From IMG/VR virus record IMGVR_UViG_3300027849_000027, positions 1-35,994 of that record: 35,994 bases of DNA; one strand, written 5' to 3'. Both the position numbers and the translations under genes were made by a program. Shown piece after piece: positions 1 to 35,994 of the stretch. The notes below the pieces were generated by a model. The model was not told the origin of the DNA and did no database searches. It saw only the letters and a program-made list of their open reading frames with translations. Position 1 is the first letter of the stretch; the number at the start of each line of letters is the position of its first letter. This stretch comes from a virus.

Positions 1-3000
1 TATGCTAAAACTATTGTTAAAAACTACATCTTAACAAACACAGCAGTACCTACAACATATCAATCACAAGTACCGCAGTTTATTAATGCAGCTATTACAC
101 CAGATGCACTTGCTGATGATGCAATTGATGCAAAGTTTGCAGTTGTATTATCTGTTATTTCAGATGGCGCATTAAATGCTCCTGCTATTGTCGACGGTAC
201 TACTAACTATAAAATTAATGCAAACAATGGTAACTATGGTTACTTAGACCAAGCTAACCCAACTAACACAGATATTATTCCTGGTAAAATTATCAGAGGT
301 AAAGAATCAGGTGCTATTGGACTAATGGTAGACTACAAACATGAATCAGGATCAAGGGCTGTAAGTGTTGCAACTACTGACGAAATTGAATTACAACTTC
401 TTAAGCCAATTGAATTTATACCTGGTGAAGAATTAGAATATGGTAACGTACAAAATCAGACTCAATGTGTTATTGTAGTTGAATCTGGAATTTACGATGA
501 AGACCTTCCGATCAAAGTACCAACTAACGTATCTGTAAGAGGTGATGAGCAACGTAGAGTTATTATACGTCCTAAGAACCGTGTATCACAATCACGTTAT
601 GCAGACACATACTTTTATAGAGATGCAGAGTTCGATGGCTTAGTAGTTGGTGTTAGTGAAATTAACACACTAAAGTTTAGTTCACAAATTAATGCATCAA
701 GAACAGCAGGAACATATACTATCACTGGCGATAGTAATATGGTAACTAGTAGATATGGATCCGGTGCAACAATATCTGTAACAATTGATGCAAACGGCTC
801 AATTTCTGTAGCTACTGCTACTGTAAAAGGTAAAAACTTCCAAAAGACAGAAACTATTACTATTGCTGACGCATTATTAGGCGGCGGTGGTGCACCTTCT
901 ATTGTACTTGAAGTTGACACTATCCTAAACGGTGATGTTTATAAAAACCCACTTACTGGAACGTTTGACGGATACTTTGGTTATCATTACTTAGAAAAGC
1001 CAGGAAGCTTAAAGAATATTGGTGCTGGTTATACTAACATTGGTAAATGGGAAACTTCTGCACTTACATTCATTGACAACAAAGAATTCATTCAGGAACA
1101 GGTTGTTAACTATGTTGAAACAACTTATACAGGATTACCAGCAGGCGCAATTTATGCAAGAGCAAAATGGTTTGGCTGGGTAGGCGATGTAGTTGATGCT
1201 ATAGTTAAAGACCTTAGACGCAACGGCAACGAAAACGTATTAGAAGTACAGGGCGACCTTTATTGGGAAGGCAAAACGGAAGCTTCATTACCAGCACAAT
1301 ATCATGATGAATGGGTAGCTGGTATATCACATGTTTACACTATGGCAAATAAATTGCTACAAGGACTTGTTCCAGTAACACTTTATAATCAATCAGGTGG
1401 TGATGCTAGTGATAGAGTATACGCACAGGATTTAACTAACGGCGACTCGGCTCCAGCAACATGGACAACTGGTAACTTATACAGGTTGCAAGATGTTGTA
1501 AAATTTACAACAGCAGGCACTGTAAGATATTATACACCAAAAGTAGAGCATACATCTGGTGCAGCGTTTAATGCTGGTGAGGTTTCAACTTACTGGACAG
1601 AAGTTGATACTATTGACACTACTGTACAAAACTTTATAAACTCAATAAACTTTGCATTCAATGCATCTTATAACCCACCGTTGAGAAACAAAGAACAAGA
1701 TGTGTTCCTTCTTAACGATGCTACAATTTTGCGTAATATGTCTGTACAAGGACATGGTGGATTTATGGGTGTACTTGATCCAGACGGACAAGTACTTACT
1801 AAGTCTCCTTATATTCAAAACGGTGCTAGTTTTTCACAGTCATTAAATAAGCAAGCGTTTAGAGGCGGACTATACACTGACGCATTTGTTGGTAACTCAG
1901 CAATTCAAGTTACTGGCAGGGTTGATAACGATCCGTTTAGACTTACAATTAAAAGTTTAGGTAGCCAAGCAGAACCGCAAGGGTTATTTGTAAGACGTCC
2001 ACAGACACCTTGTGCATTTTATATTGATGGCAGACGTTTCCAGGTTAACGCACTAACAAATTATGATAAGTCGTTAGGTACAGCACAGATTGTTCTAGAC
2101 AGAAGTTCTAACAGTACTGTAGGTTTTACTGGTACTACAAGTGATCTAATTACAGGTTATAACTTAACGCAAGTTGGCACATTCCAATATGATGTTGCTA
2201 AATGTGAAAGAGATACAGGCTATATTTTAGATGCAGTAGCATTTGATGCTGCACTAGGAACAAATTACAATGCTGTAACAGCAGGCCTAGCGTACCAACG
2301 TAATATTGTTAGTACTTACTTACAGTCAAATCAAAAAGCACAAACAATAGCAGCTATTGGAGTTACGAAAACAACTACAGCGGCACTAAGTTTATTAGCG
2401 GCTGAAGCAACAGCATTATCAAGATCAAATGCAGCATTTGATGAAATTATTGATATTATTGATAATGGCGTATTAGGTACTGAAACTGCTGCTAACGCTC
2501 TTGTATTTACAACTCCAGGCTCATTGCCATATACAAAGGCTGTTGAAGCACGTACAAAGCTACAAGAAAACAAAGTATTCTTAGGCGCAGAAGCAGTAGC
2601 ATGGATTAACTTAAACAGTCCGTCAGCAGGATACGATCAAGTTAAATGTGCTAGAGATGTAAGATTTTTAATTGATGCAATATCATATGATATTAACTAC
2701 GGTGGTAACACTGCATCAAGAACTGCGGCCCGTTCATATATTGATGATGGTGTTCCAGTGCTAGCTGCTGGTGTAAGTAATGCTACAGTAAATGCAATGA
2801 ATCATATTAAAGGCTTGCTATCAAATATTGTTAATGGTGTTAGCTTTACAAAGACATCAGGTAACGCATCTAATCAAATAACAGCAGGTGTTACAGCTGA
2901 TGCAGCAGCGGCTGCACAGTTAGTTATATTGCTTGACATTCCAATTAATGTTATTAGTGCGTCAAACATGAACAGTGTTCCAGTTATAGTTAAGCCAGAC

Positions 3001-6000
3001 GTTACTTGGGTAACATCTGCAATACAAAATGCAAAAGCACAGATAGAAACCAACAAAGCACTTATTACTAGAAAGACTGTACAAAGTGTTGCATCACCAA
3101 TTGACATTACTCTACAAACTGCTGGTAACAGAAGTATGTTGGGTAATGACTTTACACAGATTAATGACTTAGGTTATGGACTAGTTGCAGTTAACGGCGC
3201 ATTATCAGAAATGGTATCTATGTTCACATACTACTGTTGGGCAAGTTACTATTCCAAGAACGGTTCACAGATTAGATCATTAACTGGATCTAGTTGTTAT
3301 GGTGAGTTTGGTCTAGTAGCTGAAGGTAGTGATCCAAACGAAATTCCAGATGCTATATCACTAGCAGAAGATATGGTAATGCCAGGTAAGGTATTTGAAT
3401 CAGCAGTTATTTTGCAAACTACAGGACCTGTAGTTGCAGTAGCAGGCGAGACATATACTCAAGCAAGTTCCGGAGCAGTAGGCACAGTAGTAATATCAAC
3501 AGGTGTAAACGGTAGTCATACTATATACTTAAAAACATATAGCGGATCGTTTGATACAACAAACACTATTACAGGTAGTACAACAGGTTCTCTTGGAGCA
3601 GCAAGTGTTCCGCTAACAGTAGATGCAACAGGTTATACAAATGCTGCAACCACAGCATATATGTACGTATATGATTTAAAAGATATTCCGTCTAATAGAT
3701 CAGAATTTGATATCTTCCATAGCAATGCATCACCTACTCCGGCAAATGGTAGATACGAAGTTTCAAACGTTGAACTAGCTACTCCACACTTGGGTAGATA
3801 TGTTGGCATTGGACATACAGGAACTCCACCGATTGCGGCAACACCTACAATAGCTGATGGTGCTGCTACTGGTGTAAGATTTAATGTATTTAAAACTAAA
3901 ACTGATGGCTACACAGTCTCTGTTGTTACAGCAGGAACTACTTATACAGTAGGCGATCAGTTTGTAGTACCGGGTGCAAACTTAGGTGGCGCAACACCTG
4001 CTAACAATGCAACTATTGTTGTTGCTAGTGTTACTGCCGGAGTTGTTGCAACAGCAACTATTACAGGTACAGCACTTACTACTACAGATGAAACACCAAC
4101 ATATAGCGGTGCAGTTTATAAATTAAACTTCTCAACATCCTCTGCACAATATGCACAAACAGGTATTAAAGCTGCGCCATCGCATAATGACTTGGTTAAC
4201 TATAGACGTAATGAAACGCATATCTTTAACGATCTTGCACAACCAGACTTGTTAACTATTCGTCCAAGTACTGCATTACTGTTTAATGAAAACCCAGGAC
4301 AATTTTATAGAACAATTTCGTTCTTAACTAGTAACAGTTTAGGTACTGCACTACCTTCAAATAGTATTCAAGCAGGATTTGAAAGTAGTTATGATTATGT
4401 TAGATTAACTATCGATAATACTAGAGCAAACGAAACAATACACAGCGGCACTGGTACTACAAAAGGTAATACTGCTGGCGATATTGTTTTAGCACTTCAA
4501 GCAGTTTGTGATGAAAATGAAAAATTTAGACTTAACAACAACGCAAGAACACCTGAGGGATTCCGTCCTGTAGGCTGGACATCATCAACGCTTTCTGAAG
4601 CTCCAATATTTACTTGGAAGGGCAAGAAGCATTATGTGTTTAACTACAGAGGAGTATCAGGAGCAGCGGCAATACAACCATCCGATTCAGATGATGTTTA
4701 TGCAATTGTTGATATTGCTGAAGTAGGCGAAACAATTAACGCTACTAACGCAGTTGGTATACATGGCTCGGTTGTGTTGTCAGCTAGTTTAACTACTACA
4801 ATACGATGTGGTCTACAAGCAGGATCAACTGGTGACGTTACAGTTAATATTAGTACATGTCGAGCAACAGGACACGACTTCTTAGACATTGGTACAGGCG
4901 GATTTAACGCAAGTAACTATCCAAACTTTATCTTTGGTCCACCAGCTGAAAAAGACGAATCGCAAGAAGTTATTGAAAAGAACAAAGGTAGAGTATTCTT
5001 TGTAAGTACAGATCAAAACGGTGTCTTTAGAGTTGGTAAATTCTTTAGTGTAGACCAAGGTACTGGTACAGTTACATTTAGTGCAAGTATTGCACTTAGT
5101 GACGTAGACGGACTAGGCTTTAAGCGTGGTGTTGTTATTACTGAATTTAGTACAGACACAGCAATGACTGACAATGCTTCAGATACAGTACCAACAGAAA
5201 GTGCTGTACGTGGTTATGTAAACAGACGATTGGGATATGATGTTAACGGCACAGCAGTTGCTAACAAATTAGGACCTGGAGTACTTGCACCAAACGGTGT
5301 TGTGCCAATGACAGGCGACTTAAATGCTGCAAGTAATACTATTACTAACCTAAAAGCCCCAGCACAAGATAGTGATGCGGCAACGAAATCATATGTTGAT
5401 GGAATTAGTGGATCTATTAGTGTTCAGGACATAAGAAGTTCTGAGTACAACGGATATACTGCTAACAACTTATATGTTTCTACAGGTGAAAAGAAACTTA
5501 TTATTACAGCAGGCTCGATTGTAAGTGGACCATTTGTAGCTGGACAAACTATTTCCGGCAACCAAAGTGGTGCAACAGGTACTATCATTGATTTGTTAAC
5601 AACCACAGGAATTGAAGGTAACGTTATTGAAGTTACTTACACTCCAGTGAGTGGAACATTTACAGATGGAATACCTGCAGGCGGCGGCGAAACACAAGAC
5701 GTAATTAGTGTTGTAGGTGGAGCATCAGGTACGTTAGCTAAAGGTCCAATTGATGTTTGGGCTAACGGTATTATATCTTCAGGTAGTGATTTAACACTTA
5801 CTACAACTAGAAACACAACAGTAGTTGGCGGAGTTGTTACTGCTAGACATGTTGAATTAGATATGTCGATTAAAGTAGGCACAATATCAAATGCAGATAT
5901 AAGTGGTTCAGCAGCTATTTCACAAAGTAAATTAGCACTTAATGATGCAACTAGCAGAGTTAATGCTGTTAACATTGACCAATCAGACTTAGGTGTTGCT

Positions 6001-7236
6001 TCTTTTGATAGTGATACATTTACATTAACTAACGGCTGGGTGCAGATAGCAGACGGACAACTTGATCTTAAGAAAATCAAACGTGTTAGCGATGGAACTG
6101 TATTAGGTAACTGGAGCGGTGATAGTAGTGATAATGATATTGATGAAGTATCATTTGCAACAGTTGTATCAGAAGGTGGCGGTATTGGTGATGCTGACTT
6201 AAACTCAATAATTGCTGTAGGATCAGATCCAGGCGAAGCTGTTATTAAAACAGGTGCTGGTGCTTATGCTGTAAGTAATGTTACTAAGACTGGTGAAGTT
6301 AATAGTATTGTTAAAACAGACGCAGATGGTAGTGTTCAAGTTAACGCATTAATACTTGGTGGTGACCCAACTTACCAAATACTATCACTAGACTCTACAA
6401 CAGTCATTATGAAAACACCTGCACAAGGTGAAATACTAAGATCTACAGGTACTACAGGTGTTAGTGCAAATGGTAACCCAGATGTACTAATTGCAGGTAG
6501 TGTTAATATTGGTGCTGCTGGAGTTGCAGAAAGTACACTACAAGATGCTTCAAACTTTAATGGCGAAGCTGTACTAGCTGTTGACTGGATGTACACAAGT
6601 TTCTTAGAAGCTCCAGGCGAAAAGACTGCTGCAAGTACAGGTATAGCAATTGGTGCTAATACTGGTAAAACAGCAGCAGGACAAATTGGTATCGTTACTG
6701 CTGATAGTGCTACAACTTCAAGTGTTGTACCGTTTATCTTTACTAGTGCTGGCGCAGCACCAGATGTTACAAATACATATAAGATTGGTAACAGTACTTT
6801 TAAATATGCTGAAGTGCATGCAACTACGTTCTACGGTACAGCTACTGAAGCTTACTATGCGGATTTGGCGGAGAATTACTTAGCCGACGGAGAGTACGAA
6901 GCAGGTACTGTATTGATATTTGGTGGTGATGCAGAATTAACAACAACTACAGTCAAAGGTGATCATAGAGTTGCAGGCATTGTATCTACTAATCCAGCAC
7001 ACTTAATGAACTCAGGTTTAGAAGGTGAAAATATTACAGCACTTGGACTACAAGGGCGTGTTCCTTGTAAAGTAATTGGCATGGTTAACAAAGGTGACAT
7101 GTTAGTAGCTAGTGCAATTCCAGGATATGCAGTTGTTAATAATACTCCGGCTGTTGGCACTGTACTTGGTAAAGCTGTTGGTACTAAAACAACACAAGAA
7201 CGTGGCACAGTAGAAATAGTAGTAGGTAAAAACTAA
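1..7236 (+). CDS. Giant virion structural / tail fibre-like protein (5' partial)
   Basis: The frame is open from the first base of the window, so the start lies upstream; at least 2411 residues are visible. The ATG at 325 is internal because the same frame reads on unbroken to its left. The product looks like a tail or fibre protein. Near nt 475-575 there is a pectate-lyase-like beta-helix stretch (VPTNVSVRGDEQRRVIIRP). Two helical modules beginning KCxRD and containing a DAxxxD core lie near nt 2197 and 2638. The segment near nt 5100-5240 (SDVDGLGFKRGV, then VPTESAVRGYVNRRLG) and the fibre motif near nt 5305-5400 (MTGDLNAASNTITNL, then DAATKSYVDG) are typical of T4-like marine phage fibres. 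The C-terminus from nt 6805 (YADLAENY) resembles the C-terminal domains of phage tail proteins related to Peptidase_G2/intramolecular chaperone domains; this is a resemblance only. The stop overlaps the next ATG as TAATG. Structural role is likely; the exact virion position is unknown. Confidence 0.85.
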   Translation, partial: YAKTIVKNYILTNTAVPTTYQSQVPQFINAAITPDALADDAIDAKFAVVLSVISDGALNAPAIVDGTTNYKINANNGNYGYLDQANPTNTDIIPGKIIRGKESGAIGLMVDYKHESGSRAVSVATTDEIELQLLKPIEFIPGEELEYGNVQNQTQCVIVVESGIYDEDLPIKVPTNVSVRGDEQRRVIIRPKNRVSQSRYADTYFYRDAEFDGLVVGVSEINTLKFSSQINASRTAGTYTITGDSNMVTSRYGSGATISVTIDANGSISVATATVKGKNFQKTETITIADALLGGGGAPSIVLEVDTILNGDVYKNPLTGTFDGYFGYHYLEKPGSLKNIGAGYTNIGKWETSALTFIDNKEFIQEQVVNYVETTYTGLPAGAIYARAKWFGWVGDVVDAIVKDLRRNGNENVLEVQGDLYWEGKTEASLPAQYHDEWVAGISHVYTMANKLLQGLVPVTLYNQSGGDASDRVYAQDLTNGDSAPATWTTGNLYRLQDVVKFTTAGTVRYYTPKVEHTSGAAFNAGEVSTYWTEVDTIDTTVQNFINSINFAFNASYNPPLRNKEQDVFLLNDATILRNMSVQGHGGFMGVLDPDGQVLTKSPYIQNGASFSQSLNKQAFRGGLYTDAFVGNSAIQVTGRVDNDPFRLTIKSLGSQAEPQGLFVRRPQTPCAFYIDGRRFQVNALTNYDKSLGTAQIVLDRSSNSTVGFTGTTSDLITGYNLTQVGTFQYDVAKCERDTGYILDAVAFDAALGTNYNAVTAGLAYQRNIVSTYLQSNQKAQTIAAIGVTKTTTAALSLLAAEATALSRSNAAFDEIIDIIDNGVLGTETAANALVFTTPGSLPYTKAVEARTKLQENKVFLGAEAVAWINLNSPSAGYDQVKCARDVRFLIDAISYDINYGGNTASRTAARSYIDDGVPVLAAGVSNATVNAMNHIKGLLSNIVNGVSFTKTSGNASNQITAGVTADAAAAAQLVILLDIPINVISASNMNSVPVIVKPDVTWVTSAIQNAKAQIETNKALITRKTVQSVASPIDITLQTAGNRSMLGNDFTQINDLGYGLVAVNGALSEMVSMFTYYCWASYYSKNGSQIRSLTGSSCYGEFGLVAEGSDPNEIPDAISLAEDMVMPGKVFESAVILQTTGPVVAVAGETYTQASSGAVGTVVISTGVNGSHTIYLKTYSGSFDTTNTITGSTTGSLGAASVPLTVDATGYTNAATTAYMYVYDLKDIPSNRSEFDIFHSNASPTPANGRYEVSNVELATPHLGRYVGIGHTGTPPIAATPTIADGAATGVRFNVFKTKTDGYTVSVVTAGTTYTVGDQFVVPGANLGGATPANNATIVVASVTAGVVATATITGTALTTTDETPTYSGAVYKLNFSTSSAQYAQTGIKAAPSHNDLVNYRRNETHIFNDLAQPDLLTIRPSTALLFNENPGQFYRTISFLTSNSLGTALPSNSIQAGFESSYDYVRLTIDNTRANETIHSGTGTTKGNTAGDIVLALQAVCDENEKFRLNNNARTPEGFRPVGWTSSTLSEAPIFTWKGKKHYVFNYRGVSGAAAIQPSDSDDVYAIVDIAEVGETINATNAVGIHGSVVLSASLTTTIRCGLQAGSTGDVTVNISTCRATGHDFLDIGTGGFNASNYPNFIFGPPAEKDESQEVIEKNKGRVFFVSTDQNGVFRVGKFFSVDQGTGTVTFSASIALSDVDGLGFKRGVVITEFSTDTAMTDNASDTVPTESAVRGYVNRRLGYDVNGTAVANKLGPGVLAPNGVVPMTGDLNAASNTITNLKAPAQDSDAATKSYVDGISGSISVQDIRSSEYNGYTANNLYVSTGEKKLIITAGSIVSGPFVAGQTISGNQSGATGTIIDLLTTTGIEGNVIEVTYTPVSGTFTDGIPAGGGETQDVISVVGGASGTLAKGPIDVWANGIISSGSDLTLTTTRNTTVVGGVVTARHVELDMSIKVGTISNADISGSAAISQSKLALNDATSRVNAVNIDQSDLGVASFDSDTFTLTNGWVQIADGQLDLKKIKRVSDGTVLGNWSGDSSDNDIDEVSFATVVSEGGGIGDADLNSIIAVGSDPGEAVIKTGAGAYAVSNVTKTGEVNSIVKTDADGSVQVNALILGGDPTYQILSLDSTTVIMKTPAQGEILRSTGTTGVSANGNPDVLIAGSVNIGAAGVAESTLQDASNFNGEAVLAVDWMYTSFLEAPGEKTAASTGIAIGANTGKTAAGQIGIVTADSATTSSVVPFIFTSAGAAPDVTNTYKIGNSTFKYAEVHATTFYGTATEAYYADLAENYLADGEYEAGTVLIFGGDAELTTTTVKGDHRVAGIVSTNPAHLMNSGLEGENITALGLQGRVPCKVIGMVNKGDMLVASAIPGYAVVNNTPAVGTVLGKAVGTKTTQERGTVEIVVGKN

Positions 7237-7430
7237 TGAGCGATCAAGAGAATCATCAAAACTTATTGAGTAAACAATATATTGATACGCTGGTAGCATC
7301 TGATGATGCTACTATTAGAGCTACTGATTTAAAAAATACAGAGCAAAAGCGAGAAGTAATTGTTACTGCTGGAAAAATAAGAATACAAGTTGACAAAGGA
7401 AACCTAGGTTATGGCAAGACAAACAGTTAA
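7236..7430 (+). CDS. Small hypothetical protein in tail operon
   Basis: A 64-residue polar protein whose ATG overlaps the stop of the giant upstream gene (TAATG) and whose end overlaps the next gene by 20 nt. That arrangement suggests translational coupling. No membrane segment, signal peptide or recognisable motif is visible. It starts MSDQENHQ and contains a charged stretch followed by a beta-like segment (REVIVTAGKIRIQVDK). Function is unknown; its position suggests a small structural or assembly factor for the tail region. It is accepted as a gene because of the tight overlaps on both sides and phage-like composition. Confidence 0.6.
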   Translation: MSDQENHQNLLSKQYIDTLVASDDATIRATDLKNTEQKREVIVTAGKIRIQVDKGNLGYGKTNS

Positions 7431-7866
7431 TATTGGCACAAGTGCAAACAAAGGTAATGGTGATCCGTTACGTACTGCCTTTACAAAAATTAATGCAAAC
7501 TTCGTTGAAGTGTATGCTGGAACCGCACTTGATATTTCAAATATAGGAGCAGAGCTTTTACCGTCAACTGATGGCACTTTGAACTTAGGTAGTGCATCAA
7601 AACAATGGGCTAGTATATACGCTAAAAACTTTCTTTACTTAAATGGTACAAGATTAAGTGTAAGTGCTAGTGGCAACTTGTTAGTGGACAACAAGGCTGT
7701 CGTAGGTGGTGATATAGTTGGTAGTGTGTTTGCTGATGATAGTACATTATTAGTTGATGCTGTTAACGGAAATATACCAGGGTATATTAGTTTAGCAGAT
7801 TTGAAAACACATGTAGCATCAAGTGCAGACTTTGCAGCATTTAAGACAACGATTGCAGGCCTATAA
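7411..7866 (+). CDS. Tail fibre / baseplate-attached structural protein
   Basis: A 151-residue protein. Its N-terminus (NIGTSANKGNGDPLRTAFTK followed by INANF) is the adaptor motif seen at the start of many T4-like marine phage fibre and baseplate-associated proteins, and a related N-terminus recurs in the gene at 13314. The middle has a fibre-type repeat (TDGTLNLGSASKQWASIYAK), and residues near 104-120 carry GSVFADDSTLLVDAVNG, a unit repeated three times in the 972-aa protein downstream. A ribosome binding site AAAGGA lies at 7395-7400, 10 nt before the ATG. A structural role is well supported by the motifs; the exact location in the virion is inferred. Confidence 0.75.
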   Translation: MARQTVNIGTSANKGNGDPLRTAFTKINANFVEVYAGTALDISNIGAELLPSTDGTLNLGSASKQWASIYAKNFLYLNGTRLSVSASGNLLVDNKAVVGGDIVGSVFADDSTLLVDAVNGNIPGYISLADLKTHVASSADFAAFKTTIAGL

Positions 7867-7867
7867 T

Positions 7868-7882
7868 GAATTCCGATAAATA
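7868..7882 (+). repeat. 15-bp direct repeat GAATTCCGATAAATA, copy 1
   Basis: An exact 15-base copy of the sequence at 14114-14128. Both copies straddle a late-promoter core (GATAAATA) in front of a tail gene. The repeated part extends seven bases upstream of the core, which suggests duplication of a promoter cassette or conservation of upstream contacts. Confidence 0.85.
7875..7882 (+). promoter_or_regulatory. Putative T4-type late promoter GATAAATA
   Basis: GATAAATA differs from the T4 late consensus TATAAATA only at the first base. It sits in a 39-bp gap, with AGGA at 7891 and the ATG at 7906. The predicted transcription start, near 7888, falls just upstream of the ribosome binding site, the same geometry as the other late promoters here. 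It would be read by a gp55-like late sigma factor (family knowledge). Confidence 0.75.
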
Positions 7883-7905
7883 TATTAAACAGGATGTAGA
7901 CAACA

Positions 7906-10824
7906 ATGGCAAATAGATATCCACTAATAATCGATACAGCAGACGCTAATAAGATCAAAGAACTCCAAACTGGAGATAATCTTAATCTTGCTGACAACAG
8001 TATTGTAGGTGTACAAAACATTACAGCGTTGGGTACTATTGAAGCCGCGGTGCTAACTGTTAACGGCGACAGAGTAGTTGCACAGAGTTTTATAGGATTA
8101 GCTGATACACCAGCAAATTACACAGCATCAGCAAATTCGTTTGTTGCAGTAAATGCTGCAGGTAATGCACTTGAATTTAAAGCGTTAAGTGCGTTTGGTA
8201 CTATTGGAGTATCTAATATTAATCTTGTTGGAAATGTGTTACCAACAGTAACTAATACATCAACACTTGGATCAACATCTTTAAAGTTTGCAGAATTACA
8301 TGCTAATAACGTATATAGTAACCTACGAGATTATAATAATACATTAGTCTTTGATGCTACTACTGGTAAAATTCCATACACTGCATTAATAGGAACTCCA
8401 ACAAACGTATCAGAATTTACTAACGATTCTGGATTTCAAACAGTATCAGGCACTAACGTTCAAATACAAAACTTCTTTGGAGGTGGCGGAACACTTACTG
8501 CTGATATTACAGGTAGTGTGTTTGCTAATGATTCGACTATGCTTGTTGACGGAACTACTGGCACACTTGTCGGTAATATACATTATCCAACAACTGGTTC
8601 AATTACAGCAGGAACAAAAGTACAACTAGGTACTACAGAATTAACCTCAACTATCGAACCGCCAACTGCTAACACAGGAGCAATTGGTACTACTTCAAAA
8701 CGCTTTGGCACAGGCTATTTTCAAAATATCAATGCTAGTGGAAACGTAACTGCGGCAACGTTCAACGGTACTCTAAACGGAATACTAATTGGTGAACATA
8801 TTGGTAGCGTATACGGAGACGACTCAACAGTAATAATTGACGGCGTCAGCGGAATGCTATACGGAGATTTAACTGGTACAGTTAGTGGAATTTCTAATCA
8901 TAGTATCGATGCACTTAGTGATGTTGATACTACGACAGCTGCGCCAACTACTGGACAAACAATTATTTGGAATGGAACTAATTTTGTTCCAGGAGCGGCA
9001 TTTAGTGCAGGTGATTTTAATACAGCATTTGCTGGAAAGAATGTTTCAGACTTAGCTGACGTATATACTACTGGTGTTTCAGATGGACAAACACTAGTTT
9101 ATAGTACTGGTAACAGTAGATTTGAGCCAGGATACGCAGACAATGGTATATATGACGGTGACTTAACAGGTAGTGTATTTGCAGATGACAGTTCGCTACT
9201 AGTTGACGGTGTTAATGCAAAGCTTCTTTTTACTAATAACACATTAGCAGACTTAGCAAACGTAAGTGGTAATACACCTACAGCTGGACAAGTTCTTAAA
9301 TGGGACGGCGCACAATGGGCACCAGGTACTGATATTACTTCAGGCGGCGCAGGCACGGACGCTGATACACTAGATGGACAGGATAGTCCATACTTCTTAG
9401 CATGGGGCAACTTTACAGGCACACCTACTACGCTATCTGGTTATGGCATTACTGATGCAATTACAGCGGCAACTCTTGGTACAGCTACAGCTACACTTAC
9501 AAACAAAACATTCGATCAAGACGGTACAGGCAACAGCATAACTAACCTTGCTAACGCTAGTATTAAAGCTGCAGCAGGCATTGATGCAACTAAGATTGCA
9601 GACGGTACAGTAACAAGTACAGAGTTTCAATACATTGGCGGATTAACATCAGACGCACAAACACAAATTACAGCTAAGGCAGCACTAACTGACATATCAG
9701 TACAACTTGGTGGTGCAAGTGGTGGCGGCAGTATTGCATACAACAACGCAACAGGTGTTATTACACTTAGCCCTGCAAATTTAACAGCAATTAATATTGT
9801 TAATGATACTAGTCCACAACTTGGCGGAACACTAGATGCTAATGGTAACACCATTGACATGGGCACAAATACTATTACTGACACAAAAGTTGGTCAGTGG
9901 GATACGGCTGTTACTTGGGGCGATCATGGATCTAATGGATACTTAACAAGTACCGGACAATTAAGTTCACATTCAGATGTACACACTGCAACACCAACAA
10001 ACGGACAAGTACTTACTTGGGACCAAAGTAATACACGTTGGGCTCCTGCGGCAGCTGGTGGCGGTGGATCAATTGGTAACTTTACATTTGCTTCAAGTAA
10101 TATAGATACTGACGATAGTAGTGGAATAACATTAACTCCTGCAATAACATTTGAAAGTGACGTAACTGTACAAAACGATCTTGTAGTTAACAATACTATT
10201 ACTGCTAATAAGTTTGTTAGTTCAGCAGTTGGTAGTCCAAAAATTACATCAGCTACTAATATTGAATTAAATGCAGGCGGTGCAGTTATTGTTGGCAGTA
10301 GTGCTCTTAGATTATATACTGTAACTACAACGCAACGTAACGCACTAACAGCAGCAACTGGCGATATTATCTACAACTCAACACTGATGAAATATCAAGT
10401 AAGAATAGGAAGTGCATGGAAGTCATTAACAATTAGTGATGATGTTCCAACGAACAATAACCAATTAACTAATGGTGCGGGCTACTTAACAGCAGCACCA
10501 GAAAATACGTTTACTATGACATCCAATGGGTCTAATGATTATGTATTTGCAGCAGATTCAAAATTCTTTCCGACAGCTGAAAATGATCCTGTACTATATG
10601 TAACACGTGGGCAAACTTATAACTTTGTTAATAACTCAGGTGGCAGTCATCCATTCCAATTAAGGACAAGCAACGGTGGTGGCGCTTATAATACAGGTGT
10701 TACTAATAACGGAGCAGCAAGCGGCACTATTAAATGGACAGTTCCAATGACAGCTCCATCTTCTATATATTATCAGTGTACTGCCCACAGTAACATGGGC
10801 AATACTATTAACGTTATTTCTTAG
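7906..10824 (+). CDS. Repeat-rich tail fibre protein with C-terminal cupredoxin-like domain
   Basis: A 972-residue protein with its own late promoter and an AGGA ribosome binding site. It contains three copies of the GSVF/YxDDSxxxxDG unit (nt 8512, 8803, 9169) also found in the preceding gene. It also has several units of the type TPTAGQVLKWDGAQWAPG (near nt 8940, 9065, 9270 and 9985), typical of phage fibre shafts. The last ~110 residues look like a cupredoxin fold: VLYVTRGQTYNFVNNSGGSH leads to His915, and YYQCTAHSNMGN supplies Cys958, His961 and Met964, the four ligands expected of a type-1 copper site. No signal peptide is present, as expected for a virion protein. The fibre assignment is strong; copper binding is predicted from motifs only. 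The domain might instead be a metal-free fold used for receptor binding. Confidence 0.85.
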   Translation: MANRYPLIIDTADANKIKELQTGDNLNLADNSIVGVQNITALGTIEAAVLTVNGDRVVAQSFIGLADTPANYTASANSFVAVNAAGNALEFKALSAFGTIGVSNINLVGNVLPTVTNTSTLGSTSLKFAELHANNVYSNLRDYNNTLVFDATTGKIPYTALIGTPTNVSEFTNDSGFQTVSGTNVQIQNFFGGGGTLTADITGSVFANDSTMLVDGTTGTLVGNIHYPTTGSITAGTKVQLGTTELTSTIEPPTANTGAIGTTSKRFGTGYFQNINASGNVTAATFNGTLNGILIGEHIGSVYGDDSTVIIDGVSGMLYGDLTGTVSGISNHSIDALSDVDTTTAAPTTGQTIIWNGTNFVPGAAFSAGDFNTAFAGKNVSDLADVYTTGVSDGQTLVYSTGNSRFEPGYADNGIYDGDLTGSVFADDSSLLVDGVNAKLLFTNNTLADLANVSGNTPTAGQVLKWDGAQWAPGTDITSGGAGTDADTLDGQDSPYFLAWGNFTGTPTTLSGYGITDAITAATLGTATATLTNKTFDQDGTGNSITNLANASIKAAAGIDATKIADGTVTSTEFQYIGGLTSDAQTQITAKAALTDISVQLGGASGGGSIAYNNATGVITLSPANLTAINIVNDTSPQLGGTLDANGNTIDMGTNTITDTKVGQWDTAVTWGDHGSNGYLTSTGQLSSHSDVHTATPTNGQVLTWDQSNTRWAPAAAGGGGSIGNFTFASSNIDTDDSSGITLTPAITFESDVTVQNDLVVNNTITANKFVSSAVGSPKITSATNIELNAGGAVIVGSSALRLYTVTTTQRNALTAATGDIIYNSTLMKYQVRIGSAWKSLTISDDVPTNNNQLTNGAGYLTAAPENTFTMTSNGSNDYVFAADSKFFPTAENDPVLYVTRGQTYNFVNNSGGSHPFQLRTSNGGGAYNTGVTNNGAASGTIKWTVPMTAPSSIYYQCTAHSNMGNTINVIS

Positions 10825-10838
10825 GATTAAAATACACT

Positions 10839-12173
10839 ATGGCTGAAAAAGAATATATTGTAAGTCTTAAACGTGGTGTAGATTATGCAGCGTTTGATGA
10901 TGAAATGCAAGCAGGCATTGGACGTGGACTTGTCACAGACAGACTTGTTGATGTAGCTAACTCTAGACCGTTATCACAACGTAACACACACTACATGTTA
11001 TCACCGGAAGAAGTAACAGAGTTACTTGCTGATAACCGTGTATTAGATATTGAAGAACCACCTGAAAATAGAGATGACATCACAATTGAACCAGCAGCTT
11101 CGCGACCTGGGACATGGCGCAAAACATCTAGTATTGTCAGTGCTGATTTAAACTGGGGCATGCTTAGGTCTACTTCAAAAGAAGACGTTTGGGGCAGTGG
11201 AGTAACGAGTTCCACAAGACCGTTTAATTACAATCTAACTGGCAAAGGGGTTGACGTAGTAATATCAGATACTGGTGTTGACACTGGACATATTGAATTT
11301 ACAGACGCTGACGGTGCTAGTCGTATAAAGAATATAGATTGGTATACTGCTAGCGGTGTATCAGGCACACAAAATGCAAACCATAACAGAGATCATCACG
11401 GACACGGAACGCATTGTGCAGGCACAGCAGCTGGTCGTACAATGGGTTGGGCAAAAGATGCACATATATATTCTCTTAAAGTTAGAGGACTAGAAGGTAC
11501 AGGTGATGATAACACAGGAATTGTTACTTCAGACTGTTTTGATGTAATTAAAGGCTGGCATAATAACAAACCAATAGACCCTGCTACAGGATTTAAACGT
11601 CCTACTATTGTAAATATGAGTTGGGGGTATTCTATCAATACAACCGTAACGCCCACTGCCGGCACTTTTAGAGGAACATCATGGACATACGGTAATGCAG
11701 GATTTGCAACAGATGCAAATCTAAGAGACAATGCAGGAATACTAGAAAAGATTTTTAGTGGCGGCAACCGCAAAATAAATCTTAGAATATCTAGTGTAGA
11801 TACAGATATACAAGAAATGTTAGATGCAGGAATACACGTTTGTATTGCTGCAGGAAATGCCTATTACTATATTGCAAATGAGGGCGATCAGGATTGGGAT
11901 AATTCAGTAACAGTTTCCGGAGTTACTAGAAATTATCATAGAGGGTCAAGCCCATATGACACAGATGCTTTTATAGTAGGAAGTCTTGATGTTAGTTATA
12001 CTGGCGGCAAGGAACAAAAATCAGAATTTAGTCAATGCGGACCTGGAATTGGTATTTACGCAGCTGGAAATAATATTATAAGTGCAAGCTCAGATGATTA
12101 TGGCGGGACAAACGAAATTGTACAAGGAGGCACAACTAGAGTTACTCATCCGCTAAATGCTAGTAACACTTAA
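10839..12173 (+). CDS. Subtilisin-like protease, N-terminal part (propeptide, Asp and His)
   Basis: A 444-residue S8-family (subtilase) fragment. Residues ~5-72 resemble an I9-type propeptide/inhibitor (start EYIVSLKRG, end VLDIEEPP). The catalytic Asp is Asp144 (VVISDTGVDTGH), the catalytic His is His189 (HGHGTHCAG), and the oxyanion-hole Asn is Asn340 (CIAAGN). The Ser motif is missing: the frame stops with TAA at 12171-12173 just before the position where GTSMASP is expected, and that motif appears at once in the next frame. There is no Sec signal peptide, so the enzyme probably travels as a virion component or acts inside the infected cell. It may mature structural proteins or cut host-surface proteins; the target is unknown. 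Alone, this fragment would not be an active protease. Confidence 0.85.
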   Translation: MAEKEYIVSLKRGVDYAAFDDEMQAGIGRGLVTDRLVDVANSRPLSQRNTHYMLSPEEVTELLADNRVLDIEEPPENRDDITIEPAASRPGTWRKTSSIVSADLNWGMLRSTSKEDVWGSGVTSSTRPFNYNLTGKGVDVVISDTGVDTGHIEFTDADGASRIKNIDWYTASGVSGTQNANHNRDHHGHGTHCAGTAAGRTMGWAKDAHIYSLKVRGLEGTGDDNTGIVTSDCFDVIKGWHNNKPIDPATGFKRPTIVNMSWGYSINTTVTPTAGTFRGTSWTYGNAGFATDANLRDNAGILEKIFSGGNRKINLRISSVDTDIQEMLDAGIHVCIAAGNAYYYIANEGDQDWDNSVTVSGVTRNYHRGSSPYDTDAFIVGSLDVSYTGGKEQKSEFSQCGPGIGIYAAGNNIISASSDDYGGTNEIVQGGTTRVTHPLNASNT

Positions 12174-13291
12174 TGAAAATATCAGGTACTAGTATGGCTA
12201 GCCCAAATTTGTGTGGTATGCTTGCAACAGTATTAGAAGTTAATCCTAATATGAGTGTTCCAGGATTAAGAGAATGGACTATAGCTAACGCAGCTAAAGA
12301 TAAGATGTATCAAGGCACAGTTGGCGATTGGAATGACTATGATAGTATAAACTGTGGCGGCAATACTAATTACGAGTCTAAGGCAATTGTAGCAAGTACA
12401 GAATATAATCCTCTTGCTAAAGAGATGGATGTGCGTGGATTAAAATTACTAGCTTGGGGAGCAAAAGGCGGAGCAACAGCAGTATCAGATTCGTTTATAC
12501 AAAAAGTTGCAAGACATGTTGAAATGATGTTAGACCCTACAGGAACAGATGTTGATGCCACTGCACAAGCAGCAGCTATAGCAGGAATGAAAGCAAGTAA
12601 CACAGTACAATTTATTGGACATACTAGTGGTAGTTATAGTCCTAGCATACTAACTGACGATGCTAATGATTACTATCCAGGATTAGATATTATTAGAAAC
12701 ATGTATGGTAACGTAGACTTTGTTTGGGAAAGTGATGACAGTTTAGGATCTTATAGTGCAGATGGCCAAATCATGGAAGTTATGGAACACGTATTGCATA
12801 CACTTACTGTTTATGCATTGCCAGCAGCATATCCTACACAATTTGCACAAGACAATCAAACAAGCGACCTTTACAATGCTTGTGCCCAGGCTATTTCAAA
12901 CAACGTGTTTGACGCAAGTGGTTATGGTGCATGGCCAGGATCAGATCCTGATATACGTGCATTAATAATGCGTGAATATTATTACTTGCTAACAATAAGC
13001 ATGTGGGACTACTTTTCTTTTGTTGATGGAGGATCTTTATCACCTGAGTGGAATGATAATAGTAGAACACCATCAGGCGTACAATCAAATAATCCGTTAG
13101 GTTACGCACTATATAATGATTATGGTAAAAAAGTACTTACTAAACCTATCGAAACAGTACTAGACTTAATGCATGCAACAAGTGGTTCATCTGGATGGGT
13201 TCCAAACGCTAATACAAATTTAATTATGCACACACCTTTTGCAAGTGCCGAATCATTTACTACTACGTCAAACGTAGGATTATCTACATAA
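12173..13291 (+). CDS. Subtilisin-like protease, C-terminal part (catalytic Ser) plus unknown domain
   Basis: A 372-residue product whose ATG overlaps the previous stop (TAATG). It starts MKISGTSMASPN, so the subtilase catalytic Ser is residue 7. The homology to subtilases runs straight across the junction, and a -1 shift at 12170 would fuse both parts with one extra Leu. After ~residue 100 comes a domain I do not recognise (begins near FIGHTSGSYSP) with an E-x2-EHVLH motif (nt 12776-12799; His206 and His209) that could bind metal. Two readings are possible: a programmed frameshift or stop-start pair making one protease, or a natural mutation or sequencing error that splits the gene. The in-frame stop at 12164 excludes an earlier start of this frame. 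Confidence 0.8.
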   Translation: MKISGTSMASPNLCGMLATVLEVNPNMSVPGLREWTIANAAKDKMYQGTVGDWNDYDSINCGGNTNYESKAIVASTEYNPLAKEMDVRGLKLLAWGAKGGATAVSDSFIQKVARHVEMMLDPTGTDVDATAQAAAIAGMKASNTVQFIGHTSGSYSPSILTDDANDYYPGLDIIRNMYGNVDFVWESDDSLGSYSADGQIMEVMEHVLHTLTVYALPAAYPTQFAQDNQTSDLYNACAQAISNNVFDASGYGAWPGSDPDIRALIMREYYYLLTISMWDYFSFVDGGSLSPEWNDNSRTPSGVQSNNPLGYALYNDYGKKVLTKPIETVLDLMHATSGSSGWVPNANTNLIMHTPFASAESFTTTSNVGLST

Positions 13292-13294
13292 ATA
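13287..13294 (+). promoter_or_regulatory. Putative late promoter CATAAATA
   Basis: CATAAATA overlaps the stop of the protease C-terminal gene and lies 19 bp before the ATG at 13314, with AAGGAAA at 13302-13308 between them. The spacing matches the other late promoters. The first base departs from the G used at most sites, so it may be weaker. Confidence 0.55.
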
Positions 13295-13313
13295 GTATAA
13301 CAAGGAAAAATAG

Positions 13314-14111
13314 ATGGCAGTTCAATTAATTAACATAGGCAACACCGCAAACGACGGCACTGGTGATGATTTACGAGAAGCATTTGTAAAAGTAAATAAC
13401 AACTTTAACGAATTAGACCTGCGTGACGATGAACAAACTACGGTAACTAACTTAGGGTCTACTGGCGAAGGCGTATTCAAAGAAAAAATTAATTACGACT
13501 TAAAGTTTAAAAAACTAGTAGGAGGCGCAGGCCTTACACTTACAACCACAGACAATAATATTACAATAGCTAATAATAAAGTTTATGATCTTACACAAAC
13601 TGCCGTAACTGGTGATAGTTATGTTACAAAGCAATATGACTTTGCCGACAGCAGATTACTTTACAACAATGTTTATGGCACTTTAGCAGACTTACCAAGT
13701 GCAAGCACATATCATGGATTATTTGTACATGTACACACTACCGGTGGTGCATATTATAGTCATGGCGGTGTATGGGTAGAACTTGCAAATAAAACAGATG
13801 TAGCAGAATTATCAGAAGATACAACTCCTGCACTAGGTGGCAACTTAGATGCCGGCGGATTCAATATAACAAACGCTGGTACTATTATTTCAACAGGCAT
13901 TACTGGAAATTTAACAGGTAATGTTACTGGTTTAATTAATGGTATTGATCCAGCGGCGAGTTATGCTACATATAGTAACATGGACATGGGTGGCGTAATT
14001 AATACAGTAAATAATATTGTAGACTTTAGAATGCTTAATGATGATGTAGATATGGGCACTTGTGTATCAGCAAACGAAATAGAAGTCGACTTTGGCGCAA
14101 TTGCCGTATAA
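13314..14111 (+). CDS. Tail fibre / baseplate-associated structural protein
   Basis: A 265-residue protein with the same adaptor-type N-terminus as the gene at 7411 (INIGNTANDGTGDDLREAF followed by VKVNNNFNEL). This motif is common at the start of T4-like marine phage fibre and baseplate proteins. Later segments show fibre-type motifs (TTPALGGNLDAGGFNITNAG near residues 164-183; GNLTGNVTGL near 196-205). A central portion with two His (HGLFVHVHTTGGAYYSHGG) could be a small beta domain. A late promoter and AAGGAAA precede it. It probably attaches at the baseplate through its N-terminus. Structural assignment is good; specific role unknown. Confidence 0.75.
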   Translation: MAVQLINIGNTANDGTGDDLREAFVKVNNNFNELDLRDDEQTTVTNLGSTGEGVFKEKINYDLKFKKLVGGAGLTLTTTDNNITIANNKVYDLTQTAVTGDSYVTKQYDFADSRLLYNNVYGTLADLPSASTYHGLFVHVHTTGGAYYSHGGVWVELANKTDVAELSEDTTPALGGNLDAGGFNITNAGTIISTGITGNLTGNVTGLINGIDPAASYATYSNMDMGGVINTVNNIVDFRMLNDDVDMGTCVSANEIEVDFGAIAV

Positions 14112-14113
14112 TC

Positions 14114-14128
14114 GAATTCCGATAAATA
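14114..14128 (+). repeat. 15-bp direct repeat GAATTCCGATAAATA, copy 2
   Basis: Exact copy of 7868-7882. It again ends in the late-promoter core, this time in front of the 1803-aa hydrolase-bearing gene. Confidence 0.85.
14121..14128 (+). promoter_or_regulatory. Putative T4-type late promoter GATAAATA
   Basis: Core GATAAATA lies in the 34-bp gap before the ATG at 14146. AAGGAA at 14135-14140 follows at once, so the expected transcription start (near 14134) is just upstream of the ribosome binding site. Same geometry as at 7875 and 19562. Confidence 0.75.
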
Positions 14129-14145
14129 CGTAGTAAGGAATTGAT

Positions 14146-17100
14146 ATGGCTAAATTACAAACTAATACTACGATCAGCATTACCAAAACTTGGTTCCAGC
14201 AGGCCAATGGGTTTACATATCCAATTTCTGTTAGGGTGCCAAATCTTGCTTCATTGTCTGGAAAAAGAATTCCAGTTACAATATTACTACACGGATCGGG
14301 TAGTAACGGGCAAGCAACATTAAGTAATTGGGATTCTATATTACCCGACCATATATTAATTGCTCCTACGGGATATCTTAATCAATGGAATGTTGCACAC
14401 GAAGAAACAAAGGCGCCTGATGTATCGTTTTTGCAAGACCTCTGTACACAGTTAAAAACATACGAAAACGTAGACGGCAATAAGATTAGAATTTTAGGCT
14501 TTAGTAACGGAGCCGGTTTAGCTAACAGAGCTTATATATCATTAGACGAACCAGGTGTTGACCAAATTGTAGCAATTGCTTCTACTTTTGGATCTATGAT
14601 GTATAGAAGTGGTAATTTTTATATTCCAGTAAATGAACAATCAACTGGCGTTAATATATCAAACTTTCCTACTATCAAAATTCCATTCAAGCCAAGAAAA
14701 TTTATAAACTTTCACGGCTTATCTGATACACAATTTCCTTATGTAGGAGGTGTACATAATTTTGGATACACTTTTATATCAGCACAGGCTAGTGCATTTG
14801 CAGTAGCAAAAGGGCAAGGCTATACTGGCTCGCAGATTGCAGATAACTTAGGTGTTGCAGACATTGGTGGAACATTTAGGTACACATACGATACACCATT
14901 TGGTGATGTATTACAATACAAATATCCTGAAGGGCACGAAGTAACTGTTTCAATTAAAACGCTAGTAAGTAACAACTTTGCATTTGTGCATCAAAATCAA
15001 CCAGATTCACCCAGTGCTATATCAACAGTAGCTTGGAACGCTAGTCAACTAAATGTATCTGATCCTGAAGGAACATATCCAAGTTCAACTACATTTGCGT
15101 TTGACGGACAAGTAATAACAGCAACTAGTAACGGTGATCCTTATCCTGCACTAGCAGGGCATGGAATGACTAACACTGGAGTTAGGTTATTTGGACATAA
15201 CCCAAATGTTATTCAATCACAAGCTTATAGTTATAGAATTAAAAACAGAGCAGGTGAAAACACTTCTAATCCTCAAGCAACTGAATTAGGTGCCCAAGGC
15301 ATATTTGCTAATGGTGTAGTAGCCTTTAATCCAAGTGCTGGATTTGGAATATTGCCTGGGTCAACTGTTTATCCTCCTATAGGATTTAATTACAATGCAG
15401 TTCATTTACAATCTGCATATGGTGTAGATGGTGCTGGAGGACATCCGCAAAGCAACGGGTCTTATCATTATCACGATGGATCTTTTTTATATAGTGGATG
15501 GAATACAAATAAAATGTATGCAGCCAATGCGTACTTTAATCAAACAGATTTTAATGGTGACAAGTATAGACACATTGATGGCCACAGTAAAATCGTAGGG
15601 TATTGCTTTGATGGCTATCCTATTTACGGCCCATATGGATATGCTACAGGAACAGATAATAATTCAGCAGTAATACAAATGTCCTCGAGTTATATTGTAC
15701 TCCCTAATGATGATCATCGTCCGGGCGATTTTAAGTTCGATAGAACTATAGAGGTTGATGGTGTAGGCACTGTGACTCTTACTGCAGGTAGTTTTTTACA
15801 AGATTTTGAATACCGAGAAACTAAAGGTACATTGGATAGATACAATGGAAGATATGTTAAAACTCCAGACTTTCCAAATGGAACTTATGCTTACTTTTTA
15901 ACATTTGAAGGAACAACGGCTGATATAGGAATAGCTTCAGTTAAATCTAGTTATCCTTATATATTTGGAACAGAAACAAAACAAAATAGAAAACTTGTTC
16001 CTGCAACAGTAGATCAAGTAACATTAGATGCTGCATTAGTACAGAGTGCATTATGGAATGTAGCAACAGGAACACGACTTACTAACTTAATTGAAAGAAG
16101 TGTTGTTGATATTAGTTTGCCAATGGCAAATGGTGTAACTCCTACGCTAAAATTAATTAGTGGAAGTTTGCCCACAGGTACTAGAATAGAAGGTACTAGT
16201 ATTGTTGGAACAGTTTACGAAGTTGCATATGATACAGTATTTACAGCAGTGCTTCGAGCTAGTTATAATGGACTATGGGAAGACAGGACTATAGAATTTG
16301 CAGTGTCAGGACCTGATGATCCTGTTTGGGGAACTTCAGCAGGAGCATTGCCAGTTGGACCAAATAGTGTATTCTATGTGCTTGACAGTGCTTTAATAAA
16401 TTTTCAACTTGCAGCAACTGACACAGACATTGCCGCTGGTGATGAATTAACTTACTTTATTGCAGACGGTGACGGAATGCTGCCACCAGGTATTACTATG
16501 TCCGAAGGTGGGTTATTAAGTGGTATTACAGATCCGTTGTTATCCTTAGACAAGCGATTTGAAAGTGGCGGATATGATACAGAAAACTATGCAACACTTC
16601 CTTTAGATTACGGAGTTACTCCATCAAATGGGTTTTCTAGCTTCTTTTACGATAGAGAAACATACGACTATAATGAGCCTACAGTAAATCCAAGAAAGCT
16701 TAATAGATACTATCCATTTGCAGTAACAGTAACAGATGGTGAATCATTTGTTAAAAGAGAATTTCAAATTTATGTAGTTGGCGATGATTTCTTAAAAGCT
16801 GATAACACTTTAATGAGTGCTAGTACTGGAATATTTAAATCTTCAGCTACTAACGTGAGGAAACCTGTTTGGATTACTCCTGGAGCGTTAGGATACAGAC
16901 GAGCAAATAACTACCAAACTATTTACTTAGATATTGTAGATAATTCTACACTTGAAGGCAAGCTATATTATACTTTAGAAAGCACTAACGATGACGGTAC
17001 AAAGAGTATTGCTCCTCCAGGGCTAAAGTTAGATGGCTCATCCGGTGAATTAGTTGGAAACATTCCTTACCAAGCAGCAATAACACAGGATTACAAATTT

Positions 17101-19557
17101 ACTGTCCGTGCTACACGCATGACATTTGATTTAGAAAGTGTTAGTATTGCTGGAACATATTACGAAGATACAATGTTAGGTAAAACTAGCTTTAAGATTG
17201 GCAAGGTTAATCTAACAGGTTCTCTTGATGGAGTTAATGATCTATTTGAATTAATTAACCGTGAAGTTCTTTTAGGTAACAGGACCTACAAAATTACAAG
17301 CGTAGATGATAGAAATGCTCTTTACGATGTAATTTTTGTTGATCAAACTATTGCTCCTTCACTTAATCTTATTCCTAGTAGAACTGCAATAGTAGGTCAA
17401 GACAACATGTTTGTTACTAGACTTACAGAAGTACAAAAAGAAAAATATAATAAAAGATTTTTAAGATTTACTGAGTCAGAGAAATATCAAATACAGAGTA
17501 TTACTCCGTATATTGAATATGAAATTACTCAAGTATCTCCTGGCAATGACGAAATGTATCCTGTAGGCATTCCAATGGATATAACTCTTAATGCTAACTA
17601 TTATGTAGGTGACATGATTGAAAATACTACAGCTACAGGTGGTAATGGATATATCTACAAATGTACAACAGCACACACAGTAACTAGTGCAGGATCAGAT
17701 ATTGGCGGAGTAACACAATTAGTATTTACTGCGTCTAACTGGACACAAATAGCAGAAACAATATCTGGTATGACACTAGCTGATAGAGTTATTGCTACTA
17801 AGCAAGTATTACAAAACAAGTACGGTGGTGTTGCTACAGTACAAGTATTAAACGAGCAAGCTACACGCTGGAGAATACATATTCCTAGCACAGCAACTAG
17901 CAGAATAGTTTCTAACATAAGAGCTCATTTTGCAAATTCTGGAGATAGCACAGCAATGTCCGTTACCCTTCTTAGAGACAACGAAGATAGGATTGGATTT
18001 GATGTAAACTTAACTAGACAACTTACGCAGGGTAATAACTATGGTATTGGGCTGTTTAGAGGCGACGGATTCTCAGAAGATATTATTGTTGCTAATACTA
18101 AAGACATTCCGAGTACTGTTAAGACGTTTACAATAAAAGTTATAGGCGAAATTGATAGTGCTATAAAATGGGTTACTCCAGCAAGCTTAGGTACTATTCC
18201 TGCGAACTATATTAGTACGTTACTAATTCAAGCTCAAACTACTGTTCCTGATACTAGAATGATGTATTCTATTAAATTAGGTAAACTTCCATATGGTATG
18301 ACTTTAGACATTAACGGAGAAATTCTGGGAAATGCACAACAGTTTGGTACGCCTGCGGACAAGGGCCTTACTACGTTTGAAACAAAGTCAGTTATGTGGG
18401 ACGGCGTTCTTCCTGGTGATACTACGTTTGATAGAAAGTATAAGTTTACTGTTGAAGCAAAAGATAGATTTGGATATACAGCTATTGAGCAGGAATTTGA
18501 TCTTACTGTAAGTGATGTCGATACTAAAAAGTATACAGACATATACATGAGACCAATGTTGCCTAGTGCTGAAAGAACATTATATGCTAACTTTATCTCA
18601 GATAGAAATATATTTGAACCTGATAAAATTTATAGAGCAAACGATCCAACATTTGGATTACAAAGAAACTTAGACATGCTAGTATATGCAGGCATTGAAG
18701 CTAAGAAGATAGAAAATTTTGTTGCAGCGTCTGCTAAGAATCATAAGCGTAAGAAGTACATATTAGGTGACTTTAAAACAGCAAAGGCAACTACAGGAAT
18801 AGGTGCAACTGCTAAAGACGTATACGAAGTAGTATATATAGAAGTTATTGATCCTGCCAATGCTAAACTTGGTAGAACAAAAACTAACTTTGAAATAACT
18901 ACAAAAAGTGAAATTACTGTTGATAGTATAGCATATAGTCCTAAAGATGATGAGCAACGTATTAATTCAGGATATGACGCTTTACCTGTGTACACTAGAG
19001 GTGTAACTAAGTTTATATTTGAAGAACTAGAAGATACACTAATTGTACAGACTAGAGATAGTAGCGATAGTAGCGAAAATCAATTTGTTGATGCAGATAA
19101 TAACGACTTTACTATAGAACTAAAAGACGGAACTGATGTTACAGTTACACTTCAGTTAACAGATGCAGAGTCACAACGTTTTAGACCAGTAACTAATACC
19201 ATTAAAACTGATAGCAATGCAGTCAGAGTTAGTCAAGGACTAGACAATATTAGATACATATCTAGTATAGACAACATGAGAAGTAATATTAAAGCTATTG
19301 GTGGTAATGAAAGAACATATTTGCCGCTTTGGATGCGTACTCCGCAAGCAGGGTTTCAAGAATTAGATTATGTAACAGCTATACCAATTTGTTATTGTAA
19401 GCCCGGAACAAGTGCAGATATACTTAGAAACATTGTTAATAATGGGTTTGATACAAAAACAATTACCTTTGATATTGATAGGTATATTGTAAAATCAACC
19501 GAAAACACCACGGATGAGAAATATATCTTGTTCGCAAATTACCAGTATAACGTCTAA
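14146..19557 (+). CDS. Large tail-associated protein: alpha/beta-hydrolase, YHYH domain and Ig-like repeats
   Basis: An 1803-residue protein. Residues ~25-270 form an alpha/beta-hydrolase of the PHB-depolymerase/feruloyl-esterase type. It shows an oxyanion motif (LLHGSGSNG), nucleophile Ser120 in GFSNGAG, probable Asp194 in HGLSDTQFPY and His264 in PEGHEV, a complete triad. Residues ~300-500 hold a YHYH domain (SYHYHDG at 439-445, then VGYCFDGYPIYGPYGY). Four segments of He_PIG/Ig type follow near residues 675, 779, 956 and 1381 (for example LPPGITMSEGGLLSGI). The C-terminal half has further beta-rich sequence that I cannot assign. With late promoter, ribosome binding site and fibre neighbours, it is likely a virion tail protein that de-esterifies or cleaves a host-surface or polyester substrate. 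The substrate is unknown, and no signal peptide is present. Confidence 0.85.
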   Translation: MAKLQTNTTISITKTWFQQANGFTYPISVRVPNLASLSGKRIPVTILLHGSGSNGQATLSNWDSILPDHILIAPTGYLNQWNVAHEETKAPDVSFLQDLCTQLKTYENVDGNKIRILGFSNGAGLANRAYISLDEPGVDQIVAIASTFGSMMYRSGNFYIPVNEQSTGVNISNFPTIKIPFKPRKFINFHGLSDTQFPYVGGVHNFGYTFISAQASAFAVAKGQGYTGSQIADNLGVADIGGTFRYTYDTPFGDVLQYKYPEGHEVTVSIKTLVSNNFAFVHQNQPDSPSAISTVAWNASQLNVSDPEGTYPSSTTFAFDGQVITATSNGDPYPALAGHGMTNTGVRLFGHNPNVIQSQAYSYRIKNRAGENTSNPQATELGAQGIFANGVVAFNPSAGFGILPGSTVYPPIGFNYNAVHLQSAYGVDGAGGHPQSNGSYHYHDGSFLYSGWNTNKMYAANAYFNQTDFNGDKYRHIDGHSKIVGYCFDGYPIYGPYGYATGTDNNSAVIQMSSSYIVLPNDDHRPGDFKFDRTIEVDGVGTVTLTAGSFLQDFEYRETKGTLDRYNGRYVKTPDFPNGTYAYFLTFEGTTADIGIASVKSSYPYIFGTETKQNRKLVPATVDQVTLDAALVQSALWNVATGTRLTNLIERSVVDISLPMANGVTPTLKLISGSLPTGTRIEGTSIVGTVYEVAYDTVFTAVLRASYNGLWEDRTIEFAVSGPDDPVWGTSAGALPVGPNSVFYVLDSALINFQLAATDTDIAAGDELTYFIADGDGMLPPGITMSEGGLLSGITDPLLSLDKRFESGGYDTENYATLPLDYGVTPSNGFSSFFYDRETYDYNEPTVNPRKLNRYYPFAVTVTDGESFVKREFQIYVVGDDFLKADNTLMSASTGIFKSSATNVRKPVWITPGALGYRRANNYQTIYLDIVDNSTLEGKLYYTLESTNDDGTKSIAPPGLKLDGSSGELVGNIPYQAAITQDYKFTVRATRMTFDLESVSIAGTYYEDTMLGKTSFKIGKVNLTGSLDGVNDLFELINREVLLGNRTYKITSVDDRNALYDVIFVDQTIAPSLNLIPSRTAIVGQDNMFVTRLTEVQKEKYNKRFLRFTESEKYQIQSITPYIEYEITQVSPGNDEMYPVGIPMDITLNANYYVGDMIENTTATGGNGYIYKCTTAHTVTSAGSDIGGVTQLVFTASNWTQIAETISGMTLADRVIATKQVLQNKYGGVATVQVLNEQATRWRIHIPSTATSRIVSNIRAHFANSGDSTAMSVTLLRDNEDRIGFDVNLTRQLTQGNNYGIGLFRGDGFSEDIIVANTKDIPSTVKTFTIKVIGEIDSAIKWVTPASLGTIPANYISTLLIQAQTTVPDTRMMYSIKLGKLPYGMTLDINGEILGNAQQFGTPADKGLTTFETKSVMWDGVLPGDTTFDRKYKFTVEAKDRFGYTAIEQEFDLTVSDVDTKKYTDIYMRPMLPSAERTLYANFISDRNIFEPDKIYRANDPTFGLQRNLDMLVYAGIEAKKIENFVAASAKNHKRKKYILGDFKTAKATTGIGATAKDVYEVVYIEVIDPANAKLGRTKTNFEITTKSEITVDSIAYSPKDDEQRINSGYDALPVYTRGVTKFIFEELEDTLIVQTRDSSDSSENQFVDADNNDFTIELKDGTDVTVTLQLTDAESQRFRPVTNTIKTDSNAVRVSQGLDNIRYISSIDNMRSNIKAIGGNERTYLPLWMRTPQAGFQELDYVTAIPICYCKPGTSADILRNIVNNGFDTKTITFDIDRYIVKSTENTTDEKYILFANYQYNV

Positions 19558-19561
19558 CAGC

Positions 19562-19569
19562 GATAAATA
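19562..19569 (+). promoter_or_regulatory. Putative T4-type late promoter GATAAATA
   Basis: GATAAATA lies in the 31-bp gap between the 1803-aa gene and the ATG at 19589. GAGGAA at 19578-19583 follows, consistent with transcription starting near 19575. Confidence 0.75.
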
Positions 19570-19588
19570 ATACAGTAGAGGAAATAAA

Positions 19589-20176
19589 ATGGCCAGTAAT
19601 ATTATAAGTGACACAATTGATGCAGCATACCCAATTGCAGGTGTTGACAACGACACGCAAGGATTTCGTGATAACTTTACAGTTATTAAGACAGGGTTAT
19701 CAACAGCAACATCAGAAATATCAACATTGCAAAGTTCAACAGCAAAGCTGAACGCATCAAATGATTTTAATGGTACTAACATTGCAGATGCAAATATACA
19801 AGTACAAACTTCGCAATATCATAACGTAGGTACAGTAGTTGCTGGACTTAACATTAGTTTCCTTAACGGACATTACCAAAGCATTACAACAAACCTTCCA
19901 GTAGCTACAACATCTATTGCATTTAACTTATCAGACTGGCCAGCAAGAACTATGTATGCTGAAATGACTGTTAGCTTTTTAGGCAATGATACAGCAAAAA
20001 CAGCTACATTTACAGTAGCAGGCGGCGGAAGTATTAAATATGATACAAACTATCCAAAAGTATCTAATGTGCCTACACTAACACTAGACAGTTCAACTAA
20101 CCCATTACTTGTTAAGTTTTGGACTTATAACTCAGGTACAACAGTGTTTGCACAATACTTAGGTCAGTACACTTAA
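19589..20176 (+). CDS. Virion structural protein (fibre/adaptor-like)
   Basis: A 195-residue protein. Its N-terminus (AYPIAGVDNDTQGFRDNFTV) is another version of the 'xxGxDNxxxGFRDNF' adaptor seen in marine T4-like phage structural proteins. A short helical or coiled segment follows (ATSEISTLQSSTAKLNAS), then a beta-rich C-terminal half. It has a late promoter and GAGGAA ribosome binding site and ends the late tail block before the early-type genes. No catalytic motif is visible. A structural role is supported by motif and context; exact function unknown. Confidence 0.7.
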   Translation: MASNIISDTIDAAYPIAGVDNDTQGFRDNFTVIKTGLSTATSEISTLQSSTAKLNASNDFNGTNIADANIQVQTSQYHNVGTVVAGLNISFLNGHYQSITTNLPVATTSIAFNLSDWPARTMYAEMTVSFLGNDTAKTATFTVAGGGSIKYDTNYPKVSNVPTLTLDSSTNPLLVKFWTYNSGTTVFAQYLGQYT

Positions 20177-20178
20177 AA

Positions 20179-20418
20179 ATGATTAATCCATTAATAGATA
20201 ACCTAGATGGATTTACACTACAAGAGTTAGACCAAAAAGTATCTGACTTACAACGTAAGTACTTTATGACTCCCAATCCTCAGGTGCAAGCACAAATTGC
20301 AAATGTTCTTGATATCTATAGGCTCGAACAGCAAGACCGCAGAGTAAAAGAGATGATGCGCCAACAAAATGACGAAAATGGCGAGAATTCACTTGACAAA
20401 TTGATTAATATCAGTTAA
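20179..20418 (+). CDS. Small conserved phage protein of unknown function
   Basis: A 79-residue, mostly helical, charged protein (NPLIDNLDGFTLQELDQKV near the start, RLEQQDRRVKEMMRQQN later). It starts two bases after the preceding stop and has no clear ribosome binding site, so translation is probably coupled to the gene before it. The N-terminal pattern resembles small conserved proteins of T4-like marine phages, whose function I do not know. The coding end overlaps a candidate sigma-70 promoter for the next gene. Confidence 0.65.
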   Translation: MINPLIDNLDGFTLQELDQKVSDLQRKYFMTPNPQVQAQIANVLDIYRLEQQDRRVKEMMRQQNDENGENSLDKLINIS

Positions 20419-20421
20419 ACT
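20393..20421 (+). promoter_or_regulatory. Putative early promoter TTGACA-N17-TAAACT
   Basis: TTGACA at 20393-20398 is followed after exactly 17 bases by TAAACT at 20416-20421. The same -35, spacing and -10 recur at 23026-23054. The expected transcription start (~20428) coincides with the ATG of the next gene, which has no ribosome binding site, so a leaderless mRNA is possible. Unproven. Confidence 0.55.
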
Positions 20422-20427
20422 ATATAC

Positions 20428-20949
20428 ATGCTTATGAAAACAGACGAACTAGGTATTCCACGATTCTCTAATAGAGATCTTGTTGATATGATCTATACAG
20501 GTAATATCAACAAGTGTCATGTAGTTCTATGTGACGAAAGTGACGATATTAATTTGTTTAATAAAGCAGCTCAAGAGCAAGGGTTAGACAAACTAACCAC
20601 ATATATCCCAATTGATGTAGAGCAAAAAGACTTTGACAGTGCGTTACAGTCAGAATGGTTTATGCCTGATGAATATAAAAACATGGATATCTATTCTTAC
20701 TTAGAACAGAAATGTCAAACAAATCCATCAGTAGCTAGACTAGACGAAGAATTCATAGAGTATGATAATCGAAACATGTTAGACTTGTTACGTTATATGG
20801 TATATCTAGTCGACTTTATGCGAGAGAATGATATTGTTTGGGGTGTAGGTCGAGGATCAAGTGTAGCAAGCTATATTTTGTTTTTAATTGGCGTACATAA
20901 AGTAAACTCGATCCAGTATGGCCTGGACTATAAGGAGTTCTTGAGATAA
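20428..20949 (+). CDS. DNA polymerase III alpha-subunit-like fragment lacking the catalytic palm
   Basis: A 173-residue protein. Residues ~120-173 match the segment of bacterial DnaE/PolC-type replicases just before the first catalytic motif: LLRYMVYLVDFMRENDI, then GVGRGSSVASYILFLIGV (139-156), then QYGLDYKEFLR at the very end. In cellular enzymes the conserved GRGS segment is followed by the catalytic Asp residues, but this protein stops right before them. It therefore cannot polymerise DNA by the known mechanism. It could bind DNA, the clamp loader or the host replicase, perhaps as a decoy or recruitment factor; these are inferences. The start at 20428 (MLMKTD) or 20434 (MKTD) is not decided by a ribosome binding site. 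Early-type promoter upstream. Confidence 0.75.
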   Translation: MLMKTDELGIPRFSNRDLVDMIYTGNINKCHVVLCDESDDINLFNKAAQEQGLDKLTTYIPIDVEQKDFDSALQSEWFMPDEYKNMDIYSYLEQKCQTNPSVARLDEEFIEYDNRNMLDLLRYMVYLVDFMRENDIVWGVGRGSSVASYILFLIGVHKVNSIQYGLDYKEFLR

Positions 20950-20976
20950 GTATGTATATAACAAAAGGAGACAAAT

Positions 20977-21399
20977 ATGTCAAAAGTATCAGCAGGTAAG
21001 AAGCAACACAGAAGTTTACGAGGAAAGCCAGTAGATATGGCTCTTCTTCAAAAGCGTAACGAACTTACTCCAGCAGTAGGTAATGCTCGTGTAAATGCAC
21101 GTGGCGACGAACTTGGACCAGGTGGAACAATTATTCGTAAAAGAGAAGATATTGTCGATGAGCATTATCAACAAGCAGGCCAATCTGTACACTCAGCACC
21201 AGTTAATCCGGTAGCCGATACACCAGTAGTAGCTGAAGCTACGCCAGTAGTTGAAAAAGCAACTAGAAAAGTAAAAGTTAAAGCAGATCCAGTAGCGGCA
21301 GAATTAACATCAGAAGAAGCTGAAATTATGGCAGAAGCTGATGCTGACGATAAATGGATTGAAGACGAATCCGGAAACTTTGTACAAAAAGGAAGCTAA
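20977..21399 (+). CDS. Hypothetical phage protein, basic N-terminus and acidic Ala/Val-rich C-terminus
   Basis: A 140-residue protein with a strong ribosome binding site (AAGGAG at 20965-20970, 6 nt from ATG). The first ~60 residues are basic and compact (SKVSAGKKQHRSLRGKPVDM). The middle is a flexible Val/Ala/Pro-rich linker (PVNPVADTPVVAEATPVV), and the end is acidic (SEEAEIMAEADADDKWIEDE). No enzyme motif, membrane segment or signal peptide. The layout suits a small scaffold or nucleic-acid-associated protein, but I do not recognise the family. It precedes the GroES-like gene by two bases, so the two are probably co-translated. Confidence 0.65.
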   Translation: MSKVSAGKKQHRSLRGKPVDMALLQKRNELTPAVGNARVNARGDELGPGGTIIRKREDIVDEHYQQAGQSVHSAPVNPVADTPVVAEATPVVEKATRKVKVKADPVAAELTSEEAEIMAEADADDKWIEDESGNFVQKGS

Positions 21400-21401
21400 G
21401 A

Positions 21402-21812
21402 ATGGCTCAGAACTATTCCGCAATCAAAGGCACTCCACGTGCTATTGGTGAACAAGTACTAGTAACTGAAATGCACTTTGGTGAACAAACAACTGCTGCA
21501 GGTTTAATTATTAGCAGTGACGATGGTGACACTAGAGGAATTTATCCACGTTGGGGTAAAGTATATTCTAAAGGTCCAGACAACAAAGACGACTATGAAG
21601 TAGGTGACTGGATTTTAGTTTCGCATGGTCGTTGGACTCGAGGTCTTAAACTTGAAACTGAAGCTGATGGCGAAATTGAAATTAGAAAAGCTGAGCTAGA
21701 AAGTATTCTAGCATACAGCAAAGAAAAACCGAATGGTATCCATATTGGCGCAGAGTTCACAGACGGAACACCGGCTACTATTGATCCATCATCTTTTATA
21801 ACCGGCGCTTAA
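21402..21812 (+). CDS. GroES-like co-chaperonin (gp31-type)
   Basis: A 136-residue protein with the Cpn10 beta-barrel pattern: IGEQVLVTEMHFGEQTTAAG (residues ~16-35) carries the barrel start and a mobile-loop equivalent (TTAAGLII in place of the GroES loop). WGKVYSKGP, then YEVGDWILVSHGRW (~66-79) and a C-terminal ESILAY strand follow. Co-chaperonins of this kind cap the host GroEL; T4 gp31 does this to fold the major capsid protein. It is longer than typical bacterial GroES (~95 aa) because of a C-terminal extension (~110-136). It lies between a small unknown protein and MazG in the early operon. Assignment is good from motifs; partner choice is inference. Confidence 0.85.
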   Translation: MAQNYSAIKGTPRAIGEQVLVTEMHFGEQTTAAGLIISSDDGDTRGIYPRWGKVYSKGPDNKDDYEVGDWILVSHGRWTRGLKLETEADGEIEIRKAELESILAYSKEKPNGIHIGAEFTDGTPATIDPSSFITGA

Positions 21813-21828
21813 CAGAAAGAGACCTTTC

Positions 21829-22239
21829 GTGACACAACTAGACTTGAATAAGTATAAAGAATTTGTAGACGCAGTAACTAGTGAAGAAAGTAAAAGCAAT
21901 GATGCTTTTAGTTCTCGTTGGAATAGCTTAGAAAATCAACGGCAAGCTGATATGCCTAGACTGCTAACAGCATGTTTAGGACTTAGTGCAGAAGCTGGCG
22001 AATTTACTGAAGTAGTAAAAAAGATTGTCTTTCAAGGAAAGCCACTAGACGAAGATAACATTTGGCACATGCAACGTGAGCTAGGTGATGTTATGTGGTA
22101 TTGGATGCAGGGTTGTATCGCACTAAAGATTGACCCAAATGAAGTTATCCAAATGAACATTGATAAACTAAAATCGCGATATCCGGGTGGTGACTTTGAT
22201 GCACATTACTCCGAAAATCGAAAAGACGGCGATTTATAA
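21829..22239 (+). CDS. mazG: MazG-like nucleotide pyrophosphohydrolase
   Basis: A 136-residue single-domain MazG-like protein starting at GTG (21829) after a weak purine-rich site. It has the two metal-binding pairs of the all-alpha NTP-PPase family: E55-AG-E58 (SAEAGEFTEVVKK) and E84-LG-D87 (QRELGDVMWYW). These enzymes hydrolyse (d)NTPs or related nucleotides to monophosphates and pyrophosphate. MazG is frequent in marine T4-like phages, where it has been linked to nucleotide pools or (p)ppGpp levels; its substrate here is not known. Neighbours in nucleotide and DNA metabolism support the role. A strong promoter lies just after it, so it may end an upstream transcript. Confidence 0.85.
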   Translation: MTQLDLNKYKEFVDAVTSEESKSNDAFSSRWNSLENQRQADMPRLLTACLGLSAEAGEFTEVVKKIVFQGKPLDEDNIWHMQRELGDVMWYWMQGCIALKIDPNEVIQMNIDKLKSRYPGGDFDAHYSENRKDGDL

Positions 22240-22248
22240 AAAAAACAC

Positions 22249-22277
22249 TTGACAATCTTCTCATTATGCGTTATAAT
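22249..22277 (+). promoter_or_regulatory. Perfect sigma-70 promoter TTGACA-N17-TATAAT
   Basis: TTGACA at 22249-22254 and TATAAT at 22272-22277 are separated by exactly 17 bases, a full match to the bacterial vegetative consensus. It lies in a 68-bp intergenic gap, with GAGGAG at 22297-22302 and ATG at 22308 downstream. Expected start is near 22284. It is likely a strong host-polymerase (early) promoter for the exonuclease-clamp loader-ferredoxin-thyX operon. Confidence 0.85.
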
Positions 22278-22307
22278 AGTATTATTACGTATTAATGAGG
22301 AGTTTGT

Positions 22308-22475
22308 ATGAGATTACCAACACAACTTAGCGGGCTAGGCACTACTGGATTAACTGGTATCGTGCTTATGACTCTGCATATCACCGGATACTTAACAGGA
22401 TGGGCATGGCCCTTGCTGTATGTAATGCTTATTATTTCAGGTATCGGCCAAGAAAATAGGAAGGGTTCTTCATGA
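22308..22475 (+). CDS. Small membrane protein (55 aa)
   Basis: A short gene directly behind the strongest promoter of the window, with ribosome binding site GAGGAG 5 nt from the ATG. The 55-residue product starts MRLPTQLSGLG and has two hydrophobic stretches: TTGLTGIVLMTLHITGYL (~12-29) and WAWPLLYVMLIISGIG (~32-47). A polar tail (QENRKGSS) follows. It probably sits in the inner membrane as a hairpin. The stop overlaps the next gene's ATG (ATGA). No family recognised; its position at the head of an early operon would fit a host-takeover or membrane-associated replication factor, which is speculation. Confidence 0.7.
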   Translation: MRLPTQLSGLGTTGLTGIVLMTLHITGYLTGWAWPLLYVMLIISGIGQENRKGSS

Positions 22476-23008
22476 CTACACATGCAATGATCGATCTAGA
22501 AACACTAGATACAAAGCCTACTTGTCAAATTTTAAGTATGGGTTGTGTGAAGTTTAATGCTTTAAATGACAGTGAACCGCACAGTGAGCTATACATTAAG
22601 CCTGATATTGATCAGCAAGATAAGTTAGGTCGTACTACAAGCGATAGCACCATTGAATGGTGGGGCAAACAAGACCCTAAAGCAATGGAAGAAGCATTCT
22701 CCGAAAACGGACGAATGAATCTAGATATGATGTTAGATCAACTTACTAAATGGTTAGTTGGTGTTGATGTTATTTGGGGACACGGTTACGGGTTTGACAT
22801 TACTATTTTAGAAGACCTTTATCGAAACTGTGAACGCCCTATTCCATGGCAGTTTTGGCAAATCAAAGATAGCCGAACATTGCTTAGTGCATGCAAAGTA
22901 GACCCACGTAAGGCAATGCAAAGCGATTTACACAATGCTCTTGCAGATGCTTATTTTCAAGCAAAGAGTGTGCAAGTAGCATACAAGGAACTAGGTATTT
23001 TAAGATGA
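22472..23008 (+). CDS. DEDDh 3'-5' exonuclease (DexA / Rv2179c-like)
   Basis: A 178-residue protein with all motifs of a DEDDh exonuclease. Motif I is Asp8-x-Glu10 (MIDLETLD), motif II is Asp109 (GHGYGFDITIL), and motif III is His154-x4-Asp159 (DLHNALADAYFQA). A short motif SDSTIEWWGKQ (57-67) is typical of the Rv2179c/T4 DexA-like branch. The family degrades nucleic acid 3'-5'; T4 DexA acts on DNA, while Rv2179c acts on RNA overhangs, so DNA or RNA specificity is not decided here. The gene overlaps its predecessor and its successor by four bases each (ATGA), making a coupled set. Length fits the minimal exonuclease domain. Confidence 0.85.
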   Translation: MTTHAMIDLETLDTKPTCQILSMGCVKFNALNDSEPHSELYIKPDIDQQDKLGRTTSDSTIEWWGKQDPKAMEEAFSENGRMNLDMMLDQLTKWLVGVDVIWGHGYGFDITILEDLYRNCERPIPWQFWQIKDSRTLLSACKVDPRKAMQSDLHNALADAYFQAKSVQVAYKELGILR

Positions 23009-23196
23009 CACATGCTACAAGACGATTGACAAATAATGTTAAACGTGTTAAACTAAGTGATATGTTAGATGATGATAGCGACATCATGAACGAACTAGCA
23101 GTCAAATTTGAACAACAATACGGAGAAGAACTTGAAAGAATTATGGGTAGAAAAGTATCGTCCGAAAACAGTACAAGGGTACGTGTTTCGAGATGA
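23005..23196 (+). CDS. Small hypothetical protein overlapping the clamp-loader gene
   Basis: A 63-residue charged protein starting by ATGA overlap with the exonuclease stop. An alternative in-frame ATG at 23062 would give 44 residues (start MLDDDSDIMNELAV) and would be the first codon of a transcript from the promoter at 23026-23054. The middle is helical and acidic (DDDSDIMNELAVKFEQQYGE). The last 65 bases are shared with the clamp-loader gene in another frame, an unusually long overlap. I do not recognise it. The gene is plausible because of the tight junction and promoter, but it is less certain than its neighbours. Confidence 0.5.
   Translation: MTHATRRLTNNVKRVKLSDMLDDDSDIMNELAVKFEQQYGEELERIMGRKVSSENSTRVRVSR
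23026..23054 (+). promoter_or_regulatory. Putative early promoter TTGACA-N17-TAAACT (second copy)
   Basis: TTGACA at 23026-23031 and TAAACT at 23049-23054 are again 17 bases apart, matching 20393-20421 in both hexamers. Expected start near 23061-23062 falls on an in-frame ATG of the small gene at 23005. It could also raise transcription of the clamp-loader operon. It lies inside coding sequence, so support is motif-based only. Confidence 0.5.
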
Positions 23197-24046
23197 TGCA
23201 CAACGTAACCAAGTAAACACTTGGATTAAAGAAAAGACTATTCCGCATTTGTTGTTTAGTGGCGCCGCAGGTATTGGTAAGACAACACTTGCTAAACTAT
23301 TGTTTAACGAACTTGATCTTGAACCGTTAGACATTCTTGAAATTAACGCAAGCCGCACTAACAGTGTTGATGATGTGCGTGACAAGATTGTAAACTTTGT
23401 ACAAATGATTCCGTTTGGTGACTTTAAGGTTGTACTACTTGATGAGGCTGATTATTTGTCGCCTAACGCACAAGCCGCACTACGTGGTGTAATGGAAGAG
23501 TATCACACAACTGCACGTTTTATCTTAACGTGTAACTATCCTAACAGAATTATTCCTGCATTACACAGTCGTTGTCAAGGATTTCACATTGCTAAGATTG
23601 ACCAAACAGAGTTTACAGCAAGAGTAGCAGAGATTCTTATTACAGAAGGCGTTACTCCAGACTTGGACACGCTTGACACTTATGTTAAAGCAACGTATCC
23701 TGATTTGCGTAAATGTATTAATACAGTACAAATGAACTGCCAAGATAATAGTTTACTTAAACCTAACGAAGGTGACACAGGCGAAGCTGACTGGAAACTT
23801 GAAATGGTTGAGCTGTTTAAAGCAGGCAAGATTCAACAAGCACGTAAGCTACTTTGTGGTGCTGTGCGACCAGAAGAAATGGAAGAGATATTTCGCTGGC
23901 TTTATGATAACATTGAATTGTTTGGCAACGACGAACAACAAGACCAAGCAGTTTTAGTTATTAAGAAAGGCTTAGTGGATCATACATTAGTTGTAGATCC
24001 GGAGATTAACCTAGCAGCAACATTAATTAACCTAGCGAGAATCTAA
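23132..24046 (+). CDS. 44: Sliding-clamp loader ATPase (gp44 / RFC small-subunit type)
   Basis: A 304-residue AAA+ ATPase of the clamp-loader family. It starts with the RFC-type [13 protein letters not shown]. The Walker A motif is GAAGIGKTT (44-52), Walker B is VVLLDEADY (100-108) and the SRC motif is HSRC (145-148). A C-terminal helical collar follows. In T4, gp44 and gp62 load the gp45 clamp onto DNA. The start is decided by GGAG at 23122-23125, six bases before a TTG at 23132; an earlier TTG at 23108 has no ribosome binding site. No gp62 or gp45 gene follows; the next gene is a ferredoxin, overlapping by one base (TAATG). The product is a confident clamp-loader ATPase; its partner subunits lie elsewhere. 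Confidence 0.9.
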
Positions 24047-24399
24047 TGACATACTTAGTTACTGATAATTGTATCAAATGTAAGCACATGGATTGTGTAG
24101 CAGTTTGTCCAGTTGACTGTTTTTACGAAGGTGCAAACATGTTGGTAATTAACCCAGATGAATGTATTGACTGCGGAGTATGTGTACCTGAGTGTCCGGT
24201 AGATGCAATTATACCGGACAGTGCTGTAGCTGATTATCCTAATATTGATCTACTAGCAATAAACACAAAGTATAGTGAACTATGGCCTAATATTACAGAT
24301 GCTAGGCCTGAAGACGTTCCTGCAGATGCAGCAGAATGGGATGGAGTTCCAAACAAATTTGAAGAACACTTTTCAGAGGAGCCAGGGATTGGGGACTAG
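24046..24399 (+). CDS. fdxA: 7Fe ferredoxin (FdxA / Azotobacter FdI type)
   Basis: A 117-residue ferredoxin with one [3Fe-4S] and one [4Fe-4S] cluster predicted. Cys9, Cys17 and Cys50 match the 3Fe ligands; Cys21, Cys40, Cys43 and Cys46 match the 4Fe ligands ([17 protein letters not shown], then [19 protein letters not shown]). The two extra Cys (12 and 25) of FdI-type proteins are present too. The C-terminal part (WPNIT, AAEWDGV) is typical of the family, so the gene looks full-length and functional. It would carry low-potential electrons in the cytoplasm. Its neighbours are the clamp loader and, after a 56-aa protein, ThyX, all with overlapping starts and stops. A link to flavin-dependent thymidylate synthesis or another phage redox enzyme is inferred, not shown. 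Probably acquired from a proteobacterial host. Confidence 0.92.
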
Positions 24400-24559
24400 C
24401 AATAAAAAACTGATAAATGATATAGTACGCATAGACGTAATAGAAGAAGAAGTAGAGTATTATAAAACCTTGTTACAAGAATCTGACACTGGGCATATAC
24501 ACACTACTATTGGATTCTTAAACAGCCGAATTAAAGAACTTAAAGGAGAAGAAAAATAA
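24389..24559 (+). CDS. Small coiled-coil protein with TTG start between ferredoxin and thyX
   Basis: A 56-residue protein. The start is chosen at TTG 24389 because GAGGAG (24376-24381) lies seven bases upstream; an ATG at 24275 in the same frame would overlap most of the ferredoxin C-terminus without a ribosome binding site. The sequence is charged and helical ([20 protein letters not shown], then [16 protein letters not shown]), likely a coiled coil. It overlaps the ferredoxin end by 11 bases and the thyX ATG by one base (TAATG). No family recognised. Its fixed place between the two redox genes makes a regulatory or adaptor role conceivable. Confidence 0.65.
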
Positions 24560-25236
24560 TGGCCGCTAGATTAGTATGCTATAGTAAAGCAACAGACGAA
24601 TTTGAAGCAGAAGGGTTAACAGATCTACAGGAACTTATTGCATTTTGTGCAAAAGTATCAAACCCTACAGCACAGATCAATACAGCAACTAGCGAAAAGC
24701 TAATTAAGTATTTGATTAAGCATCAGCATTGGTCACCATTAGAGATGGTTAATGCTACAATTGAAATTAAAACAACACGCGACATTGCACATCAAATTGT
24801 ACGTCATCGTAGTTTTGCCTTCCAAGAGTTTAGTCAGCGTTATGCAGATCCTAAAGAACAAGGTGAAGTATTTGAAACTAGTGAAGCACGTTTACAAGAC
24901 ACTAAGAATAGACAAAACTCGATTGATATTAACTTAGGTGATGAAGGCATGCCTGAGCTTATTAACCGCTGGGAAGAATTGCAGCAGGACGTAATCTTTA
25001 CAGCAGGACGAGCATATGACTGGGCTATTAATGCAGGTATTGCTAAAGAAGTAGCACGTAAAGTATTGCCAGAAGGTCTTACAAAAACAACGCTATATAT
25101 GAATGGCAGTATACGTAGTTGGGTACATTATATTCAGTTGCGTAGTGCTAATGGAACACAAAAAGAGCATATGGATATTGCACTTGCTGTTGCAAAGGTT
25201 ATTACAGAAATCTTTCCAATAACTGAGACTTTGTAA
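24559..25236 (+). CDS. thyX: Flavin-dependent thymidylate synthase ThyX
   Basis: A 225-residue ThyX, the usual length. The signature RHRx7S is present: Arg82, His83, Arg84 and Ser92 (RHRSFAFQEFSQRYADP). Other family features are the HxHxSPLE-type N-terminal element (HQHWSPLEMVNATIEI, 55-70), ARKVLPEGLTKTTLYMNGS and the helix IRSWVHYIQLR. ThyX makes dTMP from dUMP using methylene-tetrahydrofolate and a reduced flavin, supplying thymidine for phage DNA. The position after RHR holds Ser-Phe-Ala rather than the commoner pattern with a second Ser, a small deviation. Its ATG overlaps the previous stop, and its stop overlaps the next ATG, so it belongs to a coupled operon with the 7Fe ferredoxin. 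Confidence 0.92.
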   Translation: MAARLVCYSKATDEFEAEGLTDLQELIAFCAKVSNPTAQINTATSEKLIKYLIKHQHWSPLEMVNATIEIKTTRDIAHQIVRHRSFAFQEFSQRYADPKEQGEVFETSEARLQDTKNRQNSIDINLGDEGMPELINRWEELQQDVIFTAGRAYDWAINAGIAKEVARKVLPEGLTKTTLYMNGSIRSWVHYIQLRSANGTQKEHMDIALAVAKVITEIFPITETL

Positions 25237-25991
25237 TGTTTAACTTTTTTAAGAAAGATTCTCCTGAATTAGTATTTGAATGTGACAATTGGGCTACACG
25301 TAAGTATAGTCCAATTAGACCTGCTTCAGAATTTATTCCGGAAAAGTTTAGCAATTTGCCATCTACTCTTAAAAAAGGTGCTTATCAAAAAGAAAACATT
25401 TATAGTGTTAAAATTTGTCCAGGCCTACAAGACTATATAGGAAGCGGATTTGTTATTACTGCATGGTGCGACATACACTTTAAAATACAAAATGGACATC
25501 CTGAAACTGTATACAGTGATCCAGAGTTACAAGCATCGTATCACCCACCGCAACAAATGGGTAACTTTTTAGATACAAAGTTTCCTATACGAACTCCGGT
25601 TAAGTTAGATAATCCTTGGGTTACTTATAGTAAAGATGATTGGAGTATTATGTACTTGCCAATGCATTTTCATGAAAACCCATACTTTGAAGCAATTCCA
25701 GGTGTAATTGATCATGATAAAGGACCAGGCAGATCGCCTTTAAATATCATGCTTAAAACTCATGAAGACTTTGTAATTAAACAAGGAACTCCGTTAGTAC
25801 AGATGATACCGTTTAAACGACAGATAGTAACTGCACGAACTGGTAATGTTCGGCCAAATACTATTAACAGATTTAATGCACTAGTTAAAACTAGTGGGCT
25901 AACCTTTAAAGGTTGGAGCTTCTTTATGAAGGAAAAGAAATCCTATAAAGTTGATACGCACGATTTAAACATTCCATCTGATATAGAATAG
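25236..25991 (+). CDS. Conserved phage protein of unknown function (DUF6065-like)
   Basis: A 251-residue cytoplasmic-looking protein coupled to thyX by TAATG. It starts MFNFFKKDSPELVFECDNW. Conserved-looking blocks are VKICPGLQDYIGSGFVITAW (~58-77), YLPMHFHENPYFEAIPGVID (~140-159), then LKTHEDFVIKQGTPLVQMIP (~173-192) and a basic C-terminal segment. The layout reminds me of the DUF6065 family found in phages, but this cannot be verified here. Clustered His and Trp residues in the middle could mark a binding pocket. It is the last gene of the operon and is followed by a strong hairpin. Function unknown. Confidence 0.7.
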   Translation: MFNFFKKDSPELVFECDNWATRKYSPIRPASEFIPEKFSNLPSTLKKGAYQKENIYSVKICPGLQDYIGSGFVITAWCDIHFKIQNGHPETVYSDPELQASYHPPQQMGNFLDTKFPIRTPVKLDNPWVTYSKDDWSIMYLPMHFHENPYFEAIPGVIDHDKGPGRSPLNIMLKTHEDFVIKQGTPLVQMIPFKRQIVTARTGNVRPNTINRFNALVKTSGLTFKGWSFFMKEKKSYKVDTHDLNIPSDIE

Positions 25992-25995
25992 ATGA

Positions 25996-26015
25996 TTGGG
26001 GAGCAAGCTCCCCAA
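25996..26015. terminator. Bidirectional hairpin terminator between convergent genes
   Basis: A perfect 9-bp inverted repeat: TTGGGGAGC (25996-26004), two bases AA, then GCTCCCCAA (26007-26015). As RNA it would form an 8-bp G+C-rich stem with a 4-base loop. It lies between the + strand operon end (25991) and the end of the - strand phoH (26020), so it can serve both directions. The tract after the stem is only moderately T-rich on either strand. Confidence 0.8.
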
Positions 26016-26019
26016 TACT

Positions 26020-26745
26020 TTACTCGTCGCCGTAAATCTTAAGGACCTCCTTAACTGCTTCGTGTCGCTCGATGTCGCCTTGAGCGAAGTGGACTATGTC
26101 CAAGTGGGCCGAGTTACTAGCTTTCAACTTCTTAGTGAAGTCTACTAAACCGTTCTGGTCAATACGATCAGCCTGAGCTAAATCACCAGTTACAGCCATC
26201 ATACTGCCTTCGCCGAGTCTTGTTAGTAACATTTTCATTTGATTTGGGGTAGCGTTTTGCATTTCGTCTGCTAATATGAAGCTACTTTTAAAAGTACGAC
26301 CACGCATATATGCAAGTGGTGCAATTTCAATAATACCTTCTTCTATCATACCTTCTATTTCCTTTGCATTAAAGTACTCACGTAACACATCAAATATTGG
26401 TCTCGTCCATGGTGCCATTTTTTGTTCTAATGTACCTGGTAAAAACCCTAAATCCTCATCAGCAGACACAGCTGGCCTAGTGACAATGATTTTATCGACA
26501 GTCCCTGCTTTAAATAGCTTCACAGCTACCTGACATGCTAGTAGTGTTTTACCAGTACCAGCCGGACCAATGCCAAAGACTATGTCTTTAGATTCGTCTA
26601 ACAGTTTTAAAACATATGTTTCTTGATTTTTGTTTCGGGGGATTATCGTAACGCTTTGTTGTTTTTGATATGTGTTGAATTCAACTACGTTGGTGTAGTT
26701 GTTAGTTGAGGTTTGTCTCTTGCGAGAAGCTCGTTTTGCACCCAT
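26020..26745 (-). CDS. phoH: PhoH-like P-loop ATPase
   Basis: A 241-residue PhoH-type protein. Walker A is GPAGTGKT (60-67), followed by the family signature RPAVSADEDLGFLPGTLEQK with MAPW next, and a Walker B-like stretch (SSFILADEMQNATP). A positively charged N-terminus (GAKRASRKRQTS) precedes it. PhoH is common in marine phages; cellular relatives are P-loop ATPases linked to RNA metabolism, and the phage role is not established. This is the only gene on the - strand here. It has a very strong ribosome binding site (AAAGGAGGA on the - strand, about 7 bases from ATG) and shares a terminator with the convergent operon. Its separate orientation suggests independent regulation. Confidence 0.92.
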   Translation of the reverse strand: MGAKRASRKRQTSTNNYTNVVEFNTYQKQQSVTIIPRNKNQETYVLKLLDESKDIVFGIGPAGTGKTLLACQVAVKLFKAGTVDKIIVTRPAVSADEDLGFLPGTLEQKMAPWTRPIFDVLREYFNAKEIEGMIEEGIIEIAPLAYMRGRTFKSSFILADEMQNATPNQMKMLLTRLGEGSMMAVTGDLAQADRIDQNGLVDFTKKLKASNSAHLDIVHFAQGDIERHEAVKEVLKIYGDE

Positions 26746-26792
26746 TAAGTGTCCTCCTTTGGGATATTAAAGAAGTAAGTTCTGTTCAACCG

Positions 26793-26813
26793 GTAGAGGC
26801 CGAAAGTCCCTAC
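26793..26813. other. Weak GAAA-loop hairpin in divergent intergenic region
   Basis: GTAG (26793-26796) pairs with CTAC (26810-26813), GG with CC, and C26801 with G26806 around a GAAA tetraloop, with a bulged A and one mismatch. It lies in the phoH leader, between divergent genes. It could be a short regulatory structure, but stability is modest and chance formation is possible. Confidence 0.25.
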
Positions 26814-26818
26814 ACTAA

Positions 26819-26826
26819 TATTTAGC
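26819..26826 (-). promoter_or_regulatory. Possible late-type promoter for phoH (GCTAAATA)
   Basis: On the - strand the sequence reads GCTAAATA, one base different from the GATAAATA used on the + strand. It lies 73 bp upstream of the phoH ATG. The distance is longer than for the other late promoters, so this is only a candidate. Confidence 0.3.
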
Positions 26827-26870
26827 ATATGAGGACTGGCCAAAAAAAGGTATGTTAACTCGTAAATGTC

Positions 26871-26878
26871 GATAAATA
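26871..26878 (+). promoter_or_regulatory. Putative T4-type late promoter GATAAATA
   Basis: GATAAATA in the divergent intergenic region, 31 bp before the ATG at 26910. The predicted transcription start is near 26884. It would drive the block of late genes that leads into the lysis module. No strong ribosome binding site is seen before 26910. Confidence 0.7.
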
Positions 26879-26909
26879 AGTATAGTAAATAAAAACGGGT
26901 AGATAACAC

Positions 26910-27434
26910 ATGCAAGATGTAATGGATATTATTAAAAACATTGAGTCTATATATGATTCAAATACTTCTTTCCAAGTCCTCAAAGACTTTGAACGAGTGT
27001 TAGATGAATTGGACATTTATGTATACGCTAACTGGAAAGATGGCGAGTTAGCAAGCGGTCCAGACATTGAGCGTCACTGGGTTACATGTAGCTTTATGTG
27101 GGATCGAGAAGAAATGCCTGATCCAATGGGCGGAAAGCGTCTGTTAGATTACGACTGTAAAGTATCATACGAAAAGACACATATGATAGAGCCTAGAAAA
27201 ATTGAAGAGCCTGATGATATCCGTCCAGGAACTAAAAAAGGAAAATTAGACAGACGCCCAATATGGGTTGTTACTATTCAGATGCCTAAAAAATTAATTG
27301 CAGACATATACACAGGGTATATTGAAGATGCATTTATTGATCCAACAGAGGCGCCTGGACCGGCGGCAGAAGCACAGCCTGCAGATGATGTAGCAGCTGC
27401 TGAACCAGACCCAGCTATGGAGCCAGCAGTATGA
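26910..27434 (+). CDS. Conserved late phage protein with acidic Ala/Pro tail
   Basis: A 174-residue protein. The first ~140 residues look globular (start MQDVMDIIKNIESIYDSN; YVYANWKDGELASGPDIERH near 52-71; RPIWVVTIQMPKKLIADIY near 117-135). The last ~30 are a low-complexity Ala/Pro/Asp tail (AEAQPADDVAAAEPDPAMEP). No enzymatic motif or membrane segment is visible. It is read from a late promoter and overlaps the next gene by four bases (ATGA), so the pair probably forms a complex or is co-regulated. I believe similar proteins occur in marine T4-like phages without known function. No recognised gene name. Confidence 0.65.
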   Translation: MQDVMDIIKNIESIYDSNTSFQVLKDFERVLDELDIYVYANWKDGELASGPDIERHWVTCSFMWDREEMPDPMGGKRLLDYDCKVSYEKTHMIEPRKIEEPDDIRPGTKKGKLDRRPIWVVTIQMPKKLIADIYTGYIEDAFIDPTEAPGPAAEAQPADDVAAAEPDPAMEPAV

Positions 27435-28162
27435 CCTTACAAAGACACGACTTAAGAGACCTAGTAGATGACGTTTTAGAAATTGATTCGTTTAAATCTA
27501 AAATGGGCGATGATAAAGATATTATTACTGTATCTGTTAGCACACTTTCTAGGGAGTCAGCACAAGACCTTACAAACTTCTTTGAAAGAGGTTATACATT
27601 TGTACTAGATGCAGATACTACAACTAGCGAACAGGCTGACGGCACATACAAAGTATTTGTAGAGCTTGAAAGAAACAAACATGCCGGTGACAACATAATG
27701 GAACTAGCTGACGGTATGTCAAACTTAACCGGTCTAGATAAATTTAGATTCCGTTACTACAAAGAATTCCGTAGTATGGATTTAACACTCGACTCACTAG
27801 AAGAACATATGCCATCAGATCCGGAAATGTACGGTATCAACCAAAAAGGCATGTTAGACGAATCTACTATTAACAACTATACTAACTTTTTTAATAAGAG
27901 TATGTTAGAGTCAGTTAGTATGAGAAATAACACTATTACATTAAAAAAGAAATGGGCTGATCCTATTCAATTAACATTTGTAGATTTTGGTCCTACGCAA
28001 CAAACTCTTAACAGTATAAAAGAGTCATTTAACGCTAATGATTTCGCTGAGATCATTTACCTAAGTAAATATATTGGTGATTACAATATTACCAAATACG
28101 GTGACAAGCTAACTTTTGATAACGAAGGTCAAACGCTTGTTGTCAAACGAATTAGTCATTAA
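27431..28162 (+). CDS. Conserved late phage protein of unknown function
   Basis: A 243-residue protein coupled by ATGA to the gene before it. It begins with a helical acidic segment (RHDLRDLVDDVLEIDSFKSK), followed by alternating strands and helices (KDIITVSVSTLSRESAQDLT; FRFRYYKEFRSMDLTLDSLE) and a beta-rich C-terminus ending VVKRISH. There is no recognisable catalytic motif, signal peptide or membrane segment. The late promoter upstream and position before the endolysin suggest a virion or assembly protein, by inference only. Confidence 0.65.
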   Translation: MTLQRHDLRDLVDDVLEIDSFKSKMGDDKDIITVSVSTLSRESAQDLTNFFERGYTFVLDADTTTSEQADGTYKVFVELERNKHAGDNIMELADGMSNLTGLDKFRFRYYKEFRSMDLTLDSLEEHMPSDPEMYGINQKGMLDESTINNYTNFFNKSMLESVSMRNNTITLKKKWADPIQLTFVDFGPTQQTLNSIKESFNANDFAEIIYLSKYIGDYNITKYGDKLTFDNEGQTLVVKRISH

Positions 28163-28187
28163 AGATCACTGAAAGGAAATAAGAAAA

Positions 28188-29063
28188 GTGTCGTTTGAAC
28201 TACAAAAAGAACACCTAGCAAAGTTAATTCCAGGCAACAAAGAAGTTGATGCCTGGTATACAGCATTAGTAGATGTATTACCTAAGTACGGTATTACCAC
28301 AGAAAGACGTATGGCTCACTTTATTAGCCAAACATCACATGAATCAAACAACTTCCGCTCACTTACTGAAAACTTAAACTATAGTGAGAAAGCACTTAAC
28401 GCAGTCTTTAGTCGTTACTTTGGTGCAGCGCCTAAGCGTAATGCAGCAGAGTATGCACGTAATCCAGAAAAGATTGCAAACTATGTATACCAAGACGAGT
28501 TCCGCTCTAAGCGTGGACAACTAGGCAACACAGAAGACGGTGATGGCTGGAAGTTTTGTGGACGTGGACTAAAGCAACTTACTGGACGCAACAACTATGC
28601 ACGTTTTGCTAAAACAGTAGGTATGACAGCAGACGAAGCAGCAGTGTATGTTGCAACTGAAAAAGGTGCTGTTGAAAGTGCTTGCTGGTTCTGGAAGGCT
28701 AACGATTTAAATTCAATTGCAGATACAGATGACGTAACAAAGATGACTAAAAAGATTAACGGTGGTAACATTGGTCTTGCTGATCGTCAAAAGCGTTATG
28801 CTAAAGCAATGGAAGTCTTTGGTAATCCAGTATCGCTTGCAGATGATGACGGAGATCATGATTTTGAACTTGACGAAATTGGTGTACTACGCAAAGGTTC
28901 TAAAGGTGAAGGCGTTAAGATGATGCAAGAAGCATTAGGCGTCGGAGCAGACGGAGCATTTGGTCCAGGTACAGAACGTGCTTTAAAAGCATGGCAAACT
29001 GCTAACGGCTTAACTGCTGATGGTATTGCCGGACCAAACACATTAGAAAAACTACTAGGATAA
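28188..29063 (+). CDS. Endolysin: GH19 chitinase-like lysozyme with C-terminal peptidoglycan-binding domain
   Basis: A 291-residue endolysin starting at GTG 28188, nine bases after AAGGAAA. Residues ~10-215 are a GH19-type catalytic domain: ISQTSHESNNFRSLTENLNY holds the probable catalytic pair Glu52 and Glu61, and GWKFCGRGLKQLTGRNNYAR is the conserved core loop. Residues ~232-291 form a PG_binding_1 domain (LRKGSKGEGVKMMQEAL, then GADGAFGPGTERALKAWQ). GH19 phage enzymes cut the peptidoglycan glycan strand. No signal peptide is visible, so release would depend on a holin or other membrane lesion. Immediately downstream are an i-spanin-like protein and a lipoprotein, the expected lysis-module order. 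Confidence 0.92.
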   Translation: MSFELQKEHLAKLIPGNKEVDAWYTALVDVLPKYGITTERRMAHFISQTSHESNNFRSLTENLNYSEKALNAVFSRYFGAAPKRNAAEYARNPEKIANYVYQDEFRSKRGQLGNTEDGDGWKFCGRGLKQLTGRNNYARFAKTVGMTADEAAVYVATEKGAVESACWFWKANDLNSIADTDDVTKMTKKINGGNIGLADRQKRYAKAMEVFGNPVSLADDDGDHDFELDEIGVLRKGSKGEGVKMMQEALGVGADGAFGPGTERALKAWQTANGLTADGIAGPNTLEKLLG

Positions 29064-29066
29064 ACT

Positions 29067-29531
29067 ATGTTTGGATCAATCAAAATTGCCCTTTTATTAA
29101 TGTTGTTAGCTTCGGCTGGTGGAGCGTATGTATACGTAACAGATCTACAAAAGACATCAGAAATACATCGGTTAAATGCTGAGAAATTCGAACAAGCTGC
29201 CAAAACAAACGAAGAAGCATTGCGTGTACAAAAAGAAAACTACTTAGCAATGGCTAAAAACCTAGAAGTTGTAAATAAGGAATTTGCAGCTACTAGAGCA
29301 CAAAATACTGTACTAGCTGATAAGCTAGCAAAACATGATTTAAACTCGCTTGCGGCTAAGAAGCCTAAAAGCATTACAAGATTAATAAACAAAGGTTCTG
29401 CTAATGCAGGAAGATGTTTTGAACTACTTAGTGGTGCAGATTTAAACGATAGAGAAATGGAGGCAAAAAGTGCTAAATCGTTCAACAATGAATGCCCTTG
29501 GTTGTGGCCTGGTATTATCAGTACTCCTTAG
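29067..29531 (+). CDS. i-spanin-like (Rz-type) membrane protein
   Basis: A 154-residue protein with one N-terminal transmembrane helix (SIKIALLLMLLASAGGAYVY, ~4-23), followed by a long periplasmic coiled coil rich in Lys, Glu, Ala and Asn (LQKTSEIHRLNAEKFEQAAK and following to ~residue 95). The C-terminal part contains two Cys (GRCFELL; NECPWLW). This is the inner-membrane spanin layout (type II, N-in). It follows the endolysin by three bases, and its 3' end overlaps the lipoprotein gene by 62 bases in another frame, as in many Rz/Rz1 pairs. Assignment rests on topology and context, not on sequence similarity. Confidence 0.75.
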   Translation: MFGSIKIALLLMLLASAGGAYVYVTDLQKTSEIHRLNAEKFEQAAKTNEEALRVQKENYLAMAKNLEVVNKEFAATRAQNTVLADKLAKHDLNSLAAKKPKSITRLINKGSANAGRCFELLSGADLNDREMEAKSAKSFNNECPWLWPGIISTP

Positions 29532-29949
29532 TGCTTGTTCCAGTTTACCGCCTGTTATAACTGTAAGTACAGTTCCAATTGAGAAACCTCAATTAGTATT
29601 ACCTCTAGTCGACAAAGTTGCTATGAATGAGGTAAAATGGGTTATAGTTACTGAAGATAATATAGAAGAAATATTAGCAGAAATAAAATCAAGCGGACAA
29701 CCCCTTGCTATATTTGGGTTGACTGGCCAGGGATATGAAAATTTAAGTACAAACTTTAGTGCTATAAGAAAACTAGTCCAGCAACAGCAAACTATTATTG
29801 CAGCCTACAAAGACTACTACGAAAAATCTAACGAAGCACTTGATAGTGCTAACGAACAAATTGAGTCTACTCAATCTTCTATTGACGAACAACAGTCTAT
29901 TAATGAAGAAAATAACTCTATATTAGATAAACTAAATCCCTTCAAATAA
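29470..29949 (+). CDS. Outer-membrane lipoprotein, probable o-spanin partner
   Basis: A 159-residue lipoprotein. The start is GTG 29470, chosen because GGAGG at 29459-29463 lies six bases upstream; an ATG at 29488 has no ribosome binding site. The signal peptide ends in a lipobox (VLSVLLSAC), so Cys23 would be lipidated. The mature part begins with a Pro-rich strand (SSLPPVITVSTVPIEKPQL). It then has a globular segment (WVIVTEDNIEEILAEIK; FGLTGQGYENLSTNFSAIRK) known from lysis-region proteins of other phages. A C-terminal coiled coil follows (SNEALDSANEQIESTQSSID). It is longer than a classical Rz1, so it might be an o-spanin variant or another envelope protein. Confidence 0.75.
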   Translation: MLNRSTMNALGCGLVLSVLLSACSSLPPVITVSTVPIEKPQLVLPLVDKVAMNEVKWVIVTEDNIEEILAEIKSSGQPLAIFGLTGQGYENLSTNFSAIRKLVQQQQTIIAAYKDYYEKSNEALDSANEQIESTQSSIDEQQSINEENNSILDKLNPFK

Positions 29950-29963
29950 TCCTCCTAAATAGT

Positions 29964-29971
29964 TATAAATA
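29964..29971 (+). promoter_or_regulatory. Late promoter with perfect T4 consensus TATAAATA
   Basis: TATAAATA is an exact match to the T4 late promoter. It sits in the 45-bp gap after the lipoprotein gene, with GGAG at 29985-29988 and ATG at 29995. Expected start near 29977. It would drive the small membrane proteins, the MscS-like protein and the holin-like protein late in infection. Confidence 0.8.
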
Positions 29972-29994
29972 CAATATAACAATTGGAGACCTAT

Positions 29995-30279
29995 ATGTGG
30001 CTATGGCTAATATCAAGTATTGCAGGCAGTTTGCTTGGCGCAGCATCAACTAGATGGTTTAAAGATACCAGAGCTGGTGTTTGGTGCTACAATAAGTACG
30101 ATGATATAGCTAATTGGGCTGTGGAACGTTATGGTATAGACATTCTTGATAAAGAAGCTATAGCATGGCGTACAAAATACCCCAATGTAGCAAAAAGGAC
30201 TGATGAACTTGAGCATAGAATTAACTTTCTCGAGCTAGAAATCAAAAGGCTCCGCGAAGGGAAGGGCAATGGGAAATGA
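29995..30279 (+). CDS. Small membrane-anchored protein (94 aa)
   Basis: The ATG at 29995 is chosen because GGAG (29985-29988) lies six bases upstream; an upstream TTG at 29983 overlaps that site. The protein has one N-terminal hydrophobic helix with small residues (MWLWLISSIAGSLLGAASTR). A compact middle (WCYNKYDDIANWAVERYGID) and a basic coiled-coil C-terminus (LEHRINFLELEIKRLREGKG) follow. It is probably anchored in the inner membrane with the coiled coil in the cytoplasm. It overlaps the MscS-like gene by 11 bases. Its role is unknown; a lysis or membrane-remodelling function is inferred from its place. Confidence 0.7.
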   Translation: MWLWLISSIAGSLLGAASTRWFKDTRAGVWCYNKYDDIANWAVERYGIDILDKEAIAWRTKYPNVAKRTDELEHRINFLELEIKRLREGKGNGK

Positions 30280-30682
30280 AATAATGGATGTAGCAACACT
30301 AGCAGAAGATATTACCTTACTAATAATGCCATTTTTAGGTGTACTAGTAATGGTAGTAATTACTTTATGGTTTAAAGACTTCGCTATGAAGATTGCTAAG
30401 GGCATGGCGTTCCAAATGAACAAACAATTCCAAGAGGGTGACAAAGTTATCCTTGATGGAGAACGTGCTTTAATTGTAAAAATTGGAATAACAGAAACTG
30501 TGTTTGGTGTTACTAAATCATCAGGCGAGTTTGATGGCGATTATGTTTGGAGATACGTACCTAATGAACGTATTGCGTTTTTAAAATTAGAAAAAGTTAT
30601 ATTCGACAACGTACCAAATAGAAATGGTGAGAGAATCGATGGCAACTCTCAAGAAATTAATCACTTAAAGAAGGGAGGATAA
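30269..30682 (+). CDS. Mini MscS-like protein (one TM segment plus beta domain)
   Basis: A 137-residue protein with a hydrophobic helix (TLLIMPFLGVLVMVVITLWF, ~16-35). It continues into a segment resembling the MscS pore-helix end and beta domain: FKDFAMKIAKGMAFQMNKQF, then EGDKVILDGERALIVKIGI, ITETVFGVTKSSG and WRYVPNERIAF. These correspond to the conserved 'GDxVxxxGxxGxVxxIGxxxT...PN' pattern of mechanosensitive channels. The usual extra N-terminal TM helices and the C-terminal alpha-beta domain are missing, so it is about half the size of E. coli MscS. It might form a minimal channel, poison host MscS or act in lysis. Similarity is moderate, so this is a family-level call. Confidence 0.65.
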   Translation: MGNEIMDVATLAEDITLLIMPFLGVLVMVVITLWFKDFAMKIAKGMAFQMNKQFQEGDKVILDGERALIVKIGITETVFGVTKSSGEFDGDYVWRYVPNERIAFLKLEKVIFDNVPNRNGERIDGNSQEINHLKKGG

Positions 30683-30686
30683 TATT

Positions 30687-31034
30687 ATGGCAGACGATAA
30701 GAACACAGTAAATGTTGACAGGGCAGACTATGATGCTATGCGTGATAAGATTGCAGAATTAGAATCAGCGGAGCCGGCAGCAACTGGAGGATGGCGCGAA
30801 ACATCAGCAAATGCAATGTGGGTTGCACCTGAATACTTTAGTAGATGGAGATTATTTCCACGAGCGTTTATTTCAATGTACATCTACTTACTATATGAAG
30901 TAGTAACATGGTTCATGGCCTTAACTGCTCCTGTAGCAGAGCAGGCAGCACTTGTTAGTGTTGTTGTAGGTGCTGGTGCTGCATGGTTTGGTCTATATGT
31001 AAACTCAACAGCAGGCGGCGGTAAAGACAAGTAG
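30687..31034 (+). CDS. Holin-like membrane protein
   Basis: A 115-residue protein with ribosome binding site GGGAGG eight bases before the ATG. The N-terminal third is polar (DDKNTVNVDRADYDAMRDKI), and an amphipathic Trp-rich stretch follows (WVAPEYFSRWRLFPRAF). Two likely transmembrane helices are present: FISMYIYLLYEVVTWFMALT (~62-81) and EQAALVSVVVGAGAAWFGLY (~86-105). A short basic tail ends GGGKDK. The two-helix layout, size and lysis-module position fit a class II-type holin that would release the endolysin, which lacks a signal peptide. There is no signature motif for holins, so this rests on topology and context. Confidence 0.6.
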   Translation: MADDKNTVNVDRADYDAMRDKIAELESAEPAATGGWRETSANAMWVAPEYFSRWRLFPRAFISMYIYLLYEVVTWFMALTAPVAEQAALVSVVVGAGAAWFGLYVNSTAGGGKDK

Positions 31035-31054
31035 CCGCAACTTGTAAGTTCAAT

Positions 31055-31075
31055 TACTACATAAAATAAGTAGTA
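31055..31075 (+). other. Small hairpin over the dnaJ translation start
   Basis: TACTAC (31055-31060) and GTAGTA (31070-31075) form a 6-bp inverted repeat with a 9-base loop, ending two bases before the dnaJ ATG at 31078. No ribosome binding site is seen. It may limit access of ribosomes to the start; its A+T-rich stem is weak. Confidence 0.3.
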
Positions 31076-31077
31076 GT

Positions 31078-31908
31078 ATGACAGACTATTATAGTAGACT
31101 AGGTGTAAGCAGAAATGCTACACAAGAAGACCTCAAAAAGGCATATAAAAAAGCTAGTATGCAACACCATCCTGACAGGGGTGGTGATGCCGAGAAATTC
31201 AAAAGAATTAACGAAGCATATAGTACACTAAAAGATCCTGCTAAAAAACAACAGTACGATAATCCTCAACAGCAACAACGTAATCCATTTGGGCAAGGGC
31301 AACAAGAGCATAACCCATTTGCAGGAACGCCATTTGAACATCATTTCCATCATGGGTTTGGCCAACAACGACCAAGGCGTCCTTTAAATCAAGACATACG
31401 TATAATGGCTAACGTTGATCTTAGAGATATAGTTACAGGTAAAAATCTATTTGTACAACTGCCGCTTGGCTCGGGCAGAACTGAATCAATGAATGTAGAT
31501 ATTCCTGCAGGTGCAAAACAAGGTGACACAATACAATACGAAGGGCTTGGAGACGATACACATAGACAGTTTCCGAGAGGAAACTTACACGTTGTTATAC
31601 AAGTTGCACCGGTTATTGGTTGGGAAAGGAATGGTAACGATTTAATTACCAAAAAAACCGTAAATCTATTTGACTTATTGCTAGGAGATGTTATAATAGT
31701 AACAACACTAGACGATAGAAACATTAAATTAACTATTCCAAAAGGCACAAATTCAGGTCAACGATTCAGTATACCAGGATACGGGATCCCCGATATTAAT
31801 ACAGCACAACGTGGTAACATCCATGTTATTGTTGAAGCGGAAACTCCGGAAATAACAGACGAAAACCTGTTAAACAAGATTAAGCAAATTAGAGAAGAGA
31901 TTGAATAA
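31078..31908 (+). CDS. DnaJ/CbpA-type Hsp40 co-chaperone
   Basis: A 276-residue class-II Hsp40. The J domain (1-62) has the HPD motif at His31-Pro32-Asp33 (MQHHPDRGG) needed to stimulate DnaK. A Gln/Gly/Phe-rich linker (~65-98; QQQQRNPFGQGQQEHNPF) follows, and then two beta-rich C-terminal substrate-binding domains (~100-276; GNLHVVIQVAPVIGWERNGN, TIPKGTNSGQRFSIPGYG). There is no CxxCxGxG zinc finger, so it is CbpA/DnaJB-like. It would redirect host DnaK. The stop lies one base before the start of the ClpA-type gene, so the pair may be translated together as a remodelling/degradation unit. The start is supported by similarity, not by a ribosome binding site. Confidence 0.9.
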   Translation: MTDYYSRLGVSRNATQEDLKKAYKKASMQHHPDRGGDAEKFKRINEAYSTLKDPAKKQQYDNPQQQQRNPFGQGQQEHNPFAGTPFEHHFHHGFGQQRPRRPLNQDIRIMANVDLRDIVTGKNLFVQLPLGSGRTESMNVDIPAGAKQGDTIQYEGLGDDTHRQFPRGNLHVVIQVAPVIGWERNGNDLITKKTVNLFDLLLGDVIIVTTLDDRNIKLTIPKGTNSGQRFSIPGYGIPDINTAQRGNIHVIVEAETPEITDENLLNKIKQIREEIE

Positions 31909-31909
31909 T

Positions 31910-34156
31910 ATGGTAGAACCAAGTAAAGAGTTACAATTAGTTTTTGATAAAGCAATTAATGATGCTAAAAAGCTGCAGCACGAGTATGTTACACTTGAGC
32001 ATTTGCTACACGCAATCTTTTGTGAAGAAAAGTTCTGTAATATTATGACTATGTTTGGTGCTGATGTAGATTACATTAAGTCTAATCTAGAACATCATTT
32101 AAAAACTAACATGGCTGATATTATTACTGACAAAGTTAAGATTAAGCCAAAAAAGACACATACTGTAGAACGTGTATTAAATCGTGCATTTACTCAAGTA
32201 CTATTTGCAGGACGCAATACAATTGACTTAACTGATGTTGTGTTAAGTATGCTAAATGAAAGAAAATCTATTTCAGTATACTATTTAGAGAAGGGCGGAG
32301 TTGAGAAGGCGAAGTTTGCAGAATTTCTTAACAGTGAACTTGAAGAAGATTTACTAAGTGACGATGAAATAAGTAGTGATGCTAAACGTGCATTACGTGC
32401 ATTTACTACTAATCTAAACGATGAAGTAAAGCGTGATAAGATTGATCCTATTATCGGACGTAGTTCCGAACTTGAAACACTAGCACTAGCATTAGGCCGT
32501 AGACAAAAGAATAATGTACTAATGGTAGGCGATCCAGGTGTTGGTAAAACAGCTATTGCTGAAGGACTTGCATACAATATTGAAAATGGCAAGGTTCCTA
32601 GCTTCTTGTCAGAGTATAAAGTATATAACTTAGACATTGGTGCAATGCTTGCCGGCAGTAAGTATCGCGGAGACTTTGAAGAACGCTTTAAACTTGTTAT
32701 GCAAGCACTTACCAAACAAGGTAAAACTATTATGTTCATTGATGAAGCACACATGATGAATGGTGCCGGTGCTGGTGGTGGTAGTAATTCAAATGACCTT
32801 GCTAATATGCTAAAGCCTGCACTTACTAAAGGTGACTTGAAGGTTGTTGCGTCAACTACATGGGAAGAGTACCGCAAGTACTTTGAATCGGACCGTGCGT
32901 TGATGCGTAGGTTCCAACGTATTACTATTGGTGAGCCTAGCAAAGCAACTACAAGAGATATTTTAATTGGAATTAAGAAATACTATGAAGAATTCCATAA
33001 CACTACTATTACAGAAGAAGCTATTGATTCAGCTATTAAGTTAAGTGTAAAATATCAGCCTGATAAGAAGCTTCCAGATAAAGCAATTGATCTTATTGAT
33101 ATTGCATGCTCAAGATTTAAAGTAAATGATGACGAATCAGAAGAGAAAATTGTTGGTGAATCACAAATAGAGTTTGAACTTGCTAAGTTAGTTGATATGC
33201 CTACAGAGCGTATTGCTGAAAAAGAAACTGAAAGCTTAATGAACTTAGAAAAGAACCTTAAAGGCGAAGTGTACGGACAAGACGAAGCTATTGAATCAAT
33301 TGTTGATAAGGTACTAGTTAACCAAGCTGGCCTAAAAGCTGATGACAAGCCAATTGGATCGTTTGTGTTTATGGGTCCAACAGGAACAGGTAAAACTGAG
33401 ACAGCAAAGCAGTTAGCAAAATGTTTAGGCGTAAACTTAGTACGGTTTGATATGAGTGAATACCAAGAAAAGCATTCAGTTGCTAAACTGATTGGTTCAC
33501 CTCCAGGTTATGTTGGACACGAAGATAATGCAGGACAGTTAATTACTAAACTGCAAGAATCACCTAACTGTGTACTACTACTTGACGAAATTGAAAAGGC
33601 GCATCCAGATGTTTCACAAATATTGTTGCAACTTATGGACAATGGTAGAGTTACAGGTTCTAATGGTAAGGTAGCTGACGCACGTAATGCCACACTTATA
33701 CTTACTACTAACTTAGGTGCTCGAGACGCAGAGAAAAACACTATTGGCTTTAATGAAGACTTTGAAAATGTTCAAGATGATACTGAACTAAAACGTTTCT
33801 TTAGTCCAGAGTTTAGAAATAGACTAGATGGTGTGATTACATTTGCCAAACTAGGTAAAGAAGTAATGATGAAGATTGTTGGCAAGTTCCTAGTTGAGCT
33901 TAAAGACATGGTTAAAGATAAAAACATAGCAATTACTATTACTGATGATACACTTGACTACTTAGTAGACAAAGGATTTGACCCTGCTATGGGTGCAAGG
34001 CCTTTACAACGTGTTATTGACAAGGATATCAAACGTAAACTAGCAAGAGAAATGTTATTCGGTGATCTTAAAGACGGTGGTTCATTAACTATCGATTATA
34101 GAGATGGTGAGATTCAATTGGACTGTGTTAAAGATGAAATCACTACAACTGTTTGA
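31910..34156 (+). CDS. ClpA-type AAA+ unfoldase with predicted ClpP-docking loop
   Basis: A 748-residue Clp ATPase with the ClpA layout. It has a Clp N domain (~1-145) and a first AAA+ module (Walker A GDPGVGKT 207-214; TIMFIDEAHMM at 273-283). No long ClpB-type coiled-coil M domain is present. The second module carries Walker A GPTGTGKT (489-496), LIGSPPGYVGHED and LLLDEIEKAH. A C-terminal D2 small domain (GFDPAMGARPLQRVID) follows. Residues Ile612-Gly613-Phe614 (nt 33743-33751) align with the ClpP-binding loop of ClpA (IGL). This implies it can dock on host ClpP and feed it substrates, rather than only disaggregate. ATG 31910 is chosen over an upstream TTG at 31901. It follows dnaJ by one base. 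Confidence 0.93.
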   Translation: MVEPSKELQLVFDKAINDAKKLQHEYVTLEHLLHAIFCEEKFCNIMTMFGADVDYIKSNLEHHLKTNMADIITDKVKIKPKKTHTVERVLNRAFTQVLFAGRNTIDLTDVVLSMLNERKSISVYYLEKGGVEKAKFAEFLNSELEEDLLSDDEISSDAKRALRAFTTNLNDEVKRDKIDPIIGRSSELETLALALGRRQKNNVLMVGDPGVGKTAIAEGLAYNIENGKVPSFLSEYKVYNLDIGAMLAGSKYRGDFEERFKLVMQALTKQGKTIMFIDEAHMMNGAGAGGGSNSNDLANMLKPALTKGDLKVVASTTWEEYRKYFESDRALMRRFQRITIGEPSKATTRDILIGIKKYYEEFHNTTITEEAIDSAIKLSVKYQPDKKLPDKAIDLIDIACSRFKVNDDESEEKIVGESQIEFELAKLVDMPTERIAEKETESLMNLEKNLKGEVYGQDEAIESIVDKVLVNQAGLKADDKPIGSFVFMGPTGTGKTETAKQLAKCLGVNLVRFDMSEYQEKHSVAKLIGSPPGYVGHEDNAGQLITKLQESPNCVLLLDEIEKAHPDVSQILLQLMDNGRVTGSNGKVADARNATLILTTNLGARDAEKNTIGFNEDFENVQDDTELKRFFSPEFRNRLDGVITFAKLGKEVMMKIVGKFLVELKDMVKDKNIAITITDDTLDYLVDKGFDPAMGARPLQRVIDKDIKRKLAREMLFGDLKDGGSLTIDYRDGEIQLDCVKDEITTTV

Positions 34157-34832
34157 TACTAAGAAGCTTTTTTATAAGACATATCTTTATAAATTAGATC
34201 TAAATAACTGTCTTAATTTTATGTTTAGAACTGGACTGCAAAAAGGTACAAATTTAGAATATGCTAGAGGCGAATTGGATGAATTGGCTAGAAAATACCG
34301 AGCCGGTGAGCCTCTAGTACGTACTGTTTTTAGGAGTGTACACGAAGTATCAATAGATGATTACTTAGATGCTAAAGATCTATATCTTATACTAAAAAAT
34401 GAAACTAATTATAAGGTTAGGATTGAGAATAGAGCTAGTATTAGTATATACACAAACAATAAAGAACTATTAGATAAAATAGTTATGCGTTTGCGACAGA
34501 GTGCAGTAGGTCTTTGGGGGCCTAGGAAAGGTACAAAAAATATATTAACACCTGAAGTAATACTTGTTAATACTGAGCCTGAATTTCCGATAAGAGTAAT
34601 GCTTAAAGACGTTAGAATATCACCTGACTTTGCTACTTGGTTAAGAGCTAACCGAGATAAAGCTAGGATTGGCGATACAGCATTACATTGTATTGATAAA
34701 CACATGCATATGACTAATTTTTATTTCCATGTAAGAGATGAAAAAGTAATGTCTATAGCGTACATGTTAATAGGACATGCTATAAGAGACATTTACAATT
34801 TAGTGTACATGCCTGCAAAGAATGATAAATAG
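34134..34832 (+). CDS. Late phage protein of unknown function
   Basis: A 232-residue soluble protein. ATG 34134 (start MKSLQLFDTKKLFYKTYLYK) is preferred because it shortens the overlap with the ClpA gene to 23 bases; an alternative ATG at 34104 would add ten residues. Features are basic N-terminal strands, a helix (YARGELDELARKYRAGEPLV), the segment RIENRASISIYTNNKELLDK, and a C-terminal part with GDTALHCIDKHMHMTNFYFH. I do not recognise the family, and there are no clear catalytic motifs. Coupling to ClpA could mean it is an adaptor or a delivered substrate, which is inference. Confidence 0.65.
   Translation: MKSLQLFDTKKLFYKTYLYKLDLNNCLNFMFRTGLQKGTNLEYARGELDELARKYRAGEPLVRTVFRSVHEVSIDDYLDAKDLYLILKNETNYKVRIENRASISIYTNNKELLDKIVMRLRQSAVGLWGPRKGTKNILTPEVILVNTEPEFPIRVMLKDVRISPDFATWLRANRDKARIGDTALHCIDKHMHMTNFYFHVRDEKVMSIAYMLIGHAIRDIYNLVYMPAKNDK
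34824..34831 (+). promoter_or_regulatory. Putative late promoter GATAAATA overlapping a stop codon
   Basis: GATAAATA covers the last codons and stop (TAG, 34830-34832) of the preceding gene. The following ATG is at 34837, only five bases further on, with no ribosome binding site. If functional, transcription would start at or next to the ATG and give a leaderless message, unlike the other late promoters here. Confidence 0.5.
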
Positions 34833-34836
34833 TTAT

Positions 34837-35178
34837 ATGTCCAATAATAGCGAAACACTTTTAACAGCAAACACACACCCAGGAGATAGTACTTCTGTAA
34901 CACTAACCGGCTCTGATTTTAAAGGGGATGGTTACTACGGGCGTAGTGACGGCTTACACACAGTACAGTATGACTACGTTGGTTTAACTGGCGTAATTCA
35001 AATACAAGCAACGCTTGCAACTGTTCCGGTGGCAGCTGATTGGTTTGGTGTTGCTACCACAACACTAGTTAACGAAACTGGTACTAATATACAGAACTTT
35101 ACTGGAAATTATGTATGGTTAAGAGCTCAACTAGTTTACTCTGACGGTACTATAAACTCCGTTGTAATGAATCATTAG
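34837..35178 (+). CDS. Small beta-rich late protein
   Basis: A 113-residue protein, beginning MSNNSETLLTANTHPGDSTS. ATG 34837 is preferred because an upstream ATG at 34822 would lie inside the promoter element. The sequence alternates short strands and Gly/Thr/Asn-rich turns (TVQYDYVGLTGVIQIQATLA; FTGNYVWLRAQLVYSDGTIN), as in small jelly-roll or Ig-like head or fibre decorations. No membrane or catalytic features. It lies between late genes and has a possible late promoter, so a virion role is likely but unproven. Confidence 0.65.
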   Translation: MSNNSETLLTANTHPGDSTSVTLTGSDFKGDGYYGRSDGLHTVQYDYVGLTGVIQIQATLATVPVAADWFGVATTTLVNETGTNIQNFTGNYVWLRAQLVYSDGTINSVVMNH

Positions 35179-35190
35179 GAATAAAACATA

Positions 35191-35784
35191 ATGGAACACT
35201 TTGTAAGAATAGTAATGGAAAAGAATGATACTCTAAATGAAAGTTTAGACGAATCAATATTCCCATCAAGTGAGCTATACGAATCTGAGCAAGGTGCAAC
35301 AATAATACAGATTCCGTTAGCAAGACAATTATCTGAAGAAGAATCAACAGAGTATGCTAACCGTTTAGCAAATTATATGTTTGAACAAGGTCACGAAGAC
35401 TTTGATATTGAAGTTAGTACTGATATAACAGACGACCTTGATGAAGAAACATACGAAGATGATGACGAGTTTTATGCAGAGTACGGCGAAATGTGGTACA
35501 ATGAAGACGACATTATGGACGAAGCAGAGTACCAAGGACGTAAAGTAAAGCTGGGAAAGCCCATGCAGGGGGACGTAAAGAAGTTTAAAGTTTACGTTAA
35601 AGACCCTAAGACAGGTAACACTAAAAAAGTAAACTTTGGCCATGGCGGAAGTAGTGTTAAAGGCAAAGCTATGAAGATTAAAAAATCAAACCCTGCTAGA
35701 CGTAGGAGTTTCCGTGCTAGACACAACTGTGATAACCCGGGACCAAGAACAAAAGCAAGATATTGGAGTTGTAGAAAATGGTAA
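35191..35784 (+). CDS. Acidic phage protein with basic C-terminal DUF5872-like tail
   Basis: A 197-residue protein with AGGA about ten bases before the ATG. Residues ~1-120 are acidic and helical (LARQLSEEESTEYANRLANY; DDLDEETYEDDDEFYAEYGE). The C-terminal ~75 residues switch to a strongly basic conserved-looking region (KMKKIKKSNPARRRSFRARH-like: AMKIKKSNPARRRSFRARHN, then CDNPGPRTKARYWSCRKW). The latter resembles the DUF5872-type domain found in phages and large viruses. The paired Cys and His there may bind zinc or nucleic acid. The stop overlaps the next ATG. Role unknown; a head-assembly or DNA-binding function is a guess from the charge pattern. Confidence 0.7.
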   Translation: MEHFVRIVMEKNDTLNESLDESIFPSSELYESEQGATIIQIPLARQLSEEESTEYANRLANYMFEQGHEDFDIEVSTDITDDLDEETYEDDDEFYAEYGEMWYNEDDIMDEAEYQGRKVKLGKPMQGDVKKFKVYVKDPKTGNTKKVNFGHGGSSVKGKAMKIKKSNPARRRSFRARHNCDNPGPRTKARYWSCRKW

Positions 35785-35994
35785 AATCAGTTGCACAAGA
35801 AATTAGAGATATGGGTAACAGACTAGCACAAATTAATGGACTTGATGAGCCTGGTGTTCCAGTTACTCCTCCGGCACCTGTACCTCCTAGTGTTCCAGTA
35901 CCGCCACCGGGTCCAACTACACCGCCACCATCAATGGTTGCAATGAATTCAGGTGCAATGGAGCATGCGGCGCCAACTAAAGTACAAGATTGGT
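35778..35994 (+). CDS. Proline-rich phage protein (3' partial)
   Basis: The ATG at 35778 overlaps the end of the previous gene, and the frame is still open at the right edge, so only the first 72 residues are seen. It starts with a short helix (MVKSVAQEIRDMGNRLAQIN). A Pro/Val-rich linker follows (PGVPVTPPAPVPPSVPVPPP) and then the start of another segment (NSGAMEHAAPTKVQDW). No family recognised. A flexible linker between domains is common in structural or scaffold proteins. Confidence 0.65.
   Translation, partial: MVKSVAQEIRDMGNRLAQINGLDEPGVPVTPPAPVPPSVPVPPPGPTTPPPSMVAMNSGAMEHAAPTKVQDW

Follow-up and report, generated by a model that had tools for sequence, protein, structure and literature searches.

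Esterases and deacetylases are established constituents of the tailspikes of other phages, among them the tailspike deacetylases (Salmonella Vi phages, c341), the esterase tailspike of coliphage G7C and Pectobacterium phage PP99 (PMC5380687; PMC6989608). YHYH, a domain without known function, has been predicted to be a metal-dependent hydrolase with a metal site (PMC7824862) and is counted among the domains linked to receptor binding (PMC7029224). Here we describe a protein of 1803 residues, encoded on the plus strand at positions 14146-19557 of a 35,994-nucleotide viral sequence (hereafter the window), in which a hydrolase domain is followed by a YHYH domain and an Ig-like tail. We give a probability of roughly 0.6 to the reading that this is a late-made virion protein of the tail fibre or baseplate, consisting of a YHYH-Ig backbone with an N-terminal carbohydrate-esterase (deacylase) module. 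Such a protein would share with the tailspike enzymes the principle of virion-borne deacylation of a surface glycan (PMC5380687; PMC6989608), although those enzymes belong to another family and have another protein architecture, and none of their phages is among the 65 annotated records that match the window hydrolase. With the YHYH proteins of jumbo phages (PMC7824862) it has in common the YHYH domain, the tail context and the conserved His/Asp set; the word "esterase" is absent from the main text of that paper, in which we found no mention of a hydrolase fusion.

The open reading frame starts with ATG and runs as a single uninterrupted frame. Residues 7-281 (14164-14988, plus strand) are modeled as an alpha/beta hydrolase of the CE1/type-1 PHB-depolymerase superfamily, apparently an active one. 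No Pfam model matches this domain above its cut-off. Its best match in the PDB is the CE1 enzyme AoAXEB (9j07; phmmer E = 1.4e-5, profile E = 9.6e-9), which Foldseek also finds with the hydrolase model (E = 1.8e-13), and acetyl xylan and feruloyl esterases are the top structural matches, with carboxylesterases and PHB depolymerases also present. The PHB-depolymerase/feruloyl-esterase-like fold proposed in the initial annotation is thus borne out. The Ser and Asp of AoAXEB align with those of the window hydrolase; unlike it, AoAXEB is a fungal secreted enzyme, is 18% identical and has its His beyond the sequence alignment.

The AlphaFold model has a pLDDT mostly >90 over residues 1-280. In it S120 (14503-14505), within GFSNG, sits in a nucleophile elbow between strand 109-119 and helix 121-132, D194 (14725-14727), within HGLSDTQFPY, follows strand 185-191, and H264 (14935-14937), within YPEGH, follows strand 255-260 and precedes helix 268-277. 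The order and placement of the three residues in the model are those expected of an alpha/beta hydrolase. The initial annotation had named exactly these residues as a complete esterase triad and held that a structure keeping them apart would refute it. As judged from predicted secondary structure, the Ser lies in a strand-turn-helix elbow, the Asp and His lie after the required strands and the closest folds are esterases. H49 (14290-14292), in LLHG-GxxG, is nearly invariant and marks the putative oxyanion region. GFSNG is the sole GxSxG motif in the first 700 residues, and a chance occurrence of the motif is excluded by fold, profile and conservation.

Could the fold serve only for binding, the esterase scaffold having been put to lectin-like use, without catalysis, in a receptor-binding protein? 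One jumbo-phage relative (L018, 8839-12342) has Gly in place of the nucleophile (GFGLG), which suggests that the domain can persist without catalysis. This protein is the sole triad exception among 44 homologues at 28-100% identity: Asp and His are present in 44/44 and Ser in 43/44, and the HGxG region is kept in nearly all of them, phage and cellular alike. Moreover, the dN/dS of the hydrolase is ~0.13 against L016 and L017 of the window clade (dS is saturated against L013, and the near-identical L007 gives a noisier 0.40), which indicates purifying selection on the domain within this clade. With both the residues and the selection arguing for an enzyme, a purely binding role seems unlikely.

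What might the enzyme act upon? Its cellular homologues come mainly from marine Bacteroidota, where they are secreted, and also from Verrucomicrobiota; most have signal-peptide-like or lipoprotein N-termini, often with a type-IX sorting tail. The N-terminus of the window protein, MAKLQTNTTISITKTW, is without a hydrophobic stretch, in agreement with its earlier description as signal-less. One Verrucomicrobiota homologue joins the hydrolase to a sulfatase and one Flavobacteriales homologue joins it to BD-FAE, a feruloyl/acetyl-xylan esterase domain. Because of these fusions and the CE1 fold match, we favor polysaccharide esters as the target. Clues to the substrate came from these fusions alone: the genome neighborhoods of the cellular homologues are mostly housekeeping, and most of the copies examined lie outside an obvious polysaccharide-utilization cluster. 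We also note a bacterial ORF (L062, 8184-10778) that contains a TOTE-type archaeo-eukaryotic primase domain and a reverse transcriptase.

Two other classes of substrate were considered. A lipase, or an esterase of lipids or protein acyl groups, could act on outer-membrane or envelope lipids during entry or lysis, in keeping with weak Pfam matches of 22/44 members to Abhydrolase_2 (phospholipase/carboxylesterases) and with the carboxylesterases among the Foldseek matches. However, the highest-ranking structures are esterases of acetyl xylan and feruloyl groups, the secreted relatives carry the sulfatase and BD-FAE fusions, and the fusion partner in the phage is an adhesin-type YHYH domain rather than a lysis gene; we regard this reading as quite improbable. 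The storage-polyester (PHB) option raised in the initial annotation is very improbable, since storage granules are intracellular and inaccessible to a tail protein during adsorption, and the fold matches and cellular fusion partners point instead to polysaccharide esters. A remote match to NCBIfam NF050058 (type-1 PHA depolymerase) is found in all 44 members (best E = 4.4e-14) and, in the window, spans residues 31-131, around the nucleophile (E = 9.6e-8), but scores 31.8 bits against a cut-off of 150. TIGR01840 likewise gives 15.4 bits against 107.85. A plain PHB depolymerase was rejected on these two cut-offs, and the likeness to the type-1 scl-PHA depolymerase catalytic domain is a remote one, far under the curated thresholds.

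The presence of a YHYH domain was readily confirmed: PF14240 matches residues 365-588 (15238-15909) with E = 8.8e-34 and 117.6 bits against a gathering cut-off of 25, within a larger region (residues 313-623; 15082-16014) that matches phrog_2576 (E = 6.9e-150). H441, H476, H480 and D489, the putative metal site, are invariant in the YHYH alignment, and the YHYH motif itself varies at its second His. AlphaFold modeled the domain with a pLDDT of ~30, both alone and within residues 1-635, from input sequences that were few and too similar, and a profile search of the PDB with YHYH gave no match. In other proteins YHYH is fused to Mtd_N and fn3 adhesin modules. The C-terminal 1170 residues (16045-19554), presumably a shaft or attachment part, contain at least three He_PIG/Ig-like motifs (residues 779, 956 and 1381), against 0.003 expected in shuffled sequences. 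He_PIG scores 20.1 bits in the window, under the Pfam cut-off of 24, and 46.8 bits, above it, in the orthologue L145; the Ig-like repeats noted earlier are thus probable.

Two features of the locus support the earlier view of a late-expressed tail protein. First, GATAAATA, a T4-type late-promoter-like element close to the T4 late promoter TATAAATA, lies at 14121-14128 (plus strand), where it precedes the start codon by 25 bp, and five relatives (L006, L013, L014, L017 and L043) have retained it ahead of their copy of the gene. The pattern [GT]ATAAATA occurs at six sites in the window, all on the plus strand (7875, 14121, 19562, 26871, 29964 and 34824), and 5/6 precede an ORF by 19-39 bp (binomial P = 1.6e-8 with a hand-chosen gene list). 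GATAAATA and TATAAATA motifs also recur at roughly matching places in the sister contig C57. Second, the gene closes a tail-fibre/baseplate cluster, with tail-fibre, gp9/gp10-like and subtilase genes upstream, and DNA-replication genes start downstream of it. The immediate upstream neighbor (13314-14111, plus strand) has an N-terminus like that of T4 gp9/gp10, a baseplate/tail-fibre connector (phrog_677, E = 8.7e-17). The promoter-like element, the baseplate neighbors and the PHROG virion categories suggest that the protein is part of the virion. A one-base difference from L006, a 99.8%-identical contig with an intact copy (826 aa), breaks the subtilase (S8) gene at 10839-13291 (plus strand) into the ORFs 10839-12173 and 12173-13291; either a genuine frameshift or an error of sequencing or assembly may be responsible.

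The 36 kb are collinear with 80-120 kb of a 335-kb contig (L043; PBPT01000016.1) at ~71-76% nucleotide identity. This contig, which is binned in a Neomarinimicrobiota MAG, carries a terminase gene and a gp23-type capsid gene, whose nearest relatives are the capsid genes of Serratia BF, Erwinia SNUABM and similar jumbo phages (RaK2-like). From this we identify the window as part of the genome of a marine jumbo myovirus. A second contig of the same bin (C77) gives the same scores in its matches to capsid and terminase. A possible clue to the host comes from a sister jumbo phage (L076), which encodes several tRNAs and, at 2056-2400, a tmRNA (ARAGORN tmRNA*, permuted) with the tag ANDNYAPEMAMAA. 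The window also encodes, at 31901-34156, a phage ClpA-like ATPase that is 86% identical in a sister jumbo phage.

How would such a protein work? Expression together with the tail genes would be driven by the late promoter, a step that the upstream element supports. The protein would then join the baseplate or fibres, probably through its long C-terminal part or the gp9/10-like neighbor, and YHYH and the Ig-like part would bind, and perhaps cut, a glycan on the host surface. From the fold, the conservation of the triad and the cellular relatives, we infer that S120-H264-D194, with the H49/GxG oxyanion region, would deacylate this glycan, removing acetyl or another small ester by way of an acyl-enzyme intermediate. 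Deacylation would loosen the glycan layer or make adsorption reversible.

Comparison with relatives indicates that the hydrolase is a detachable module on a YHYH-Ig protein, a feature that the initial annotation had missed. Four phage proteins (L145, L167, L170 and L110) are orthologous to residues ~294-1803 at 51-53% identity and are without the hydrolase, as are more distant orthologues at 39-49% identity. In these proteins the match starts at or near their own N-terminus, and several of the genes are downstream of a subtilase gene. The Gly-bearing L018 protein joins hydrolase and Ig-like parts without YHYH, which is encoded by a separate gene ~1 kb upstream, and the locus has two subtilase genes. 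In other phages the hydrolase is fused to a subtilase (L009 and L037-L042), and all IMG/VR hydrolases found in genes long enough to judge are fused to, or close by, YHYH or S8. One such fusion, in cyanophage S-MbCM7 (L009, 8282-11206), has after the subtilase and hydrolase a C-terminal part that is cupredoxin-like by eye (YYICQAHSLM). Among the best 80 of 196 YHYH loci, the hydrolase is present in 24 (at the front in 8 and at the back in 16) and absent in 56. Of 50,697 annotated phage records, 461 match the whole protein, mostly via YHYH, and 65 match the hydrolase, all of them cyanophages.

Cyanophages S-ShM2 (SShM2_094; ADO97705.1), S-SSM4 (CYXG_00060) and ACG-2014d (gp072) encode both domains in one protein, as in the window, with ~37-43% identity in the hydrolase. 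Their genes adjoin gp9/gp8 baseplate genes, and the proteins are labeled hypothetical or "gp7." In contrast to the window protein, they have YHYH first and the hydrolase last, are ~575-590 aa in length and have no Ig-like tail. The YHYH gene of cyanophages either stands alone (285-298 aa) or carries the hydrolase C-terminally. In an unrooted tree the window-clade hydrolases form one group, which falls with the cellular ones and apart from those of cyanophages (100/98 support). When a single origin of the fusion was tested, the data excluded a clade uniting the YHYH-fused hydrolases of jumbo phages and cyanophages (AU p = 0.006) but are compatible with one that unites every phage hydrolase (AU p = 0.315). 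Since the domain orders are opposite, hydrolase-less orthologues exist on both sides and the tree separates the two groups, the sequences favor at least two YHYH-hydrolase joinings. Partner exchange within phages may nevertheless account for the pattern, as may separate capture from bacteria.

It had been proposed that the hydrolase and YHYH could share a substrate. That the two have been fused repeatedly, and in either order, strengthens this idea; on the other hand, most YHYH proteins are without the hydrolase, so the YHYH domain does not need it. An extension of the proposal is a two-enzyme glycan processor, in which the esterase would deacylate the glycan and a metal-dependent YHYH would then cut the unmasked backbone, the pair having been assembled at least twice, with the hydrolase now at one end and now at the other, and the subtilase being a third, exchangeable partner. 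We offer this only tentatively. For the esterase module itself, the reversed pairing in ocean cyanophages suggests that these phages may use it to remove acyl groups from sugars of the host surface.

In the open-licence literature we found no paper describing the YHYH-hydrolase pairing and no relevant paper on a cyanophage feruloyl esterase. The pairing was already present, undescribed, in public cyanophage genomes; new here are the inverted domain order in a jumbo phage, the series of proteins with and without the module and the exchange with subtilase. These comparisons put a name to a likely catalytic activity of abundant marine phage proteins that are listed as hypothetical. They also provide natural pairs with and without the hydrolase, on the orthologous tail protein of sister jumbo phages and on YHYH in cyanophages, through which the role of the YHYH tail protein becomes testable in laboratory Synechococcus.
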